Shown: positions 1-64,000 of the stretch, in pieces
Position numbering within the stretch: the stretch's first letter is position 1
How the letters are laid out: each line of letters opens with the position of its first letter
From: Sphingomonas sp. BT-65
Lineage (GTDB): Bacteria > Pseudomonadota > Alphaproteobacteria > Sphingomonadales > Sphingomonadaceae
Length of the DNA stretch: 64,000 nucleotides
Reading direction: 5' to 3'
NCBI RefSeq assembly: GCF_026107375.2
Contig: NZ_JAPCIA010000001.1
Coordinates: forward strand, 992,001-1,056,000
Notes under the pieces: model-generated
The model's database searches: none
Told to the model about the DNA's origin: nothing
What the model saw: only the letters and a program-made list of their open reading frames with translations
Program-made: the position numbers and the translations under genes

Positions 1-925
1 GCGGCAGTTGGAGATCGTACCAGATCCACTTGCCGTCGGGCGAGAAGAACTCGTGGCCGGCGATCTCCATGTTCATGACGCGCTTGTGGACCAGCTTCTT
101 GCCGGTGCCGTCGGTGCGCACGATCCAGATGCGGTCGATCTTGTGCCACGGCCCTTCGTGGCAATACATGATCTGGTTGGGGTCGGTGGGCGAGAACTGG
201 ACGTGGTTGAGCCAGTCCTTGTCCGACGCGACCACGACCTTGCGCGCTCCGGTCTTCACGTCGATCGTGAAGATCTCCATCGGGATGCCGGCCTCGAGCC
301 GCTCGTTCATCCGCACTTCCTTGGCCTCGGCGAAGGTCAGCGGCTTCCCGTCGGGGCCGAGCGCCTGATAGTTGGCCTGGCCGAACTGCTGGCGGTCCTG
401 CGGCTTGCGTTCGGTGCCGGGCTGGAGGGGCTTGTCGCTCGCCGCCCATTGGCCGAGCAGCAGCGTCTCGTCGGCATTGATCGAGCCGACCGTGCCGCGC
501 TCGACCTTGGCGATTTCGCGTACCTTGCCGGTGTCGATGTCGGCGGCGAAGATCGTCGATCCAGCCCCGGTGCGCTTTTGGAAATAGACCGAGCGGCTCT
601 TGCGGCCGGTGAAGAGGAGCTGCGCGCCGGGATCGCGGACAAGCGGGGTGACTTTCCAGCTCTTGAGATCGACTGCGGCGATGCCCTCGGGCACCGACAT
701 CACCATCTTGTCGCCCTGCGGCGTGTAGCTGTTCTGATGGAAATAGAGGCTGGCGCTGCCCGGCGCCTCGCTGATGCGCACCACGCGGCGGCGGGTGAGC
801 GGATCGACCCAGCTTTTGGGGCCCGGTTGCGGCGTGGCCGCCGTCGCGGATTCCTGCGCGAGTGCCGCGCCGGGTGACAAGGCAACCATAAGCAACAGGG
901 ATGCCAGCACCGCCCTTACCCGCAT
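1..925 (-). CDS. ogl: Oligogalacturonate lyase (PL22 type), 3' end outside window
   Basis: Reading the minus strand from the ATG at 923-925 gives 308 residues that run off the window edge, so only the N-terminal part is visible. The first about 24 residues form a signal peptide (MRVRAVLASLLLMVALSPG, then ALAQ). The mature part opens with the family signature: a WVDPLTRRRVVRISE segment, then a SLYFHQNSYTPQGDKMVMS segment at about residues 60-80, followed by beta-propeller blades (FFSPDGKWIWYD near the visible end). Enzymes of this family beta-eliminate short unsaturated galacturonides, the last step of pectin oligomer breakdown, usually in the periplasm when a signal peptide is present. The gene is divergent from the caspase-like gene, with 181 bp between the starts that should hold both promoters. 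A GAGAGG ribosome site precedes the ATG. Family assignment is confident; substrate range is not testable here. Confidence 0.85.
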   Translation of the reverse strand, partial: MRVRAVLASLLLMVALSPGAALAQESATAATPQPGPKSWVDPLTRRRVVRISEAPGSASLYFHQNSYTPQGDKMVMSVPEGIAAVDLKSWKVTPLVRDPGAQLLFTGRKSRSVYFQKRTGAGSTIFAADIDTGKVREIAKVERGTVGSINADETLLLGQWAASDKPLQPGTERKPQDRQQFGQANYQALGPDGKPLTFAEAKEVRMNERLEAGIPMEIFTIDVKTGARKVVVASDKDWLNHVQFSPTDPNQIMYCHEGPWHKIDRIWIVRTDGTGKKLVHKRVMNMEIAGHEFFSPDGKWIWYDLQLP

Positions 926-1106
926 GCGACCTCTCCTTGCCGATGTTCTACATATTGCAGCGATGGCCTATCATATGAGCCAACCTGTCTGACTGGCAAG
1001 CGATTCCAGCGCATCTTTTCACGCTCTTCGGACGTCGGGCTCACGTTCGCCTGACGGGCGCTGCGTACAAGCGCGGCGATCCGAATTTCACGCGAAGGAC
1101 CGCAGG

Positions 1107-1940
1107 ATGAATCGAGCATTGGTCGTGGGCATCGGCGATTATGGCCGGCTGATGCAGCCCCTGCCCGGCTGCGCGAACGATCGCCAGGGCTGGAGCGAGT
1201 TGCTTCGTGGCGCACTCGGCGCAACGGGGGATGCGCTGCGCGTCCGGGCCGATGCGCAAGCCACGAAGCTGACCCTGCTCAACGACCTGGCGTGGCTGCT
1301 CGACGATGTCCGGCCCGGCGATCAGCGCGTGTTCTTCTTCGCGGGGCACGGCGCGCGGCTGCGGCGCCGCGATCCGGTGACCGGCATCGCCGACGACGTG
1401 ATCGACGAGACGATCGTGGCCCATCCCGGCGCATCGGGCGACTATGAGAGCTTCATGCTGTTCGACGCCGATCTCGCGGCGATGATCGACCAGTCCGGCT
1501 TTCCGCCCTCGGCGCGGCTGACGCTGATCATGGACTCCTGTCACTCGGGCGGGATGATGCGCAAGATCCTCATGGAGGATGCGGACGTTCCCCTGCCGCG
1601 GTGCCTGATGATCCCGGAGGAGGACGAGTCCCCGAGCCGCGCGCCCGCCGCCGAACCGACGGTCCGCAGCTTCGGCAGCCTCGCGCGGGCGCAGGTCCAG
1701 GTGCAGCGGGTGATCCTGGCCGCGGCGCGCGCCGAACAGCCGGCGTGGGACGATCGCATGCCCAACGGGTTGCGGCACGGGGTGTTCTCCTACCACGCGC
1801 TGAACGCGCTGGCGGCGCAGCCCGCCATCTCCTTCAGCGACATGGTCGCCACGGTCGCGCCGCAGATCGCCGCGCGCTTTCCGCAAGTCCCCACCCTGCT
1901 TGGCGATTCTAGCAGATTTTCCAATCGCATGTTCAATTGA
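1107..1940 (+). CDS. Caspase-like (C14/metacaspase-type) cysteine peptidase
   Basis: This 277-residue protein has the p20-type caspase fold signature and no signal peptide, so it is probably cytoplasmic. The N-terminus (NRALVVGIGDY) is the first beta strand. The catalytic pair is visible: His81 in VFFFAGHGARL and Cys145 in LIMDSCHSGG. An acidic stretch between them (DDVIDETI, about residues 96-103) fits the S1 pocket of metacaspases and orthocaspases, which cut after Arg or Lys rather than Asp. No extra domain is present, so this is a compact p20-p10-only enzyme. Three small Gly-rich proteins and a Cys-rich protein follow on the same strand within 10-30 nt of each other. An AGGACCGCAGG sequence supports the ATG at 1107. 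The partner genes suggest that it processes them, which is inference. Confidence 0.85.
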   Translation: MNRALVVGIGDYGRLMQPLPGCANDRQGWSELLRGALGATGDALRVRADAQATKLTLLNDLAWLLDDVRPGDQRVFFFAGHGARLRRRDPVTGIADDVIDETIVAHPGASGDYESFMLFDADLAAMIDQSGFPPSARLTLIMDSCHSGGMMRKILMEDADVPLPRCLMIPEEDESPSRAPAAEPTVRSFGSLARAQVQVQRVILAAARAEQPAWDDRMPNGLRHGVFSYHALNALAAQPAISFSDMVATVAPQIAARFPQVPTLLGDSSRFSNRMFN

Positions 1941-1950
1941 GGAGGACGTT

Positions 1951-2205
1951 ATGAAGACCGATTTCTTCGACTGCCGATTCCGTTTCGAAGACGCCGACCT
2001 GACCGACATCCCGGCGTGCCGGTCGCGCATGATCGAGATCGTCAACGACCGCAATTTCGAGCAGCTGGTCAACGACCTCGCGGTCACCAGCAAGGCCGTG
2101 AAGGGCGGCCCCACCCCGCGCGGCGGCGGCGAGTGCGGCGCCCATGTTTCGGGGAATTCCGGCGGCGGCTGGTCCGTCGGCGGCGGCTGCTCCTGGCGCT
2201 TCTGA
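1951..2205 (+). CDS. Small Gly-rich protein 1 of the caspase locus (putative protease substrate)
   Basis: The protein has 84 residues and I do not recognise a family. It starts at the ATG directly after a strong ribosome site (GGAGGACG), 10 nt past the peptidase stop. Residues 1-50 are acidic and look folded or helical (FDCRFRFEDADLTDIPACR). Next comes a KGGPTPRGGGE linker at 51-61 and a Gly-rich tail with four aromatic residues ending CSWRF. The next gene encodes a protein with the same plan: a DLxDxxxCRxxMI block, an IxNDxxxxQLVxNL-like helix, the GPTPRGG linker and a WSVxG motif in the tail. The Arg at residue 57 followed by Gly-Gly is a plausible cut site for an Arg-specific caspase-like enzyme. 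There is no signal peptide or membrane segment. The gene is real by ribosome site, spacing and paralogy; its function is unknown. Confidence 0.8.
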   Translation: MKTDFFDCRFRFEDADLTDIPACRSRMIEIVNDRNFEQLVNDLAVTSKAVKGGPTPRGGGECGAHVSGNSGGGWSVGGGCSWRF

Positions 2206-2232
2206 TCAACCCAAGAGAACTGGAGACGAACA

Positions 2233-2478
2233 ATGGCTGACACCAGCTTTCAATTCATCGTGCCCGATTGCGACCTCGGCGACGTGGGCGAGTGCCGCCG
2301 CAAGATGATCGCGGCGATCCACGATCCCGCGCTCGACCAGGTGATCGACAATCTGCGCGTCGCCCAGATGGCCGCCGCGAGCGGACCCACGCCGCGCGGC
2401 GGCGAGGCGTCGGTCACTGGCGAAGCCAAGAGCAACGGCGACTGGTCGGTCAAGGGTGAGGTCAAGATCACCTGGTAA
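2233..2478 (+). CDS. Small Gly-rich protein 2 of the caspase locus (paralogue of protein 1)
   Basis: The protein has 81 residues. It lines up with the preceding gene over its whole length: an FxFxVPDCDLGDVGECRRKM block against FRFEDADLTDIPACRSRM, then a DPALDQVIDNLRV helix, then GPTPRGG at residues 51-57, then a tail with GDWSVKGEVKITW. The tail alternates polar and hydrophobic residues and could form beta strands. The shared linker and the WSVxG motif are the best-conserved parts, which points to selection on the junction and on the tail. The gene lies 27 nt downstream of its paralogue, with GAGACGAACA before the ATG as a modest ribosome site. No known domain is recognised. A role as substrate or ligand of the caspase-like enzyme is inferred from position and from the Arg-Gly-Gly junction. 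Confidence 0.78.
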   Translation: MADTSFQFIVPDCDLGDVGECRRKMIAAIHDPALDQVIDNLRVAQMAAASGPTPRGGEASVTGEAKSNGDWSVKGEVKITW

Positions 2479-2494
2479 CCGAGGGAGAAGGCAG

Positions 2495-2725
2495 ATGACC
2501 GAACGTCAGGACGCGTTCAACTTCACCGTCACCATCAACGACGTCGTGCTGGACCAGGAAACGATCGCCCGGATCGAGGAACGGCTCGGCAAGATGCTGC
2601 TGGAAGAGCTCGCCAAGCTCGACGGCAAAGGCGATCTGGTCGCGAAACCGCTGCCGACGGCGCGCTCGATCGGCGGCGGCCTTGACGGCGACCACACCGC
2701 CGGAATGTCGATCGGCCGCGGATGA
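2495..2725 (+). CDS. Small Gly-rich protein 3 of the caspase locus (diverged relative)
   Basis: The protein has 76 residues. An upstream in-frame start is possible, but the ATG at 2495 has a GAGGGAGAAGGCAG ribosome site and gives a protein of the same size as the two neighbours. Its plan is similar though the sequence is diverged: a beta-rich start (FNFTVTINDVVLD), an amphipathic helix (QETIARIEERLGKMLLEELAKL), a LPTARSIGGG junction at about 53-62, and a Gly-rich tail ending SIGRG. The junction again has Pro-Thr then an Arg a few residues before glycines, so it may be a variant of the TPRGG site. The stop codon overlaps the start of the next gene (ATGA), which indicates translational coupling. 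No family is recognised. Confidence 0.75.
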   Translation: MTERQDAFNFTVTINDVVLDQETIARIEERLGKMLLEELAKLDGKGDLVAKPLPTARSIGGGLDGDHTAGMSIGRG

Positions 2726-3102
2726 CCAAAGGCCGCGCCCTTTGCCCGAGTGCTCCCGCAGGGGCAAAGGCGCGGCTGATCGGCGTAGTCACCAGCGCGG
2801 GACAAGTCGCCTTTCTGGGCACCCCCCGTCCGGTCGACCACGCCTTTCTCGACGCGGCGGACGAGGGCCGTGAAGCGGAGCGCAGATTCCGCTTCACGGC
2901 CCCTTGCGCCGAACGCGGCTGCGCGAACTGGGACCAAGGCGGCTGCGCACTGCCGGGGCGCATCGCAGCCGACCTCGCGAGCGCCGCGCCGTTCGCCGCG
3001 GACTCGCCGGCGTGCGGCATCCGCGACCATTGCGTCTGGTTCAGCCAGACCGGCAGCAACGCCTGCGCGACCTGCCGGCTCGTGGTGACCAGGGCCGGCT
3101 GA
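2722..3102 (+). CDS. Cys-rich protein of the caspase locus, unknown function
   Basis: The protein has 126 residues, starts inside the stop of the preceding gene (ATGA) and ends the operon. It has eight cysteines: C8, then C62, C67 and C75 in PCAERGCANWDQGGC, then C98, C104, C115 and C118 in a CGIRDHCVWF and ACATC segment. The last seven could bind zinc or an iron-sulfur cluster. The spacing (C-x4-C-x7-C and C-x5-C-x10-C-x2-C) matches no family I can name. There is no signal peptide. The N-terminal 60 residues resemble a small beta domain (ARLIGVVTSAGQVAFLGTPRPV). The coupled start and operon position tie it to the peptidase and the Gly-rich proteins. It could be a maturation factor, a redox sensor or another substrate; the sequence alone does not decide. 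Confidence 0.7.
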   Translation: MTKGRALCPSAPAGAKARLIGVVTSAGQVAFLGTPRPVDHAFLDAADEGREAERRFRFTAPCAERGCANWDQGGCALPGRIAADLASAAPFAADSPACGIRDHCVWFSQTGSNACATCRLVVTRAG

Positions 3103-3111
3103 CGCCGGCCC
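3092..3111 (+). terminator. Perfect 8-bp hairpin over the stop of the caspase operon
   Basis: GGGCCGGC at 3092-3099 pairs with GCCGGCCC at 3104-3111 around a TGAC loop that contains the stop codon of the Cys-rich gene. Only a short T run follows a few bases later, so this is a weak intrinsic terminator or a 3'-end stabilising hairpin between convergent genes. Confidence 0.4.
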
Positions 3112-3142
3112 ACTCCCCTTTCGATGCGAGCGATCGCCGGCT

Positions 3143-4975
3143 TCAGCTCGAGCGCGGCGGGCGATCGAGCAGGCCGAGCGAGACCAGCCTCTCGTTCCAG
3201 AACAGACGCTTGCCCAGCGGCGAGAGCAGCTCGTCGCGCGTCGCGCGCCAGCGGCGGATGAGCGAATCCTGTTCGAGCGGATGGCCGAAATCGGCATAGA
3301 CCTTGGCCTTGTCGAGCTCGCCCAGCTTGGCCCAGTGCATCGAATAGGGAATCCCTGCCGCATCCAGCGCCGCACGCACGGCCAATGCCCCTTTCTCCAG
3401 GGTCTGCTCCAGCGCGAGAAGTGCTCGCAGGATTTCCTCGGGGTTAGGCGTGTCGGCGTCGAGTTTCCCCGCGGCGAGCTTGCAGATGAGCGGCGACAGC
3501 CCGTCGATCTCGATCACGGCATTGTGGTCGAACCGGGTGAAGGCCAGCGTCCCCGCCGGCCTGGCGACGAACCGCAACGAGAAGACGAAGGAGGGATCGA
3601 GCTGGGCGACCGCCTTGCAAATGACGGGAACGGCGGCGGCGACGCGATCGAGTGGAATCGCATAGGATGCGTTGTAGAGTGCACCGGGGACATCGCCGGT
3701 GATTTCGTCGGCGTGGAGCCCGCTCCAGTAATAGCCCCTGCGCTTCGGATCCTCGGGATCGAAATCGCTCACATTGGGCTCGAATTTACCCTTCGCACGA
3801 TAATAGGCGAACACCGAGTCAGGGCCGCCGAGCAGCATGCGCAGCGTACGGATGATCGACCGAGGGGGATCGCCGGGGTCAAACAGGCCATCCAGCTCCG
3901 GCTGCTCGTCGTGGTGCGTCGCGACAAAGCGGGTGAGCCACTCGCCGAGCTGCCCGATCGCGTCTGACGGCCGGACGATGCCGGCATCACCCGGCGGCAG
4001 CAGCGGCGATGTTTCGCGCGGGAAATACATCATGTGCGTCGCTTCGTCATCGAACGGCGCATGGGGATTGAGCGTCACCTCGTAGAATTCCGGCGCAGTC
4101 TTGCAGCGCAAGCGCGCGGCCGCCTTGTCGAACTCGCCCCTGCCGATCTCCTCCAGCCACGCCGGCTCGAGGCGCGCCGTGCGCTGCATCAGCGCGAGGA
4201 GCTGGTTCGGAACGAGCTCGATCGCCATGCCGTTGACGATACCCATGCCGCCAAGGTGGATCAGCGCGTCCTCGAACTGATCATCGTCGCGCACCACCCG
4301 GAGGTTGGCGCCGGGGATGGCGAGCCGGTCGAGACCCGCCTGACTGAGCACCGGGCAAGATTTGCGCTCGATCCAGACATGCTCCCGATCCCCAGTGATC
4401 AGGTGCATGCCCAGCACCATGTCCTGGATGCCGCCAAAGCCGAGGCGCGAGCCGTGGCTGGCCGTGCCCGCCCCGCCCGCAATCGTCGCGCCGAGATGCG
4501 TGCCGCTGGTCCTGATCGTCAGGTTGTGGCGTTCAGCCCAGCGCACGAGCTCGCGCAGCCGCGTCCCTCCGCTGGTGAGCGCGATCCGGTCCACGGGCAC
4601 GCAGCAGCCCGGGTTCCATTCCGCATCGCCCAGCGTTCCCGTTCCCGCGAGACCGTCGCACTGGAGCTGCGACACGGCGGTCCCGATCAGTCCGCTGAAG
4701 CTCCAGCCGCGCCCGGTCATCCCCGCGGCGAACGAGCGGGGTTGCAGCGGGGGCTTGGGGTCGAGCATCTTCGCCAGCTTGCCGAGATGCTCGAACAGCG
4801 GCCCAGCTGTCGCGGCGAAGCGCTCGAGCCCGGTCATGCCGCCGCAATCAGCGGCGTGGAAACGCCCCAGGCTTTCGATGGTCATCGACGGGATGGGATT
4901 GGGATCGACGGTTCCGCCGAGCGTCAGGTGATAGTTGGACCAGGCGGCAAGACTGTCATAGCTGATGGACGGCAT
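3143..4975 (-). CDS. FAD-linked oxidoreductase of the aldonolactone oxidase type
   Basis: This 610-residue flavoprotein belongs to the vanillyl-alcohol-oxidase superfamily. The FAD-binding PCMH part holds the phosphate loop TSGTHLGATIAGGAGTASHG at about residues 157-175. The C-terminus carries a HWAK segment at about residue 545, like the HWGK motif of L-gulono- and D-arabinono-lactone oxidases, where it shapes the active site. The roughly 120 residues before the FAD domain are longer than usual and include a Cys pair (NPGCCVPVD). No signal peptide is evident. The enzyme would oxidise a sugar lactone or a similar polyol to a keto or enediol product with oxygen or another acceptor. It is convergent with the caspase operon and lies downstream of a decayed lipoprotein gene on the same strand. 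Family is firm; the substrate cannot be read from sequence. Confidence 0.75.
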   Translation of the reverse strand: MPSISYDSLAAWSNYHLTLGGTVDPNPIPSMTIESLGRFHAADCGGMTGLERFAATAGPLFEHLGKLAKMLDPKPPLQPRSFAAGMTGRGWSFSGLIGTAVSQLQCDGLAGTGTLGDAEWNPGCCVPVDRIALTSGGTRLRELVRWAERHNLTIRTSGTHLGATIAGGAGTASHGSRLGFGGIQDMVLGMHLITGDREHVWIERKSCPVLSQAGLDRLAIPGANLRVVRDDDQFEDALIHLGGMGIVNGMAIELVPNQLLALMQRTARLEPAWLEEIGRGEFDKAAARLRCKTAPEFYEVTLNPHAPFDDEATHMMYFPRETSPLLPPGDAGIVRPSDAIGQLGEWLTRFVATHHDEQPELDGLFDPGDPPRSIIRTLRMLLGGPDSVFAYYRAKGKFEPNVSDFDPEDPKRRGYYWSGLHADEITGDVPGALYNASYAIPLDRVAAAVPVICKAVAQLDPSFVFSLRFVARPAGTLAFTRFDHNAVIEIDGLSPLICKLAAGKLDADTPNPEEILRALLALEQTLEKGALAVRAALDAAGIPYSMHWAKLGELDKAKVYADFGHPLEQDSLIRRWRATRDELLSPLGKRLFWNERLVSLGLLDRPPRSS

Positions 4976-5037
4976 GCGATCCTCCAGTGGGTTCGGTTGG
5001 GCGGGTGATCAGCGCTTGTGGCGCCTCAGGGAAGCAA

Positions 5038-5380
5038 TCAGCGCCGGCGGCGCTGCAGCGGCTCGATCTCGCTGAGTTCGATCCATTTCGCGGTCCGCGC
5101 CTTGGCGTCGCCCCAACGGATTCAGGCACGCCATGAAACCGGAGTGGAACACCGCCTCGGGCCGGGGACCGCGGGGATGCGGGTTGTCAACGCCGTGCCG
5201 GGAAGCGGATCGTCGTAGCCGGCGTCGCGCTGCAGCTCGTCGAACAGCGGGGTCGCGTGATAGATCTGAATGTTCTCCGCCAGCAGATTGCCGCAGGTGA
5301 ACGTCATCGGCTTCGCGCCGAGCTTGATGCACCCGCCCAGCGCGAGCGCCAGTGGCAGAACCAGTATCGCGCATCTCCAT
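5038..5380 (-). pseudogene. Frameshifted lipoprotein gene remnant
   Basis: No single frame gives a sensible protein, but three frames joined in order do. From the ATG at 5378-5380 a few codons (MEMR) lead into a second frame with a lipoprotein signal (ILVLPLALALGGC, then IKLGAKPMTFTCGNLLAEN) and a stretch ending about GYDDPLPGTALTTRIP. A first-frame segment follows (EAVFHSGFMACLNPLG). A third frame finishes with DAKARTAKWIELSEIEPLQ and a TGA at 5038-5040. At least three shifts within 340 bp are needed, while neighbouring genes are intact. The product would have been a small outer-membrane or periplasmic lipoprotein co-transcribed with the FAD enzyme. Clustered sequencing errors are the alternative explanation. 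Confidence 0.55.
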
Positions 5381-5505
5381 TCTCCCTCGCCCGGAATCGG
5401 CCCCTCGATTGCCGCACGAAGCCTGGCCGCAACTGCATCCGAAAAGCGTGAAAACCATCTTTGACGGCGGATTCAATCTGATAGACTGAATTCGGGGGAA
5501 AGATC

Positions 5506-7278
5506 ATGGAGCGCTACCGCCTCAATCTGGTGGGTCCGTTCGGCTTGTTCGCGCCGGACGGGCGCCGCATCGACATCAGCAGCCAGAAGGGCATGGCGCT
5601 GATCGCGCTGGTGGTGGTCTCGCCCGGCGGGGTGCGATCGCGCCGCAAGCTCGAGGCGATGCTGTGGGGCTCGCGCGGCGCCAAGCAGGCGCAGGACAGC
5701 CTGCGGCGCGAGCTCTCCAACTTGCGCAAGCAGCTGTGCGAGAACGGCGCCGGCGACCTGCTGATCCCGGAGACCAAGCGCATCGCGCTGGCGATCGACC
5801 GCATCGAGGTCGACATCTTCGCGCTCGGGCTCGGTCCGCCGGACGCGCGCATGCGCTACGCGGGCGACTTCCTCGAAGGGATCGACCTGCCCGATTGCGA
5901 CGAGTTCGAGGAGTGGCTGCGCGAGGAGCGCGAGCGGGTGCGCGACATGATCGAGCTGCTCGTCCCGGAGTCACCGACTCCCCTGCCCGCCTCATCGGAG
6001 GTGTTCGGCGGCGCGGTGCCGGGCGCCGAGGAGACACTCAGGCGTGCGCCACGGCTTCCCCCCAAGCCATCCGTCGCGGTGCTGCCGTTCGCGGTGCCCG
6101 GCGACGCCGCACAGAGCTGGCTGGGCGCGGGCCTCGCGGACGAAGTCAGCGTCTGCCTGAGCGCGTTTCCGCAGCTGTTCATCGTGTCGAGCAACGCCGC
6201 GCGCACGCTCGCCGATGCCGGGCTGGCGCGCACCGAGATCGCGCACCGGCTCGGCGTCCGCTACCTGCTCGAGGGGAGCATCCTGCGCGACGGGGAGCGG
6301 CTCAGGGTGTCGGTCGCGCTGGTCGAGGGACGCAGCGGCGAGCAGTTCTGGGCCGAATCCTTCGTCGGCCAGTCCGACGCCAGCTTCACCCTGCAGCAGG
6401 AGATCGCGGCCCGCATCGCGCCGCAGATCTGGACCAAGGTCGATCACGCCGAACGCCAGCGCAGCCTGCGCCTGACCGGGCCGGTTTCGGGCGACTATGA
6501 ACGCTATTGGCGCGCCAACGCGCTCTCGCGCAGCTGGGAGCGGGAGGCGATCGCGGAGGCGATCAGCCTGTCGATGCAGCTGGTCGAGAACGACCCGACC
6601 TGCCCCTGGGCGACCTCGCTCGCCGCCTATTGCAACAGCATCGCGTGGATGCTGCACCACAGCCCCGATCGCGAGGCGGTGCTGCGCCGGGCGATCCAGA
6701 ACTATCAGGCGGCGATGCGCTTCGGCGCCGACAATGTCGAGGCGCTGGGCTATTGCGCCGGCACGCTGGTCAATATCGGCGGCGATATCGACATGGCGGA
6801 CCGCATCATCGGCCGCGCGTTGCATCTGTTGCCGGCGCATCAGCCGGCCTTGTTCTGGGGCGGCTGGGTCGACGTGATCCGCGGCGACCCGGCGCGCGCC
6901 GCCGACCGCTTCGAGCTCGCGCTGCGCATCAATCCAGTGAGCGGTGCGCTTGGGCAGACGCTGACGGGAATCGGCTTCGCCATGCTCCAGCAGGGCAAGC
7001 CGGAGGAAGCGCTACGCCTGCTGATCGAGGCCGAGCGCGCCGCGCCGGGCTTTCCGCCGGCCCAGCTCGGCCTGTGCGTCGCGGCGCAGCTGGCGGGCAA
7101 GACCGACCTCGCGCATGTCTATGCGGTTCCCCTGCTCGCGCGCGGCGGGCTGGCGCTCGTCAACATGCTGCGCCGTCCCGAAGACGTGCAGATGTTCGCG
7201 CGGGCGCTGTGCGAGGCGGCCGGAGATGCCGGCGACGGATCGGTCGTGGCGTCGCTGAATACGGGCGAGATCAGGTGA
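5506..7278 (+). CDS. Winged-helix transcriptional regulator with TolB-like and TPR domains
   Basis: The 590-residue protein starts at the ATG after GGGGGAAAGATC. Residues 1-110 form an OmpR/SARP-like winged helix of the type in bacterial transcriptional activator proteins (LNLVGPFGLFAPDGR, LWGSRGAKQAQDSLRRELSNLRKQL). After a Pro-rich linker, residues about 185-310 match the domain found with adenylate cyclases and TolB-like regulators (PSVAVLPFAV, LGAGLADEVSVCLS, YLLEGSILRDGERLRV). Residues about 330-560 are TPR-like helical repeats. It has no receiver domain, so activity is presumably set by ligand or protein contact at the C-terminal half. It is divergent from the FAD enzyme and its broken lipoprotein neighbour and may control them or the caspase operon. 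It converges with the nitroreductase-like gene, overlapping it by 8 bp. Confidence 0.8.
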   Translation: MERYRLNLVGPFGLFAPDGRRIDISSQKGMALIALVVVSPGGVRSRRKLEAMLWGSRGAKQAQDSLRRELSNLRKQLCENGAGDLLIPETKRIALAIDRIEVDIFALGLGPPDARMRYAGDFLEGIDLPDCDEFEEWLREERERVRDMIELLVPESPTPLPASSEVFGGAVPGAEETLRRAPRLPPKPSVAVLPFAVPGDAAQSWLGAGLADEVSVCLSAFPQLFIVSSNAARTLADAGLARTEIAHRLGVRYLLEGSILRDGERLRVSVALVEGRSGEQFWAESFVGQSDASFTLQQEIAARIAPQIWTKVDHAERQRSLRLTGPVSGDYERYWRANALSRSWEREAIAEAISLSMQLVENDPTCPWATSLAAYCNSIAWMLHHSPDREAVLRRAIQNYQAAMRFGADNVEALGYCAGTLVNIGGDIDMADRIIGRALHLLPAHQPALFWGGWVDVIRGDPARAADRFELALRINPVSGALGQTLTGIGFAMLQQGKPEEALRLLIEAERAAPGFPPAQLGLCVAAQLAGKTDLAHVYAVPLLARGGLALVNMLRRPEDVQMFARALCEAAGDAGDGSVVASLNTGEIR

Positions 7279-8239
7279 GACCGACGCGGATCAGCTGATG
7301 TGGTGCCCAACGGGCGCGTCGCGCGGTGGCGGGACACGGGCGCGGTCCGATGCGGAACACGCTGATCAGCGCCTGCCCCGCCGGCATGCGATGATCGGCC
7401 GCAAGCAGCCGGTTGGTCTCGTCCCAGTCCGCCAGGACCGACATCGGACATGCCGCGAGCCCGTGGCGCTCGATCGCGAGCCATGCGCGATAGAACGCGC
7501 GGCCAGTGTCGATCGCCGACTCGTCCGCGGGCCGGACGAACAGTGCGATCGCGGCGGCACTGGCGGTCTTGGCGCGTTCAGAGAGAAGCGTGCGGGCGAG
7601 ACCGATGCGGTCGAGCGGCTGGAACAGCGCACCGAGCACGAGCCCCGCGGCACGTGCCTCGATCGGGCTCAGTGCCATCGCTTCAGCGTTGAGGCCGTCA
7701 TGCGCCCAGTTCGGATGCGCTCGCGTCAGGCGCATCCATTCGCGCAGTTCACGCCGGTGAGCGTCATCGCGCAGGAAATGCATCGATGCGTCGTCGCCGA
7801 ACGATGCGACATGCGCGATCGCCTCGCGGCCGCGCACCAGCATGAGGTCGGCGCATTCGGCTTCGAGCCGGTCGAGTGCGGATGGGTCGGGCAATGGCGC
7901 AAAGCTTCCACGCCAGGTCGCACGGCTCTCCACCTCGGGCAGGGCGGCCGGGGTATCAGGTGTCGCGCAGATCGCCGCCAATGCGCCCTCGGCCTGCCCG
8001 ACCTGCCCCGCCCATCCCTCGGCCGCGAGTGCGAGCAGCGTGCCCTCCAGCGCAGCACCGTGCGAGATCGCGATGTCGCGGCCGCTCGGATCGGCGACCG
8101 GCAAGCGGATCGCGGGCGTGTCGAGCAGCAGGATCCGCCCCTCGCCGTCCAGCGACCAGCGCGTCGGCTGGACGTTGTGGACGCTCGGCGCGAGGCTGGC
8201 GCGGGCGACGATGCGGGTGAGCAGGTCCGCTTCAATCAT
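7271..8239 (-). CDS. Acg-like nitroreductase-fold protein
   Basis: The protein has 322 residues from the ATG at 8237-8239; a longer in-frame extension upstream lacks a ribosome site and would cover the end of the preceding gene. The N-terminal motif ARASLAPSVHNVQPTRW is the FMN-phosphate-binding segment of the nitroreductase superfamily, here of the Acg or Rv3131 type, which are duplicated folds in one chain. Other typical parts are DPSGRDIAISHGAALEG near residue 60 and a C-terminal WLAIERHGLAACPMSVLADW segment. Acg proteins bind FMN but often lack a flexible lid and sequester rather than turn over flavin. It is the last gene of a five-gene operon that includes a ThiF-like enzyme. In mycobacterial Rv1355c-type proteins, as I recall them, a ThiF domain and this domain are fused, which supports a functional link. 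Confidence 0.75.
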   Translation of the reverse strand: MIEADLLTRIVARASLAPSVHNVQPTRWSLDGEGRILLLDTPAIRLPVADPSGRDIAISHGAALEGTLLALAAEGWAGQVGQAEGALAAICATPDTPAALPEVESRATWRGSFAPLPDPSALDRLEAECADLMLVRGREAIAHVASFGDDASMHFLRDDAHRRELREWMRLTRAHPNWAHDGLNAEAMALSPIEARAAGLVLGALFQPLDRIGLARTLLSERAKTASAAAIALFVRPADESAIDTGRAFYRAWLAIERHGLAACPMSVLADWDETNRLLAADHRMPAGQALISVFRIGPRPCPATARRARWAPHQLIRVGLT

Positions 8240-9347
8240 CGAGCTGTTTCCCGAAGATGGCGAGGTCGTGGAGCGGACGCGCGCCGATCTTCTCGGCCTG
8301 GCGCAGGCTCGCGCCGTTGACGTCGGCGATCCAGGTGCCGCCGACGCTGGCATAGCCAGCCTGTTTCAGCGCGGTCGCGAGCCGGAACAGCATCGCGCCG
8401 TTGAGCCCGCGATTCTGGTGCGCCGGGTCGACCGAATAGAGCAGGATCACCGCGCGCGTGCGCTTCAGGCAGTGGCGCAGGAAATGGAACGGTGTGGCAA
8501 TGCCGAGCCGCGCGCGGGTGCCGCGGATGAACGGGTTCATGTCGGGCACGCAGAGCAGCGCGCCGACCGGAGCACCGCGATGATGGACGATCACCGGCAG
8601 GCGGTAGTCCATGATCCACATCATCTCGCCCGCCTGGAACGCGAACTCGGCCGGGGTGAGCGGCACGAACATCGGGTTGCGGTCGAACCCGGCATTGAGC
8701 ACCAGCCGCGCATCCTCCATCCGCGCGGCGAAGGTGCGGCGCGTCACACCCAGCCACTGATAGTCGGGATCGTCGAGGATCGCGCGCTGCTTCGGGCCGA
8801 GCAGCATCGCTGGGTCGAGCCGGTCGAGATCATAGACGAAGGTGGTCATGTCGAAGACCGCGCGATAGCCGTTCGCCTCGAGCAGCCGCGGCAGATAGGG
8901 CGGCGACCACATCATGTCGGTATAGGGCGCGGCGTCGAACCCGGTGGTGACCACGCCGGCCATCTGCATCGCGGTGAGGTTGAAATTGCCGGCGATCTCG
9001 ATCGCGCCGCGTTCCCGGCCCCAGCCTTCAGCCGCCCCGAGCAAGGCCGCCGCCACCTCCGCATCGTCGGCGCAGTCGAAGAAGCCGAACTGCGCCCGGC
9101 GCGTGCCGTGGCGCGCGTTCGAGGCGTCGTGGATCGAGGCGACGATGCGGCCGACCGGCGCGCCGTCGCGGTGCGCGGTGAACAGCTCGAACCGGCCATG
9201 CCCCTCGGTCACCAGCGGGTTGCGTGCCGGATCGAGAACGCGGTCGAGATCGGCCCGCATCGGCGAGACATAGGGGCTCGACGCCGGATAGATGCGGAAC
9301 GGAACGTCGAAGGCGGCGGCGCGGTCGCCGGTGCGCAAGGCGATCAT
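8232..9347 (-). CDS. GNAT-fold N-acyltransferase-like protein (YghO-like)
   Basis: The protein has 371 residues and its ATG overlaps the previous stop by 4 nt (ATGA). The order of motifs fits the widespread family of about 370 residues that includes E. coli YghO: DPARNPLV near the start, VGRIVASI followed by FGFFDC about residues 75-95, AAEGWGRERG then a GNFNLTAMQMAGVV strand, a SPPYLPRLLEANGY segment, and a C-terminal acetyl-CoA-type fold with VDPAHQNRGLNGAML near residue 320. The last part resembles the Q/R-x-x-G-x-G/A loop that binds the pyrophosphate of acyl-CoA. Substrate is unknown. As part of the ThiF/Acg operon it may acylate the same small molecule or peptide that the E1-like enzyme activates. 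Its stop overlaps the start of the nitroreductase-like gene by 8 nt, so translation is coupled. Confidence 0.7.
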   Translation of the reverse strand: MIALRTGDRAAAFDVPFRIYPASSPYVSPMRADLDRVLDPARNPLVTEGHGRFELFTAHRDGAPVGRIVASIHDASNARHGTRRAQFGFFDCADDAEVAAALLGAAEGWGRERGAIEIAGNFNLTAMQMAGVVTTGFDAAPYTDMMWSPPYLPRLLEANGYRAVFDMTTFVYDLDRLDPAMLLGPKQRAILDDPDYQWLGVTRRTFAARMEDARLVLNAGFDRNPMFVPLTPAEFAFQAGEMMWIMDYRLPVIVHHRGAPVGALLCVPDMNPFIRGTRARLGIATPFHFLRHCLKRTRAVILLYSVDPAHQNRGLNGAMLFRLATALKQAGYASVGGTWIADVNGASLRQAEKIGARPLHDLAIFGKQLDD

Positions 9348-10513
9348 GAGCGTCCCTTTCCGGCAGTCGCGGCGAGCAACCGCTGCGCCAGCGCGAGGTC
9401 GGTCTCGGCGGAGAGATCGGCCGAAAGCCCCGGCAGGTTGATCGCGAGCAGCTCCAGCGGCGATTGGCACAGCGCGAGGAGGTGCGTGGCGTTGTGCGTC
9501 TCGAACAGCGCGGCGACGGCCTCGGCCAGCATCTCGTCGCGCGCCATTCCCCATGGTGCATCGCGACGGCGCAGCACGGGATGCTCCGTGACCAGCGTGG
9601 CGAGCGCATCGGCGTCGGCAACGTCGAGCAGTGCGTCCGACAGGATCGTGCCGCTGCCGAGCGTCTCGCTGGCGGTGATCGCCTGCAGCAGCGCTTCGCG
9701 ATTCCCGGGCGGCGTCGCGGCCAGTGCGCGGCGCAGCGCGAGGCCAGCATCTTGCGAGGCGACTGCCTCGGCACTGATCGTCACCAGCAGCAATGCGGCG
9801 AGCACCACGAGACCGGATTGGACCCCGCTCAATCCGGACGCGCCGCTTGCGAGGCCGACGCCAGCGAGCGCCGCGACTGCAGCAAGAAAGACGAGCCACG
9901 CGATCCGCTCGCTGACGCGCCATGCCCCGATGGTCAGGCCGACCCAGCCGAGGAGCATCACCGCGAGCGGCGAGAGGCGCGCCGGCATGTCGAGCGGCAG
10001 CTCGCGAAAATCGGTGAGCGCTGCCGGGATCAGCGCGACCTGGCACAGCGCGAGCGCGATCACCGCGCGCCGCTCGGCGCGATCGAGCCCGCGCAACCCG
10101 GCGAGCGCGGTGACGACGCCGAGCGTCATGCCGAGCCCGATATGCGCGCCGAGCGCGAGCGTGGCCCAGCGCGCGTTGGCCAGGCTGGCGACCAGCACCG
10201 CGATCGTGCCGGCGAGGATGAGCAGCTTGACGCCGAGCGGCGCGTGCCGCCGGATCAGCCCCTCGACCAGGAGTAGCACGGCGAGCGGGATCCCCGCCGC
10301 CGCGATCGCCGTCACGGTGTTGAACCCGGCGCCGGCGCCGGCCCAGAACAGGCCGCGGCTGGCATACATCACGGCGACCAGCCCGAGCGCCAAGGTCCAG
10401 CGCCAGCGCATCGCCCCCTGCGCATCGCGGCGGCGCACGGCGAGCATCAGGGCGAGCACGCCGGCAAGGCCGAGCGCGTTGACCAGGCTGTCGGTGATCG
10501 CCTCGGCGGTCAT
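9344..10513 (-). CDS. Orphan multi-pass membrane protein with cytosolic tail
   Basis: The protein has 389 residues, starts with an ATGA overlap after the ThiF gene and ends with an ATGA overlap into the GNAT gene. Roughly residues 8-245 are a bundle of about eight hydrophobic segments (for example LVNALGLAGVLALMLAV and SGLVVLAALLLVTI). The layout, with a short N-terminus and evenly spaced helices, resembles the seven-helix sensor modules of membrane histidine kinases. The remaining 140 residues are soluble and mostly helical (LRRALAATPPGNREALLQAI, then LLALCQSPLELLAI), but no kinase, HAMP, GGDEF or phosphatase motif is present. I do not recognise the tail. In context it may anchor the operon's enzymes at the membrane, sense their product or move it. 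It has no similarity to a transporter family that I can name. Confidence 0.65.
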   Translation of the reverse strand: MTAEAITDSLVNALGLAGVLALMLAVRRRDAQGAMRWRWTLALGLVAVMYASRGLFWAGAGAGFNTVTAIAAAGIPLAVLLLVEGLIRRHAPLGVKLLILAGTIAVLVASLANARWATLALGAHIGLGMTLGVVTALAGLRGLDRAERRAVIALALCQVALIPAALTDFRELPLDMPARLSPLAVMLLGWVGLTIGAWRVSERIAWLVFLAAVAALAGVGLASGASGLSGVQSGLVVLAALLLVTISAEAVASQDAGLALRRALAATPPGNREALLQAITASETLGSGTILSDALLDVADADALATLVTEHPVLRRRDAPWGMARDEMLAEAVAALFETHNATHLLALCQSPLELLAINLPGLSADLSAETDLALAQRLLAATAGKGRS

Positions 10514-11385
10514 CCCGCGATCATCCGTTGCAGCGCGCGGCGTACCAGGGGCCGCAGCACCGCGGCGACCGGACCGGGCAGCGGGCGCTCGACGTGCGGC
10601 TTGTGCACGTTGAGGAACCAGCCACGGCAATCGGTGCCGCTCGGCCGCCCGATCGCGAGGTGGATGGCTTCATAGGCCATCAGCATGCCCGTCGTGATCA
10701 CCATCGGCGCGAACGACATCCGGCTGCGGCGCCCCGCCGCGACCTCGCCCGCGAGGTCGAGATCGATGTGATGCCGCGAGCTGCTGTTGAGCATGACATG
10801 CTCGGCCTCGCGCAGGAATGCCTCCGCGCGATCGGCATCGGTCACCGCCTCGATCGGCTTGCCGCGCGTCGGATAGCGCAGGCGCTCCTCGGGCATCGGA
10901 TCGCCCGGGCGCGTCACATAGACCGAGGGCAGCGGCGAGGCATAAGCGTCGATCACCGTCCCGCCGCTCGCCCGCGCGCCGCGATAGAGGCGCAGGCCCG
11001 CCACCAGGTCGTCGGTGCCGTTGACCACGATCTTCGCCGTGCTGAGCACGCGGTCGAGATGATCGGACCAGTCGCGGTACAGCACCTCGATCTGCGCATC
11101 CGGGTTGATGCGCAGGCACTGGTCGCGGCTCGCCTCGGCCTTGTGCCGGCCAACGCTGTCGAGCGTCGCGAACAGCTGGCGGTTGAGGTTCGAAACCTCG
11201 AACTCGTCGAGATCCGCGATCACCAGCCGCGAGAAGCCCGCACGAACCAGCGCCATCAGGCACGCGCCGCCCATCCCGCCGACCCCGCACACGAACACCG
11301 GCGTTGTGCGCAGCATCGCCTGCTCGGTCTCGCTCACAAAGCCGATGTTGCGGGTGGTCATCTCGGCATAGTCAAACACGGCCAT
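10510..11385 (-). CDS. ThiF/E1-like adenylyltransferase
   Basis: The protein has 291 residues. The Rossmann nucleotide loop VCGVGGMGG lies at residues 32-40, followed by IADLDEFEVSNLNRQ at 56-70, in which the Asp binds ribose and Arg69 touches phosphate, and by GRHKAE with Lys82. A GTDD segment near residue 123 fits the Asp that holds magnesium. These are the marks of E1, MoeB and ThiF enzymes that adenylate a C-terminal carboxylate. The two CxxC zinc pairs of MoeB and ThiF are missing and no obvious transfer cysteine is seen, so it may release the AMP-activated group directly to an amine or thiol. No ThiS-like or ubiquitin-like gene is nearby. It sits between a membrane acetyltransferase-like protein and an orphan membrane protein, with overlaps at both ends. 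Confidence 0.8.
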   Translation of the reverse strand: MAVFDYAEMTTRNIGFVSETEQAMLRTTPVFVCGVGGMGGACLMALVRAGFSRLVIADLDEFEVSNLNRQLFATLDSVGRHKAEASRDQCLRINPDAQIEVLYRDWSDHLDRVLSTAKIVVNGTDDLVAGLRLYRGARASGGTVIDAYASPLPSVYVTRPGDPMPEERLRYPTRGKPIEAVTDADRAEAFLREAEHVMLNSSSRHHIDLDLAGEVAAGRRSRMSFAPMVITTGMLMAYEAIHLAIGRPSGTDCRGWFLNVHKPHVERPLPGPVAAVLRPLVRRALQRMIAG

Positions 11386-12322
11386 TCTCCCGCCACGGCC
11401 GCAGCCGCCCCCATTGGCGCGTGGGGCTCAGCCAGTAGATCATCGGTAGCACCGCGCGCTGGACGAGCAGGAACAGCGCAGCGCCGAGCAAGGCCGGCAG
11501 CGAATTCCGCGGCACGTCCTGCAGCAGATAGCGGCGCGCGGCGGCGAGGTTCATCTCGCCGACCTGCAGCACGTCGTCGCCGCGGTCATAGTCGAGCGTC
11601 GCGGCGCAGAAGTCGTTGAAGGCCGGGTCGCGATGCTTGGGCGCGTCGTCGAGCCGCTTCTTGAGATGGTCCGAGCCGCCGCGATAGGCATCCTCGATCA
11701 CGAACCGCGCCTCGTCGAACCGTGCGTCTTCGCTCACCCCGAATACGGCACGATGGCGCTGCATGATCTGGCGGGCGAGCGCGAGGTGATCGAAGCGGCG
11801 GACCGCGCCGGCCGGCGATGGGAAGACGTTGCTGAAGCCCTCGCAGACCAGCCCCACCACGGCAGGAACCTGAGTCACGCTCGAGATCCAGAATGGGCGC
11901 AGCTGGTTGCGCACGAACAGCAGCAGTGTCGTCATGCCGTAGAGCGCCCAGGAAAACCCCTTCCCGCGCGCTTCGGGATCGATCAGCACCAGGCCGAGAT
12001 GCGTGACGGTCTCGAGCCGGCCGCGATAGTTCACATCGAGCAGCGCGAGCGCGTTGAATGCGACTGGGCGGCCCGAACCGCGTTCGCGGATCAGCATGAT
12101 CACCGCGCGGTCGAGTGCGCCCGAATCCTCTCGAAACACGCCATAGTCGAGCTGCCCGGCGGGTAGCGAGCGCGCCGCGATCTCGCGCAGCACTGCGGCA
12201 AGGGCGGCCCGGTCTTCCACCGGCATCCAGCGACCCGGCCGTTCATAGACATGCGCCACATGGCTGGCGGACAGCTTCACCGACAGGTTCAGGGAGGGCT
12301 GAAACAGCGCCTTCAGCCACAT
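11372..12322 (-). CDS. GNAT-like protein with C-terminal membrane segment, first gene of the ThiF operon
   Basis: The protein has 316 residues. The N-terminal two thirds look like an acetyltransferase fold: VAFNALALLDVNYRGR then THLGLVLIDPEARGKGFSWALYG, where PEARGKG resembles the acyl-CoA phosphate loop at about residue 120. Near the C-terminus a hydrophobic stretch (SLPALLGAALFLLVQRAVLPMIYWL) would place it at the inner membrane. A second weak hydrophobic patch (MTTLLLFVRNQLRPFW) lies in the enzyme part. The gene opens the five-gene operon and its end overlaps the ThiF start by 14 nt. The 117 bp between it and the upstream glycosyltransferase gene is less GC-rich and includes CATATAAGGCGCAAG, so it may hold the operon promoter. 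The reaction is unknown; acylation of the substrate of the ThiF or Acg proteins is a guess. Confidence 0.65.
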   Translation of the reverse strand: MWLKALFQPSLNLSVKLSASHVAHVYERPGRWMPVEDRAALAAVLREIAARSLPAGQLDYGVFREDSGALDRAVIMLIRERGSGRPVAFNALALLDVNYRGRLETVTHLGLVLIDPEARGKGFSWALYGMTTLLLFVRNQLRPFWISSVTQVPAVVGLVCEGFSNVFPSPAGAVRRFDHLALARQIMQRHRAVFGVSEDARFDEARFVIEDAYRGGSDHLKKRLDDAPKHRDPAFNDFCAATLDYDRGDDVLQVGEMNLAAARRYLLQDVPRNSLPALLGAALFLLVQRAVLPMIYWLSPTRQWGRLRPWRENGRV

Positions 12323-12439
12323 TGCGCGCTACTCGAGCAGGGAGAGAAATCGGCAGACATTCTTCCCCCATGGTCGCGCCACTACTCGGCCAGACGCTTC
12401 CATATAAGGCGCAAGTTACCGAATTCTGCAATCCGGGGA

Positions 12440-14101
12440 CTAGCGGGGACGCAGCTCCACGATGTGGACGACCGGGCCGCCGCGCCTTCCCGCTTCGGGC
12501 CGGATGACCGCGCGGACGCGCCCGCCCGCCGCCATTGCCTGATAGACACGAAGCTGCGGCTCGAACCCCCGCGGGGCGGCGCGATAGACGTCATAGTGCG
12601 TGAAGATCGCGAAGTCGGCGCGGCAGCTCGGCAATCGCTCGGGCGCGACATGGCCGAGGTCGACGACGGCGCGGCCGGTGCGCTTCTTCTCGACTTCGCC
12701 ATAGCTGATCTTGCCCGCGAGTGCGTCGCGCGCATCGATGCAGCCCGCCGTACCGAGCGGGAAGCGCAGGCGCCAGCCGTGCTGGATCAGGTCGATCGCG
12801 GCATGCTCGACCAGGATCGTGGCGCCGCGGGGGGCATGCGCCTCGATCCAGGCCGAGGCGGCCTGGCGGGTGTCGTTGGCGCGCTCGGTGTATCCGGCGT
12901 TGGTTGCGGCGACCATCGGCACGAGCAGCAGGAGCGTTGCGAGCGGCTCGAAGCCGGTCAGTGCGCGGCTCAGCCGTTTGCGCAGCAGATCCGCCAGCGC
13001 GCAGATCGTGCCCGCCGCGGCCAGCGCGAGGAAGGGCAGCAGCGGTACCAGCCAGCGCTCCCAGACAAGCGCCTGGGCGCAGATCACGAGCGCGAGTGCG
13101 ACGACTCCGGGCAGCACGGCGATGACCGCCTGCCTACTGCGCAGGGTGAGAACCACGCCGGCCGCTACGGCCGCCATTCCGAGCCAGCCGAGGGACTCGA
13201 GCAAAGGCCCGCGCACGTACCAAGCGAGATTGGCAAGGAACTCGCCACCCGTTGCTCCCGGATGCAGCGGCCGCGCCTCGCCGGCGAGGTTCTGCGCGAC
13301 CGTCGCATGGTCGAGCAGCAGATAGGGCGAGACGACCACCAGCGTCGCGGCGGCGCTGACCCCGAGCACCGCAAGCGGGCGCAGCAGGGGCCCGCGCGCC
13401 ACTGCCCGCCACAGCGCTGCGACAAGCGGGTTCAGCGCGATCAGCGCCGCCGGCCATTTGGTCGCGATGCCGAGCGCGACGAACGCGCCCGCCGCAGCGT
13501 GATCGCGCAACCGCCCACGCTCCAATATGTCAAGCGCCGCCAGCGTCGCGAGCAGGATGAAAACGCTCGCCTGGACGTCGGTGCGGATCAGCTGCGAATA
13601 TTCGACATGGATCGCGTTGGCAGCGAGCAGCGCCGCTGCGATCAGCCCGAGCCGCGGCCCGCCGAGCCGCCGGCCCAGCCGCCAGGTGAGGAATACGCAC
13701 AGCACACCGCACGCGACGAAGAACAGCCGCGCGGGCACGAACAGGATCGCGGGATCGGCATAGACCGCAGCGACGAACGCATCGACATCGGCGAAGCGCC
13801 CGGTTGCGATCCCGATCCCGCCCACCGCCAGCGTCACCAGCGCGAGCGCGTAAAAGGTGAGCGTCGCGGGGTGGCCGAACCAGCCCGGATTGAGGCTGCC
13901 GCTGCGCAGCATGTCGATCGCGATCATCACGAACAGCGGCTCGTCGGGGTCGTTGAGCGCGGGCAGCCCGAACCCCACCCCGCGGACACGGATCGCCACA
14001 GCCCCGAACAGGATCAGGAGGAGGATCGCGCGCTCACCCCAGCCGGAGCGATGCGCGTTACGGGCGGGGAAGATCGGGTCCGTCATGCTGTCGAATGGCA
14101 T
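12440..14101 (-). CDS. GT-C type glycosyltransferase (ArnT/PMT, GT39/83-like)
   Basis: The 553-residue polytopic inner-membrane protein has about 11 hydrophobic segments between residues 25 and 440, then a soluble C-terminal domain of about 120 residues. The first periplasmic loop carries the acidic motif typical of GT-C enzymes (LPALNDPDEP at about residue 50), which places a metal or the acceptor. These enzymes take a sugar from an undecaprenyl or dolichyl phosphate carrier and attach it to a lipid or polysaccharide on the outer side of the membrane. A second start five codons in (ATG at 14084-14086) is equally possible. The gene is divergent from rfbF with only about 14 bp between starts, so each promoter lies inside the other gene or in this short gap. 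It closes the polysaccharide cluster on the left. Confidence 0.75.
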   Translation of the reverse strand: MPFDSMTDPIFPARNAHRSGWGERAILLLILFGAVAIRVRGVGFGLPALNDPDEPLFVMIAIDMLRSGSLNPGWFGHPATLTFYALALVTLAVGGIGIATGRFADVDAFVAAVYADPAILFVPARLFFVACGVLCVFLTWRLGRRLGGPRLGLIAAALLAANAIHVEYSQLIRTDVQASVFILLATLAALDILERGRLRDHAAAGAFVALGIATKWPAALIALNPLVAALWRAVARGPLLRPLAVLGVSAAATLVVVSPYLLLDHATVAQNLAGEARPLHPGATGGEFLANLAWYVRGPLLESLGWLGMAAVAAGVVLTLRSRQAVIAVLPGVVALALVICAQALVWERWLVPLLPFLALAAAGTICALADLLRKRLSRALTGFEPLATLLLLVPMVAATNAGYTERANDTRQAASAWIEAHAPRGATILVEHAAIDLIQHGWRLRFPLGTAGCIDARDALAGKISYGEVEKKRTGRAVVDLGHVAPERLPSCRADFAIFTHYDVYRAAPRGFEPQLRVYQAMAAGGRVRAVIRPEAGRRGGPVVHIVELRPR

Positions 14102-14115
14102 GACGTGGAGTGACG

Positions 14116-14889
14116 ATGCGAACCGTAATCCTGGCCGGTGGTCTCGGCACCCGGCTCGGCGAGGAAACCGCCGTTCGGCCCAAGCCGATGGTCGAGATCG
14201 GCGGGATGCCGATCCTGTGGCACATCATGAAGATCTATTCCGCCGCCGGCTTCAACGACTTCGTGATCTGCCTCGGTTACAAGGGCTATCTGATCAAGGA
14301 GTTCTTCGCGAACTACTTCCTCCACACCTCCGACGTCACGATCGACCTGCGCGGCGGCAACGGGATGGAGGTGCATCATGCCCGCTCCGAGCCGTGGCGC
14401 ATCACCCTGGTCGAGACCGGCGCGGCGACGATGACCGGCGGGCGGCTGGGGGCGATCCGGCCCTATCTCGATGACGGCGAGCCGTTCTGCTTCACCTATG
14501 GCGACGGCGTGGCGGACATCGACATTGCGGACCTGGTGAGCTTCCACAAGGCGCATGGGCTGCGCGCGACGATCACTGCGGTGTCGCCGCCGGGACGCTT
14601 TGGCGCGCTTGAGTTCAAGGGCACGCAAGTCACGGATTTCAAGGAGAAACCTGCAGGTGACGGCGGGCAGATCAATGGCGGATTCTTCGTCGCCGATCCC
14701 TCGGTGCTCGACCTGATCGACGGGCCGGACAGCGTGTGGGAGCAGAAGCCGCTGGAAACGCTGGCGCGCGGCGGCGAGCTGATGGGATATCGCCATGACG
14801 GCTTCTGGCAGCCGATGGATACGCTGCGCGACAAGATGTACCTGGAAGAGCTGTGGAACGGCGGAAATGCGCCGTGGAAGCGCTGGTGA
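14116..14889 (+). CDS. rfbF: Glucose-1-phosphate cytidylyltransferase
   Basis: The protein has 257 residues, the normal length for the family. It makes CDP-glucose from CTP and glucose-1-phosphate, the entry step to CDP-linked 6-deoxy and 3,6-dideoxy sugars. The nucleotide loop LAGGLGTRLGEE and KPMVEIGG at residues 5-32 is typical of sugar nucleotidyltransferases, and the FxYGDGVADIDI segment at about 128-137 holds the metal-binding Asp. I chose the ATG at 14116 because GGAG lies 5 nt before it; a GTG two codons earlier would overlap that site. The stop overlaps the start of rfbG by 4 nt. With rfbG it is one of only two plus-strand genes inside a minus-strand cluster. Confidence 0.93.
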   Translation: MRTVILAGGLGTRLGEETAVRPKPMVEIGGMPILWHIMKIYSAAGFNDFVICLGYKGYLIKEFFANYFLHTSDVTIDLRGGNGMEVHHARSEPWRITLVETGAATMTGGRLGAIRPYLDDGEPFCFTYGDGVADIDIADLVSFHKAHGLRATITAVSPPGRFGALEFKGTQVTDFKEKPAGDGGQINGGFFVADPSVLDLIDGPDSVWEQKPLETLARGGELMGYRHDGFWQPMDTLRDKMYLEELWNGGNAPWKRW

Positions 14890-15959
14890 GCGGGTGGCGC
14901 GGGCGCCGGGTGCTGGTCACCGGGCATACCGGATTCAAGGGCAGCTGGCTGAGCCTCTGGCTGCATTCCATGGGGGCCGAGGTGACCGGTCTGGCGCTTC
15001 CCGCCCCCACCGAGCCGAGCCTGTTCGAGGCGGCGCGGATTCGAGACATCGCGGAACATGTCGAAGCCGATGTTCGCGATTACGCTTTGGTGCATTCCGT
15101 TTTCGCGAGGGCAAAGCCCGAACTTGTCTTCCATCTCGCCGCGCAGCCGCTGGTGCGGCAGTCCTATTCCGACCCCGTGGCGACCTATGCGACCAATGTG
15201 ATGGGCACCGTGCATGTCCTCGAGGCCGCGCGGCAGGTCGGCGGGGTCGAGGGCATCGTCTGCGTGACCAGCGACAAATGCTACGCCAACCGCGAATGGG
15301 TGTGGCCCTATCGCGAGAGCGATCCGATGGGCGGGCACGACCCGTACAGCAGCAGCAAGGGTTGCGCCGAGCTCGCCGCGGCGTCGTGGCGCAGCTCGTT
15401 TTTCGAGAGTGACGGCCCAGCCCTTGCCACAGTGCGCGCGGGCAATGTCATCGGCGGGGGCGACTGGGCCACAGACCGGCTGATCCCGGACCTGGTGCGC
15501 GCGTTCGAGGCGGGCGTGGCGCCGCTGATCCGCGCGCCCGATGCGGTACGGCCGTGGCAGCACGTGCTGGAGGCGCTGGGCGGCTATATCGCGATCGCAG
15601 AGCGGCTGATGGCGGGCGACCGCAGCTTCGCCGATGCGTGGAACTTCGGGCCCTCGGACGAGGATGCGCGGCCGGTGAGCTGGATCGTCGAGCGGATGCG
15701 CGCGGCGTGGGGCGGCGGCGACGCGCCGCTGCTCGACAGCGGGCCGCGGCCGCACGAAGCCGGGCTGCTGCGGCTCGACAGCTCCAAGGCGCGCGCGGCG
15801 CTGGGCTGGCGCCCTGCCCTCACGCTCGACCGTGCGCTGGAGTGGATCGTCGACTGGCACAAGGCGGTGGGCGCGGGCGAGGACGCGCGCGCCGTCACCC
15901 TCGCCCAGATCGCCGATTATTCGGCGGCTTCGAGCATGGGCGAGCGCGCCGCGGCCTGA
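14886..15959 (+). CDS. rfbG: CDP-glucose 4,6-dehydratase
   Basis: The product (357 residues) converts CDP-glucose to CDP-4-keto-6-deoxyglucose. It is a short-chain dehydrogenase-type enzyme with the NAD loop VTGHTGFKGSWL at residues 10-21, HLAAQPLVRQSY about residues 79-90, a TSDKCY motif and the catalytic Y-x-x-x-K in DPYSSSKG about residue 156. I chose the GTG at 14886 because it overlaps the rfbF stop (GTGA) and has GGAAG 5 nt upstream. GTG codons at 14853 and 14874 would give 11 or 4 more residues. Its 3' end overlaps the convergent methyltransferase gene by 43 bp, an unusually long antisense overlap for two real genes. The next enzymes of a dideoxy-sugar route (RfbH-type dehydrase) are not in the window. 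Confidence 0.92.
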   Translation: MSGWRGRRVLVTGHTGFKGSWLSLWLHSMGAEVTGLALPAPTEPSLFEAARIRDIAEHVEADVRDYALVHSVFARAKPELVFHLAAQPLVRQSYSDPVATYATNVMGTVHVLEAARQVGGVEGIVCVTSDKCYANREWVWPYRESDPMGGHDPYSSSKGCAELAAASWRSSFFESDGPALATVRAGNVIGGGDWATDRLIPDLVRAFEAGVAPLIRAPDAVRPWQHVLEALGGYIAIAERLMAGDRSFADAWNFGPSDEDARPVSWIVERMRAAWGGGDAPLLDSGPRPHEAGLLRLDSSKARAALGWRPALTLDRALEWIVDWHKAVGAGEDARAVTLAQIADYSAASSMGERAAA

Positions 15960-16867
15960 GCCGGCACCTTCGCCAGCGTCAGGATATTGCCGAGCTTGAG
16001 GCCGACCGGGACCGGCGGCAGCGGCACGCGCCTGATCCGGACCCCCGCCGCCCATGCCGCCTGGCGCACGAGGAAATCGAGCGGGAAGACGTTGCGGCTG
16101 CCCTCGACCGTCACGTCGGCGAACCCGGCGCGGCCGAGCAGCGCCTTCATCGTCGCCGGATTGTAGAGTTCGGGATGCTGGAGGCAGAAGGGCGGCCAGC
16201 GCTTGCCCATCACATGCCGCAGCAGCGAGCTTTCGTCGTGCGTGACGATCATCAGCGTGCCGCCGGGGCGTAGCTTGGCGCGGATCTGGGCGAGCATCGC
16301 CAGCGGATCGAGCAGGTGGTCGAGCACATGCACCATCACTGCGAGGCCGACCGAGCCGTCGAGCACCGGCGAGAGATCGTCCATGCCGGTCGAGAGCAGC
16401 GCCGGCTTGCCGCCCGCCGACGCACGAAGCTGATCGTGGATCGCGACATTGGGCTCGAACAGCCAGAAGCGGTCAAACCCGCCATGCTGCGCAGCAGAGC
16501 GTACGATATGGCCGACATCGGGGCCGATCTCGAGATAGCCGCCGGACAGGCCGCCGTTCGCGGCAGCGCGCGCGAAATAGCCCTGCTGCGTCGCGACGAT
16601 CGCGGCGTCACCGACTGCGTCCATGTTGGGCGCCATGCGGGCGTAGAGCTCGCCGAGCTGGCCGGGGGTGAAGAACACCGGGTTATAGAGCTGCCCGCAC
16701 GCAACGCAGCGGTGATAGGAAAAGAAGCATTTCTCCTTGAACAGCCCGGCCCAGAACGGGCGCAGCGCGTCGAGGCTCATCGTCTCGGCGGCCTTGCCCG
16801 CGCGGACTTCGCTGCGCGACTCGGACGATCCGCAGGCAGGGCAATCGCGGTGGAGAAACTCGCTCAT
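15917..16867 (-). CDS. SAM-dependent methyltransferase with N-terminal zinc-like motif
   Basis: The protein has 316 residues, starting at the ATG that overlaps the GtrA stop (ATGA). Two Cys pairs near the N-terminus (CPACGSS at about 9-15 and CVACGQLYNP at about 50) resemble the zinc site found before sugar C-methyltransferase and similar class I domains. The SAM region is GGYLEIGPDVGHIV near residue 105, then LFEPN, and a HVLDHLLDPLAMLAQIRAKLRPGG segment that is standard for class I enzymes. In polysaccharide clusters such proteins methylate a sugar carbon or hydroxyl, or the chain end. With CDP-hexose genes next door, a deoxysugar is a plausible substrate. The gene converges with and overlaps rfbG by 43 bp. 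The exact reaction is not determined. Confidence 0.75.
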   Translation of the reverse strand: MSEFLHRDCPACGSSESRSEVRAGKAAETMSLDALRPFWAGLFKEKCFFSYHRCVACGQLYNPVFFTPGQLGELYARMAPNMDAVGDAAIVATQQGYFARAAANGGLSGGYLEIGPDVGHIVRSAAQHGGFDRFWLFEPNVAIHDQLRASAGGKPALLSTGMDDLSPVLDGSVGLAVMVHVLDHLLDPLAMLAQIRAKLRPGGTLMIVTHDESSLLRHVMGKRWPPFCLQHPELYNPATMKALLGRAGFADVTVEGSRNVFPLDFLVRQAAWAAGVRIRRVPLPPVPVGLKLGNILTLAKVPAQAAARSPMLEAAE

Positions 16868-17271
16868 GCCCCCCTCCCCGCCGCGCGGAAGGTGACGCGG
16901 CTGTGCCAGAACCAGCTGGTCACGATGATCACCAGCGCGAAGCCCAATTGCGCGATCACCGGCGCGATTCCGCCGACCTCGACCAGGATCGGCAGCGCGA
17001 CCCAGTTGGCGGCATAGTTGGCGAGGTAGAAGCCGGCGAAGGCGCCGAATTCGCGCATCACGTTGCCGCGGGTGCGGAACACGCCGAGCTTGTAGGTGGT
17101 GAAGGCGAAGCACAGGCTGACCACCTGCGCGATGCCGAGCGCGAGCAGATAGTGCGTGTGGAACACCGGCACCGCCCATAGCAGCAGCGGGTAGATACCG
17201 ACCCCGAAGATGGTGTTCGCCGCGCCCGCGGCGGCGAAGCGCAACGGGCGCTCGGCCCTCGTCCCGATCAT
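16864..17271 (-). CDS. GtrA-family membrane protein
   Basis: The protein has 135 residues with four hydrophobic segments, the usual size and layout of GtrA. The N-terminal LRFAAAGAANTIFGVGIYPLLL is the typical first helix, and the chain ends with VIIVTSWFWHSRVTFR, also typical. GtrA proteins are thought to flip undecaprenyl-phosphate-linked sugars across the inner membrane in partnership with a GtrB-type GT2 enzyme and a GT-C transferase. Both partner types are in this cluster (GT2 at 21569-22516, GT-C at 12440-14101), so a complete three-part periplasmic glycosylation unit could be encoded here. Its stop overlaps the methyltransferase start. Confidence 0.85.
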   Translation of the reverse strand: MIGTRAERPLRFAAAGAANTIFGVGIYPLLLWAVPVFHTHYLLALGIAQVVSLCFAFTTYKLGVFRTRGNVMREFGAFAGFYLANYAANWVALPILVEVGGIAPVIAQLGFALVIIVTSWFWHSRVTFRAAGRGA

Positions 17272-17297
17272 GGCTGGAGCCTCCGCTTCTCAACCCA

Positions 17298-17410
17298 CTT
17301 CGTCACCCCGGCCTTGTGCCGGGGTCCACCTGGACGCAAGCGATGAGAAAGAGGCTCAAGCTCAGCGCGTGAGGCTGAGTGGACCCCGGCACAAGGCCGG
17401 GGTGACGAAG
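17298..17410. repeat. Palindromic intergenic repeat, copy 1 (perfect 32-bp arms)
   Basis: Positions 17298-17329 (starting CTTCGTCACCCCGGCC) are an exact inverted copy of 17379-17410, with about 49 bp between. Each arm is itself a smaller hairpin (CCCCGGC-x-GCCGGGG). Similar elements lie at 44747-44855 and 53474-53579, all between genes. The structure is like REP or MITE-type non-coding repeats; here it separates the gtrA gene from the ThDP enzyme gene upstream and may end transcription or stabilise RNA ends. Confidence 0.85.
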
Positions 17411-17449
17411 GAAGAACTGCGCGTCCTTGTCTGAGGGCGACAGCGCTCA

Positions 17450-19273
17450 TCACGACTCCTCCATCAGCGGAATCCGCATATTCGCGCGCAGCACCTCGCG
17501 CGGGAGGAAGGGCGACAAATCCTCCAGCGCGGGCGAGGTGATGCGACCGTCCGGGTGCGCCTTGGCGCCGAGCTTGGGCGCGAACGACACATGCTCGTCG
17601 ATGATCAGCTCGCACAGCACCGGGCCATCGGCGGCCAGCGCCGAAGCGATCGCGCTGGGCAGATCGTTGTGCGATTCCGCGCGGAAATAGTTGAAGCCGA
17701 AGGTGGTGGCGACCTTGCCGAAATCGGGGAAGGTGACGTTGCTCTTGGGCCCGCCGCCGACCTCGACTCCGTTGAAGAAATTGCGGTGCGTCTGGAAGAT
17801 CGAGACGTAACCGCTGTTGTTCACGAGGAAAATCTTCACCGGCATGTCGTAGCCGGCGATGGTCTGCAGCTCCTGGATGTTCATCATGATGCTGCCGTCG
17901 CCGGCGATGGCGATGATGCGTTTCTCGCCGTTCGTCGCCGCCCAGACGCCGATCGCGGCGGGGAGATCATAGCCCATCGTCGCGCAACCCGAATTGGTCC
18001 AGAGGCGCTGGCCCTGCTTCAAGTCCGCGGTCTGGAAGCTGACCACGCAGGCGCTGCCGTTGCCGGTGACGACGACATCGTCCTCGGCGAGCTGCGCGAA
18101 AAGCTCGTCCATCGCCACATAGGGATGGATGCTGGGGCCATGGCGGCGATATTCCGGCAGCACCGTGGGGAAATTGAAAACCCGCTCGCGCGACCAGTCG
18201 AGCCATTCGGTGTGGGCTTCGGTCGGGCCGGCATAGGGCCGCGCGCGCAACGCCGGGATGAGGTCGGCGAGATCGGCGACCACGGGCATGTCGGGGGTGA
18301 CGGTGGGCTTGGCGAGCTCGACCGGGTCGATATCGACCCAGATCTTGTAGGCTTCGCGCGCGAAGCTCTTCCAGTTGTAGCTCACCTGACGGATGTTGAG
18401 GCGGCTGCCGAGGATGAGGAGCAGATCGGCGCTTTGCGTGACCATGTTGCCGCCGCGGTCGCCGACCGTGCCGGGGCGGCCGCAATAGAGCGGATGATCG
18501 TTCCACAGCACGTCGTGCGCGTTCCACCCGGTGACGACGGGGACGCCGAGCTTCTCGATCAGCGCAAGGAATTCGGCATGCGCGCCGGAGAGGCGCACGC
18601 CGCCGCCCGCCAGCACGACCGGGCGCTCGGCCGCAGCAAGCTTGGCGAGGATCGCGTCGGCGGTGTTGTCGAGGTCGGTCGCCTGCCACGGCTGGTCCAG
18701 CTCGGCGGGATCGAAGCCGGGGAGCAGGTCGTCCGGGTCGATCTTGGCCGCCTGCACGTCGAGCGGGATGTCGAGCCACACCGGGCCCGGGCGGCCGGTG
18801 GTGGCGAGGTGGATCGCCTTTTCGAGATGATAGCAGATCGAGCGCGGGTCGAGCACCATCGTGGCGTATTTGGTGACCGGGCGGACCAGTTCCTCGATAT
18901 CGAGTTCCTGGTCGCCGAACTGGCGGAGCGGCAGGCCGGTGGCGCGGACAGTGGTCTCGGTCTTCACCTGGCCCGAGATGACCAGCATGCCGATCGAGTC
19001 GACATACGCGCCATAGACGCCGGTGATCGCGTTGGTGCCGCCGGGGCCTGAGGTGACGTTGACCACCGCGAGCCGGTTGGTGAGGCGATAATAGGCCTCG
19101 GCGGCCATCGCCAGCGCCTGCTCGTGATGGGTGAAGGTGGTCTTGAGCGCGGGATGCGTGCCGAGCGAGTGGTTGAGGTGCATCGCCCCTCCCCCGGTCA
19201 GCATGAAGACGTCGCGGATGCCGCGCTGTGCGAGCGTTTCGGCGACCCAGTCGGAAAGCTTGACGAGACTCAT
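17450..19273 (-). CDS. Thiamine-diphosphate-dependent enzyme, acetolactate-synthase-like
   Basis: The protein has 607 residues in the three-domain order of acetohydroxyacid synthase. The activating Glu51 lies in THHEQALAMA, the middle domain has AGGGVRLSGA, and the ThDP/magnesium motif runs from GDGS at 458 to NN at 485-486. The start is the ATG that overlaps the epimerase stop (ATGA); a second ATG three codons earlier is possible. No small regulatory IlvH-type subunit is nearby, so it is unlikely to be the housekeeping IlvB. In Yersinia, YerE, a flavin-containing relative, adds a two-carbon unit from pyruvate to a CDP-4-keto-dideoxy sugar to make yersiniose. With rfbF and rfbG in the same cluster a similar role is plausible but not shown. 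Confidence 0.8.
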   Translation of the reverse strand: MSLVKLSDWVAETLAQRGIRDVFMLTGGGAMHLNHSLGTHPALKTTFTHHEQALAMAAEAYYRLTNRLAVVNVTSGPGGTNAITGVYGAYVDSIGMLVISGQVKTETTVRATGLPLRQFGDQELDIEELVRPVTKYATMVLDPRSICYHLEKAIHLATTGRPGPVWLDIPLDVQAAKIDPDDLLPGFDPAELDQPWQATDLDNTADAILAKLAAAERPVVLAGGGVRLSGAHAEFLALIEKLGVPVVTGWNAHDVLWNDHPLYCGRPGTVGDRGGNMVTQSADLLLILGSRLNIRQVSYNWKSFAREAYKIWVDIDPVELAKPTVTPDMPVVADLADLIPALRARPYAGPTEAHTEWLDWSRERVFNFPTVLPEYRRHGPSIHPYVAMDELFAQLAEDDVVVTGNGSACVVSFQTADLKQGQRLWTNSGCATMGYDLPAAIGVWAATNGEKRIIAIAGDGSIMMNIQELQTIAGYDMPVKIFLVNNSGYVSIFQTHRNFFNGVEVGGGPKSNVTFPDFGKVATTFGFNYFRAESHNDLPSAIASALAADGPVLCELIIDEHVSFAPKLGAKAHPDGRITSPALEDLSPFLPREVLRANMRIPLMEES

Positions 19274-20283
19274 GGATTCCATCCGTTGTGAAGCGCGGTG
19301 CGGCGGATCGCCTCGTCGAGATCGACGGTGGACGCGACGCCGAGATCGCGGCGGACCTTCGCGGTCGAGGGGACGTAGCGGCCGGGATTCCAGCCGGGAT
19401 CGGGGCGGCCGAGGATCTCGACCCCGGGGCCACCGAGGATCGCGGCGGTGCGGCGCGCGAGATCGGCGATCGAGACGGCTTCCTCCGAGCCGAGATTGTA
19501 GGTTTCGCCGGGGCGGCCTTTGAGCAGCAAGGTCCACAGCCACACGGTGAGGTCGGCGGCGTAGAGATAGGAGCGGACGGCCTGCCCCGAGCCCTCGACG
19601 CGAATGCGCGCGCCGGCCATCGCGTCGCGGATGAAGTTGCCGGCGGCGAAGTGGATGTCGAGCGAGAGCAGCGGGCCGAGCAGCGCGAAGATGCGCGCGC
19701 TGACGAGTTCGAGGCCGAACTGACGGACGTAGATCGCGCAGAGCATCTCGGCGGCGCGCTTGCCCTCGCCATAGGCGGAGCGCGGGTCGCGCGGGTCGGG
19801 GCCGCCGTGCCAGTCCTCCGCGACATGGATGATTTCGGGCGGCTGGGCACCATAGACCGCGCCGGAGCTCAAGTAGAGGAAGCGCGTCGCGCCACTGGTG
19901 CGGGCGAAATCGAGCGTGCGGCGGGTGCCGGTGACGATCGTGTCGACCATGCGCAGCGGATCGCGCGCGTTGAGCGCGGCGCTGGCGTCGGTCGCGGCGT
20001 GAACGATGTGGGTGAAGCGGCCCTTGGGCGGGTCGAACGCCAGGACATCGCCGGGGAGCAAGGTGGTGCGGGCGGCGAGATGGGGGGCCTTTTCGGCGAA
20101 GGCGTCGGGGTCGCGGGTGAGCACGACGATCTCGGTGTCGAGATCGGTACGGGCGAGCGCTTCGAGCATCCAGCGGCCGATGAAGCCGGTGCCGCCGGTC
20201 ATGAAGATGCGCGCGCCGGCAAGGCGCGGCCAGAGCGGGGCGAGCGCGGCGTTCACCGCGTCGAGGTCGCGGTCGAGGATCAT
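19270..20283 (-). CDS. NAD-dependent sugar epimerase/dehydratase
   Basis: The protein has 337 residues and belongs to the extended short-chain dehydrogenase group. The NAD loop is MTGGTGFIGRW at about residues 29-39 after a 28-residue lead. VHAATDASAAL is at about 94, the catalytic Ser-Tyr-Lys is in LSSGAVYG and SAYGEGK (about residue 175), and GETYNLGSEEAVSI near 260 is typical of nucleotide-sugar epimerases and reductases. It could reduce the keto group of the CDP-sugar or epimerise a hexose. In yersiniose synthesis the analogous YerF step reduces the side-chain ketone made by YerE. Both ends overlap the neighbours by 4 nt, which puts it between the ThDP enzyme and a membrane transferase in one operon. 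Confidence 0.85.
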   Translation of the reverse strand: MILDRDLDAVNAALAPLWPRLAGARIFMTGGTGFIGRWMLEALARTDLDTEIVVLTRDPDAFAEKAPHLAARTTLLPGDVLAFDPPKGRFTHIVHAATDASAALNARDPLRMVDTIVTGTRRTLDFARTSGATRFLYLSSGAVYGAQPPEIIHVAEDWHGGPDPRDPRSAYGEGKRAAEMLCAIYVRQFGLELVSARIFALLGPLLSLDIHFAAGNFIRDAMAGARIRVEGSGQAVRSYLYAADLTVWLWTLLLKGRPGETYNLGSEEAVSIADLARRTAAILGGPGVEILGRPDPGWNPGRYVPSTAKVRRDLGVASTVDLDEAIRRTALHNGWNP

Positions 20284-21572
20284 ACCGCGGCGAGCCCCAA
20301 CACCGGGCGGTGGCCGCGATGCGCGCGGACACTTTGGGCAATGGTGTCGAGCGCGAGCGCCCAGACGAGCAGCGCGATCACCCCGGGGCGGACGAAATGG
20401 CCGATGGTGAGGCCGAAGGCGGGCTCGACCGGGCGGCCGCTGAGCCAGCTGGTTGTCGAGAGCTCGAGGATGGTCGAGAGCGGCATGTCGCCGACGAGGC
20501 ACAGGAGATAGGCGCAGACGATCGCGGCGATCGGGCCCGGGCGGCGCCACGGCTGGAGGAATACGAGGAAGATCAGGAAGACCTGCGTGTAGCCGCCGGG
20601 CGACTGGGTGACGAGATAGGCGCCGAGGAGGAGCGCGGCGATGCGCTCGCGCGACACCGCGCCGGGCTGCAGCCAGGCGGCGAGCAGGGCGGCGAGCGCG
20701 ATGCCCTGCGTGGCGCGGATCACGCTCGAGGCGGCGAGAATGATCGTGTCGACGGTCTGCGAGGAGACGAACTGGAGCAGCGGGATCGGTGCCTTCTGCA
20801 CCAGCATCAGCGGGGCGTAGCTGGTCGAATAGTTGATCTCGCCCCACACCTGCCCGCTCTGGAACACGACCCAGTTGGCGGTGTTCGAGACGATCTCGCC
20901 CGGAGTGCCGGCGCCGACCATGGCGAGCGTGACGAGGTAGAGCAGGATGGTGGCGATGCCGGCGATCTCGAGCGGGCGCCACTCGCGCTTCACGGCGTGG
21001 GCGAGCACGGGGAGCAGGAGATAGGGCTTGAAGTTGATCGTCGCGGCGGCGGCGAGCGCCCTGCCCCAGCCCTGACGCAGCAGCGGGCCGTGCGCGAGGA
21101 TGAAGCAGGCGAACCCGGCGAGGATCAGGTTGCCGCGCTCGAGGGTGAAGAGCAGCGGGAGGCCGAGGGCGAGCGCGACGGTGCGCATCGGGGCGGTGGC
21201 GCGGTCGAGGCGGCGCAGGCTCAGCCAGATCAGGGCGACGTCGATCAGGTAGAAGGCGTAGATCGTGGCGCGGCCGAGCCAGTCGCAGTCGCGCGCGTGG
21301 AAGGGCGATTGAAGGTAGCAGCCGGGCAGGCTGAACGTGTCGAGGAACACGAACGACAGCGGCGGGTAGATCGTCCGCCACACATCGTAGGCGCCCGGGT
21401 TGTTCGCCCAATAGGCGGTGTTGAACCAGTCCATGAAGGTGTCGTTGGTGTCGAACACGAAGGGCTGAGGCAGATAGCCGGTGCGCTGGAAGGCGATCAC
21501 GGTCGCGGCGAAGCTCGCCACCACCGCGGCGGCGAGGAGGAGTTCGGGGAGCAGGCGCAGGCGGCGGGTCAC
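20280..21572 (-). CDS. Polytopic membrane protein, GT87/DUF2029-like transferase
   Basis: The 430-residue protein from a GTG start that overlaps the previous stop (GTGA) has about 10 hydrophobic helices. The first extracytoplasmic loop carries acidic and aromatic residues (FDTNDTFMDWFN and WRTIYPPLSF at about residues 40-70) as in GT-C-type mannosyltransferases of the DUF2029 group. LERGNLILAGFA and INFKPYLLLPVL in the middle are typical of that group, where the N-x-K-P part recurs. It would transfer a sugar from a polyprenyl carrier in the periplasm. It lies between a GtrB-like GT2 and the epimerase. Family assignment is moderate because the fold is recognised by topology more than by motif. 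Confidence 0.65.
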   Translation of the reverse strand: MTRRLRLLPELLLAAAVVASFAATVIAFQRTGYLPQPFVFDTNDTFMDWFNTAYWANNPGAYDVWRTIYPPLSFVFLDTFSLPGCYLQSPFHARDCDWLGRATIYAFYLIDVALIWLSLRRLDRATAPMRTVALALGLPLLFTLERGNLILAGFACFILAHGPLLRQGWGRALAAAATINFKPYLLLPVLAHAVKREWRPLEIAGIATILLYLVTLAMVGAGTPGEIVSNTANWVVFQSGQVWGEINYSTSYAPLMLVQKAPIPLLQFVSSQTVDTIILAASSVIRATQGIALAALLAAWLQPGAVSRERIAALLLGAYLVTQSPGGYTQVFLIFLVFLQPWRRPGPIAAIVCAYLLCLVGDMPLSTILELSTTSWLSGRPVEPAFGLTIGHFVRPGVIALLVWALALDTIAQSVRAHRGHRPVLGLAAV

Positions 21573-22516
21573 GGCGCCGGACGGTCGGCGGGGAAGTTGA
21601 TCCGCTCCGCCTCGATCACCAGCGGCACGTTGCGCGTGCGCTCGGAGATCAGACGCACCTGCTCGCCGATCAGGCCGAGGAACAGGAGCAAGACGGCGAA
21701 CATGCCGGTGACGATGGCGAGACCGAGCAGGAAGAGGCCGGGTCCGCCGAAGAGCGCTGCGATGATTGCCGCGAGGAAGAGCGCGAGCGCGGCGGCAGCT
21801 GCCCAGAAGGAGAGCAGGATGGGGAGACGCAGCAGCGACTTGGCCGATCCCGCCAGGCCCGAGAGGGCGAAGGCGAAGAGCGCGGCGAAGTCGTTCTTGC
21901 TCTCTCCCGCCGCGCGCTCGGGGCGGTCGAAGGGGACCACGGCGAGGCGGAAGCCGCTCTCGACCAGCATCGCGCGGAAGAACGGCTCGGGCTCGTTCCA
22001 GCGGGCGAGCGTGTCGACCACCTGCCGGTCGAACAGGCCGAAGCCGGTGGCGCCGGGGACCACGGGGTGGTCGCCGAAGCGGGCGAGGAAGCGGTAGCCG
22101 TGCTTGCGGGTCTGGCCGAGCAGCCAGGAGGTGCGCTCCGAACGGCGCTGGGCGAGGACGATCTGCGCGCCGGCTCGCCATTGCTGGACGAAGGTGCCGA
22201 TCATCGCGGGCGGGTCCTGGAAGTCGGCGCCCATGCCGATCACCGCGGCGCCCGCGGCCTGGTAGATGGCGTAGGTCGGCGAGCGCATCTGGCCATAGTT
22301 GCGGTTGTTGAGGATCGCGCGGACGCGAGGGTCGGCGGCGCAGATCTCGCGCATCAGGTCGCGGGTGCCGTCGGTGGAGTCGTTGTCGATCAAGATGATC
22401 TCATGGCTCGCCACGTGGCGCTGGGCCTCGGCGGTGACGGCGGCGACGATGCCCAGCACATTCTCCGCCTCGTTGAAGCAGGGAATGACGATCGACAGTT
22501 CCGGAACGTCGCTCAC
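21569..22516 (-). CDS. GtrB/ArnC-like GT2 glycosyltransferase with two C-terminal helices
   Basis: The protein has 315 residues from a GTG that overlaps the previous stop. An in-frame ATG six codons earlier is possible but lies inside the preceding gene. Residues 1-220 are a GT-A fold (LSIVIPCFNEAENVLGIVAAV; LIDNDSTDGT; GMGADFQDPP, where D-x-Q-D-P is the metal-binding site). Residues about 230-300 are two membrane helices (ILLSFWAAAAALALFLAA and LFLLGLAIVTGMFAVLLLFL). This is the plan of polyprenyl-phosphate sugar synthases such as ArnC, GtrB and DPM1. It would put a sugar on undecaprenyl phosphate at the inner face for the GtrA and GT-C proteins of this cluster. Confidence 0.85.
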   Translation of the reverse strand: MSDVPELSIVIPCFNEAENVLGIVAAVTAEAQRHVASHEIILIDNDSTDGTRDLMREICAADPRVRAILNNRNYGQMRSPTYAIYQAAGAAVIGMGADFQDPPAMIGTFVQQWRAGAQIVLAQRRSERTSWLLGQTRKHGYRFLARFGDHPVVPGATGFGLFDRQVVDTLARWNEPEPFFRAMLVESGFRLAVVPFDRPERAAGESKNDFAALFAFALSGLAGSAKSLLRLPILLSFWAAAAALALFLAAIIAALFGGPGLFLLGLAIVTGMFAVLLLFLGLIGEQVRLISERTRNVPLVIEAERINFPADRPAP

Positions 22517-23616
22517 GGCTCGGCCCGTTTCCACAGGCGGATGCCGGTCGCGGGGGCGTAGATCTCGGTGAACAGCGCCAGCGCGATGACCAGCGCGAGC
22601 AGCGCGACGGCGGAGATGTTGAACTTGCGGTCGTCGTCGAGGCGCGGGGCCTCGATGACCTGGACGTCGGTGGCGGTCTCGGCGGCGAGGGTCTCGACCG
22701 CGACCTCTTCCGAGGCGCGGGCGTAGACCTCATAGAGCGCCTGGGCGAAGCGGTAGTCGCGGTAGAGGTTGAGATACTCGCCGGAGACTTCGGAGAGGCC
22801 TGCGACATTGGGTCCAGCGGGGCCGGTGTCGGGGCGGGCGCTCTGGGCGATCTGAGCGCGCAGCTGCGAGACTTCGGAGCGGACCGCCATCAGCTGCGGG
22901 TTCTCGGGCCCCTGGAACTGCTCGAGGGTGCTGAGCTCCACCAGCTTGGCCTGGAGCTGGGCTTCGAGACCTGCGCGCAGCGACAGGGCGGAGCCGAGCT
23001 GCGCTTCAGGCGCGGCCAGGTTGTTGCGGCGACGGAACTCGCCGAGCGAGCCCTCGGCTGTGACCACGCGGCCGGCGGCTTCCTTGAAGCGGCGCTGGAC
23101 CACCGCCTGCTTGCGCTTGACCCGGTCCTCGCCAAGCGCGGTGAGCCGGTCGCTGATCGCGCGGACATAGGTTTCGGTGAGGCGCTGGGCGAAGGCGGGG
23201 TCGTGGGTGCGGACCTCGACCTCGACGATCCCGCCGGTGAGCGAATGGACGTCCACGCGCTTCATCAGCGCAAGGCGCGCCTTCTCGACGCTGGGATAAC
23301 CTCCCTCGCCCACCAGCTTCATGCGCGCGATGACACTGTCGGTTACCTCGGTCCCGCGCCCGATGGCGAGGTAAAGATCGACCGGGGTCTTCGCCCCGCC
23401 GAGCAACGCGGCAAAGCCCTGCATCTGTCCGCCGACGGCACTGGTCATCGAGCCGAGTCCGATGCTGCTGCTGTCCTGCGGCACCACTTTCGCACGGGCC
23501 ACATAGGGACGCGGGACGACGCACAGCACCGCCAGCACCAGCGCCAGCAGCACATAGGCGATGCGGCGGCGGCGCGGATCGCCGATCCACGCGCCCATTT
23601 TTTGAATCACACTCAT
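22513..23616 (-). CDS. Polysaccharide copolymerase (Wzz/KpsE-like), no kinase domain
   Basis: The protein has 367 residues with one membrane helix near residues 20-36 (AYVLLALVLAVLCVV) and another near 340-360 (ISAVALLALVIALALF). Between them are a small domain and coiled-coil segments (about 155-300, rich in Arg, Ala, Glu and Leu). This is the plan of Wzz, KpsE and BexC-type proteins, which set chain length or bridge to the outer-membrane channel. It lacks the Walker-type tyrosine kinase domain of Wzc, so any BY-kinase must be separate. It overlaps both neighbours by 4 nt, and the Wza-like protein precedes it, a standard pair. Confidence 0.85.
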   Translation of the reverse strand: MSVIQKMGAWIGDPRRRRIAYVLLALVLAVLCVVPRPYVARAKVVPQDSSSIGLGSMTSAVGGQMQGFAALLGGAKTPVDLYLAIGRGTEVTDSVIARMKLVGEGGYPSVEKARLALMKRVDVHSLTGGIVEVEVRTHDPAFAQRLTETYVRAISDRLTALGEDRVKRKQAVVQRRFKEAAGRVVTAEGSLGEFRRRNNLAAPEAQLGSALSLRAGLEAQLQAKLVELSTLEQFQGPENPQLMAVRSEVSQLRAQIAQSARPDTGPAGPNVAGLSEVSGEYLNLYRDYRFAQALYEVYARASEEVAVETLAAETATDVQVIEAPRLDDDRKFNISAVALLALVIALALFTEIYAPATGIRLWKRAEP

Positions 23617-25466
23617 CTGACGATCGACGCGATCGACGCCGCGCCGACCAATCCGCCGAACAGCGTGCCGGTAATGTCGCGCAGCCGCGCCCAGAACTCG
23701 CCGCGATTGGCCTCGATCGGCACGTAGATGAGGTCGCCGGGCAAGGCGCGCGCGCGCAGCACGCGCTTGCCGTCGGACAGCACCGTTCCGTTGGCACGGA
23801 CGACGAAGATCTCCTTCTTGTCGCCGAGCTTCTGCACCCCGCCCGCGGATTCGATATAGTGGCCGATCGTCCCGCCCGCGCGATAGGCGAAGGACGCCGG
23901 GCTCGGCACCGCGCCGAACACGCCGACCGTCACCGGGCGCGGCGGCACATGGATCGTGTCGTTGTTCTCAAGGATCAGGTCGCCGGGCAGCGCAGCGGCG
24001 TCGACCGGCAGGTCGAACACCAGCCGCCCGGTCGGCTCGCGCTTGCGCAGCTGGTCGACGACCGAATCCACCAGGGCGAGGTTCGACGGCTGGATCAGCT
24101 GCGCACGGTTGACCGAGGTCACCGGCTGCGCGGTGAGCTGCAGCTCGACATCGTCGATCGCACGATCGAAGCTCTCGCGCTGCTGCCGCTTGACACTCTC
24201 GCGCGTGATGACGCTGGCATAGGGGAAGGCCTCGGCGGTCAGCCCGCCCGCGGCGGACACCACGTCGGCGAGACGCGTGCCGGGCTTGAAATAATAGCGG
24301 CCGGGCTTGGCGACCTCGCCGCTGATCGTCACCAGTACGGATTGCTGGCCCATCGGCCGCGCGAGATCGATGTTGGAGAGCACGCGCACGACATCGCCGC
24401 GTTGCGCCTTGCGGGCCCTCGCATCGGCGGCGCTGACCTCGGTCCAGCCGGTCGCCGAGCGGCCGAGCGAATCGAGCATCATCAGCCGCGTGCCGTCGGC
24501 GATCGTGCTGATCCCGCCGGCATAGAGCAGCACATCGGACAGAGTTTCGTCGGGTGCGATCTCGAAGATCGCTTCGCGGTTGACGCTGCCGATCACCGCG
24601 ACCTGGTCGCCCGCCGGGGCGACATAGAGCACGTCGCCATTCTGCAGCACCGCGTCGCCGCTGCGGTCGCCGCGCAGCAACAGATCGTAGAGATCGAAGT
24701 CCGAGACGAGCTTGCCGTCGCGGCGCAGCTGAATCGAGCGGAAGCTACCGCCCTCCGACGGCCCGCCCGCGGCGAGCACCGCGTTGATCAGGGTCGAAAG
24801 GCTGCCGACATTGTAGGCGCCGGGCTTGGCCGCGAAGCCGGTGACGTAGACGGTGACGCCGCGCAGCCTGGCGACCGCAACCTCTAGCGCGAAGCCGCGA
24901 TACTGGCGCGCGACCTGGCGCTCGATCACCGCATGGACATCGCCATAGCGCACACCGCCGACACGGATCGCGCCGACGCGGGGGATGAAGATGCGGCCCT
25001 CGGGATCGATCGTCAGCCGCAGGCCCGACGCCTGCACCGATCCGGTGAGCCCGAGCAGCAGCTCGTCGCCGGGGTTGAGGCGATAGTCGGGCGGCACCGC
25101 GGCGACCGGGGAGACGGCGAAGCCCTTCGCCTCGGGCAGCAGCAGCTCGGTGCCGAAACGGCGCAGCGGCTTGCCCGCGACGGTCGAGACGAACGCCTCA
25201 TATTCGTTGGCGGCGCGCGGCGCGGGCGGCTTGCTCCTGGCCTCGGGGTCGGGCGCGGCGGGCTCGGTCGGTGGTGTCTCGATCGTCTGCGGACGGAAAG
25301 GCGCGATTTCGGCCGGGGGGACGGCGACCTGCGCGCCGCCCGTCACCGGGGTGTCAGCGCCCTGCCCTCCGGCCGCGACGGGCGAGGCGAGCTGGGCAAA
25401 CGCGGAAACGGGAAGAAGCATCGCCACCGCCGAGGCAGTGACGAGCCGGGTCGAACAAAACTTCAT
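23613..25466 (-). CDS. Wza-like polysaccharide export protein with SLBB repeats
   Basis: The 617-residue periplasmic or outer-membrane protein has a signal peptide (LVTASAVAMLLPVSAFAQ, no lipobox Cys, so not a lipoprotein). After a Pro-rich stretch a poly-export domain starts at about residue 115 (PPDYRLNPGDELLLGLTG). At least four SLBB-type repeats follow (VTVYVTGFAAKPGAYNV, VAVIGSVNREAIFEI, VLVTISGEVAKPGRYYF, VTVGVFGAVPSPASFAY). The C-terminus lacks a clear amphipathic pore helix. The start at 25466 overlaps the phosphatase stop (ATGA). It forms the outer ring of the export channel that carries the polymer made here. It is longer than Wza (about 380 residues), as is common for proteins with extra SLBB domains. 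Confidence 0.9.
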   Translation of the reverse strand: MKFCSTRLVTASAVAMLLPVSAFAQLASPVAAGGQGADTPVTGGAQVAVPPAEIAPFRPQTIETPPTEPAAPDPEARSKPPAPRAANEYEAFVSTVAGKPLRRFGTELLLPEAKGFAVSPVAAVPPDYRLNPGDELLLGLTGSVQASGLRLTIDPEGRIFIPRVGAIRVGGVRYGDVHAVIERQVARQYRGFALEVAVARLRGVTVYVTGFAAKPGAYNVGSLSTLINAVLAAGGPSEGGSFRSIQLRRDGKLVSDFDLYDLLLRGDRSGDAVLQNGDVLYVAPAGDQVAVIGSVNREAIFEIAPDETLSDVLLYAGGISTIADGTRLMMLDSLGRSATGWTEVSAADARARKAQRGDVVRVLSNIDLARPMGQQSVLVTISGEVAKPGRYYFKPGTRLADVVSAAGGLTAEAFPYASVITRESVKRQQRESFDRAIDDVELQLTAQPVTSVNRAQLIQPSNLALVDSVVDQLRKREPTGRLVFDLPVDAAALPGDLILENNDTIHVPPRPVTVGVFGAVPSPASFAYRAGGTIGHYIESAGGVQKLGDKKEIFVVRANGTVLSDGKRVLRARALPGDLIYVPIEANRGEFWARLRDITGTLFGGLVGAASIASIVR

Positions 25467-26293
25467 GCCGCACGGGTTTCCATGTCGATGAGCGCGCCGC
25501 CGGGGACCAGCAGCAGCTCGGCCGCCACCTCCCAGTGCCGCGCATCCGCCGCGACGAGCAGGCCGGCGCCCTCGCCGCCGACGCGATAGGGCGCGCGGTT
25601 CCAGTGCGTCGCATGGCCGCCGGCTTCGGTCAGGAACAGCACGCCCGGAGCGTGATCCCAGGGCAGGATACGCTGGAACAGCGCGACGTCGTTGCTGCCG
25701 AAAACCAGGCGCGGATAGCTTTCCGCCGCGCAGCGCGGGATCGGCACCTGCGCGAAACGGCGGCGGGCGGACGCATGGACTCGCTCGCGCCACGCCGTGC
25801 TCATGAATTGGGTCGCCAGCGCCGCGACCGGGCGGGCGCTGCCGCTGGTGCGGGCGTTGACCCGCGCGCCGTCACACCAGGCCCCTTTGCCGCGCTCGGC
25901 ATGGCACAGGCGACCGCTCTGCGGATCGAGCATCCAGCCAGCGAGCGGCACGCCATCCTCGACCAGCGCGACCATCATCCCGAACGGGCCATGGCCCGCG
26001 GCGAAATTGGCGGTACCGTCGAGCGGGTCGACCAGCCACACCAGCCCCTCGCCGACGCGATCGAGCAGCGCCGGATCGCGCGAGGCGGCTTCCTCGCCGA
26101 CGATGCGCGCGCCGAGGCCGAGCGCTTCGAGGCCTTCGCTCAGCCGCTGCTCGGATTCGCGATCGGCGGTGGTGACCACCTCGCCCGGGCTCTTCTCGGC
26201 GATCTCGTCCGTGGCGAGCGTGCGGAAGCGCGGCATCACCTCGTGCGCCGCGACGCGCCGCATCAGTGCGGCGACGTTTTCGGTAAGCGACAT
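25463..26293 (-). CDS. Inositol-monophosphatase-family phosphatase (HisN/CysQ-like)
   Basis: The protein has 276 residues. The metal site is seen in GEE at 66-68 and in WLVDPLDGTANF at 86-97, and the second signature is PWDHAPGVLFLTEAGG about residue 213. These are the two marks of the magnesium-dependent, lithium-sensitive phosphatase fold. Likely substrates are inositol-phosphate, histidinol-phosphate or 3'-phosphoadenosine compounds. In a polysaccharide cluster it might act on a sugar phosphate, but no sequence feature decides that. It is separated by 5 nt from the preceding aldolase gene and overlaps the exporter gene by 4 nt. Confidence 0.85.
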   Translation of the reverse strand: MSLTENVAALMRRVAAHEVMPRFRTLATDEIAEKSPGEVVTTADRESEQRLSEGLEALGLGARIVGEEAASRDPALLDRVGEGLVWLVDPLDGTANFAAGHGPFGMMVALVEDGVPLAGWMLDPQSGRLCHAERGKGAWCDGARVNARTSGSARPVAALATQFMSTAWRERVHASARRRFAQVPIPRCAAESYPRLVFGSNDVALFQRILPWDHAPGVLFLTEAGGHATHWNRAPYRVGGEGAGLLVAADARHWEVAAELLLVPGGALIDMETRAA

Positions 26294-26298
26294 GACCG

Positions 26299-27111
26299 TC
26301 AGGCCGCCACGCTCGCCAGCTTGGCCGGCGCGGCGGCGCCAGCGCGCTCCTGCATCATGCGGATGCGCGCCGAATCCTCCTCGGCGGCGGCGCGGTAATA
26401 ATCGCGCTTGTTCTCCAGCCAGGCGAGCTCGAAGGCGACGGCGTTGGCGATGCCGTCCTCGATGTCAGCCGCTTCCGCAGCGGCGCCGTCGAACACGATC
26501 TTGCGCGTCTCGAACCGGTCGAGCCGGATCTTGCGGAACTCGCGCAGAGCGTCGATCGCCTCGGGCGACACCGATCCGCCGACAACCAGCTCGAGGTCGT
26601 TGGCGCGGCACGCCTCGGCGACGATCAGCACCGCATCGCTGATCTCGCGCGTATTGACCGCCTTGCGCGGCAGGCCGCGCGACAGGGTGAAGTCGACGCG
26701 GCCGAACACGATGCCGTCGACGCCCTCCGCTGCGAGCGGCAGCATCGATTCGAGATTGCCGAGGGTCGATTCGGTCTCGAGGTTGAACAGGAACCTCGTC
26801 CCGCCCGCGTCCCCGCCATAGGTCTTGCCCTTGGCGTCGATGTATTTGGAGAGGGCGTAGCGCGTCTCGACCATCGGCGCGATGACGTGGTCGACGCCGT
26901 AGAGCTTCGAGGCGAGCAGGTCCGACACCGCCTCGCACCCGCCGATCTTGAGCGCGACCTTGAGGTCGGCGCGGCGGGTCAGTTCGAGCAGGCGGAGCAG
27001 TTCGTCGGGGCGCGTGCCCTCGGCTTCGAACTCCGCCTTGACGGCGACGACGCCATATTGGTCCCGGCCTTTCTTCAGCATGTCGAGCATGCGGCGTTCG
27101 GCGGAATTCAT
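26299..27111 (-). CDS. HpcH/HpaI-family aldolase
   Basis: The protein has 270 residues and belongs to the pyruvate-using class II aldolase or citrate-lyase beta family. Signs are the ADLKVALKIGGCEAVSD strand-loop at about residues 48-64, DHVIAPMVETRYALSKY about 73-90, FLFNLETESTLGNLE with the metal-binding Glu, and GVDGIVFGRVDFTLSRG with the metal-binding Asp. Such enzymes split or join pyruvate and an aldehyde. It is the first gene of the large minus-strand operon (27111 to 17450), with the phosphatase 5 nt behind. It could feed pyruvate or an acetaldehyde-type unit to the ThDP enzyme, or build a keto-acid sugar. Both are guesses from context. Confidence 0.8.
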   Translation of the reverse strand: MNSAERRMLDMLKKGRDQYGVVAVKAEFEAEGTRPDELLRLLELTRRADLKVALKIGGCEAVSDLLASKLYGVDHVIAPMVETRYALSKYIDAKGKTYGGDAGGTRFLFNLETESTLGNLESMLPLAAEGVDGIVFGRVDFTLSRGLPRKAVNTREISDAVLIVAEACRANDLELVVGGSVSPEAIDALREFRKIRLDRFETRKIVFDGAAAEAADIEDGIANAVAFELAWLENKRDYYRAAAEEDSARIRMMQERAGAAAPAKLASVAA

Positions 27112-27252
27112 GGGCGAGTCTCCTCACAGGCAAGCAGTTACTGATGCTTGCCGAGACGGAGCGTGCCGCCGGTTCCCGCAACCGGGCCGCGACCACGAAA
27201 AAAATCGCGCGGTGGCATGCGGGTTGCCGCGCGCGGCTCCGTCTTGCGGGCG

Positions 27253-27921
27253 ATGCCCGGCATTCTCACCCTCCCGATGCCATTGGCGCTGTCGCTGCTC
27301 GCGGCCGCCGATCGCACCGCGCCGGACATCGCCGAGCTGCCCCGCGGAAATGGCCCCGCCGTTCGCAACTGGGCAGCAGCGCAGCCCGGGTTCCAACCCG
27401 GGCCGGCCGCCGGCGCGCCCGCCCCCAATAAAGGCGCGCCGGCGGCATTGCCGCGCATCTCCTCGCGCTTCGGCGTGCGGTCGGACCCGTTCCACCGCGC
27501 CGCGCGGATGCATTACGGCATCGATATTCCAGGCCATGCCGGAACCCCCGTGCGTGCCGCAGAGACGGGATTCGTGCGCTTCGCGGGCCGCGCCGGGAGC
27601 TATGGCAATCTCGTCGAGATCGCGCATGGCGGCGGGATCGCGACGCGCTACGCACATCTCGCGCGCGTGCTGGTGCCCGCAGGCGCGCAGGTGACGCGCG
27701 GGGACGTGATCGCGCTGATGGGATCGACCGGACGATCGACCGGCAGCCACCTGCATTTCGAGCTGCGCGCCGACGGCCGCGCGGTGGACCCGCTGCCGCA
27801 TCTGGGCGGCGCGGCGCTCCCGCGGGCGGCGGCGGTGATTGCACCCGCCGCGCCGCACCGCTCGGCCTTCGCCCGTGCGCGCGACGCCAGTTTGCCAGAG
27901 GACCGCGGACCTGAGCTTTGA
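27253..27921 (+). CDS. M23 (LytM) family metallopeptidase
   Basis: The protein has 222 residues from an ATG at 27253 that yields a signal-like start (MPGILTLPMPLALSLLAAA). An ATG 12 codons upstream (27217) is an alternative. After a Pro/Ala-rich stretch the LytM domain begins at about residue 75. The zinc ligands are visible as H-x-x-x-D in MHYGIDIPG and the H-x-H in GSHLHFELR about residue 175. The domain is a lone endopeptidase unit with no SH3 or coiled coil. It would cut peptide cross-links in the periplasm or act as an EnvC-like amidase activator if inactive, but all ligands are present. It lies alone between the divergent aldolase operon and the ECF sigma operon. Confidence 0.8.
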   Translation: MPGILTLPMPLALSLLAAADRTAPDIAELPRGNGPAVRNWAAAQPGFQPGPAAGAPAPNKGAPAALPRISSRFGVRSDPFHRAARMHYGIDIPGHAGTPVRAAETGFVRFAGRAGSYGNLVEIAHGGGIATRYAHLARVLVPAGAQVTRGDVIALMGSTGRSTGSHLHFELRADGRAVDPLPHLGGAALPRAAAVIAPAAPHRSAFARARDASLPEDRGPEL

Positions 27922-28024
27922 CGATAATCTCGCGTCCCTCGAAGACCCGACGCTCGGCCTGCAATCCGCCCCGCCCGACCGGGGCGGATTCGCATTCCGC
28001 GCGCAACATGGCTACCGGGCAGCC

Positions 28025-28540
28025 ATGACTTCGGGCGAAGCGGTCAGCGGGCTCCAGCGCGTAATCCTGAACGAGCGCGCGCGGTTGCTGCGCTTCCTCG
28101 CCGCGCGCGGTGCGGGCGACGAGGCCGAGGACGTGCTCCATGACCTGTGGCAGCGAGTCGCCACCGCGCCGGCCGAGCCGATCGCGGACACGGTGTCCTA
28201 TCTGTTCCGTGCCGCCGAGAATCTGATGCGCGACCGGCGGCGGTCGAGCGTCAGCCGCGCGCGGCGCCAGCAGGACTGGCACGAGGTGAGCGTGCCCGAG
28301 GTCGAGGCGCCCAAGGGCGAGCGTTCGCTGATCGCGCGCGAGCAGCTGCGCGCGGTGGAGGCGGCGCTGGCCGCGCTGGGACCGCGGCCGGGGCACGTCT
28401 TCCGCCGCTACCGGCTCGACGGCGTGGGCCAGGCGGTGATCGCGGGCGAATTGGGGATCAGCCTGAGCTCGGTAGAGAAGGATCTGCAGAAGGCGTACCG
28501 CGCGCTCGCGCAACTCAAGGCGACGTTCGATGCGGACTGA
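28025..28540 (+). CDS. FecI-type ECF sigma factor
   Basis: The protein has 171 residues with region 2 at about 20-85 (RLLRFLAARGAGDEAEDVLHDLWQRV, then TVSYLFRAAENLMRDRRR) and region 4 at about 115-165 (LGPRPGHVFRRYRLDGVGQAVIAGELGISLSSVEKDL, a helix-turn-helix). This is the iron-starvation group of sigma factors that drive genes for one TonB receptor. A FecR-like protein and an STN-domain receptor follow, so the three form the usual cell-surface signalling set. The start is the ATG at 28025; a longer in-frame reading upstream has no ribosome site and overlaps the LytM gene. A gap of 27 nt separates it from fecR. Confidence 0.88.
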   Translation: MTSGEAVSGLQRVILNERARLLRFLAARGAGDEAEDVLHDLWQRVATAPAEPIADTVSYLFRAAENLMRDRRRSSVSRARRQQDWHEVSVPEVEAPKGERSLIAREQLRAVEAALAALGPRPGHVFRRYRLDGVGQAVIAGELGISLSSVEKDLQKAYRALAQLKATFDAD

Positions 28541-28567
28541 GCGGCGCGAGTCCGTCAAGGTGGCGAT

Positions 28568-29542
28568 ATGACGATGGAATCGAACGCCCTGCCGCCCACA
28601 CCGGAGATCGAAGAGGCCGCTCGCGCCTGGGCGATCCGGGTCGATGACGCGGGTTTCGCCGACTGGGACGGCTTCACCGCGTGGCTCGAAGCTTCGCCCG
28701 CGCATCTCACTGCTTACGAGACGGCGCTGGCGCAGGTGGAGCATGCCGCTGCGCTGCTTGCGGCTGCGCCCAAGCCTGCCTGGCAGCCGGGTGACGGGAG
28801 CGAAGTGCGGGCGCCGCGCCGCCGCTGGTTCCCCGCGGCCGCCGCGATTGCCGCCGCCGTGGCCGCCGTTGCCAGCTGGGGGCTGATCGACCGCGGCAGC
28901 CCGGCCGAGCAGATCGCGACCGCACCGGGCGAGCGGCGCGCGATCGAGCTTGCCGACGGGTCGCGCATCATCCTCAACGGCGGCACGCGCGTGACGCTCG
29001 ACCGCGACACGCCGCGCCATGTCGAGCTGGCGCAGGGCGAGGCGCTGTTCGAGGTCAAGCATGACGAACGCAATCCATTCGTCGTGGTGACCGGCGAGAC
29101 GCGGCTGCTCGATGCCGGCACGGTGTTCAACGTCGTCGCCGATGGCGGCGCGCTCGATGTCGAGGTGGCGGAGGGCGCGGTGATCTACCAGCCGGGCGCG
29201 AACCAGGTGCGGCTCGACGCCGGCGACGCGCTCTCGCGCTCGCGCGCCGGGGCGGTGGTGCTGCGCAAGGCCAGCCCGCAGGACGTCGGCGGCTGGCAGC
29301 AGGGCGCGCTCCATTATGCCGGCGCCTCGCTCGACCGGATCGCGCGGGATCTCGCGCGCAATCTCGGCCGCCCGGTGCGCGTGGCCGAGGGCACCGCATC
29401 GCTGCAGCCGTTCAACGGCACGCTGGTGCTCAAGGGCGAGCCCGGCGAGGTTCTGAAGCGGGCCGGACCGCTGCTGGGCGTCCGGTTCACCGCGGACGGG
29501 GAAGGATGGGTGATGTCGCCTGCCAATGGTCCACCGCGCTAG
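28568..29542 (+). CDS. FecR-type anti-sigma/sigma-regulator membrane protein
   Basis: The protein has 324 residues. The N-terminal DUF4880 part (EIEEAARAWAIRVDDAGFADWDGFTAWLEASPAH at about 13-50) precedes one membrane helix at about 95-110 (AAAIAAAVAAVASWGLI). The periplasmic FecR domain follows (RRAIELADGSRIILNGGTRVTL, then ARHVELAQGEALFEV-like segments) to the C-terminus, ending with a short STN-like part. It holds the sigma factor at the membrane until the receptor's signalling domain docks. The gene overlaps the receptor start by 17 nt, so translation is likely coupled. Confidence 0.88.
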   Translation: MTMESNALPPTPEIEEAARAWAIRVDDAGFADWDGFTAWLEASPAHLTAYETALAQVEHAAALLAAAPKPAWQPGDGSEVRAPRRRWFPAAAAIAAAVAAVASWGLIDRGSPAEQIATAPGERRAIELADGSRIILNGGTRVTLDRDTPRHVELAQGEALFEVKHDERNPFVVVTGETRLLDAGTVFNVVADGGALDVEVAEGAVIYQPGANQVRLDAGDALSRSRAGAVVLRKASPQDVGGWQQGALHYAGASLDRIARDLARNLGRPVRVAEGTASLQPFNGTLVLKGEPGEVLKRAGPLLGVRFTADGEGWVMSPANGPPR

Positions 29543-32012
29543 CCCCCTTGCCCTGATCCCATTCATCCTCGCGTCTCCCGTGATCGCGCGGGAGCGAGCG
29601 GCCGATATTCGCCTGGCCGAAACGCGGCTCGACGCAGCGATCCGCATCCTCAGCAGCCAGTCGGGCGCGAGCATTGGCTTCCGCGATCCGGCGCTGGCCG
29701 GGATCCGGATCCGTCCGGTGCGCGGCCAGATGACCGCGGGCGAAGCGCTCGACCGGGCATTGCGCGGCACCGGGGCGCGGGCGCGGCGTGTCGCCGCTGC
29801 CACCTACCTCGTCGAGCGCGCCCCTGCCCTCGCGCGCCCTGCCCCGCGCCGGGCGCCGCCACCGCCCGCCATCGCCGGGCCATCCGAGCCGGAGGCGCCG
29901 ATCGAGGTCGTAGTCACCGCGACCAAGCGCGACATCCCGCTCGGCGCCTATCCCGGCGGCGTGCAGATCGTCGCCGGGGACAGCCTCTCGGCGGCCGATG
30001 CGATGCAGGGCACCGGCGCGATCGAGGCGCGCATCGCCAGCGTGGTCTCGACCCATCTCGGCCCGGGGCGCAACAAGCTGTTCGTGCGCGGCATCGCCGA
30101 TTCGAGCTTCGTCGGGCCGACCCAGGCCACGGTCGGCCAATATTGGGGCAACAGCCGCATCACCTATAGCGCGCCCGACCCCAATCTGCGGCTCTACGAC
30201 GTGCAGAGCATCGAGGTGCTCGAAGGGCCGCAGGGGACGCTCTACGGCGCCGGATCGCTCGGCGGCGTGGTGCGTGTGGTGCCGCGCGCGCCGGACCTCA
30301 TCAACTTTGGCGGCGCGGCGTGGGGTGGCATCACCGGGGTGCAGCACGGCCAGCCGACCGTCGATGGCGGCACGATCGTCAACGTGCCGCTGATCGAGGA
30401 CAAGCTGGCGTTCCGTGGCCTTGCCTTCGGATCGATCGAGGGCGGCTATATCGACGATCTCGGCCGCGGGCTGCGCGATGTGAACCGCGTGCGCACGGTC
30501 GGCGGGCGCGGCGCGCTGCGCTTCGACCCGGGCGATGGCTGGATGGTCGACCTGAGCGGCGTCGGCCAGAAGATCCGCGGCGACGACAGCCAATATGCCG
30601 AGCGCGGCGCGGGCGACCTGGCCCGGGTGAGCAGCATCGCCCAGCCTTTCCGCAGCGATTACTGGCTCGCCGACCTCGTCGTGCGCAAGCGCTGGGACGA
30701 TCTCGAGCTCACTTCCTCGCTCGGCTACGCCCGCCAGTATGTGTTCGAGATGTTCGAGGGGCAGGCGCTGGCCGATCCCGCGGCGCCCGAGGTCAAGCCG
30801 GTGTTCGACGCGCCGGGCACCGGCTATTCGCAGACCAACCGCATCTCGATGCTGACCTTCGAGACGCGGCTGGCGCAGCGCGGGCCGAACGGCACCGGCT
30901 GGCTGCTCGCGGCGAGCCTGCTGCGCAACGAGGCGCGCGTGCAGCGGCGCATGGACATCGCGCCGACATTGGCCGTGTCCGCGGGCGGCGTGACAAATGG
31001 CACCGTGGTTCCGAGCCGCGCCTATAGCTGGTCCGCCGCGATCTTCGAGCCGATGACCGGCGTCACCAACCGCGTCGAGGAAGCGACGCTCTATGGCGAA
31101 GTGACGGTCGAGCCGGCGCCGCGGGTGACGCTGACGCTCGGCAGCCGGCTCACCCATGCGAGCCTGGCCGGCTATTCGGAGGATGTGCCGGTGGCGCTGG
31201 CGTTCCGCGTCGACCCGAGCGCGCGCGGGACCCGCAGCGAGACGCGGCTGCTCCCCTCCGCCGCGCTGGCCTGGCGCCCGACTGACGAACTCACCCTGTT
31301 CGCGCGGCTCCAGCAGGGCTTCCGGCCTGGCGGGATTGCCGTCCGCCAGAACTTCATCCAGCGCTTCCAGGGCGACCGCGTCACCACGATCGAGAGCGGC
31401 GGGCGCTATATCGGCCATAATTTCGACCTCGCGCTCAGCGGATCATGGACCAACTGGAAGCATATCCAGGCCGACGTGATCGACGGCTTCGGCTTTCCCA
31501 CCACCGCCAATATCGGCGACGGCGAGGTGTTCTCGCTGGGCCTCGCCGGGCGCTGGCGGCCGGTGCCGGGGCTGGAGCTCGACGCCTCGGTCTATCTCAA
31601 CGACAGCAGCGTCACGCGCCGCGACGTGATCCTCCTGCCGATCGACGCCCCCGCGATCCCCGCCGACCGGCTCCCCAACGTCGCCGATGCGACCGCGCGG
31701 CTGGGCTTCGCCTACACCGCGGACCTGTCGAGCGACGCCGCGCTCTCGCTCACCGGTCATGCGCGCTATGTCGGCCAGTCGACCCTGGGCATCGGGCCGA
31801 TCCTCGAGCGGCTTCAGGGCGACTATCTCGACACGATGCTCGAAGCGCGCATCGGCAATGACCGCCGCAGCCTCAGCCTCGCGCTCACCAACCTGGCCGA
31901 TTCGCGCGGCAACCGCTTCGCGCTCGGCTCGCCCTTCCTGATCCGCGACCGCGACCAGATCACCCCGCTGCGCCCGCGCGCCATCCGGATCGGCTTCGAC
32001 CTCGCGTTCTGA
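29526..32012 (+). CDS. STN-domain TonB-dependent receptor
   Basis: The protein has 828 residues. A signal peptide (LALIPFILASPVIA) is followed by a secretin/TonB short N-terminal domain at about 25-95 (IRLAETRLDAAIRILSSQSG, then GEALDRALRGTGARA). Then come a Pro-rich linker, a TonB box region (IEVVVTATKR at about 120), the plug (VRGIADSSF, EVLEGPQGTLYGAGSLGGVV about 225-245) and a 22-strand barrel ending IRIGFDLAF with a terminal Phe. The STN domain marks it as a transducer that reports ligand binding to the FecR-like protein. The substrate is unknown; a ferric siderophore or a plant glycan are typical for this group. No B12 link is implied; the riboswitch lies after its stop. Confidence 0.9.
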   Translation: MVHRASPLALIPFILASPVIARERAADIRLAETRLDAAIRILSSQSGASIGFRDPALAGIRIRPVRGQMTAGEALDRALRGTGARARRVAAATYLVERAPALARPAPRRAPPPPAIAGPSEPEAPIEVVVTATKRDIPLGAYPGGVQIVAGDSLSAADAMQGTGAIEARIASVVSTHLGPGRNKLFVRGIADSSFVGPTQATVGQYWGNSRITYSAPDPNLRLYDVQSIEVLEGPQGTLYGAGSLGGVVRVVPRAPDLINFGGAAWGGITGVQHGQPTVDGGTIVNVPLIEDKLAFRGLAFGSIEGGYIDDLGRGLRDVNRVRTVGGRGALRFDPGDGWMVDLSGVGQKIRGDDSQYAERGAGDLARVSSIAQPFRSDYWLADLVVRKRWDDLELTSSLGYARQYVFEMFEGQALADPAAPEVKPVFDAPGTGYSQTNRISMLTFETRLAQRGPNGTGWLLAASLLRNEARVQRRMDIAPTLAVSAGGVTNGTVVPSRAYSWSAAIFEPMTGVTNRVEEATLYGEVTVEPAPRVTLTLGSRLTHASLAGYSEDVPVALAFRVDPSARGTRSETRLLPSAALAWRPTDELTLFARLQQGFRPGGIAVRQNFIQRFQGDRVTTIESGGRYIGHNFDLALSGSWTNWKHIQADVIDGFGFPTTANIGDGEVFSLGLAGRWRPVPGLELDASVYLNDSSVTRRDVILLPIDAPAIPADRLPNVADATARLGFAYTADLSSDAALSLTGHARYVGQSTLGIGPILERLQGDYLDTMLEARIGNDRRSLSLALTNLADSRGNRFALGSPFLIRDRDQITPLRPRAIRIGFDLAF

Positions 32013-32079
32013 GTTGGCAACAAGCGGGATTGCGCGTAGGGCGCGCCTCGCAACCGGGAGAAATCCGGTTGTCCAATGA

Positions 32080-32278
32080 TCGCGCCGGTGCCCCAACGGG
32101 GCTTAATCGGGAATGCGGTGCGGGTGGGCGACCATCCAAAACCGCGGCTGTCCCTGCAACTGTGAGCGGCGAGCGAGGCGCACTGGCTTCCCCTTGAGGA
32201 AGCAGCCACTGGATCATCGATCCGGGAAGGCCGTGCGCCAAGCGACGACCCGCGAGCCAGGAGACCTGCCAGCGCGAG
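32080..32278 (+). promoter_or_regulatory. Cobalamin (adenosylcobalamin-type) riboswitch
   Basis: The conserved core reads in order: GGTGCCCCAACGGGGCTTAA at 32087-32106, then GGGAATGCGGTGCG, CCGCGGCTGTCCCTGCAACT, then CCACTGG, GGGAAGGCCGTGCGCCA and the B12 box AGCCAGGAGACCTGCCAGC ending near 32272. Spacing and order fit Rfam-type cobalamin aptamers. It would fold with the vitamin and repress btuB about 195 nt downstream. It is the only copy I see in the window. Confidence 0.93.
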
Positions 32279-32472
32279 TCGCTCTTGCCTGGGTCCAGGG
32301 ATAGGCCAAGGCACGGTTTCTCTCCGTCTGAGCGACGAACCATGCGGCCGGGGCCGCACGGTTGCGCTTGCGCGGGTGCCTCCAGCGTCCGCCCGCGAGA
32401 GCGCGACGGCCGTTCGCGCGCGGATGGCACGCCCCAGCACATCCGTTGCTCCGACGCCGGGGGGATTACGCC
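32279..32472 (+). promoter_or_regulatory. Long leader (expression platform) between riboswitch and btuB
   Basis: This 194-nt stretch has no gene. It contains a perfect 7-bp hairpin at 32343-32358 (TGCGGCC-GG-GGCCGCA) and several GC stems, then a GCCGGGGGA ribosome site 9 nt before the GTG of btuB. No long T run follows a stem, so control is more likely at translation (ribosome-site hiding) than by termination. This is inferred from the visible bases, not tested. Confidence 0.5.
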
Positions 32473-34347
32473 GTGAACTACCGTTTCCTGACCCTATTGC
32501 TCGCCACCGCCGCCACGCCGGCCTTCGCGCAGGACACCAGCCCGCCCCAGGGCACCGACGACGAGGTCATCGTCACCGCCAGCCGCGTGCCGCTGACCGC
32601 GCGCGAAATCGGCAGCGCGGTGAGCATCGTCACCGCCGAGGACCTCGAGCGCGAGCAGATCATTTTCGCCAAGGACGTGCTGCAGGACCTGGCCGGCATC
32701 CAGATCAGCTCCGACCGGCCGGGCGACGCCACCAGCGTCAGCATCCGCGGATCGGACAATGACCAGGTGCTCTACCTGATCGACGGCATCGAGCTCGGCG
32801 ACCCCAGCAACATCAGCACGCAATACCAGACCGACGACCTCACCACCCGCGACATCGCGCGGATCGAGGTGCTGCGCGGCAACCAGAGCTCGCTCTATGG
32901 CTCGGACGCGATCGGCGGGGTGGTGAACATCATCACCCAGCGCGCGACCGCGGATGGCATCACTGTGAACGCCGAGGGCGAAGCGGGATCGCACGACACG
33001 CTGAACGGCGGCGCCTCGCTGCTCGGCCGCACCGGCGCGCTCGACTTCCGCCTGACCGCGAGCGGCTATCGCCACAAGGGCCCGTCGCTGGCCGATACGC
33101 CGGCAGGTGACGCGGCGGAAGACGACGAATATTGGCGCTATGGCTTCAGCGGCCGGCTCGGGCTGGCGGCGAGCGCCAATGTCGACCTGCAGCTGATCGG
33201 CTTCTGGCAGGATTCGCACAGCGACCTTGACGACACGACCGCCGACAGCCTCGACACGGCGCGCGTCAAGGAATGGGCGCTGGCCGGTCAGGGCAGCTTC
33301 CGCAGCGACGACGGTGCGCTGCGCGCCACCGCGACGGCGAGCCGCTACAAGGCGCAGCGCCGTTATTTCGGGATGTGGAACCTGCCCGAAGGCGACTTGT
33401 TCGAGGGCACCAAGGACTCGCTCTCGCTCAACGCCAGCTATGACAAGAGCGGCGTGTTCGGTGTCGCAGCCGGGGCCAATTACGAGGAGGAATATACCGA
33501 CCAGGTCACCAGCTTCTCGGGCGTGTTCGATGCCAAGATCACGACCAAGTCGGCCTATGCCGAAGCCGCGCTGCGGCCGGTCGCGGGCCTGACCATCACC
33601 GGCGCCGCGCGCATCGACGACAATAGTCGCTTCGGCAGCTTCGACACCTATCGCGTGACCGGCGCTTATGTCGTGCAGGACGCGATCGGCGGCGGCGACG
33701 TCAAGCTGCGCGCGAGCTATGGATCAGGCGCCAAGGCGCCCGGCCTCTACCAGCTGTTCGATCCGAGCTTCGGCAATCCGGAGCTGAAGGTCGAGACCAG
33801 CGAGGGCGGCGATGTCGGCATCGATCTCGGCTTCGGCGAGCGCTTTACCGCGCAATTCTCGTACTTCTTCACGCGCACGCGCAACGAGATCGTGTTCGAC
33901 TGCACCCTCGCCGCGCAGGGCTGCTACACCCAGTTCGGCAAGACCCGGAAATCGGGCGTCGAGATCGCGCTGGACGTGCGCCCGACCGACTGGCTGTCGA
34001 TCCGCCAGAGCTACACCTATCTCGAGGCCGAGAACGACCCGGCAGAGAACGACGTCTGGTTCGATCTCGGCCGGCCCAAGCATTCGGGCAGCACGTCGGT
34101 GACGATCACCCCGATCGAGCGCCTCTCGCTCACCGCGCGGGCGCGCTATCGCGATCGCAACGCGGCGAGCTTCGGCGGGATCACCGAGGGTTATGAGGTG
34201 GTCGACCTGCTCGGCTCCTACGGGATTACCGGGAATATCGAGGTCTATGGCCGCGTCGTGAACCTGTTCGACAAGGATTATCAGATGAGCTTCGGCAAGA
34301 ACGCGCTCGGCCAGAGCTTCTATGGCGGCGTGCGGCTGAGCTTCTGA
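32473..34347 (+). CDS. btuB: TonB-dependent vitamin B12 receptor
   Basis: The protein has 624 residues from a GTG at 32473, the only start that gives a signal peptide (YRFLTLLLATAATPAFAQ) and a good ribosome site. The TonB box is EVIVTASRVPLT at about 30-42. The plug has SIRGSDNDQVLYLIDGIELGDPS at about 96-118 and EVLRGNQSSLYGSDAIGGVVNI at about 133-154, both close to BtuB. The barrel ends GVRLSF. The calcium-binding Asp-rich loops of BtuB are suggested by DGIELGDPS and DDLTTRD. It moves cobalamin across the outer membrane with TonB energy. It is preceded by the riboswitch and followed by a terminator, then by btuF on the other strand. Confidence 0.93.
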   Translation: MNYRFLTLLLATAATPAFAQDTSPPQGTDDEVIVTASRVPLTAREIGSAVSIVTAEDLEREQIIFAKDVLQDLAGIQISSDRPGDATSVSIRGSDNDQVLYLIDGIELGDPSNISTQYQTDDLTTRDIARIEVLRGNQSSLYGSDAIGGVVNIITQRATADGITVNAEGEAGSHDTLNGGASLLGRTGALDFRLTASGYRHKGPSLADTPAGDAAEDDEYWRYGFSGRLGLAASANVDLQLIGFWQDSHSDLDDTTADSLDTARVKEWALAGQGSFRSDDGALRATATASRYKAQRRYFGMWNLPEGDLFEGTKDSLSLNASYDKSGVFGVAAGANYEEEYTDQVTSFSGVFDAKITTKSAYAEAALRPVAGLTITGAARIDDNSRFGSFDTYRVTGAYVVQDAIGGGDVKLRASYGSGAKAPGLYQLFDPSFGNPELKVETSEGGDVGIDLGFGERFTAQFSYFFTRTRNEIVFDCTLAAQGCYTQFGKTRKSGVEIALDVRPTDWLSIRQSYTYLEAENDPAENDVWFDLGRPKHSGSTSVTITPIERLSLTARARYRDRNAASFGGITEGYEVVDLLGSYGITGNIEVYGRVVNLFDKDYQMSFGKNALGQSFYGGVRLSF

Positions 34348-34356
34348 GGGTTGTGC

Positions 34357-34387
34357 GGGAGGCGCCTAGCGATGCCTCCCTTTTTTT
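34357..34387 (+). terminator. Intrinsic terminator after btuB
   Basis: GGGAGGC at 34357-34363 pairs with GCCTCCC at 34374-34380, with GCCTAGCGAT between, followed directly by seven T. This is a textbook intrinsic terminator 10 nt after the btuB stop codon. Confidence 0.85.
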
Positions 34388-34473
34388 CACGAGGCTCGCA
34401 GTGACCCACTCGTTCGATGAGCAGAGCGATCCGGCCACCGGGAATCGGGGTCTAGGCCGTATTGGCATTCAAT

Positions 34474-34500
34474 CATTCCTCCCCCTCCGGGGGAGGAATG
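34474..34500. repeat. Perfect 12-bp inverted repeat between btuB and btuF
   Basis: CATTCCTCCCCC pairs with GGGGGAGGAATG around a TCC loop. There is no T run on either side, so it is either a factor-dependent or a bidirectional terminator between convergent genes, or a REP-like mark. The flanking 85 bp hold no other signal I can see. Confidence 0.6.
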
Positions 34501-34532
34501 GAAACCGTCCTGATGCTGAATATCGACTGGGC

Positions 34533-35372
34533 CTAACGGTTACGCGCAGCCTGTTCGGCGATGCTGCGTGCGGCCAGCACGTAAGCCGGTCCGCCGCACA
34601 CCGTCCATGCCTGCGGGATCGCGATGCGCGGGATGCGGCGCAGCGCCGGGTGGTGCAGCATCTCGGTGCCCTGGTCGACGACGCGGGCGGTGGCGCTCTC
34701 GACGATCAGGAAATCGGGCTGGGCGGCGACCATTTCCTCGAGGCTGACCTGCGACAGCGGCGGCTTGCCGAGCTTCGCGGCGAGATTGATGAGGCCGGTA
34801 CGCGTCATCAGGTCATCGATCAGCGTGCCAGTGCCGGTCAAATAGCCGCGGCGCTGGTAATAAGCGGCGACCTTGCCGCGGCCGGCCGCAGGTATCCTGG
34901 CGAGTTCGGTCTCCATCCGGCGGATCAATGCTTCGCCCCGCGCGGGGTGGCCGATCGCGGCAGCGACAGTGCGGATCTGGCCGACGATCGCCGCATAGCT
35001 TTCCGCATATTCGAGATCGATCGTGCGATATGCGTTCGGATTGAGCGGCTGCAGCATCGGGTGGCTGCTCGCGGGCATGCCGAGAATCAGATCGGGCTTG
35101 GCCGCGAACAATTGCTCGGACGAGGCCTTGAGGATCGGCAGGCCCTGCGCCTTGGTGGCCGCGGCCGACATCCCGGCATCGCGGGCATGGCTGGTCAGCC
35201 CGGCGATCTGGTCGCGATCGGCGAGCGCCATGAGCAGCTGATCGGTGCAGAGGTTGAGCGAAACGATCCGCTGTGGTCGAACTGGCGCGCCGGACGGTTG
35301 CGGCTGAGTCGAGCTGGCCGAGGTGCCGACCCCGAGCAGGGCGATGGCCGCAAGATGAAGGAGATGCCGCAT
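34533..35372 (-). CDS. btuF: Cobalamin-binding periplasmic protein
   Basis: The protein has 279 residues and a signal peptide (HLLHLAAIALLGVGTSASS). Class III binding-protein motifs are RIVSLNLCTDQLLMAL at about 36-50, LTSHARDAG, PDLILGMP about 90, and LTGTGTLIDDLMTRTGLIN near 170. These fit BtuF and related metal-chelate binders, and the neighbours btuC, btuD and cob genes support cobalamin. I use the ATG at 35370-35372; a GTG just before it is possible. It is divergent from btuC with about 53 bp between starts, so both promoters must lie in that gap. Vitamin passed in by BtuB would be captured here. Confidence 0.85.
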   Translation of the reverse strand: MRHLLHLAAIALLGVGTSASSTQPQPSGAPVRPQRIVSLNLCTDQLLMALADRDQIAGLTSHARDAGMSAAATKAQGLPILKASSEQLFAAKPDLILGMPASSHPMLQPLNPNAYRTIDLEYAESYAAIVGQIRTVAAAIGHPARGEALIRRMETELARIPAAGRGKVAAYYQRRGYLTGTGTLIDDLMTRTGLINLAAKLGKPPLSQVSLEEMVAAQPDFLIVESATARVVDQGTEMLHHPALRRIPRIAIPQAWTVCGGPAYVLAARSIAEQAARNR

Positions 35373-35425
35373 CACGCCCCCGTTCCTAGCTCCGATCCCG
35401 TGCCGGGCAAGCGGATCATGAAACC

Positions 35426-36418
35426 GTGACGCGCAGTTCCACCGCCCTGTCCCTCACGCTGCTGGCGCTGACCGCGCTCGCGGCGCTGGCGTCGCTCGGC
35501 TTCGGCACGGTCTCGCTGGCGCCCGATCGCGTGATCGCGGCCCTGTTCGGCCGGGGGGACATGATCGCGAGAACGATCGTGCTCGACCTGCGCATGCCGC
35601 GGATGCTGCTCGGGTTGCTCGTCGGGGGGATGCTCGGGCTGGCGGGCGCGGCGCTGCAGGGTTTCCTGCGCAATCCGCTGGCCGAGCCGTCGGTGCTCGG
35701 CGCATCGAACGCGGCGGCGCTGGGCGCAGTAATCGCGCTCTATTTCGGCCTCGCCGAGCTGCACCCTGCCCTGCTCCCGCTGCTCGCCATCGCCACCGGC
35801 CTCGTCGCGCTCGCCGCGCTGTTCGGGCTCTCCGGCGAGTCCGAAAGCGCGCTGACGCTGATCCTCGCGGGCATCGCGATCGCCACGCTGGCCGGTGCGG
35901 GGATCAGCCTGGCGCTCAACCTGTCACCCAACCCGTTCGCGGCGATGGAGATCATGAACTGGCTGCTCGGAAGCCTGGAGAATCGCTCGTCGCAGCATGT
36001 GTGGATCGCGCTGCCCTGTATCCTCGCGGGCGGTGCGCTGCTGCTGTGGGACGGGCGCGCCTTGGATGCGCTGACACTGGGCGAGGACGGCGCGCGGGCG
36101 CTGGGCGTCAACTTGAACGCGGTGCGCTGGCGGCTGCTGATCGGGGTCGCGATCGGCGTCGGCGGCGCGGTGGCGGTCTCAGGATCGATCGGCTTTGTCG
36201 GGCTGATCGTGCCGCATCTGGTCCGCCCCTTCACCGACCGCTCGCCGTCGGCGCTGCTGCTGCCCTCGGCGATCGGCGGGGCGTTGCTGCTCACCTTGTC
36301 CGACCTCGGTGTACGGCTGATCCCCGCCACCAACGAGCTCAAGCTCGGCGTGGTGACCGCATTCCTCGGCATTCCCGTGTTCCTCGTCCACCTGATGCGG
36401 GAGCGGCGGCTATGGTGA
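35426..36418 (+). CDS. btuC: Cobalamin ABC transporter permease (FecCD family)
   Basis: The protein has 330 residues from a GTG, with about 10 membrane helices, the standard BtuC/FecCD length. Family marks are RMPRMLLGLLVGGMLGLAGAALQG at about 53-76, NPLAEPSVLGASNAAALGAV at 80-99, the cytosolic EDGARALGVN loop about 218 that meets the ATPase, and SGSIGFVGLIVPHLVRPFTD about 253-272. It forms a dimer with the BtuD-like ATPase to import cobalamin. The stop overlaps the ATPase start (ATGGTGA). Confidence 0.88.
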   Translation: MTRSSTALSLTLLALTALAALASLGFGTVSLAPDRVIAALFGRGDMIARTIVLDLRMPRMLLGLLVGGMLGLAGAALQGFLRNPLAEPSVLGASNAAALGAVIALYFGLAELHPALLPLLAIATGLVALAALFGLSGESESALTLILAGIAIATLAGAGISLALNLSPNPFAAMEIMNWLLGSLENRSSQHVWIALPCILAGGALLLWDGRALDALTLGEDGARALGVNLNAVRWRLLIGVAIGVGGAVAVSGSIGFVGLIVPHLVRPFTDRSPSALLLPSAIGGALLLTLSDLGVRLIPATNELKLGVVTAFLGIPVFLVHLMRERRLW

Positions 36419-37197
36419 GCATGACCGCTGCGGCGCTGACCGTTGCGCTCGGCCGGCGGACCGTCGTCGACGGGGTCGATCTTGCGCTCGAGCCTGGGCG
36501 GCTGATCGGCATCATCGGCCCCAACGGCGCGGGCAAGTCGACGTTGATCCGGGCGCTGCTCGGGCTGCTCCCCTATCAGGGCAGGGTCGAGCTCGACGGA
36601 GCGGAGATCGGCAGCCTTTCGCGGGCACAGGTCGCGCGGCAGCTCGCTTATCTGCCGCAGGGACAGGCGCTGCACTGGCCGCTGTCGGTGGAACGCTTGG
36701 TGGGGCTCGGGCGGCTGCCGCATCTCGCGCCGATGTCGCGCATTTCGGATGCGGATGCTGCGATCATCGAGCGGGCGATGGCGCGCGCCGACGTGCTGCA
36801 CCTGCGCGGCCGCGTCGCCACCGAGCTGTCGGGCGGCGAGCGGGCGCGGGTGCTGCTGGCGCGCGCGCTGGCGGTGGAGGCGCGCGGGCTGATCGTCGAC
36901 GAGCCGCTCGCCTCGCTCGACCCGGGGCATCAGATCGATGTGATGGAGCTGCTGCGGCAGGAGGCCGCGGCGGGCGCGCTGGTCGTCACCATCCTGCACG
37001 ACCTGACCATGGCCGCGCGCTATTGCGACCGGCTGCTGCTGATGGACCGCGGCCGGCTTGCCGCCGACGGCGCGCCGCTCGAGGTGCTGAGCGAGGCCAA
37101 TCTGCGCGCCGTCTATGGCATCCGGGCGTGGATCGACGGGGATGGCGCGCCGCTGGTGGTGCCGACCGGACGGGTGCTGCGCGGAGACGGTGAATGA
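36412..37197 (+). CDS. btuD: Cobalamin ABC transporter ATPase
   Basis: The protein has 261 residues. It has Walker A GPNGAGKS at 36-43, Q-loop PQGQ at 82-85, signature LSGGERAR at 139-146, Walker B GLIVDEP at 159-165 and H-loop ILHDLT near 190. It pairs with BtuC. The start could be the ATG at 36412, a GTG at 36415 that gives a GTGA overlap, or the ATG at 36421; all keep the same fold. Its stop overlaps the cobT ATG (GAATGA), so transport and nucleotide-loop genes are in one transcript. Confidence 0.88.
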   Translation: MVSMTAAALTVALGRRTVVDGVDLALEPGRLIGIIGPNGAGKSTLIRALLGLLPYQGRVELDGAEIGSLSRAQVARQLAYLPQGQALHWPLSVERLVGLGRLPHLAPMSRISDADAAIIERAMARADVLHLRGRVATELSGGERARVLLARALAVEARGLIVDEPLASLDPGHQIDVMELLRQEAAAGALVVTILHDLTMAARYCDRLLLMDRGRLAADGAPLEVLSEANLRAVYGIRAWIDGDGAPLVVPTGRVLRGDGE

Positions 37198-38210
37198 TTG
37201 AATTCGACACGATCGATGCGTTCTCGGCCGCGCTTCGTGACCTGCCGGAGGCGGATCCGGTTGCCATAGCGGCGGCGGCGGCGCGCCAGGCGGAACTCAC
37301 CAAACCCGCCGGATCGCTGGGGCGGCTGGAGACGATCGCGCTGTTCCTGGCGGGCTGGCAGGGCACTCCGCGCCCGGTGCTGGACAAGGGCCGCGCGGTG
37401 ATCTTCGCGGGCAATCATGGCGTCGTGCGGCATGGCGTCAGCGCCTTCCCCGCCGAGGTGACCGTCCAGATGGTCGCCAATTTCGAGAATGGCGGGGCGG
37501 CGATCAACCAGCTCGCGCGGTACGCCGGCCTCGAGCTGCGCATCGTCGCGCTCGACCTCGACCGGCCGACCGCGGATTTCACCCGCGAGCCGGCGATGAC
37601 GGAGGCCGAGTGCCTCGATGCCCTGTCGCAGGGCGCGGCGGCGGTCGATGCGGAGCTGGACCTGCTCGTGGTCGGCGAGATGGGGATCGGTAACAGCACC
37701 GCCGCGGCGGCGTTGTGCGCACGCAGCTTCGGGGGCGATCCGCGCGACTGGGTAGGGCCTGGAACCGGGCTCGACGCGGAGGGACAGGCGCGCAAGGTGG
37801 CGGTGGTCGCGCAGGCGCTCGCCATGCATGCGACCGCACCGCACGACGCGTTCGAGACGCTGCGCCGGCTCGGCGGGCGGGAGATCGCGGCGATCGCGGG
37901 CGCGGTGCTTGCCGCACGGCAGCTGCGCCTGCCGGTGATGCTCGACGGGTACATCGCCTGCGCCGCGCTGGCGCCGCTGTTCGCGCAGCAGCCGGGGATC
38001 ATCGATCATTGCCTGGCCGGGCATTGCTCGGCCGAACCCGGGCACCAGCGGCTGCTCGAGCGGTTCGGGCTCGATCCGCTGCTCCGCCTCGGCATGCGGC
38101 TGGGCGAAGGGAGCGGCGCGGCGGTGGCGGTGCCGATCGTCCGCGCGGCGCTGGCGGCGCATAACGGCATGGCGACCTTCGCCGAAGCAAGCGTCGCAGG
38201 GCGGCTGTGA
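37194..38210 (+). CDS. cobT: Nicotinate-nucleotide:dimethylbenzimidazole phosphoribosyltransferase
   Basis: The protein has 338 residues. It makes alpha-ribazole phosphate from nicotinate mononucleotide and dimethylbenzimidazole, the lower ligand of cobalamin. Motifs include LTKPAGSLGRLE about residues 36-47, IFAGNHGVVRHGVSAFP at 71-87, GEMGIGNSTAAAAL about 162-175 and a catalytic Glu in a GEGSGAA segment near the C-terminus. The 4-nt overlap with btuD and the 7-nt gap to cobS show one operon. The symbol follows Salmonella naming (cobU in Pseudomonas-type naming). Confidence 0.92.
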   Translation: MIEFDTIDAFSAALRDLPEADPVAIAAAAARQAELTKPAGSLGRLETIALFLAGWQGTPRPVLDKGRAVIFAGNHGVVRHGVSAFPAEVTVQMVANFENGGAAINQLARYAGLELRIVALDLDRPTADFTREPAMTEAECLDALSQGAAAVDAELDLLVVGEMGIGNSTAAAALCARSFGGDPRDWVGPGTGLDAEGQARKVAVVAQALAMHATAPHDAFETLRRLGGREIAAIAGAVLAARQLRLPVMLDGYIACAALAPLFAQQPGIIDHCLAGHCSAEPGHQRLLERFGLDPLLRLGMRLGEGSGAAVAVPIVRAALAAHNGMATFAEASVAGRL

Positions 38211-38217
38211 GCAGGCG

Positions 38218-38937
38218 ATGAAGCGGCTGATTCTCGCGCTTCAGTTCCTGACCCGGCTGCCGATGCCGCGCGTGGCGGGCAGCGCGGAGGATTTCGCGGC
38301 GAGCATGGCGTGGTTCCCGGTCGCGGGGCTCGCGGTCGGTGCGGTCGTCGCGGGATCCTTCTGGCTCGGCGCGCAGGCCGATCCGTGGGTCGCGGCCCTG
38401 GCCGCGCTGACGGCCTGGGTGGCGGTGACGGGCGCGTTGCACCTCGACGGGCTTGCCGACCTGGCCGATGCCAAGGGCGCCGCGCATGGCGACCGCGCGC
38501 GCTTGCTCGCGGTGATGGCCGACCCGCATATCGGCAGCTTCGGGGTGATCGCGATCACGCTTCAACTCGCCGCCAAGCTGGTGCTGCTCCACCTGTTGTC
38601 GCCTGCCCAATGGCTCGCGCTGCTCCTGATCCCCGCCGTCGCGCGAATCGGGCCGCTGGTATGGACGCGCTGGCTGCCGCCGCTGCACGAGGGGCTGGCG
38701 GCGCGGTTCGCACATGCCGTGCGGCCTGTGCATCTGATCCTCTGGGCACTGGCCTGGCTTGCCGCCTGCTATTTCGCACCGGCGCTGATCGGTGCGCCGC
38801 TGCTGATCGGCGGCTGGTGCCTGTGGCTTCGCCGGTCGCTGGGCGGCGTGTCGGGGGATTGCCATGGCGCGGGGATCGAACTGCTCGAAACCGGGCTGCT
38901 GCTCGCGCTGGTCGTGGCTGGAGACCTGGCCAGATGA
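38218..38937 (+). CDS. cobS: Adenosylcobinamide-GDP ribazoletransferase
   Basis: The protein has 239 residues and several membrane helices (AWFPVAGLAVGAVVAGSFW, WLALLLIPAVARIGPLV, LALVVAGDLA). It joins adenosylcobinamide-GDP and alpha-ribazole to finish cobalamin at the inner membrane. Marks are LQFLTRLPMP at 8-17, ALHLDGLADLADA about 78-90 with the metal-binding Asp residues, GDRARLLAVMADPHIGSFG about 95-113, and GGVSGDCHGAG near the end. It ends 4 nt into cobU. Confidence 0.92.
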   Translation: MKRLILALQFLTRLPMPRVAGSAEDFAASMAWFPVAGLAVGAVVAGSFWLGAQADPWVAALAALTAWVAVTGALHLDGLADLADAKGAAHGDRARLLAVMADPHIGSFGVIAITLQLAAKLVLLHLLSPAQWLALLLIPAVARIGPLVWTRWLPPLHEGLAARFAHAVRPVHLILWALAWLAACYFAPALIGAPLLIGGWCLWLRRSLGGVSGDCHGAGIELLETGLLLALVVAGDLAR

Positions 38938-39440
38938 GCGCGCTCCTGGTCCTTGGCGGGGCGCGATCGGGGAAGAGCCGATATGCCCAGGCGCGTGCCG
39001 AAGCAATTGACGGCGAGCCGGTGTTCGTCGCCACTGCGCAGCCGTTCGACGACGAGATGGCGGAGCGGATCGCGCGCCACCGCGCCGATCGCGGGGCGCG
39101 CTGGTCGACGGTCGAGGCGCCGCTCGATCTCGCCGCGGCGATCCGGAATGAAAGCCGCCCGGGGCGCGTGCTGCTGATCGACTGCCTGACGCTATGGGCG
39201 TCGAACCTGCTCCTCGCGGGGCATGATATCCCCGCAGCGACTGAGGAACTCGTCGAAGCGCTCACCGCCGCCGAGGGGCCGCTGGTCCTGGTCAGCAACG
39301 AAGTCGGCCTCGGCATCGTCCCCGACAATGCACTCGCCCGGCGCTTCCGGGACGAGGCGGGGCGAGTCAATCAGCGTATTGCCGCCTGTGTGGACGAGGT
39401 GATGTTCGTCGCCGCGGGCCTGCCGCTCAAGCTCAAATAG
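38934..39440 (+). CDS. cobU: Adenosylcobinamide kinase/guanylyltransferase
   Basis: The protein has 168 residues. The P-loop GGARSGKS lies at 8-15. The guanylylated His is in RHRADRG-type sequence at about 47, ALLIDCL-type LLIDCLTLW is about 82-90, and VSNEVGLGIVPDN about 121-133 is typical. It phosphorylates adenosylcobinamide and adds GMP, making the partner for CobS. It closes the cobalamin operon. Corrin-ring genes and the adenosyltransferase are not in the window, so this set by itself supports salvage of cobinamide or assembly of the nucleotide loop. Confidence 0.92.
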   Translation: MSALLVLGGARSGKSRYAQARAEAIDGEPVFVATAQPFDDEMAERIARHRADRGARWSTVEAPLDLAAAIRNESRPGRVLLIDCLTLWASNLLLAGHDIPAATEELVEALTAAEGPLVLVSNEVGLGIVPDNALARRFRDEAGRVNQRIAACVDEVMFVAAGLPLKLK

Positions 39441-39445
39441 CCCCG

Positions 39446-41713
39446 TCAGGGAAGATCCTTGTTGAGGCTGCGCAGCACGGGCAGGATCGTGGCATAATCG
39501 TCGGTCCATGGCGTGAAGCCGGGCGTCGTCCGCAACTTGCGCCACTCCCCGCCCATCGCCTTCAGCCGCGCGATTGTCTCGGGCGAGCGCGACAGTGCGA
39601 TCCAGTCCGAGGTCGAGGCCTCGTCCATCTCTTCCATGATCGACGGGTAATAAGTGAGCTCGGCCGCGCTCCACCCGCCTGCCCTGGCCGCGGTCTCGAC
39701 CACAGGTTCGAGCGACAGGAAGCGATTGGAGATGTGGACGAGGAGCAGGCCGTTCTTCGCCAGCACGCGATCATAGGTGGCGAACGCCTCCTGCGTCATC
39801 AGATGCACCGGCACCGCGTCCGACGAGAAGGCGTCGAGCACCAGCAGATCGAGGCTCGCGGACGCCGCCTCGGCAATACGAAGCCGGGCGTCGCCGAGCA
39901 GGATCGACGCGTCGGGCTTGCAGGTTTCGAGGAAACTGAACGTGTTGCGCGCAAGCCCGACCACTGCCGGATCGATCTCGTAGAAGCGCCACGACTGGCC
40001 TGGCTGCGCGTAGCAGGCGAGCGTGCCGGTCCCCAGCCCGACGACGCCGACGCGCGCGCCCGGCCCATAGAGGCTGCCCAGCGCCTGCATCGCCTGCCCC
40101 ACACCCGAGCCCGGCACATAATAGGTCGTCGGCATACGCAGCCGCACCGGATCGCCGGTCAGCTGAACGCCGTGAAGCGTGGTGCCGTGCGCCAGCCGCT
40201 TCTGGTTGGGCAGTTCGGTGATCGTATAGACGCCGAAATAGCTGCGTGTGCGCACATCGCCTTCGAAGCTCATCGCCAGCGAGCGGTAGCCGCCGAACAG
40301 GAACAGCGCGCCGGTCAGCACGATCATGAACGGGATGCGGACGCCGACCGTCAGCAGGCCGATCGCGGCGATGACCAGATAGACGACGCCGCGCGTCTGC
40401 TTCTCCTCGATCGGGTTCGCGCCGAACAGGCCGAATCCGACCAGCGCGCAGATGACGATGGTGACCATCGCCACCCGCAGCATCATCCCGCCGCGGCCGG
40501 TCCGCCACAGCCGGCCCACCACCGGCAGCAGGAACGCCTGCGGTACGAGCAGACCGGCGGCGAGGATCAGGATCGGATATTCATAGGTCCAGTCGAACAC
40601 GAGCGGTGCGATCAGCCCCGCGAACACGCCGCCCAGCGCGCCGCCGACCGACATGGCGAGGTAGAAGCCGGTGAGCCGGTCGGGCTCGGGCCGCAGGTCG
40701 TAGAGATGGGTGTGAAGCGCGACCGCGACCATGAACAGGAGGCCCAGCGCCATCAGCGCGTTGAGCTCGGGATTCTCGTTCTGCCCGGCGATCATCAGCC
40801 CGCCGAACATCAGGATCGTCACCGGCGCGAAGCGGGTGAGGATCTCCGCGAACCAGCGCCGTGCGGCGAAGGCGATGGTGAAGCTCAGCAGGTAGAGGCC
40901 AAGGGGCAGCACCCACAGCATCGGTACGGCAACGATATCGGTGGTGAGGAAGCTCGACGTCGCGAGCATCAGGCCCGACGGGGCGAGCGCAAGCACGATC
41001 CAGTGCGCGACGCGCGTCTTCGTCGGCGAGGGGCTGGTCGCATGGACATGCGGCTCGTCCGCCGCCTTGCGCGGCAGCGACAACGCGCACGCGGCCACCG
41101 CGACGAACACCAGCGCATAGCCGCCGGTCCACAGCCAGCTCTGTCCCTTGAGCGCGAGCCCGGGCTCGACCAGCAGCGGATAGGCAATCAGCCCGCCGAA
41201 GCTGCCCACATTCGACGCAGCGTAGAGCGCATAGGGATCACGCCCGCCCGAGGCGACCGCGAACCAGCGCTGGAGCAAGGGCGCCTGCGCCGAGATCGCG
41301 AAGAACAGCGGTCCGATCGAGGCGCCGAGCAGCCACGGCACCCAGAGCGCGGGTTCGGCATCGACCGGCAGCTGCATCGCCATCAGCCCGATCGGCAGCC
41401 ACAAAGCGGCGAGCGCGAGCACGGCAAGGTGGATCATCGCCTGCTGCCGCACCGGCACGCGGCCCAGCCAATGGGCATAGGCATAGCCGCCGAGCAGCAG
41501 CGCCTGATAGACCAGCATCGCGCTGTTCCACACCGCCGGCGCGCCGCCGAGCCGCGGCAGCGCCATCCGCGCGATCATCGGCTGGACGAGGAACAGCAGG
41601 AAGCTGCCGAGCAGGATCGCGATGACGAACAGCGGGCCGCTGGCGCGCTGGAAGGCGGTGGTTGCACCCTCTTCCGCGGGCTGCGCCGGATCGGCGATTG
41701 CTTCGGCGCTCAT
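39446..41713 (-). CDS. Membrane protein with C-terminal spermidine-synthase-like domain
   Basis: The protein has 755 residues from the ATG at 41713, which has GGGGAGGCG before it; an ATG eight codons upstream is less likely. Residues about 30-475 hold about 12 or more membrane helices of the MFS-like kind (LFVIAILLGSFLLFLVQPMIARMAL is a family opening). Residues about 490-740 resemble a polyamine aminopropyltransferase: PTTYYVPGSGVGQAMQALG, VGVVGLGTGTLACYA, FYEIDPAV, and LLVLDAFSSDAVPVHLMTQEA. The key Asp of true spermidine synthases appears as LLGDARLRI and LDAFSSDAVP. The substrate is unknown; these fused proteins are common but poorly described. It converges with cobU only 5 nt away. Confidence 0.75.
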   Translation of the reverse strand: MSAEAIADPAQPAEEGATTAFQRASGPLFVIAILLGSFLLFLVQPMIARMALPRLGGAPAVWNSAMLVYQALLLGGYAYAHWLGRVPVRQQAMIHLAVLALAALWLPIGLMAMQLPVDAEPALWVPWLLGASIGPLFFAISAQAPLLQRWFAVASGGRDPYALYAASNVGSFGGLIAYPLLVEPGLALKGQSWLWTGGYALVFVAVAACALSLPRKAADEPHVHATSPSPTKTRVAHWIVLALAPSGLMLATSSFLTTDIVAVPMLWVLPLGLYLLSFTIAFAARRWFAEILTRFAPVTILMFGGLMIAGQNENPELNALMALGLLFMVAVALHTHLYDLRPEPDRLTGFYLAMSVGGALGGVFAGLIAPLVFDWTYEYPILILAAGLLVPQAFLLPVVGRLWRTGRGGMMLRVAMVTIVICALVGFGLFGANPIEEKQTRGVVYLVIAAIGLLTVGVRIPFMIVLTGALFLFGGYRSLAMSFEGDVRTRSYFGVYTITELPNQKRLAHGTTLHGVQLTGDPVRLRMPTTYYVPGSGVGQAMQALGSLYGPGARVGVVGLGTGTLACYAQPGQSWRFYEIDPAVVGLARNTFSFLETCKPDASILLGDARLRIAEAASASLDLLVLDAFSSDAVPVHLMTQEAFATYDRVLAKNGLLLVHISNRFLSLEPVVETAARAGGWSAAELTYYPSIMEEMDEASTSDWIALSRSPETIARLKAMGGEWRKLRTTPGFTPWTDDYATILPVLRSLNKDLP

Positions 41714-41737
41714 CGCCTCCCCTTCGTTACGCGGCAC

Positions 41738-42265
41738 TCACGGTCGAGTGATGCTGTAGGTAACCATGTGACGCAAGGGATCATCGATGGCGAAGGCGTG
41801 ATGCTCGAAATCGCCCTCAGCGAGCCGCGTCATGCCGAGCCGCGCCATCATCGCCTGGCTGCGCAGGTTGCGCGCCGAGGTGATCGCGACGATGCGCGGC
41901 ATGTCGAAGCTCGCCCAGGCCCAGCCGAACACCGCGGTCATCGCTTCGAGCGCATAGCCCTGGCGCCAATAGGGCTGCGCGATCATCCATCCCGCCTCGA
42001 CCTCGCCGGCGATCGGATTGGGCGGATCGCCGCGCTTGAGCCCGCAAAAGCCGACCACGGCCCAGTCGGCCTTGCGCTCGACGGTGAGGAAGCCGAGCCC
42101 CTCGTGGCGATAGCCGTCGTGGCGGGCGATCGCGGCATCGCTCGCCGCCTCGTCCTTCACCGGGCCCAGGTCCGCCATCACCAGCGGATCGGCCCACATC
42201 GCGTGCAGCGCCGGGCGGTCCAGCGGCCGCGGCTTGCGCAGGATCAGGCGTTCCGTCTCGATCAA
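41738..42265 (-). CDS. GNAT acetyltransferase, RimJ/RimL type
   Basis: The protein has 175 residues. Family marks are ETERLILRKPRPLDRPAL at 3-20, FCGLKRGDPPNPIAGEVEAGWMI about 73-92, YWRQGYALEAM about 99-109 (the acetyl-CoA loop) and ITSARNLRSQAMMARLGM about 127-144. It would acetylate an amine, often a protein N-terminus or small molecule. It sits 12 nt from the hemB stop and in the same direction. Confidence 0.85.
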   Translation of the reverse strand: MIETERLILRKPRPLDRPALHAMWADPLVMADLGPVKDEAASDAAIARHDGYRHEGLGFLTVERKADWAVVGFCGLKRGDPPNPIAGEVEAGWMIAQPYWRQGYALEAMTAVFGWAWASFDMPRIVAITSARNLRSQAMMARLGMTRLAEGDFEHHAFAIDDPLRHMVTYSITRP

Positions 42266-42277
42266 GAGCGATCTCGA

Positions 42278-43267
42278 TCAGGCGCCGAGCAGCCGCGCCG
42301 CATGGGCGGCGTGATAGGTCAGCACGCCGCTGCACCCCGCACGCTTGAACGCCATCAGCGTCTCCAGTACCAGCGCGTCGCGCTCCCCTGCCCCCGCCGC
42401 GGCGGCGGCCTCGATCATCGCATATTCGCCGCTCACCTGATAGGCGAACACCGGCACCTCGAACCGCTCCTTCACGCGGCGGACGATGTCGAGATAGGGC
42501 AGCCCGGGCTTGACCATCACGCTGTCGGCGCCCTCGCCGAGGTCGAGCTCGACCTCGCGCAGCGCTTCCTCGGCATTGGCGGGGTCCATCTGGTAGGTTT
42601 TCTTGTCGCCCTTGAGCAGGCCACGCGAGCCGACCGCGTCGCGGAAGGGACCGTAAAAGGCCGAGGCGTACTTCGCGGCATAGGCCATGATCTGGACGTT
42701 GACATGGCCCTCGCCCTCCAGCGCCTCGCGGATCAGGCCGACGCGGCCGTCCATCATGTCGCTCGGCGCGATGATGTCGGCGCCGGCGCGCGCCTGGTTG
42801 AGCGACTGGCCGACCAGTATTTCGGCGGTGGCGTCGTTGAGGACATAGCCGGCGCCATCGACCAGCCCGTCATGGCCATGCGCAGTATAGGGGTCGAGCG
42901 CCACATCGGTAAGCACGCCGATGTCGGGCACCGCATCCTTGATCACGCGGATCGCGCGGCACATCAGATTGTCCGGGTTGAGCGCTTCGCCACCATCCTC
43001 GGTGCGAAGCTCGAGCGGGGTGTTGGGGAAGAGCGCGAGGCAGGGGATGCCGAGCGCGGCCGCTTCCTTGGCGCGCACCGCGACCTGATCGACCGACCAG
43101 CGCGACACACCGGGCAGCGAGGCGATCGGCTCCTCGATGCTCTCGCCCTCGGTGACGAACAGCGGCCAGATCAGGTCGGCCGGGGTCAGCACGGTCTCGG
43201 CATGCATCCGGCGGCTCCACGCGGCGGCACGGGTACGGCGGAGGCGAAGGGCGGGATAGTGGCTCAT
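42278..43267 (-). CDS. hemB: Delta-aminolevulinic acid dehydratase (porphobilinogen synthase)
   Basis: The protein has 329 residues. It condenses two aminolevulinate molecules to porphobilinogen in haem and corrin synthesis. The two active-site lysines are Lys199 in AYAAKYASAFYGPFR and Lys253 in SVMVKPGLPYLD. LTDVALDPYTAHGHDG about 119-134 has no cysteine triad, so this is the zinc-independent, magnesium-type form common in alphaproteobacteria. The gap to the MATE gene is 17 nt. Confidence 0.95.
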   Translation of the reverse strand: MSHYPALRLRRTRAAAWSRRMHAETVLTPADLIWPLFVTEGESIEEPIASLPGVSRWSVDQVAVRAKEAAALGIPCLALFPNTPLELRTEDGGEALNPDNLMCRAIRVIKDAVPDIGVLTDVALDPYTAHGHDGLVDGAGYVLNDATAEILVGQSLNQARAGADIIAPSDMMDGRVGLIREALEGEGHVNVQIMAYAAKYASAFYGPFRDAVGSRGLLKGDKKTYQMDPANAEEALREVELDLGEGADSVMVKPGLPYLDIVRRVKERFEVPVFAYQVSGEYAMIEAAAAAGAGERDALVLETLMAFKRAGCSGVLTYHAAHAARLLGA

Positions 43268-43284
43268 GGCAGCGCTGTGCCCCC

Positions 43285-44733
43285 TCAACCCGTGGGTTGC
43301 AAGCGCCCGGCTGGCTCGGTCGCGGCATGGGCATGCTCGGCGGCGTCCTCGGGCTCGGGCGGCACTTCGAGCACCGCGGCGCGCCACTTGCCGTAGCGAT
43401 AATAGAGCGCGGCGAGCGTGAGCGAGCAGACCGAACCGATCGGGAAGGCGAACCACAGCGCATCGCTGCCGAGCCAGGGCTGTGCCCCGAACGCGAAGCC
43501 GAGGCGGACCGGGAACATGGTGATCGCGAGGATGACGAGCGGCGCGACCGTCGCGCCATTGGCGCGGACGGTGGAGAACATCACCATCGTCGCGCCGAAC
43601 ATCACGAAGGTCCAGCTCGCGATCAGCTGGATGTGGCGCGCGATCGGGATCGCCGGGCTGTCGCTGCCGACGAACAACGCCATCACCTCGCGGTCGAACA
43701 GGATGATGAGGACGATCACCGACAGCGTGATCGCGGTGTTGTAGATGAGGCCCGCGCGGGTGATCGCGCCGACCCGGTCCCAGCGGCCGGCGCCGATATT
43801 CTGCGCGGCCATGCTCGATACCGCGACGCCGATCGCCATCGCGGGCATCTGGATATAGGTCCAGAGCTGCTGCGAGACGGCATAGGCAGCGGCGGTATCG
43901 ACGCCGAGGCGGTTGACCAGCCCGATCATCGACAGGCCGGCGGTGGACATCACCAGCATCTGCGCGCCCATCGGCAGCCCCTTGGCGACGATGGTGCCGA
44001 CCAGCGCGCGCTCGGGCAGCAGGTAGCGCAGCTCGGGGCCGCGCAGGCGGATCGGCAGGTCGCGCCAATAGACATAGACGAGCAGCCCGGCCGAGGAGAC
44101 GATGCCGGCGATCAGCGTGGCGGTCGCGGAGCCGGCGATGCCCATTTGCGGGAACGGGCCGATGCCCGCGATCAGCAGCGGGTTGAGGCCCGCATCGATC
44201 ACCACGCTGAGCACCATAAACCAGAGCGGCGTGACCGAATCACCGGTGCCGCGCAGGCTCATCTGGATGAGCACGCCGAGCATCGAGAAGGGCAGGCCGA
44301 GGAAGATCACGCGGAGGTAGTCGCGGGCGAGGATTTCGGCATCGCCGGGGGTGGCGAGCAGATGGAGGATCTGGGGCGTGAACAGCCAGCCGAGGATCGC
44401 GATCACCACCGCTGCGCCGGTCACCAGCCCGATCGCCGAGCCGAACGCGCGCCGGGCCGCCTCGATGTCGTTCCGGCCGATCGACTGGCCGATCAGGATG
44501 GTCGCGGCCATGCCGAAGCCGAACACCGCCGAGAACATCAGGAACATGATGATGTTGGCGTTGCTGGTCGCCGCCAGCGCCTGCTCGCCGAGGAAGCGGC
44601 CGACCCAGATCGAGTTGATCGAGCCGTTGAGCGACTGGAGAATGTTCGAGCCGAGCGTCGGCAGCGCGAACAGCAGCAGCGTGCGGCCGATCGGACCCTG
44701 AGTCAGGTCGTGACGGTTGGGGGGTGGCGGCAT
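43285..44733 (-). CDS. MATE-family efflux transporter
   Basis: The protein has 482 residues with 12 hydrophobic helices in two matching halves (LTQGPIGRTLLLFALPTLGSN at 9-29; MGAQMLVMSTAGLSMIGLVN at about 245). It would export cationic drugs or other small molecules with sodium or proton influx. A basic and acidic tail of about 30 residues follows the last helix. Neighbours are hemB downstream and, across the repeat, valS upstream. No regulator is adjacent. Confidence 0.88.
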   Translation of the reverse strand: MPPPPNRHDLTQGPIGRTLLLFALPTLGSNILQSLNGSINSIWVGRFLGEQALAATSNANIIMFLMFSAVFGFGMAATILIGQSIGRNDIEAARRAFGSAIGLVTGAAVVIAILGWLFTPQILHLLATPGDAEILARDYLRVIFLGLPFSMLGVLIQMSLRGTGDSVTPLWFMVLSVVIDAGLNPLLIAGIGPFPQMGIAGSATATLIAGIVSSAGLLVYVYWRDLPIRLRGPELRYLLPERALVGTIVAKGLPMGAQMLVMSTAGLSMIGLVNRLGVDTAAAYAVSQQLWTYIQMPAMAIGVAVSSMAAQNIGAGRWDRVGAITRAGLIYNTAITLSVIVLIILFDREVMALFVGSDSPAIPIARHIQLIASWTFVMFGATMVMFSTVRANGATVAPLVILAITMFPVRLGFAFGAQPWLGSDALWFAFPIGSVCSLTLAALYYRYGKWRAAVLEVPPEPEDAAEHAHAATEPAGRLQPTG

Positions 44734-44746
44734 CTTTTCCCTACCC

Positions 44747-44855
44747 CTTCATGCCGGACTTGTTCCGGCATCCACCGTGCGGCGAGCGCTGGACTGGAGC
44801 CTCCTGCCCCTCGTCCGGCCGCGCGGTGGACCCCGGCACGAGGCCGGGGTGACGG
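44747..44855. repeat. Palindromic intergenic repeat, copy 2 (imperfect)
   Basis: Left arm CATGCCGGACTTGTTCCGGC and right arm GACCCCGGCACGAGGCCGGG-type sequence pair imperfectly; the right arm is nearly identical to copy 1 and the left arm has drifted. It fills the space between valS and the MATE gene. Confidence 0.75.
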
Positions 44856-44868
44856 AGGTGGTGCCGGT

Positions 44869-47661
44869 TCACCCCAACCGGCCGAGCGCGGCCTGGAGCC
44901 GCGCCGCCTCGGCCGATTTCTCGGCATGATCGGCGCGGGCCTTTTCCACTGCCTCGGGTTTCGCCTTTTCGGTGAAGGCGGGGTTGGAAAGGCGGGCGTT
45001 GAGGCTGTCGCGCTCCTTCTCCGCCGCGGCGATCGCCTTGGTGAGGCGGGCGCGTTCGGCGCTCACGTCGATCAACCCTTCAAGCGGGATCACATATGTG
45101 GCTTCATCGACGACGATCTGTGCGGCGGCGCCCTGCCAGCCACCGACTTCCCGAACCTCAGCAATACGAGCAAGGCGAATGAGCGACTGATACTGTCGGT
45201 TGATGCGGTTCTGGGTCTCCCCCGATGCCTCGCGGTGAAGCAAGACAACCTGCGCACCTGGCGGCACGTTGAGCTCCGTCCGAGCACTGCGGATCTCGGA
45301 GATCAGGCGGATCAACCAGTCAATTTCCTGCGCTGCTTCAGGATCGAGCGCGCGGGCGTCGGCCATCGGCCATTTGGCGGTGATCAGCGGGTATTCGGGA
45401 CGGTCGCCCAGCTTCGACCACAGCTCTTCGGTGATGAAGGGCATGAAGGCGTGGAGCAGGACAAGGATCTGGTCGAGCACCCAGCCCGCGACGAGGCGCG
45501 TCTCTTCCGCACCCTCGGCGCCTTCGGTCTGGAGCACCGGCTTGATCAGCTCGAGATACCAGTCGCAGAAGCGGCTCCACACGAACTGGTAGATCGCGTT
45601 CGCCGCCTCATCGAAGCGATAATCGGCGAAGGCGAGGTCCATCGCCTGCACCGTCGCCACCGTCTCCGCGACGATCCACTTGTTGACCGCGAGCGTCGCG
45701 GCGGGCGGCTCGATGTGCTCGCTGGCGCTTATGCCGTTGGACTGGGCGAAGCGCGCCGCGTTCCACAGCTTGGTCGCGAAGTTGCGATAGCCCTCGACGC
45801 GCTTCTCATCCATCTTCACGTCGCGGCCCTGGCTCTCCATTGCCGCCATGAAGAAGCGCAGCGCGTCGGCGCCATATTGGTCGATCAGGCCGAGCGGATC
45901 GACGACATTGCCCTTGGACTTGGACATCTTCTGCCCGTCCGCGGCGCGGACAAGTCCGTGCAGATACAGCGTCTTGAACGGCACTTCTTTCATGAAGTGC
46001 AAACCCTGCATCATCATCCGCGCGTCCCAGAAGAACAGGATGTCGAAGCCGGAGATCAGCACGTCATTGGGGTAGCGGCCGCCGAGCGTGGGATCGGTCT
46101 CGTCGGGCCAGCCCATCGTTGCAAAGGGCCAGAGGGCGGAGGAGAACCAGGTGTCGAGAACGTCCTCGTCGCGCTTGAGGGTAACGCCCTGCCCCGCCTG
46201 TGCCCGCGCCTCTTCCTCGGTCTCGGCGACGAAGATGCGGCCGTCCTCGGCATACCAGGCCGGGATGCGGTGCCCCCACCAGAGCTGGCGGCTGACGCAC
46301 CACGGCTGGATGTTCTCCATCCAGTTGAAATAGGTCTTTTCCCATGACTTCGGCACGACCTTGGTCGCGCCCGAGCGGACCGCCTCGATCGCGGGTTTGG
46401 CCAGCGTCGCCGCGTCGACATACCATTGGTCGGTCAGCATCGGCTCGATCACCACGCCGCCGCGGTCGCCGAAGGGCTGCATGATCAGCTTGTCCTCGAC
46501 CTTGATCATGAGGCCATCGGCATCGATGTCGGCGACAACGCGCTTGCGCGCCTCGTAGCGATCGAGCCCGCGATAGGCCTCAGGCACCAGATTGAGCGTG
46601 TCGATCTCGGCCGCGGTCGCGGTCGCGCCGCGGGCGATTTCCTGCGCGCGCGCCGCCGCCTCGGCATAGGGCGCACCGTCCGAGCGCATCGCCGCAGTAT
46701 CGTCCATAAGCCGGTACATCGGGATGCCGTTGCGCTGCGCGACGCCATAGTCGTTCTCGTCGTGCGCGCCGGTGATCTTGACCGCGCCCGACCCGAAATG
46801 GGGATCGGGATAATCGTCGGTGATGATCGGGATCTGGCGGCGCAGCGCCTTGGGGCCGACCGGGATCTCGCACAATTTGCCGACGATCGGGCGATAGCGT
46901 TCGTCGTCCGGGTGCACCGCGACCGCGCCGTCGCCCAGCATCGTTTCGGGTCGGGTGGTCGCGATCGAGATGTAATCGCGCTCTTCCTCCAGCACGACGT
47001 TGCCGTCGGCGTCGCGCTCGACATAGGTGTAGGTCTCGCCGCCGGCGAGCGGGTATTTGAAGTGCCACATATGGCCCTGCACCGGGCGCGATTCGACCTC
47101 GAGGTCGGAAATCGCGGTCTTGAGCGCGGGGTCCCAGTTCACCAGGCGCTTGTCGCGATAGAGCAGGCCCTGCTTGTGCAGTTCGACGAACACCTTAAGC
47201 ACGGCCTTCGAGAAGCCCTCGTCCATGGTGAAGCGCTCGTCGGACCAGTCCATCGAACAGCCGAGGCGGCGGAGCTGGCCGGTGATCGCGCCGCCGCTCT
47301 CCGCCTTCCACTTCCACACGAGGTCGACGAATTCCTCGCGCGAATAGTTGGTGCGCTTGTCCTGCCGCTCGGCGAGCTGGCGCTCGACCACCATCTGCGT
47401 GGCGATGCCGGCGTGGTCCATGCCGACCACCCAGCGCGCATCCTTGCCCTTGAGGCGCGCGTGACGGACGAGGATGTCCTGCAGCGTGTTGTCGAGCGCG
47501 TGGCCGATATGGAGCGAGCCGGTGACGTTCGGCGGCGGGTTGACGATCGTCCAGGGCTCGGCGCCGGGGCGATCGGGCCGGAACAGGCCGTTCGATTCCC
47601 AATGCGCGTACCAGCGCGCCTCGATTTCAGCGGGGTCGAAAGTCTTGGGTAGTTCGCTCAT
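44869..47661 (-). CDS. valS: Valyl-tRNA synthetase
   Basis: The protein has 930 residues. Class I signatures are HIGH at 51-54 (after PPPNVTGSL) and KMSKS at 578-582. [20 protein letters not shown] about 287-305 lies in the editing domain. The C-terminus is a coiled coil ([33 protein letters not shown]) that binds tRNA. No T-box is expected in this group. A PopZ-like gene lies 47 nt upstream in the same direction. Confidence 0.97.
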
Positions 47662-47708
47662 GCCCCGCCCTTAACGGGCGGAACACGCAAGGCAAGTCGT
47701 CGGACGCG

Positions 47709-48185
47709 TCAGTCGCGCGCCGCGGTGATCCGGGCGATCTCGCGCTGCACCATCTCCTCGACCATGCGCGGCAGGTTGGCGTCGAGCCATTCGCGCAGCA
47801 TCGGGCGGAGCATCTCGCGCACCACGCCTTCGAGCGTGTCGCTGCCCGGAACATCGGGCTTCACGATCAGGCGCGACAGCGCCTCGAGCGGTCCGCGAGT
47901 CGCCTCGGCGGCGGTGGCCGACAGGATCGGCTCGGCAACCGGTGCGGGCTCGGCGGCGCTCGCCGGCTGCGCGGTCTCGGCGGCGGCGGGCGCTGCTTCA
48001 GGCTCGTCCACGACCGGATCGCTGAGCTCGAGGATCTCGTCCTCGTCATCGGCAACGGGGGGCGGTGCAGGCGCACGCGCGGCGCGGCGCGGACGGCTTG
48101 CCGCCGCCTCGCCTTCCTCGGCGATGATCCGTTTGATCGAGGACAGAATGTCCTCCATCGACGGTTCGTTACTGATGTCCCCCAT
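47709..48185 (-). CDS. popZ: PopZ-like cell-pole organising protein (DUF2497)
   Basis: The protein has 158 residues. The N-terminal helix EPSMEDILSSIKRIIAEE at 7-24 and the C-terminal EGVVREMLRPMLREWLDANLPRMVEEMVQREI at about 119-150 are the two conserved parts. Between them is a Pro/Ala/Glu-rich disordered spacer of about 90 residues. In Caulobacter PopZ this layout forms a condensate at the pole and binds ParB and cell-cycle kinases. The short spacer is at the lower end of the family range. It lies 5' of valS, as is usual in alphaproteobacteria, and 3' of the tolC-like gene. Confidence 0.88.
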   Translation of the reverse strand: MGDISNEPSMEDILSSIKRIIAEEGEAAASRPRRAARAPAPPPVADDEDEILELSDPVVDEPEAAPAAAETAQPASAAEPAPVAEPILSATAAEATRGPLEALSRLIVKPDVPGSDTLEGVVREMLRPMLREWLDANLPRMVEEMVQREIARITAARD

Positions 48186-48252
48186 TCGTCAACCCCGCGT
48201 TAGGGATAGCAGACCCGCCACCTGTCTGATTTTACGGGTGTCTGTCAACCTT

Positions 48253-49761
48253 TCAGCGCGGTTCGACCGGGTCGATCGGCCCCGAAACCACGGGGGTTTG
48301 CGCCGGGGTGTCGGTGGTGCGCGTCGCCTGCGGCTCGGGCGCAGGGCCGTCGCGCCAGTCGGACAGGCTGTTGCGGACGCGGTCGTAATTGGCGACCGGA
48401 TCGTAGAGCGGCCCGCCATCGAGGCCAAGATCCTGCGCCTCCGCCCGGCCCATCGACGCGAGCACCGCGAAGCCGGCGACATAGGCGTCGCGCTCGGCGG
48501 TGACGAGCTGGACCTGGCTGTTGAGCAGCTCCTGCTCGGCGTTGAGGATGTCGAGGATGGTGCGGGTGCCAACGCTGTTCTCGGCGCGCACGCCCTCCAG
48601 GCTGAGGCGGTTCGCGCTGACCGCGAGCTTGCTGCTCTCGATCACGCGCAGCGCCGACTGCCACACGGCATAGGCCGAGCGCGTCTGCGCGATCACGCCG
48701 CGCTCGGTCGAGGTGACCTGCTCGATCGCGGCGGACTGGCGCGCCTGCGCCTGGCGGACCTGCGCCGCCGGACGGCCGCCCTGGAACAGCGGCAGCGAAA
48801 GGTTGACGCCCGCGGTGGTGGCGAAGCCGTCATTGGCGAGGCCGGCGAGCTGACCGGCACGGCCGACCGAGCCGAAGCGGTTGTAATAGTCGCCGCCGAC
48901 GCCGACGCTGACCTGGGGGAGGCGGCCGGCGCGCGCGACGCGGACGTCATAGGCGCTGGCGTCGCGGGCCTTCTCCGCGGCGTCCAGCGCCGGATTCTCC
49001 TCGAGCGCCACACTCACCGCCTGGTCCGGCCCGGCGGGCAAGTTGGGCAGCGGCGGCGGCGGCGCGAGCGTGCCAGGCGGGGTACCGATCACGCGGATGT
49101 AATTCTCGCGGCTGCCGATCAGCGACGCCTCGGCGCCGCGCAACTGGCTCTGCGCGAGCGCGAGCCGCGCCTCCGACTGGGCGACGTCGGTGCGGGTGAG
49201 GTCGCCGACCTCGAACCGGTCCTGCGTCGCCTGGAGGTTGACCTCGAGCACGCGGACATTCTGCTGGTTCAATCGGACGATCGCCTCGTCGCGGGTCACG
49301 TCCATATAGGCGGAGACGACGTCGGTGAAGAGCTGCGCCTCGACGCTGCGCAGGCCCGCGCGTCCCGCCTCGACCCGGGTCTTCGCCGCGCGCACCGAAT
49401 TGCGCACCGCGCCGCCCGAATAGACCGGAACGTTGAGGTTGACGCCGACGGTGCCCGTGCGCGGCGCGCTCACGCCGCTATCGTCGGAATCGTAGAGATT
49501 CTCGTTATAGGCCGCGGTCGAGTTGACGCCGGGAAGCCCGCGCGAGCGCGCGATCGGCACTTCCTCGTCGTCTGCGCGCAGATTGGCGCGCTCGCCGCTA
49601 AGGTCGGGATTGGTGTTGTAGGCCTTGACCATCGCTTCGCGCAGCGTCTCGGTCGGCGCCGCGGCCGGTGCCTGGGCGGCAGGCGGCGGCGTGGTCTGCG
49701 CCGCGGCGGGAATCGCCAGCCCGACAGCACTCACCCCGGCGAGGAAATGGCTCAATCGCAT
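48253..49761 (-). CDS. tolC: TolC-family outer-membrane channel protein
   Basis: The protein has 502 residues, with a signal peptide (LSHFLAGVSAVGLAIPAAAQ) then a Pro/Ala-rich spacer. The two TolC repeats begin at about 57 (TLREAMVKAYNTNPDLSGERANLRADDEEV) and about 270 (AVSVALEENPALDAAEKARD). Helical barrel parts are rich in Ala, Gln and Asn (QVRQAQARQSAAIEQV). DYYNRFGSVGRAGQLAG is typical of the second half. It forms the trimeric duct used by type I secretion and RND pumps. The start is the ATG at 49761, just after the gene for an isoaspartyl-methyltransferase-like protein (14 nt gap). Confidence 0.9.
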   Translation of the reverse strand: MRLSHFLAGVSAVGLAIPAAAQTTPPPAAQAPAAAPTETLREAMVKAYNTNPDLSGERANLRADDEEVPIARSRGLPGVNSTAAYNENLYDSDDSGVSAPRTGTVGVNLNVPVYSGGAVRNSVRAAKTRVEAGRAGLRSVEAQLFTDVVSAYMDVTRDEAIVRLNQQNVRVLEVNLQATQDRFEVGDLTRTDVAQSEARLALAQSQLRGAEASLIGSRENYIRVIGTPPGTLAPPPPLPNLPAGPDQAVSVALEENPALDAAEKARDASAYDVRVARAGRLPQVSVGVGGDYYNRFGSVGRAGQLAGLANDGFATTAGVNLSLPLFQGGRPAAQVRQAQARQSAAIEQVTSTERGVIAQTRSAYAVWQSALRVIESSKLAVSANRLSLEGVRAENSVGTRTILDILNAEQELLNSQVQLVTAERDAYVAGFAVLASMGRAEAQDLGLDGGPLYDPVANYDRVRNSLSDWRDGPAPEPQATRTTDTPAQTPVVSGPIDPVEPR

Positions 49762-49775
49762 GCCTTGATCTTTCT

Positions 49776-50438
49776 TCAGAAGGTGAACCCGCGCGGCTTT
49801 TCGAACCCCGGCAGCACCGCGCACTCGATATCGGCGAAGGAAGTGAGGCCGAAGCCGCCCGCGCTGCGAACGCCTGAGGCGAGCCGCGTGACCCCGCGAT
49901 CGACCAGTCCCGCGACGATCCGACCGCCCGGCCTGACCTGCTCGACCAGCGCCACCGGAACTTGCTCGACCGCGCCGTCGATGACGAGCACGTCATAGGG
50001 CGCGCCCGCGGCGTATCCGGCGTCCAGCGGCCCCTCGACCAGCTCCGCCTGACCCGCCAGCGCCGCGCGCGCGAGTCCGGCCAGCGCCGCGTCCGTTTCC
50101 ACCGCCACGACCTGCGCGGCGAGCTTCGCCGCGACCGCCGCGGCATAGCCGCCCGCGGCGCCGACGATCAGCACCTTGTCCTCCGGCCGGATCGCCGCTT
50201 CGGTCAGCAGCAGCCCGGTGGCGAGCGGCGGGCTCTGCACCCGGCCATCGCCGAGGGGGAGCGAGCGATCGCGATAGGCGAAGGGGCGCTGCGATTCGGG
50301 CAGGAACTTCTCGCGTTCGACCTGCGCCATTGCCGCGACCACGCGCGCGTCATTGACGCCACTGGTGCGCAGCTGGCTCGCCACCATCGCGGCGCGCGCG
50401 GCCTGGGAACCGGGAAGATCGGCGGTTGCGGTCATCAT
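49776..50438 (-). CDS. Protein-L-isoaspartate O-methyltransferase-like protein
   Basis: The protein has 220 residues. Family marks are AARAAMVASQLRTSGVNDARVVAAMAQVEREKFLPE at about 12-47, LPLGDGRVQSPPLATGLL about 60-77 and a SAM loop VLIVGAAGGYAAAVAAKLA about 88-106. True PCMT enzymes have VLEIGTGSGY there; the Ala-Ala-Gly-Gly-Tyr form is typical of the alphaproteobacterial branch of this family, and the protein is short at the end. It may act on damaged aspartates or have another target. An AGGGCTGGAG site precedes the paired ATGs at 50435-50438. Confidence 0.78.
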   Translation of the reverse strand: MMTATADLPGSQAARAAMVASQLRTSGVNDARVVAAMAQVEREKFLPESQRPFAYRDRSLPLGDGRVQSPPLATGLLLTEAAIRPEDKVLIVGAAGGYAAAVAAKLAAQVVAVETDAALAGLARAALAGQAELVEGPLDAGYAAGAPYDVLVIDGAVEQVPVALVEQVRPGGRIVAGLVDRGVTRLASGVRSAGGFGLTSFADIECAVLPGFEKPRGFTF

Positions 50439-50603
50439 TACTCCAGCCCTGTTCGCACAACTGTTATAGTCATGCAATACACTACGTCGATTGGCGCGCT
50501 TGTATCTTGTGGTGGCGCTATCGCCAAGCAAGCGCGGCAGCAATTTTCGCGGCGATGGTTGACATGGGCCACGGCCCCGCGCACAGCGCCCGCTCGCTCC
50601 CGA

Positions 50604-50677
50604 GGCCCGATGGCGGAGTGGTTACGCAGAGGACTGCAAATCCTTGCACGCCGGTTCGATTCCGGCTCGGGCCTCCA
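50604..50677 (+). tRNA. tRNA-Cys (anticodon GCA)
   Basis: The 74 bases with CCA encoded fold as a cloverleaf: acceptor GGCCCGA with TCGGGCC then T and CCA; anticodon arm GAGGA-CTGCAAA-TCCTT; T arm GCCGG-TTCGATT-CCGGC. The anticodon is GCA. It is divergent from the gene for the isoaspartyl-methyltransferase-like protein and lies 6 nt from the next gene's 3' end. Confidence 0.95.
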
Positions 50678-50683
50678 ACTTCC

Positions 50684-50944
50684 TCACTCCTCGCGCGGCG
50701 GTGCGGTCAGGTCCATGAAGTTCCGGGCGGCCTCGCGGTCGGCCGGGTCCTCGAACGCAATGTCGAGATCGGGCGCGGCGCCGAGCATGTGCATCACCGC
50801 CCAGAGCGCGAAGCGGCGGGCGCGATCCTGCTCCAGCCCCAGATCGACCCGCATCCGCTCGACCCCCGCCTCGATCGCGCTGGGCGGGATCGAGGCGAGG
50901 TCGGCGGACCCGAAATAGCGGCGCAACTGGTCGTCGAAATCCAT
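50684..50944 (-). CDS. Small conserved-looking protein, unknown function
   Basis: The protein has 86 residues and is helical, with no signal peptide or membrane segment. The sequence starts DFDDQLRRYFGSADLASIPP and has a core ARRFALWAVMHMLGAAPDLDIAFED that looks like a helical bundle. It does not match a family I can name. It is followed by tRNA-Cys on the other strand and starts 18 nt downstream of the DUF3011 gene in the same direction, so they may be co-transcribed. Confidence 0.65.
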   Translation of the reverse strand: MDFDDQLRRYFGSADLASIPPSAIEAGVERMRVDLGLEQDRARRFALWAVMHMLGAAPDLDIAFEDPADREAARNFMDLTAPPREE

Positions 50945-50962
50945 GCGCCGCCCTTGCGCCGG

Positions 50963-51835
50963 TCAGCTCGTGAAGTCGAGCTGGACGACCTTGGTCGGCG
51001 TGGCGCGGCAATAGAAGGGCGTCGACCGGTCGCCGTCGGGATAGCTCGCGGTCAGCTCGGCGCCGAAGCGCCATCCGCCATTGCCCGGCTCGATGCTGGT
51101 GATCCGGTCGAGCCGCAGGCGCGTGCCGCCGGTGACGCCGATCTGGCGCGAGGCCTCGAACAGGCAAGTTTGCAGCGAGGGCCGCGCCTCCGCGCGGACC
51201 AAGTTGAGATCGGCCGAGAGCGCCGCGGGCGGGCCGGGCGGATAGCTGGTCGGCGCTTCGGCGGCCGAATCGTTCGCCTTCTTGTTCCTGCTGGCGAGCA
51301 GCGCAACCAGGCCCGCGGCAACGGCGACGCCGCCGATGATGAGGCCGGTGCTCGGCCCCTTGTCGCGGTCGGGGCGCTCGGGACGCCAGCCGCCACCGCC
51401 GCCCCAATTGTTGCCATAGCCATAGCCGAACACGGCGCGGCAGTTGCGCACCCAGATCGAGCGCCGGTCATAGCCCCAGCCACGCCCCTGATTGCAGACC
51501 CCGCCGGTGGCGCGGAGCAGCGCGACACGGTTCTGGGTCGGGACGCTGCAAGAGCGGGTGCGGTTGTTGCGCGATTCGCAGGTGATCGTGCCGGCATAGC
51601 CCTGACCATAGCCGGGATTGGGCCGCGGCGGCCGGATGGGCGGCTGGGGGCGGCCGGGCCGCGGCGGCTGGATTTCGGGGCGAACCGGCTGCGGCAACGG
51701 AACCGGGCGATCAGGGACCGGCTGGGGCAGCGGGACCGGCCGCTGCTGCGCGGGCCTGGTCTGCGCCATCAGCGGCGCGGTGGTCTGGCCGATCATCGCG
51801 GCCGACAGGACCACCAGCTTGAACGTGCTCTTCAT
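50963..51835 (-). CDS. DUF3011-domain secreted protein
   Basis: The protein has 290 residues with a signal peptide (LVVLSAAMIGQTTAPLMAQ). A Pro/Gln/Arg-rich stretch (repeats of RPVPLPQPV) spans residues about 28-75. The DUF3011 core runs from TITCESRNNRTRSCSVP at about 83 to GWGYDRRSIWVRNCRAVF at about 125, with conserved Cys and Trp. One hydrophobic helix follows at about 165-182 (GLIIGGVAVAAGLVALLAS), and the C-terminus is a separate beta domain ending KVVQLDFTS. DUF3011 proteins are periplasmic and of unknown role. The helix in the middle suggests membrane attachment with both ends possibly on opposite sides, or a hairpin. Confidence 0.75.
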   Translation of the reverse strand: MKSTFKLVVLSAAMIGQTTAPLMAQTRPAQQRPVPLPQPVPDRPVPLPQPVRPEIQPPRPGRPQPPIRPPRPNPGYGQGYAGTITCESRNNRTRSCSVPTQNRVALLRATGGVCNQGRGWGYDRRSIWVRNCRAVFGYGYGNNWGGGGGWRPERPDRDKGPSTGLIIGGVAVAAGLVALLASRNKKANDSAAEAPTSYPPGPPAALSADLNLVRAEARPSLQTCLFEASRQIGVTGGTRLRLDRITSIEPGNGGWRFGAELTASYPDGDRSTPFYCRATPTKVVQLDFTS

Positions 51836-51942
51836 GCGCAGACTCCCCTATTTGGAACGCAGCCATCAAGTCGTTTCGCCGTCAGCATAGGCCCGATGCC
51901 GCGCCCCCGCAGCACAAATCAACGTAAAGAGAAGGTTGCCGC

Positions 51943-53298
51943 CTATTCCGCCGCCTGCGCTGGAGGTTCCTCCTCCGCTTCGGCATGGCTGGCGAGCAAT
52001 TCGACCGGCGGGATGGCATCGATCTCGCGCGCGCCGGTCTCGACGTTGAGGTCTTTGAGCTTGCGCGCCGAGACCAGCGCACGCGTTTCAAGGCTGCTGG
52101 CGAACGCGTTGAAATTCTTGACCGCGGTGTTGAGACCACTGCCGACGACGCGCAGGTCGCCGAGCGCCTTGGCGAGCCGGTCGTAGAGCTCCTTGCCGAG
52201 CTCGCCGATCTGGCGCGCCTCCTTGGCCATTTTCTCCTGACGCCAGACCGCCGAAACCGTGCGGGCAATCGCGATGAGGTTGGTGGGAGTCGCCAGCAGC
52301 ACGCGCTTCTCGAACGCGAAATCCCAAAGCCCGTGGTCATGCTCGAGCGCAGCGGACAGGAAATGCTCGCCGGGGACGAACATGATGACGTAATCCGGCG
52401 TCTCGTCGAACTGGGTCCAATAGGCCTTGTTGCCGAGCGCATTGACATGCGCCTTCATCGCCGCGGCGTGCTGGGCGAGGCCGGCCTGGCGCTCGCTCTC
52501 CTCGACCGCCCCGAACGCATCCTGATAGGCGTTCAACGACACCTTGGCGTCGATCACCAGCGCCTTGCCGCCGGGGACGCGGACGATCGCGTCGGGGCGG
52601 AGGCGCCCGCCCTCCTCCTGCGCGACGCTGACTTCGGTCTCGAAATCGGTGTGCTCGGAGAGCCCACAGGTTTCGAGCACGTTCTTGAGCTGCTGCTCGC
52701 CCCAGCGGCCGCGCGACTTGGGCGCGTTGCGCAGCGAGTTGACCAGCTTGGCCGCCTCGCTGCTCACCCGCTCCTGCCCGATCCGCATCTGCTCGATCTG
52801 GCCCTTGAGCTCACCGAACGCGTCGCGGCGCTCGGCCTCGACCTTCGCCACCCCCTCCTCGTAGCGCAGGAGACGTTCGTTGACCGGCTGGAGCAGCGCC
52901 TTGAGGTTCTGGCCTGCGGTGGTCTCGGATTGCTTGAAGCGGTCCTCGGCGCGCTTGAGGAAGGCCTCCTGCGTCTCGCTGAGCATCTGCCCGGCAAGCT
53001 CGCGGAACTGCCCGGTCAGCCGCTGCTCGAACCCGTCGGCCTTGACGCGCAGCTCGGTCAGCTGGAGCCGGGCGATGTCGCGCTCGTCACGGATCACACC
53101 GAGCTGGTCGCGCAGCTCGGGAAGCTCCTTGAGTCGCTCCTCGGCGCCCGCAAGGTCGACGATCGCCGCCTTGAAATCGGCTTCGCGCTTGTCGCGCTCG
53201 GCGCGGATCTCGGCGATGCGGCGGCTGGCGACGAACCAGCCGATCGCGCCGCCGAGCAGCAGCGTGAAGATCAGGGCCAGGGCGAATTCGAGCGTCAC
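51943..53298 (-). CDS. rmuC: DNA recombination protein RmuC
   Basis: The protein has 451 residues. An N-terminal membrane anchor (LALIFTLLLGGAIGWFVA) is followed by a coiled coil at about 30-190. The nuclease-like core has GRWGEQQLKNVLE at about 197-209, RLRPDAIVRVPGGKALVIDAKVSLNAY about 231-257, and MFVPGEHFLSAALEHDHGLWDFAFEK about 307-332. It limits inversion at short repeats in E. coli. The C-terminal end is Glu/Ala rich and probably disordered. Its upstream 350 bp carry repeats only. Confidence 0.93.
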   Translation of the reverse strand: MTLEFALALIFTLLLGGAIGWFVASRRIAEIRAERDKREADFKAAIVDLAGAEERLKELPELRDQLGVIRDERDIARLQLTELRVKADGFEQRLTGQFRELAGQMLSETQEAFLKRAEDRFKQSETTAGQNLKALLQPVNERLLRYEEGVAKVEAERRDAFGELKGQIEQMRIGQERVSSEAAKLVNSLRNAPKSRGRWGEQQLKNVLETCGLSEHTDFETEVSVAQEEGGRLRPDAIVRVPGGKALVIDAKVSLNAYQDAFGAVEESERQAGLAQHAAAMKAHVNALGNKAYWTQFDETPDYVIMFVPGEHFLSAALEHDHGLWDFAFEKRVLLATPTNLIAIARTVSAVWRQEKMAKEARQIGELGKELYDRLAKALGDLRVVGSGLNTAVKNFNAFASSLETRALVSARKLKDLNVETGAREIDAIPPVELLASHAEAEEEPPAQAAE

Positions 53299-53473
53299 GG
53301 TTCCTCACGCGAAGTTGACAAAACTGACACAATTGACGGGTTCGGTTGACACAAAACACGTGTTTCGCGCGAAGGTGACAAGCGGTTGTCACCCTCCGAC
53401 GAACGAGGAACATAGACCGAACGGACGCTGTAGGACAGGGTTAATTGCGACAACTTGTCGCCGCCTTCCATCT
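53299..53473. other. Intergenic stretch with direct and inverted repeats upstream of rmuC
   Basis: No gene is seen. It has several GTTGACA- or TTGAC-type words spaced about 12-20 bp apart (53315-53350), a perfect 12-bp palindrome AAACACGTGTTT at 53354-53365, and an 8-bp inverted repeat GGTGACAA/TTGTCACC at 53374-53393. This likely holds the rmuC promoter and one or more protein-binding sites. The palindrome contains a CACGTG core. Confidence 0.5.
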
Positions 53474-53579
53474 CGTCACCCCGGCCTTCTGCCGGGTCCA
53501 GCGGGAGGCAAGCGCCGGACACGAGGCTCTGGCTAAGCGCGCCGGGCGCCGTGGACCCCGGCACAAGGCCGGGGTGACG
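53474..53579. repeat. Palindromic intergenic repeat, copy 3
   Basis: It starts CGTCACCCCGGCCTTCTGCC and ends GGACCCCGGCACAAGGCCGG-type sequence with GGTGACG at 53573-53579. The right arm is identical to that of copy 1 over its 28 bases, and the left arm differs by a few bases. It lies between def and rmuC. Confidence 0.8.
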
Positions 53580-53648
53580 GTTCAGGATTTGGTGATTCAA
53601 CTCGGCGCATCAGGCCAAATACCTGACTTTTCGCGCCGCACGCGCGCG

Positions 53649-54176
53649 TCAGGCCGCCGCTTTGCGGGCCTTGTTGAGCTTCTTCATGATCATGTCGCGC
53701 TTGAGACGCGAGAGGTGATCGAGGAAGACGATGCCCTCGAGATGATCCATCTCGTGCTGGATGCAGGTCGCGAGCAGGCCGGTGAAGACCTCGTCATGCG
53801 CCTTGCCGTTCTCGTCGAGCCATTTGACGCGGCACGTCGCCGGGCGATCGACATCGGCGAACTGGTCGGGGACCGACAGGCAGCCCTCGGTATAGGTGTT
53901 CATCTCCGCCGCGGGATCGAAAATCTCGGGGTTGATGAACACCCGCGGCTCGCGGATCGGCTTGCCTTCCTCGTCCTCCTGCTCCTGCAGGTCCATGACG
54001 ATCACGCGCTTGGGCACGCCGACCTGGATCGCGGCAAGGCCGATGCCGGGAGCGTCGTACATCGTCTCGAACATGTCGGCGACCAGCGCGCGCAACTCGT
54101 CATCGACCTTGTCGACGGGCGCGGACACCAGCTTGAGGCGCGGATCAGGGACTTCGAGGATCGGTAGAAGGGACAT
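53649..54176 (-). CDS. def: Peptide deformylase
   Basis: The protein has 175 residues. It removes the formyl group from new protein N-termini. The three motifs are GIGLAAIQVG at 44-53, EGCLSVP at 97-103 with the metal ligand Cys99, and QHEMDHLEG at 140-148 with His141, Glu142 and His145. A run of acidic residues (QEQEDEEGK at 64-72) is an insertion common in the alphaproteobacterial branch. The Lys/Arg/Ala tail could contact the ribosome, as in E. coli. Confidence 0.96.
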   Translation of the reverse strand: MSLLPILEVPDPRLKLVSAPVDKVDDELRALVADMFETMYDAPGIGLAAIQVGVPKRVIVMDLQEQEDEEGKPIREPRVFINPEIFDPAAEMNTYTEGCLSVPDQFADVDRPATCRVKWLDENGKAHDEVFTGLLATCIQHEMDHLEGIVFLDHLSRLKRDMIMKKLNKARKAAA

Positions 54177-54198
54177 GCGGGTAATTTAATCGAGCGCT

Positions 54199-54315
54199 CC
54201 CCTCCCTGCAAGGGAGGGGTCATGGGTTGCACCCCCGGAGGGGTGCCCGGCGCCGCAAGCGAGGACGCTCGCTGCGCTCGCAACCCACCCCTAGCCCCTC
54301 CCTTGCAGGGAGGGG
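54199..54315. repeat. Large inverted repeat between def and recR
   Basis: CCCCTCCCTGCAAGGGAGGG at 54199-54219 recurs at 54295-54315 with one base changed, and each copy is itself a palindrome. A further inner pair (TGGGTTGC and GCAACCCA) makes a nested stem. It is non-coding and probably acts as a transcript end or is a mobile-type short repeat. No gene is present in this stretch. Confidence 0.75.
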
Positions 54316-54319
54316 AAGT

Positions 54320-54916
54320 TCAAGCGACCGGCCGCCGCGCGCGCAGGGCCTGGGCGAGCGTGCCTTCGTCGAGATAGTCGAGCTCGCCGCCGACCGGCAG
54401 GCCATGCGCGAGCTGCGTGAGGCGCACGGGATGCCCCTCCAGCCGCTCGGCGATGTAGTGCGCGGTGGTCTGCCCTTCGAGCGTGGCGTTCATCGCCAGC
54501 ACCACCTCGTCAATCCCGCCCGCGGAAATGCGGGTGACCAGGCTGTCGATCGCGAGGTCTTCGGGCCGCACGCCGTCGAGCGCGGAGAGTTTGCCGCCGA
54601 GCACGTGGAAGCGGCCGGGGAACAGGCGCGAGCGTTCGAGCGCCCAGAGATCGGCGACCTCCTCGACCACGCAGAGCTGGCGCGTGTCGCGGCGCGGATC
54701 GGCGCAGATCGCGCACGGGTCGGACGTGTCGACATTGCCGCAGGTGCTGCACGTGGCGAGGCGCTGGCTGACCGCGGTGAGCGCGGCGAGCAGCGGATCG
54801 AGCGCGGTCTCGCGCTTCTTGAGCAGATGCAGCACCGCGCGCCGCGCCGACCGCGGGCCAAGGCCGGGCAGGCGCGACAGGGCTTGGGTGAGGGTTTCGA
54901 TCTCGGGCGAGGCCAT
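54320..54916 (-). CDS. recR: Recombination mediator protein RecR
   Basis: The protein has 198 residues. An N-terminal helix-hairpin-helix ([20 protein letters not shown] at 13-32) and a four-Cys zinc finger (C56, C59, C68, C71) precede a Toprim domain with [15 protein letters not shown] at about 82-96 and [23 protein letters not shown] about 130-150. It works with RecO to load RecA. The start is the ATG at 54916; the divergent fmt ATG is 76 bp away, so both promoters are in that gap. A longer in-frame reading would run into fmt and is not credible. Confidence 0.96.
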
Positions 54917-54992
54917 GCAATGTTCCCTACCCGTTCGCGGGGGCGAAGGGAAGGATGGCGCTGCGGGGCCGATTGCGGCTAGAGGCGCAGCG

Positions 54993-55955
54993 ATGCGGAT
55001 CATCTTCATGGGAACGCCCGAATTTGCGGTGCCGACGCTCGATGCGCTGGTCGATGCGGGGCATGACGTGGCGGCGGCATACAGCCAGCCGCCGCGCGCG
55101 GGCGGGCGGCGCGGCAAGGCGCTGACCCCCTCCCCCGTCCATGCGCGCGCCGAGGCGTTGGGGATCGAGGTGCGCACGCCGCTGTCGTTCAAGAAGGACC
55201 CCTACGCGGTGGCGGCGTTCGCGGCGCTGGAGGCGGATGTCGCGGTGGTCGCGGCCTATGGCCTGATCCTGCCGATGAGCGTGCTGGAGGCGCCGCGGCT
55301 GGGGTGCATGAACGTCCATGCCTCGCTGCTGCCGCGCTGGCGCGGGGCGGCGCCGATCCAGCGGGCGATCCTGGCCGGGGATGAAGAGACCGGCGTCGGG
55401 ATCATGCAGATGGAGGCCGGGCTGGATACCGGGCCGGTGCGGCTGGAGGAGCGGACGCTGGTCGCGGGCAAGACCGCGGGTGCGCTGACCGACGAGCTGG
55501 CGGCGATGGGTGCGCGGCTGATGGTTCAGGTGCTGGCCGATCCGGAGGCCTATCCGGCGGTCGCGCAGGCCGAGGACGGTGTGACCTATGCCTCCAAGAT
55601 CGACAAGGCCGAAGCGCGGCTGGATTTCAGCCAGCCTGCCGATGCGATTGCACGGCAGGTGCTGGCGTTCAATCCGCCGGGGGCATGGTTCGAATATGCC
55701 GGCGAGCGGATTCGAGTATTGGAGACAATCCGTCATCCCAGCGAACGCTGGGATCTTCCGTCGTCCGGCGCTGCGTCTGACGCAGGAAACCCCAGCGTTC
55801 GCTGGCGTGACGGAATGGTGGTGGATGACGCACTGACGATCACCTGTGCCGAGGGCGCGATCCGCCCTACCCTCGTCCAGCGCGCGGGACGTGGCGTCAT
55901 GACCACCGCTGAGCTGCTCAACGGTTTCCCCATTCCCGCCGGGACTCAGCTTTGA
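54993..55955 (+). CDS. fmt: Methionyl-tRNA formyltransferase, with a repeat-encoded insert
   Basis: The protein has 320 residues. It formylates initiator methionyl-tRNA. The N-terminal domain has [19 protein letters not shown] at 2-20 and [20 protein letters not shown] at about 107-126 with the catalytic Asn and His. The C-terminal domain starts about 205. Residues about 247-274 (RHPSERWDL onward) are Ser/Pro/Arg-rich and encoded by a palindromic repeat at 55731-55813; this part has no counterpart in the usual fold. The frame stays open through it, so the protein is probably functional. The stop overlaps truA (GCTTTGACC). Confidence 0.93.
55731..55813. repeat. Palindromic repeat element within the fmt coding frame
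   Basis: The outer arms are CGTCATCCCAGCGAACGCTG-type at 55731-55752 and its near-inverted copy at 55792-55813 (two or three mismatches). An inner 7-bp stem CTGCGTC-T-GACGCAG lies between. The word CAGCGAACGCTGGGAT is typical of dispersed intergenic repeats in related genomes. Here it lies in frame and adds about 27 residues to the protein. Confidence 0.8.
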
Positions 55956-56692
55956 CCCGCTTCGCGCTCACCATCGAATATGACGGCCGCCCATTCATGG
56001 GCTGGCAGCATCAGGATCACGGGCCGAGCGTGCAGCAGGCGATCGAGGACGCGCTGCACGGCATCACCGGGGAGGACGCGCTGGTCCATGCCGCGGGGCG
56101 CACCGATGCCGGCGTGCACGCGCTGGCGATGCGCGCGCATACCGATGTGGAGAAGGATATCGCTCCGTTCCGGCTGATGGAGGCGCTCAACGCGCATCTG
56201 CGGTCGGTGCCGGTGGCGATCCTGGCGTGCGAGGCAGTAGCGGACGACTGGCATGCGCGCTTCTCGTGTATCGCGCGGCACTATGTGTACCGGATCGTCA
56301 ACCGCCGCGCGCCGCTGACCTTCGACAAGGGGCTGAAATGGCGCGTGCCCGCTGAGCTGGACGCGGGGGCGATGCACGCGGCGGCGCAATTGCTGGTGGG
56401 ACTGCATGACTTCACCACCTTCCGTTCGGCGCATTGCCAGTCGGCGAGCCCGCTCAAGACGCTCGACCGGCTCGACGTTGTGCGTGAGGCGGATGAGGTG
56501 ACGGTGCACGCCTCGGCGCGCTCGTTTCTGCATCACCAGGTGCGCTCGATGGTCGGGTGCCTGGCGATGGTCGGGCGCGGGCAGTGGCGCGCGGACGATC
56601 TGCGCGATGCGCTGGAGGCGAAGGATCGCGCGGCGCTGGGGCTCAATGCGCCGCCCGATGGGCTTTACTTCGTGCGGGCCGATTATCCTTAG
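55952..56692 (+). CDS. truA: tRNA pseudouridine(38-40) synthase
   Basis: The protein has 246 residues. It converts uridines 38-40 of the anticodon arm to pseudouridine. The catalytic Asp is in GRTDAGVHA at about 48-56. [16 protein letters not shown] at 3-18 and [23 protein letters not shown] about 190-212 are family marks. The start is a TTG at 55952 that overlaps the fmt stop, read as Met in this frame (TTGACC); no ATG is nearby. It converges with the rlmD-like gene, overlapping by 4 bp. Confidence 0.93.
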
Positions 56693-57885
56693 CGGCTGAA
56701 GCGCGCCGCCAGCTCGGCATGGGTGGACCAGCGGAACTGGCCGACCGGGAGGATCCAGTCGAGCCGATAGCCGCCTTCGCACAACATCTTCGCGTCGCGC
56801 GCGAACGTATTGGGATTGCACGAGACATAGGCGATCACCGGCACCTTTGACGCGGCGAGCTGCTCGGCCTGCTCTTTGGCGCCGGCGCGCGGGGGATCGA
56901 GGATCACCGCGTCGAACAGGTCGAGCTCCTTCGCCACCAGCGGGCGGCGGAACAGATCGCGATGCTCGGCGAAGACCTGGCGCTGGGCGCGGCCGGCCGC
57001 GGCCTTGAGCGAGAGGATCGCCTCGCGCGCGCCCTCCCCCGCATAGACTTTCGCCGCCGGGTCTATCGCCAGCGCGAAGGTGCCGAGGCCGGCGAACAGG
57101 TCGGCGACCGCGTTCGCACCGGCGACGGCCTCGCGCACCGCACCGACCAGCGCCGCCTCGCCCTCGGGCGTCGCCTGGAGGAAGCTCGCGGGCGGGAACG
57201 GCACGGGCACGCCGCTGAAGCTGACCGTGACCGGTTCGGGCTCCCAGCGCGGCTCGGGTCCAAGGCCGTCGTCGACCGACAGACGCGCAAGGCCGTGGCG
57301 CTGGGCGAAGCTGGTCACCGCCTCGACCGCGTTCAGGCTGTCGGTGACCAGCCCCTCGACCAGCACGTCGGGGCCCTGATCGGTGAGCGCGAGGTGGACG
57401 TTGACGCGGCGGTTGGCGGGGAGATGCGCGGCAAGCAGGCCGCGCAACGGCTGGAGCAATGCGAACAGGCGCGGATCGAGGATCTCGCATTGCTGGAGAT
57501 CGATCAGCCGGTGACTCGACTGTTCGGTGAAGCCGAGATGCACCTGCCGCCCGCGCCGCTCGGCGTGGAGCGCGGCGCGGCGGCGGGTGCGCGGCGGGGA
57601 GAGGATGGGCGCGCGGATGTCGGTCTCGACGCCCTGCTGCGCGAGCGCGCCGGCGATGCGCGCGGTGAGGAACTCGGCATAGGCGGCATCATCGAGGTGC
57701 TGGAGCTGGCAGCCGCCGCATTCGGGGAAGTGGCGGCATGGCGGCGTCTGATGGCGCGGGCCTGGCGCCACGCTGCCGTCGGCACGCAGCGTGTCGCCCG
57801 GCGCGGCAAGTGGCGCGTGGCGGCCGTCGGCGGTGACGCCGTCGCCCCGTGCGGCGACGCGGACGATGGTCGCTGCCTCGTTCAC
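56689..57885 (-). CDS. rlmD: Iron-sulfur SAM-dependent RNA (uracil-C5) methyltransferase, RlmD-like
   Basis: The protein has 398 residues from a GTG that overlaps the nnrD/E stop (GTGA). A Cys cluster typical of RumA-type enzymes is in [14 protein letters not shown] at about 50-63, with the fourth Cys later (QQCEILD). The SAM region is [14 protein letters not shown] about 265-278, and the catalytic Cys lies in [11 protein letters not shown] about 354-364 after [12 protein letters not shown]. It would modify U1939 of 23S rRNA or another RNA uracil. The TRAM domain at the N-terminus is reduced. The exact target site is inferred from family. Confidence 0.85.
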
Positions 57886-59300
57886 AGGGTGCGCGCCAGG
57901 GCGTGCGGGAGCGCGTCCGCCAGCTCGTCGGCGAGGAAGCAGCGGTCGAGGAGGCGTGCGGCCTCGGCGTGCAGCCAGACGCCGGCGGAGGCGGCTTCGA
58001 GCAGCGTGGCAGTATTCTGGGCGAGCATGGTTGCGATGGCCCCTGCCAGAACGTCGCCCGTTCCGGCAACCGACAGCCACCCACTGGCGGGCAGCGCGAC
58101 ATTGGCCGAGCCGTCCGGGGCCACGATCACGGTGTCGGCACCCTTGAACACGACCACCGCGTTGCTCCGGCGTGCTGCGTGCTGCGTGCGGGCGATCTTG
58201 CTCCCCTCCACCTCACCAAACAAGGCGGCGAACTCGCCGGCATGCGGGGTGAGCACCGTCGGCGCCTCGCGTGTCACCAGCCGGTCGAGGTCGAGCAGAT
58301 GCAGCGCGTCGCCGTCGATCACCAGCGGATGCGGGCTGGCCAGCGCCGCATCGAGCTTCTCGCGCGCACGATCGTCGCGGCCGAGGCCGGGGCCGATCAC
58401 GACCGCGCCGACGCGCTTGTCGTCGAGAGCGTCTGCGCTCCAGCGCTGGCGGACGATGGCGTGTGGCGGGTGTGGCAAGCCGCCGGTGAGCAGCAGCACA
58501 TAGCCCGCCCCGGCGCGATAGGCGGCAAGCGCGGCCAGCTCGGACGCGCCGTGCATCGGGCCGGAGATAATCGCGACCATGCCGCGGCTGTATTTGTGCG
58601 ACGAGGGCTGCGGTTTGGCGAGGCGCGGAGCGGAAAGCGTCCGAACGGTTGGCTCGGCCAGGGTCTCGTCGCGTTCCAGGCCGATATCGATGGTGTGCAC
58701 GGTGCCGCAATGCGCCGCCGCAGGCTGGAGAAGATGCGCGGGCTTGAGCGCGCCGAGCGCCAGCGTCACGCCGAAATTCGCGAGCCCGCGGTCGAAATCC
58801 CCGCCCGTGTCGGTCTCCACGCCACTCGGCAGGTCGACCGCAATCGACAACCGCGCATGATCCGCCAGCGTCTTGATTGCGGTCGCGACCGGCGCATCGA
58901 CCGGCCGGGAGAGGCCCGTACCAAACACGGCATCGACGATGACCGGGGCAAATTGATGCGCCCCGGGCAGTTCGCCGGGAAACGCCTCAACCGGTCCGAT
59001 CCAGCCGTTGCGGGCCTCCGCCGCGGCTTCGGTCCGCGGGTCGCCCAGCGCGGCGACGCGTACCCGCATTCCGTGGTTCGCCAGCACCCGCGCGGCGACA
59101 TAGCCGTCGCCGCCATTGTTGCCCGGGCCGCACAGGATCAGCACTTCCCCGCCCGCGGCGAGGCGGTGGACCGTCTCCGCCACGCCCGTCCCGGCGCGCT
59201 CCATCAGCGTGGTGACGCTCGCGCCATCGGCGATCGCCCGATCCTCGGCCGCGCGCATCTGGGCCGCGGTGAGGATCGGCGCCCCTTCGGGCAGGCGCAT
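57882..59300 (-). CDS. nnrD: Bifunctional NAD(P)HX epimerase and dehydratase
   Basis: The protein has 472 residues; a start 18 codons earlier lacks support. The N-terminal YjeF epimerase part spans about 1-205 (LTAAQMRAAEDRAIADG, GPGNNGGDGYVAARVL at about 58-73, AVDLPSGVETDTG). The C-terminal sugar-kinase-like ADP-dependent dehydratase part spans about 215-470 (GPGLGRDD near 305, LTPHAGEFAALFG about 348, SVAGTGDVLAGAIATMLAQ about 415). It repairs hydrated NADH and NADPH. The ATG overlaps the ampD stop (TGATG). Confidence 0.92.
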   Translation of the reverse strand: MRLPEGAPILTAAQMRAAEDRAIADGASVTTLMERAGTGVAETVHRLAAGGEVLILCGPGNNGGDGYVAARVLANHGMRVRVAALGDPRTEAAAEARNGWIGPVEAFPGELPGAHQFAPVIVDAVFGTGLSRPVDAPVATAIKTLADHARLSIAVDLPSGVETDTGGDFDRGLANFGVTLALGALKPAHLLQPAAAHCGTVHTIDIGLERDETLAEPTVRTLSAPRLAKPQPSSHKYSRGMVAIISGPMHGASELAALAAYRAGAGYVLLLTGGLPHPPHAIVRQRWSADALDDKRVGAVVIGPGLGRDDRAREKLDAALASPHPLVIDGDALHLLDLDRLVTREAPTVLTPHAGEFAALFGEVEGSKIARTQHAARRSNAVVVFKGADTVIVAPDGSANVALPASGWLSVAGTGDVLAGAIATMLAQNTATLLEAASAGVWLHAEAARLLDRCFLADELADALPHALARTL

Positions 59301-60010
59301 CACGCGTCGCCTTGCGGCTTGGGCAGGAGCAGCGCGAGCAGGATCATGCGGCACTCGGCGTCGATCGTGCCGTCGACCAGCTCGGGCCGGAAGCGGCGCT
59401 GGAACGCCACGGTCGCGGCGAGCCCGTCGGTCACTTCGTAGCCGAAGCGTTCGAGCGCGAGCAGGAAGCCGGCATCAGTCCAGCCGGGATCCATCAGGTT
59501 CTTGGTCGGGCGCGGCAGCGCGAGCCGCAGCCGGGCGAGCTTGCCCCAGGGGAACAGCTCGCCCGGATCCTGCTTGCGCGCGGGGGCGATGTCGGAATGG
59601 CCGACGACGTTGCCGCGCGTGACGTGATAGCGATCCTTGATCGCCGCGGTCAGGCGGATCACCGAGTCGATCTGCTCATCCGGGAAGGGACGATAGCCGA
59701 ACTCATGGCCGGGATTGACGATCTCGATCCCGACCGAGGCCGAGTTGATGTCGGTCACCCCGCGCCAGTGCGACTTGCCGGCGTGCCAGGCGCGCTTGCT
59801 CTCGTCGACCAGGCGCACGATCTGGCCGTCCTCGGCGACCAGCCAATGGCTCGACACCTTCGCCTCGGGATCGCGCAGCCGCATGATCGCTTCCTCAGCG
59901 CTCTGCATCCCGGTGTAATGGAGGACGATGATGCTGACCGGCAGCTTGCGCTCGTCGAAATTGGGCGACGGCGCGTCGATCCAGTCGAGTTCTGCCTTGT
60001 CCTGCATCAT
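59300..60010 (-). CDS. ampD: N-acetylmuramoyl-L-alanine amidase (AmpD type)
   Basis: The protein has 236 residues from the paired ATG at 60005-60010. It has no signal peptide, so it is cytoplasmic. Zinc-ligand regions are IIVLHYTGM at about 27-35 and VVGHSDIAPARKQDPGELFPW about 135-155. The C-terminal 60 residues (WTDAGFLLALERFGYEVTDG, then TVAFQRRFRPELVDG) form a peptidoglycan-binding helical domain, longer than E. coli AmpD (about 183 residues) and like AmiD-type proteins. It cleaves anhydro-muropeptides in cell wall recycling. No ampR or ampG neighbour is seen. Confidence 0.88.
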   Translation of the reverse strand: MMQDKAELDWIDAPSPNFDERKLPVSIIVLHYTGMQSAEEAIMRLRDPEAKVSSHWLVAEDGQIVRLVDESKRAWHAGKSHWRGVTDINSASVGIEIVNPGHEFGYRPFPDEQIDSVIRLTAAIKDRYHVTRGNVVGHSDIAPARKQDPGELFPWGKLARLRLALPRPTKNLMDPGWTDAGFLLALERFGYEVTDGLAATVAFQRRFRPELVDGTIDAECRMILLALLLPKPQGDA

Positions 60011-60085
60011 CGCTGCGAGGGATGCGGCGGCCCGCGCGGAAACGCAAGCCACGGTGCGCAGGGACGCGCCGAAACGCGGCTCGTT

Positions 60086-60952
60086 TCAGCCTGTACAGGC
60101 GCGGAACGGCGCGACGCGGGCGTCTCCGGCGAGATAGAGGCCGCGGAACTGGTCGCTCGGGCGGAAGGCGTCGGTCTGGCCGATCACGGTCTCGCCCGCG
60201 CCCAGCACCAGCAGGCCGCCGTCGCGGGTCGCGTCGCGCAGCGTGCGGAACACGCGCGTGCGCACGTCGGCGGCGAAATAGAGCAGCACGTTGCGGCACA
60301 GCACCAGATCGAACTTGCCCACGGGCGGCGGGTCCTTGGCGAGGTTCTGCTGGCGGAACACGATGCGCCGGGCGAGCTCGGGCCGCACGACCCACTCGCC
60401 ATCGACGCTGTCGAACCAGTTCACCATGCGGCGCACCGGCAGGCCGCGCTGGATCTCGAACTGTGAGAAGCGCCCGGCGCGCGCCCGGGCGAGCGCAGCG
60501 GCGGAGACGTCGGTGGCGATGATCTCCGGCATCAGCATGCCGCGGCTCATCGCCGCCTCCTCGAACAGCATCGCCAGCGAATAGGGTTCCTGCCCCATCG
60601 AGCAGCCCGCCGACCAGATGCGCAGGCGGCGGCCCGGCGCATCGGCCTGCAGCGCCTGCGCCGCCTCGACCACCAGGTCGAGCACCGCCGCATCGCGGAA
60701 GAAGGACGTCTCATGGTTGAGCAGCGCATCGACCACCGCATCGGCGAGCGGACCGTTGCGGTCGGTGGCGAGCCGGCGGATCAGCTGGTCGAGCGAGTCG
60801 AGATCGTTGGCGCGCAGCACCGGCTTCAGCGCCGTCTCGATACGCCACGCGCGGTTGGCGGCGATCTGCTGCCCCGTGCGCTGCTCGAGCAGTGCGCCGA
60901 TCGCGCCCATCGCGCCGGTCGAGGCGAAAGCCTGGGGGTGAAGCTGGATCAT
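60086..60952 (-). CDS. cheR: Chemotaxis protein methyltransferase
   Basis: The protein has 288 residues. An N-terminal helical domain (about 10-80) is followed by the SAM domain with RRLRIWSAGCSMGQEPYSLAM at about 113-132, IIATDVSAAALARARAGRFSQFE about 153-175 and FDLVLCRNVLLYF about 224-236. It methylates Glu residues on chemoreceptors and is opposed by CheB. Its ATG overlaps the cheB stop by 4 nt. It is the last gene of the visible cluster. Confidence 0.93.
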   Translation of the reverse strand: MIQLHPQAFASTGAMGAIGALLEQRTGQQIAANRAWRIETALKPVLRANDLDSLDQLIRRLATDRNGPLADAVVDALLNHETSFFRDAAVLDLVVEAAQALQADAPGRRLRIWSAGCSMGQEPYSLAMLFEEAAMSRGMLMPEIIATDVSAAALARARAGRFSQFEIQRGLPVRRMVNWFDSVDGEWVVRPELARRIVFRQQNLAKDPPPVGKFDLVLCRNVLLYFAADVRTRVFRTLRDATRDGGLLVLGAGETVIGQTDAFRPSDQFRGLYLAGDARVAPFRACTG

Positions 60953-62007
60953 CCCGGCCTCCGCTGGCTCGCGATCATGCGCCCGATCTCGTCGGGCGGA
61001 AGCACTGCGCTGGCGCTCTCCGCGACCGCGCCGGGCATGCCCCACACCACCGAACTCGCCTTGTCCTGGACGATCACGCTTCCCCCGGCATCGATCAGCC
61101 GCCTGGCCCCGGTGGCCCCATCGCGGCCCATGCCGGAGAGGATCACGCCGAGCCCGCGCGCGCCGAACAGCTCCGCGACCGAATCGAGCATCGGATCGAC
61201 CGAGGGCATGCAGCCGCTCGCGACGGTTTCGTGCGTCAGCCGGATCGCGCAGCCGCCGTCGCTGGTCCGCACGCAGCGGATATGTGCGTCGCCCGGGGCG
61301 ACCACCATCCGGCCCGGGCGCACGCGGAGATGATCGGTCGCCACCTCGCACGAGCGCCCCGCGAGCACGGCGAGCTGCGCCGCGAAATAGCTCATGAACG
61401 ACGCAGGCAGGTGCTGGGTCACCAGGATCGGCGCCTGAAAGGCCGGCGGGATCGCGCGCAGCATCTGGCTGAGCGCGTGGATGCCGCCGGTCGAGGCGCC
61501 CACGGCGACGATGTCGAACTCGCCCAGCGCCTGCTCGGCCTGGGCGGAGACGGCGGGACTTCCCTCAGCATCGAACAGGCGATCGAGGCGGTCCTCGAGC
61601 ACCGCCGCGAATCGCCCGGCAAAGCTGCCGACGCCGGGTTTGACCAGCGTATCCGCCGCACCCAGCGCCAGCGCCTGGACGGCGGCCGCGGCGCCATCGT
61701 CGGCGGCGGAGGAGACCACGAGCACCTTGGCCCCCTTCCCCGCCAAGACCAGATCGGGAAGCGCGGTCAGGCCATGCGTGCCGGGCATTTCGAGATCGAG
61801 CAGGATCGCGTCGGCGCGCTCCTGCGCGAGAAAGGCGAGCGCGCTCTCGACATTGCTGACCGAGCCGGCGACGCGGAACCGCGCCATTCCCTCGATCATC
61901 CGCCCGATCACCGCGCGGGCGACCACCGAATCATCGACGATCAGGACGGGGATACCCTCGCTCGCGCGGTCCGGCGGAGGGCCGGCCGCGGCTGTGGTCC
62001 TGGCCAT
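60949..62007 (-). CDS. cheB: Chemotaxis response regulator methylesterase
   Basis: The protein has 352 residues. The receiver domain has Asp25, Asp26 and the phospho-acceptor Asp71 (LLDLEMPG). The methylesterase triad is Ser172 in VGASTGG, His199 in VTQHLP and Asp296 in GMGRDG. It removes methyl groups from receptors when phosphorylated by CheA. The 12 nt to the cheY stop place it in the same operon. Confidence 0.95.
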   Translation of the reverse strand: MARTTAAAGPPPDRASEGIPVLIVDDSVVARAVIGRMIEGMARFRVAGSVSNVESALAFLAQERADAILLDLEMPGTHGLTALPDLVLAGKGAKVLVVSSAADDGAAAAVQALALGAADTLVKPGVGSFAGRFAAVLEDRLDRLFDAEGSPAVSAQAEQALGEFDIVAVGASTGGIHALSQMLRAIPPAFQAPILVTQHLPASFMSYFAAQLAVLAGRSCEVATDHLRVRPGRMVVAPGDAHIRCVRTSDGGCAIRLTHETVASGCMPSVDPMLDSVAELFGARGLGVILSGMGRDGATGARRLIDAGGSVIVQDKASSVVWGMPGAVAESASAVLPPDEIGRMIASQRRPG

Positions 62008-62018
62008 TGCCGCGGCCC

Positions 62019-62384
62019 TCAGGCGACGCCGACGATCTGGAGCTTGCTCTCGAGCGTCTCGCGGTCGAACGGCTTCATGACATATTCGTCGGCGCCCGCC
62101 TCGATCGCGGCGCGGATATAGGCCATGCCGTTCTCGGTAGTGCAGAACACCACCTTGGGCTTCTCGGGAATGCCGCTGTCCTTGAGCGCACGCAGGAAGT
62201 CCATGCCGCTCATCACGGGCATGTTCCAGTCGAGCAGCACCACGTCGGGCACCGAATCGAGGCAGGCGTCGAGCGCCTCGCGCCCGTCGCCGGCCTCGCG
62301 CACCTCGAAGTTGAGCGTTTCGAGGATGTGCCGCGCCACCTTGCGGATCACCTTGGAATCATCGACGACGAGGCAGGTCTTCAT
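62019..62384 (-). CDS. cheY: Single-domain response regulator (CheY)
   Basis: The protein has 121 residues. It has the acidic pair Asp8 and Asp9, phospho-acceptor Asp52 in LLDWNMPVMSG, Thr82 or Thr83 in VVFCTTENG, and Lys104 in VMKPF. It carries the CheA signal to the flagellar switch or another output. The 76 bp before it are the only real gap in the che operon and include CGCGCCTAAATCCGGG-type sequence without a clear signal. Confidence 0.93.
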   Translation of the reverse strand: MKTCLVVDDSKVIRKVARHILETLNFEVREAGDGREALDACLDSVPDVVLLDWNMPVMSGMDFLRALKDSGIPEKPKVVFCTTENGMAYIRAAIEAGADEYVMKPFDRETLESKLQIVGVA

Positions 62385-62460
62385 GTTGGTCCGTTCCCGG
62401 ATTTAGGCGCGTTCACGGGTGGTTGTGCCCGAAAGATGTAAGCACGGCGTTAATGTCGAT

Positions 62461-62895
62461 TTATGCGGCCTGGGCACTTGCCCCGGCCGGTACGAGCGCG
62501 GTCAGGTTGATCGCCAGGACCGGCTCGCCGTCGCGCTCGACCAGCCCGTGCCCGGCGCGCTGCCAGGCCGGCGAGAGCGGGATGCCCGAAGCCAGCGGCT
62601 GCAGCGCGAACGGTGCGACGTCGTCGAGCGCGTCGACCAGCAGCGCATAGTGATGTCCGTCGACGCGCGTGATCACGGCGCGGCTGGCGGTGCTGCCGCC
62701 CGCCATGCCGAGCGCGGCGACCGTGTCGATCACGGTGACGACCCGGCTGCGCAGCGCGGCGAGCCCGCGGACATGACCGCCAGCGCGCGGCACCGCCACG
62801 ATCGTGCCGATATCGACCACCGATTCGACCTGGTCGGCGTCGATCGCCACCGCCTGGCCCGCGACATGCGCGATCAGGAAAAGCTTCTCCATCAT
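62461..62895 (-). CDS. cheW: Chemotaxis coupling protein
   Basis: The protein has 144 residues with a single CheW domain (EKLFLIAHVAGQAVAIDADQVESVVDIG at 3-30, GLAALRSRVVTVIDTVAALG about 44-63). It couples receptors to CheA. Start and cheA stop overlap by 4 nt. Confidence 0.92.
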   Translation of the reverse strand: MMEKLFLIAHVAGQAVAIDADQVESVVDIGTIVAVPRAGGHVRGLAALRSRVVTVIDTVAALGMAGGSTASRAVITRVDGHHYALLVDALDDVAPFALQPLASGIPLSPAWQRAGHGLVERDGEPVLAINLTALVPAGASAQAA

Positions 62896-64000
62896 GCCCC
62901 CCGCCGTGCCACGCTGGCGAGCGCGCCGAGCAGCGCGTCGCGATCGTAGCGATAGATGCTGCCGTCATCGCCACCGCCGCGCTTGCTGCGCAGGCGCACT
63001 ACTGGCGCGCTTGCCGGATGCCCCGCCACGGGCCCGTCGAGCGCGAGCACGACATCGGCCGCCTCCCCCGGGTCGAGCGTCACGCGATAGCCCGCGTTTT
63101 CGAGCATCGGACGGACGAAGGTACGCATCCAGCCATCGTCGCCGCCGGTGAGCAGGCAGAGCGGCGCAGTGTCCGCCCAATCCTCCGGCTCGCCATGCTC
63201 GGCGAACAGCCAGTGCGGGTCGAGCAGCTCGACCGGCTCGTCGTTGAGCAGCACTGCGCCGGCGATTGGCCCCGGCTGCGCGGCGCGCGCGATCTCTGCC
63301 GGGAGCGTTACGATATCCGCAGCTTCGGCAATGGCATAGCCGATCTCGCTCACACCATCTTTCAGGCGAAGCACCGACCAGTGCGGCGCACCGGCCAGCT
63401 CGCGCCGGGCGACGAGCGGGAGGATCATCCCGTCGATCGTGAGCCGCATCCGTCCCGCGGCATGGCGGATCGCGTCGGGGACGACCTGCTCGATGCGGTC
63501 GACCACGGCGAGCGGCACCGCCCGCCGCGCGCCGTCGAGATCGACGAAGATCAGCGCGGCGATGCCCTCCGCCTCGGCCTCGGCGGCTTCATCGGCTTCG
63601 TCGGCGAGCACGTCGCGCACGAACTGCAGCCCTGCATCGCGCGCGATCCCCGCGCAATCGAGCAGCAGCATCGGGCAACCGCTGTCGGGCAGCGTCTGCC
63701 CCGCATAGATGCCGGTCGCCATGATCGCGGGCGCCGCGGGCTTGATCACCAGTTCCTCATTGTCGAGCACGTCGTCGACGCGCAGCGCGTAGCTGCCCTC
63801 GCCCACGCTGACGATCGCCAGCATGCTGCGCATCGCGCAGACATTGTCGGCGATGCCCAGCACCTGTGCGAGCTCGACCAGCGGCAGGCGGCGGTCGCGC
63901 ACGGTGACCACCTCGGCGCTACCGATGCGGTCGATGCGGATCGATTCATTGGCCTCGCTGACGATCTCCTCGATCGCCTGGCGCGGCACGGCGAAACGCT
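62892..64000 (-). CDS. cheA: Histidine kinase CheA, C-terminal part only (window edge)
   Basis: 368 residues are visible; the HPt, dimerisation and ATPase domains lie beyond the window. The visible part starts in a CheW-like P5 domain (RQAIEEIVSEAN; RRLPLVELAQVLGI). A second CheW-like domain follows at about visible residues 140-280 (EGIAALIFVDLDGARRAVPLAVVDRIEQV and ELLDPHWLFAEHG). The last 85 residues resemble a receiver domain (PLCLLTGGDDGWMRTFVRPMLENAGYRVTLDPGEAADVVLALDG) with the usual acceptor Asp region altered. Standard CheA ends after one P5 domain, so this is a longer, hybrid-like form found in some alphaproteobacteria. Confidence 0.85.
   Translation of the reverse strand, partial: RFAVPRQAIEEIVSEANESIRIDRIGSAEVVTVRDRRLPLVELAQVLGIADNVCAMRSMLAIVSVGEGSYALRVDDVLDNEELVIKPAAPAIMATGIYAGQTLPDSGCPMLLLDCAGIARDAGLQFVRDVLADEADEAAEAEAEGIAALIFVDLDGARRAVPLAVVDRIEQVVPDAIRHAAGRMRLTIDGMILPLVARRELAGAPHWSVLRLKDGVSEIGYAIAEAADIVTLPAEIARAAQPGPIAGAVLLNDEPVELLDPHWLFAEHGEPEDWADTAPLCLLTGGDDGWMRTFVRPMLENAGYRVTLDPGEAADVVLALDGPVAGHPASAPVVRLRSKRGGGDDGSIYRYDRDALLGALASVARRGA

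Follow-up and report, generated by a model that had tools for sequence, protein, structure and literature searches.

A five-gene operon of Sphingomonas sp. BT-65 pairs a metacaspase-type peptidase with three candidate small-protein substrates and an eight-Cys protein

An operon found in a 64,000-nucleotide stretch of the Sphingomonas sp. BT-65 genome (hereafter the window) encodes a caspase-like peptidase, three small proteins (A, B and C) and a Cys-rich protein (D), which raises the question of what such a peptidase does next to such partners. To our knowledge, few bacterial caspase homologues have a known native substrate. We regard as evenly balanced the case for a self-contained peptide-processing unit, in which the peptidase would cut A, B and C at a kept Arg, D would assist, and the freed tails would act.

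Layout and second copy of the operon

The existence of the five-gene operon is confirmed. It comprises, all on the forward strand, a metacaspase-type Peptidase_C14 peptidase of 277 residues (positions 1107..1940), A (1951..2205, 84 residues), B (2233..2478, 81 residues), C (2495..2725, 76 residues) and the eight-Cys protein D (2722..3102, 126 residues). All five ORFs were scored as coding by a gene caller whose codon-usage model had been trained on 28 long window ORFs, in agreement with the preliminary description of a peptidase with His81 and Cys145, three proteins of 76-84 residues and a 126-residue protein with eight Cys. The absence of any gap above 30 nt, claimed there as well, holds: the intergenic spacing along the operon is 10, 27, 16 and -4 nt, the last value reflecting a 4-nt ATGA overlap at the C/D junction. 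As for the hairpin said to close the operon, a perfect inverted repeat with an 8-bp stem and a 4-nt loop does exist (3092..3111, forward strand), but it spans the stop codon of D and is not scored as a terminator, terminator scoring at the operon end having found none. Rfam searched on window positions 1-9000 gave no match. Over their whole length, the five genes all show pN below pS, although weakly so in A (0.39 vs 0.43).

The same five genes, in unchanged order and with 42-65% protein identity, are present in Sphingomonas sp. ERG5 (region L043). There, the orthologue of A lies at L043:6845-7102, that of B at 7126-7371, that of C at 7388-7612 and that of D at 7609-8016, with the same ATGA overlap between the last two genes. 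The ERG5 D was missed by the gene caller and was recognised by 59% protein identity and by the presence of all eight Cys. Since the gene order recurs in ERG5 and one DNA alignment was found that begins at the start codon of the peptidase gene (1107) and extends to 3040, within D, the five-gene set is beyond chance. The genes flanking the ERG5 copy differ from those flanking the window operon. The coding score and the orthologous operon together rule out artefact ORFs in G+C-rich DNA, and recent transfer was rejected as well, the two copies being 67% identical in DNA and the G+C content being 68.0% in the operon and 69.1% in the window.

No further copy was detected in the samples searched, so that two operons are known: no orthologue-like match was obtained in 150 other genomes of a same-genus sample or in an overlapping family sample (n=347). 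The other C14 matches were rejected as orthologues, the non-own matches of the family sample lying in open frames of 441-1108 residues (best E 9.4e-19). The idea that short stand-alone caspases generally have such partners was also discarded, since a 272-residue caspase in another genome has no adjoining small genes in a stretch that ends with its contig. A, B and C gave no match to plasmids by tblastn, and searching viral contigs with the peptidase pair, the D profile and a Spirosoma D returned 66, 20 and 7 pattern-matching stretches, respectively, none of which was confirmed.

Ten flanking genes, seven from the window and three from ERG5, were run through Pfam, the other neighbours being judged from their first residues. 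None of these ten was recognised as serving export, modification or immunity, except for a nitroreductase-GNAT-ThiF group located about 4 kb off in the window on the opposite strand, and no defence gene and no VMAP or FtsH ternary gene was recognised either. Farther along in ERG5 lies a gene for a phosphonate-type binding protein, an import part. Among the operon genes themselves, no modifying enzyme was recognised in Pfam or NCBIfam.

The peptidase and the kept arginine of the small proteins

The peptidase matches PF00656 (Peptidase_C14) over residues 2-264 (E 7.3e-16, 59 bits vs a cut-off of 21.4) and is a short stand-alone catalytic domain, with no other domain recognised in Pfam. In alignments, His81 (in AGHG) and Cys145 (in SCHS) fall on the metacaspase dyad, and both are present in the ERG5 orthologue, which is 65% identical, and the nearest solved relatives are metacaspases from yeast, plant and trypanosome. 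It also matches the PADLOC caspase model (E 7.5e-19, in a run that covered the five operon proteins only), and stays below the cut-off of NF047832, the EACC1-associated caspase (35.9 bits vs 140). The S1 pocket of the plant metacaspase AtMC4 is described as formed by four residues, Asp137, Asp352, Ser84 and Ser350 (PMC7206013). Asp137 corresponds to Asp143 here and Asp352 to Asp216, the latter through weak alignments with the yeast metacaspase, and both Asp are kept in the ERG5 peptidase; Ser84 and Ser350 are replaced by Ala79 and Trp214.

On alignment scores, A and B are paralogues, as initially proposed: their local alignment reaches 137, compared to a shuffled mean of 24.5 (sd 4.8, max 51, n=1000). 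The third protein, C, had been said to share their plan, and it does so in having a leader, a P-T-x-R site and a Gly-rich tail, but homology to A and B is unsupported by scores. The A-C alignment scores 39 (shuffled mean 23.0, sd 4.2, max 45), the B-C alignment 24 (mean 23.7), and a profile comparison of A/B with C gave a probability of 0.3% with nine aligned columns, all around P-T-x-R; C was therefore rejected as a third A/B paralogue. None of A, B, C and D has anything near the cut-off in Pfam, and no precursor family in Pfam or NCBIfam matches A, B or C.

The TPRGG-like site pointed out in the preliminary description is borne out by the second genome, the Arg of P-[TA]-[PA]-R being kept in six of the six small proteins, between the N-terminal part and the Gly-rich tail. 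In A, the leader (residues 1-57) ends in PTPR and precedes a 27-residue Gly-rich tail with two Cys; the predicted P1 residue is Arg57 (codon 2119..2121, forward strand), before GGG, and the ERG5 orthologue has PTAR and a 28-residue tail. In B, the leader (1-55) likewise ends in PTPR, with Arg55 (2395..2397, forward strand) as predicted P1 before GGE, and is followed by a 26-residue tail; its orthologue has PAPR. In C, the leader (1-57) runs to PLPTAR, a motif identical in both genomes, and the cut would fall after Arg57 (2663..2665, forward strand) and before SIG, leaving a Gly-rich tail of 19 residues here and 17 in ERG5. Across both genomes, the tails after the Arg thus span 17-28 residues.

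The predicted model of B, of low confidence (pLDDT 59.5, lowest at loop 48-52), shows a strand-helix-helix part, a loop and, immediately following Arg55, two strands (56-65 and 71-80), so that this Arg would sit at the boundary between loop and beta-hairpin. Hydropathy alternates along both tail strands of B in the two species, and also in the tail of A, as observed without a shuffled control. In FxSxx-type processed proteins, the tails are reported as the better conserved part (PMC7159879; Haft and Basu 2011 cited there). Here, tail-over-leader conservation is clear in B only (62% vs 38% identity between the window and ERG5). In A, the two parts differ little (44% identity in the tail, 40% in the leader), and a tail pN of 0.35 exceeds a pS of 0.28, and in C the leader is kept better than the tail (61% vs 53%).

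The reading of the small proteins as dedicated substrates thus gains from their co-occurrence with the peptidase in ERG5, from the Arg found in all six, from the two pocket Asp and from the fact that clear A/B-type matches are limited to the two peptidase-bearing genomes (best E 0.019 in 12 other D-bearing genomes), but the pairing concerns two operons. In the proposed mechanism, the P-[TA]-[PA]-R site marks where the leader-like part gives way to the Gly-rich tail, and the metacaspase-like peptidase would cleave each of A, B and C on the C-terminal side of its Arg, thereby freeing tails of 17-28 residues, which may form amphipathic beta-hairpins in B and probably in A. D would most likely act on the precursor before the cut, either by binding the leader or by modifying or carrying the tail, and its eight Cys possibly hold a metal or iron-sulphur centre. 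The freed peptides would then serve as a signal or as an antagonistic peptide. The cut, the order of the steps, the chemistry of D and the function of the peptides are all inferred here.

Protein D and its neighbouring genes

In 18 sequences drawn from four phyla, none of the eight Cys of D (positions 8, 62, 67, 75, 98, 104, 115 and 118) varies. The D family is without a name in the libraries searched, and its members are hypothetical or unannotated in the annotated records consulted. Structure prediction from two sequences yielded a pLDDT of 39, the resulting model of D being unusable, and the best match by sequence to solved structures had an E-value of 1.1. When ten D-family and neighbour proteins were compared with NCBIfam, one sub-cut-off zinc-ribbon match to one D was returned (E 0.051).

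In 20 of the 22 loci read, D has a same-strand small gene of at most 165 residues no more than 170 nt away. This count excludes L090 (where D is decayed and preceded by a 45-residue gene), the weak hits L050-L053 (regions L059-L062), L093 and repeat copies. With the gene caller alone and a 150-nt limit, a small gene stands by D in 16 of 21 cases, compared to 60 of 215 for other genes in the same loci (Fisher p 2e-5, a value that is too small because the loci include close kin). The small neighbour is absent in locus L073, and in L058 the neighbour is a 205-residue protein whose tail is weakly like the operon tails: among 2000 shuffles, its tail-only score was matched by 46 for window B, 10 for ERG5 B and 8 for window A, and its whole-protein score by 327, 62 and 1241, respectively. 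Besides, the leader of C shows a weak likeness (probability 11.8%) to small genes adjoining D in three other records. In a record labelled 'Bacteriophage sp.', a small gene precedes a D gene, and the place was counted as a D locus; the genes of this record look actinobacterial, and its reading as a phage system was set aside.

Several D loci have a neighbour with a Gly-Gly-type leader (VSGG or VAGG), and some neighbours stand in annotated RiPP or bacteriocin-export settings: in one locus, an annotated NHLP-family RiPP precursor lies 167 nt from D, and in another, the small gene is beside NHLP export genes. Because its relatives adjoin small leader-type genes, some of them in such RiPP or export settings, the earlier proposal that the Cys-rich protein helps or modifies the small proteins gains weight, as judged from sequence context. 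In the other D loci read, no C14 peptidase adjoins D. The co-occurrence of the small genes with a C14 peptidase, on which the substrate proposal had been staked, is found in a second genome but in two operons only, D elsewhere being without such an adjoining caspase. The peptidase thus looks like a maturation enzyme that can be swapped for another within a RiPP-like scheme.

Known systems and rival explanations

In NHLP-type RiPP clusters, the peptidase is of the C39 type, where the operon has a caspase, and Craspase and the bacterial gasdermins are RNA-guided or death-linked and are not known to come with leader-type small proteins or with D. We know of no orthocaspase described with dedicated operon substrates. 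The FxSxx-COOH-type systems, which process peptides within actinobacterial conflict systems, resemble the operon in having a peptidase gene, a small protein cut to free a better-conserved C-terminal peptide and sometimes a modifying enzyme, but the account consulted gives them a zincin metallopeptidase, often a radical-SAM enzyme, and ties to VMAP or FtsH ternary systems (PMC7159879). The operon has a caspase-like enzyme, three precursors and an eight-Cys protein instead, and the marks of these systems (a zincin with an FxSxx, RxD or acidic tail, and VMAP/FtsH neighbours) do not apply to it, its peptidase being C14 and no such neighbour figuring among the flanking genes run through Pfam. The plant metacaspase AtMC4, which belongs to the same fold family, cuts the small protein PROPEP1 after Arg69 to release Pep1, yet, as far as the cited text describes it, this pair is eukaryotic, Ca2+-regulated, endowed with a linker domain and not organised in an operon, and Pep1 acts via a plant receptor (PMC7206013). 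The NHLP-type clusters share with the operon a leader followed by a short tail, and D relatives adjoin such a precursor and NHLP exporters; compared to what is described for these clusters, the operon has no recognised RiPP-modifying enzyme or exporter, and its site is P-[TA]-[PA]-R rather than Gly-Gly (PMC2887384). In Craspase (TPR-CHAT) acting on Csx30 and in bacterial gasdermin systems, a caspase-fold protease is likewise reported to cut a dedicated partner (PMC11106740, PMC10028731, PMC9079055). Finally, orthocaspases are presented as prokaryotic caspase homologues with a His-Cys dyad that cut after positively charged residues (PMC6426788).

Three rival explanations were considered. The operon could be a caspase-triggered cell-death or anti-phage unit, in which the stress-activated peptidase would cut the dormant effectors A, B and C, whose hairpins would assemble in the producer's membrane in a somewhat gasdermin-like manner. 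The PADLOC match, the alternating hydropathy of the A and B tails and the sporadic presence of the peptidase in the genus and family samples would fit with this. However, the peptidase is without a fused sensor domain in Pfam, the flanking genes run through Pfam include no defence gene, the relatives of D adjoin leader-type genes, and the tail of A is much richer in Gly than a membrane hairpin would lead one to expect; besides, no gasdermin domain was matched by Pfam in A-C (76-84 residues). We hold such a unit to be rather improbable.

Still less probable to us is a RiPP-like pathway with D as modifier or carrier and the peptidase as a mere regulator, or as a resistance factor degrading unmodified precursor: all six proteins have the Arg where leader and tail meet, precisely the place at which cleavage by a caspase-type enzyme would bring about maturation and not degradation, although D is the constant part of the wider family, a C14 peptidase does not adjoin it in the other loci read, and several neighbours bear a VSGG or VAGG leader, which another kind of peptidase would cleave. 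Alternatively, A, B and C might be pseudo-substrate inhibitors that keep the peptidase inactive, their Arg occupying the active site uncut, much as Lys225 of AtMC4 itself is reported to sit in the S1 pocket and hold that enzyme inactive (PMC7206013). Three different inhibitors together with D would be an odd excess, and the conservation of the B tail would be left without explanation; we give this view very little credence.

Returning to the peptide-processing unit, a bolder version of it, which we put forward as doubtful, is that the operon represents a new class of bacterial peptides, in which an Arg-specific metacaspase would free amphipathic beta-hairpins from three dedicated precursors, as a bacterial counterpart of PROPEP1 processing, and that D would at the same time be the hallmark of a wider peptide-maturation family, spread over at least four phyla, in which precursor and peptidase are exchanged and D stays constant. 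Since the candidate substrates and their exact predicted cut sites share the operon of the peptidase, the question of what such an enzyme cuts becomes testable with three small proteins. In addition, D offers a sequence marker for related peptide loci, which may escape tools that look for known RiPP enzymes or leaders.

Gene arrangement and its second copy

The five genes of the operon lie on the plus strand at 1107-3102 and comprise a C14 peptidase of 277 residues, followed after 10 nt by the small protein A (84 residues), after 27 nt by B (81 residues), after 16 nt by C (76 residues) and, at -4 nt, by the eight-Cys protein D (126 residues), which ends at 3102. All five received a positive coding score from a codon-usage gene caller, and the tightly spaced set of the preliminary description is upheld. 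The hairpin that was said to close the operon does exist at 3092-3111, but it overlaps the stop codon of D and is no clear terminator. On the left lies a divergent gene (2-925, minus strand) and on the right a convergent gene (3143-4975, minus strand) in which Pfam recognises an FAD-binding domain; Pfam recognised no exporter among those flanking genes that were run against it.

Beyond this minus-strand oxidoreductase gene, the next long plus-strand gene (5506-7278) encodes a regulator-like protein with TPR repeats and a weak match to the Trans_reg_C DNA-binding domain, below cut-off. Five closely packed minus-strand genes (7271-12322) follow, coding for nitroreductase-family, GNAT-family and ThiF/E1-family proteins and for two proteins with no Pfam match, one of which resembles a membrane protein; this set is reminiscent of small-molecule or peptide modification operons.

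A peptidase scan over the genomes of 84,980 species, by a method that detects close relatives only, gave 26 pattern matches, of which a single one, in Sphingomonas sp. ERG5, was confirmed as a relative. There, all five genes are found in unchanged order, including the ATGA overlap between C and D, with protein identities of 65% (peptidase), 42% (A), 46% (B), 59% (C) and 59% (D); the ERG5 D was missed by the gene caller, yet aligns along its whole length with that of the window. At the DNA level the two loci gave a single alignment, over 1107-3040 of the window at 67%, and the translated comparison gave, among the matches listed, just short scattered matches outside the operon. The flanking genes differ as well, an acetoacetate decarboxylase-like gene preceding the ERG5 operon and genes for a fatty-acid desaturase and a phosphonate-type binding protein lying further on past it.

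No peptidase orthologue was seen in the same-genus sample: 8/151 genomes matched at all, the window's own among them, and the remaining seven hits (E 1.6e-9 to 5.6e-6) fall in open frames of 418-1016 aa. The same holds for the family sample, which overlaps the former: 53/347 genomes matched, own included, the others in frames of 441-1108 aa. With a two-sequence profile, 11 of the 210 genomes of the class sample matched, own included, again with no orthologue seen; one of them (G741) holds a 272-residue protein that has no small genes for neighbours on the part read.

Peptidase pocket and small proteins

The solved structures nearest to the peptidase by sequence are metacaspases, with the His-Cys dyad aligned, and the chains are presumably those of yeast metacaspase-1, AtMC4 and trypanosome MCA2. 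In AtMC4, a Lys-holding pocket is formed by Asp137, Ser84, Asp352 and Ser350 (PMC7206013). Direct alignment with AtMC4 places Asp137 on Asp143 of the peptidase and Ser84 on Ala79, while the p10 part aligned weakly and with metacaspase-1 alone, whose T-S-A-D motif has its Asp and Ser (352 and 350 in AtMC4) opposite Asp216 and Trp214 of the peptidase. Both Asp are kept in the ERG5 peptidase. Cleavage after Arg is therefore plausible as far as the sequence goes.

As for the putative substrates, A and B are indeed paralogues as previously described, but the kinship of C with them could not be established: the A-C alignment score of 39 is mildly above shuffles (the highest of 1000 shuffles reached 45), the B-C score is not above shuffles at all, and in the profile comparison nine columns alone align, around P-T-x-R. 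The Arg of this stretch is kept in all six small proteins of the window and ERG5 (for A, PTPR in the window and PTAR in ERG5; for B, PTPR and PAPR, respectively; for C, PTAR in each), and in the four-sequence A/B alignment it corresponds to Arg55 (B numbering), one of two invariant basic columns together with Arg22. A low-confidence model of B (mean pLDDT 59.5, four sequences) has helices before this Arg and a beta-hairpin directly after it. In the tail, as we call the part after the kept Arg, averaging the hydropathy over alternate residues gives two means about 4 units apart in each strand of B, in both species, and 2.6-4.0 apart in A, both values having no shuffled baseline. Conservation is higher in the tail than in the leader (the part before the Arg) for B (62% against 38%), similar for A (44% and 40%, with a tail pN of 0.35 above a pS of 0.28), and higher in the leader for C (61% against 53%).

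Protein D and its neighbours

Counting the window's own genome wherever it was sampled, D profiles matched 10/296 genomes of the order sample, 4/337 of the class sample, 6/299 of the phylum sample (partly the same genomes), and 2/101 and 4/109 in two further families. Against plasmids, three D proteins gave 6, 7 and 9 matching records, largely shared, and one D protein matched one phage-labelled record. Weak hits (L050-L053 and L093), which did not resemble an intact D, and the decayed D of L090 were left out. The eight Cys are kept in 18/18 D sequences, which span Pseudomonadota, Bacteroidota, Actinomycetota and Cyanobacteriota. The GenBank record L134 (MT836289.1, "Bacteriophage sp.", 74% G+C), which carries a small gene and D, has genes that look bacterial by eye (MarR-like, TetR-like, ABC ATPase).

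At 20 of the 22 D loci read, D has a neighbour of at most 165 aa on its own strand and no more than 170 nt away. The gene caller supplied 16 of these, record annotation two (L068 and L091) and reading one (L071), the last being L134. The gap at L091 is 167 nt, above the gene caller's limit of 150 nt. L073 has no such neighbour, and at L058 (6160-7180, minus strand) D is preceded by a 205-residue protein, whose C-terminal end weakly resembles the A and B tails. With the gene caller, a small neighbour was found at 16/21 D against 60/215 (28%) other genes of the same loci, the Fisher p of 2e-5 being too small because several D loci are close kin.

VSGG- or VAGG-type leaders adjoin D in related genomes of the sphingomonad family and in Spirosoma. 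Two NHLP export genes are also among the neighbours in Spirosoma, and an annotated NHLP precursor lies near D in Nostoc. On three Streptomyces plasmids (L088, L089, L090), D (decayed in L090) comes after a response regulator, a helix-turn-helix protein and a short gene whose product ends in Cys, always in this order, which makes a possible peptide-signalling set. In Agrobacterium vitis, the small gene and a divergent CHAT-TPR gene are about 1.8 kb apart, with one gene between, a proximity that may be due to chance.

Four related genomes (L054-L057) carry D with one or two small leader-type genes in a similar position, near genes named by sequence as an FAD-dependent oxidoreductase, resembling L-aspartate oxidase, and an alpha/beta-hydrolase-like protein. 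On a Polymorphobacter plasmid (L071, 5001-6953), an unannotated D is followed by an 83-residue small gene, and the opposite strand carries a gene for a radical SAM protein.

Partnerships and possible mechanism

In 12 genomes, 11 with D and one with a weak D hit (G176), any C14 peptidase was found in 7, and beside D in the window's genome and ERG5 alone. These are also the two of 14 D-bearing genomes with strong A/B matches (E 1e-37 or better), the remaining matches having E 0.019 or worse. Peptidase and A/B are thus found together, in two cases, while D elsewhere pairs with other small genes.

As a scheme, the operon resembles FxSxx-type processing (PMC7159879), but it falls outside that system by its defining features. 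It likewise resembles, as a scheme, the metacaspase-PROPEP1 pair (PMC7206013). Among the literature matches listed, no title describes the operon or D, which is weak evidence of absence, as it comes from listed titles and most subscription papers lie outside the collection.

The joint occurrence of peptidase and A/B, with D beside other small genes, is consistent with A and B partnering the peptidase and with D serving precursors in general as a partner; D probably acts on the precursor. The best supported step would be one cleavage directly following the kept Arg, freeing short tails, and both a secreted antagonistic or signalling peptide and an internal membrane-active effector would fit these tails.
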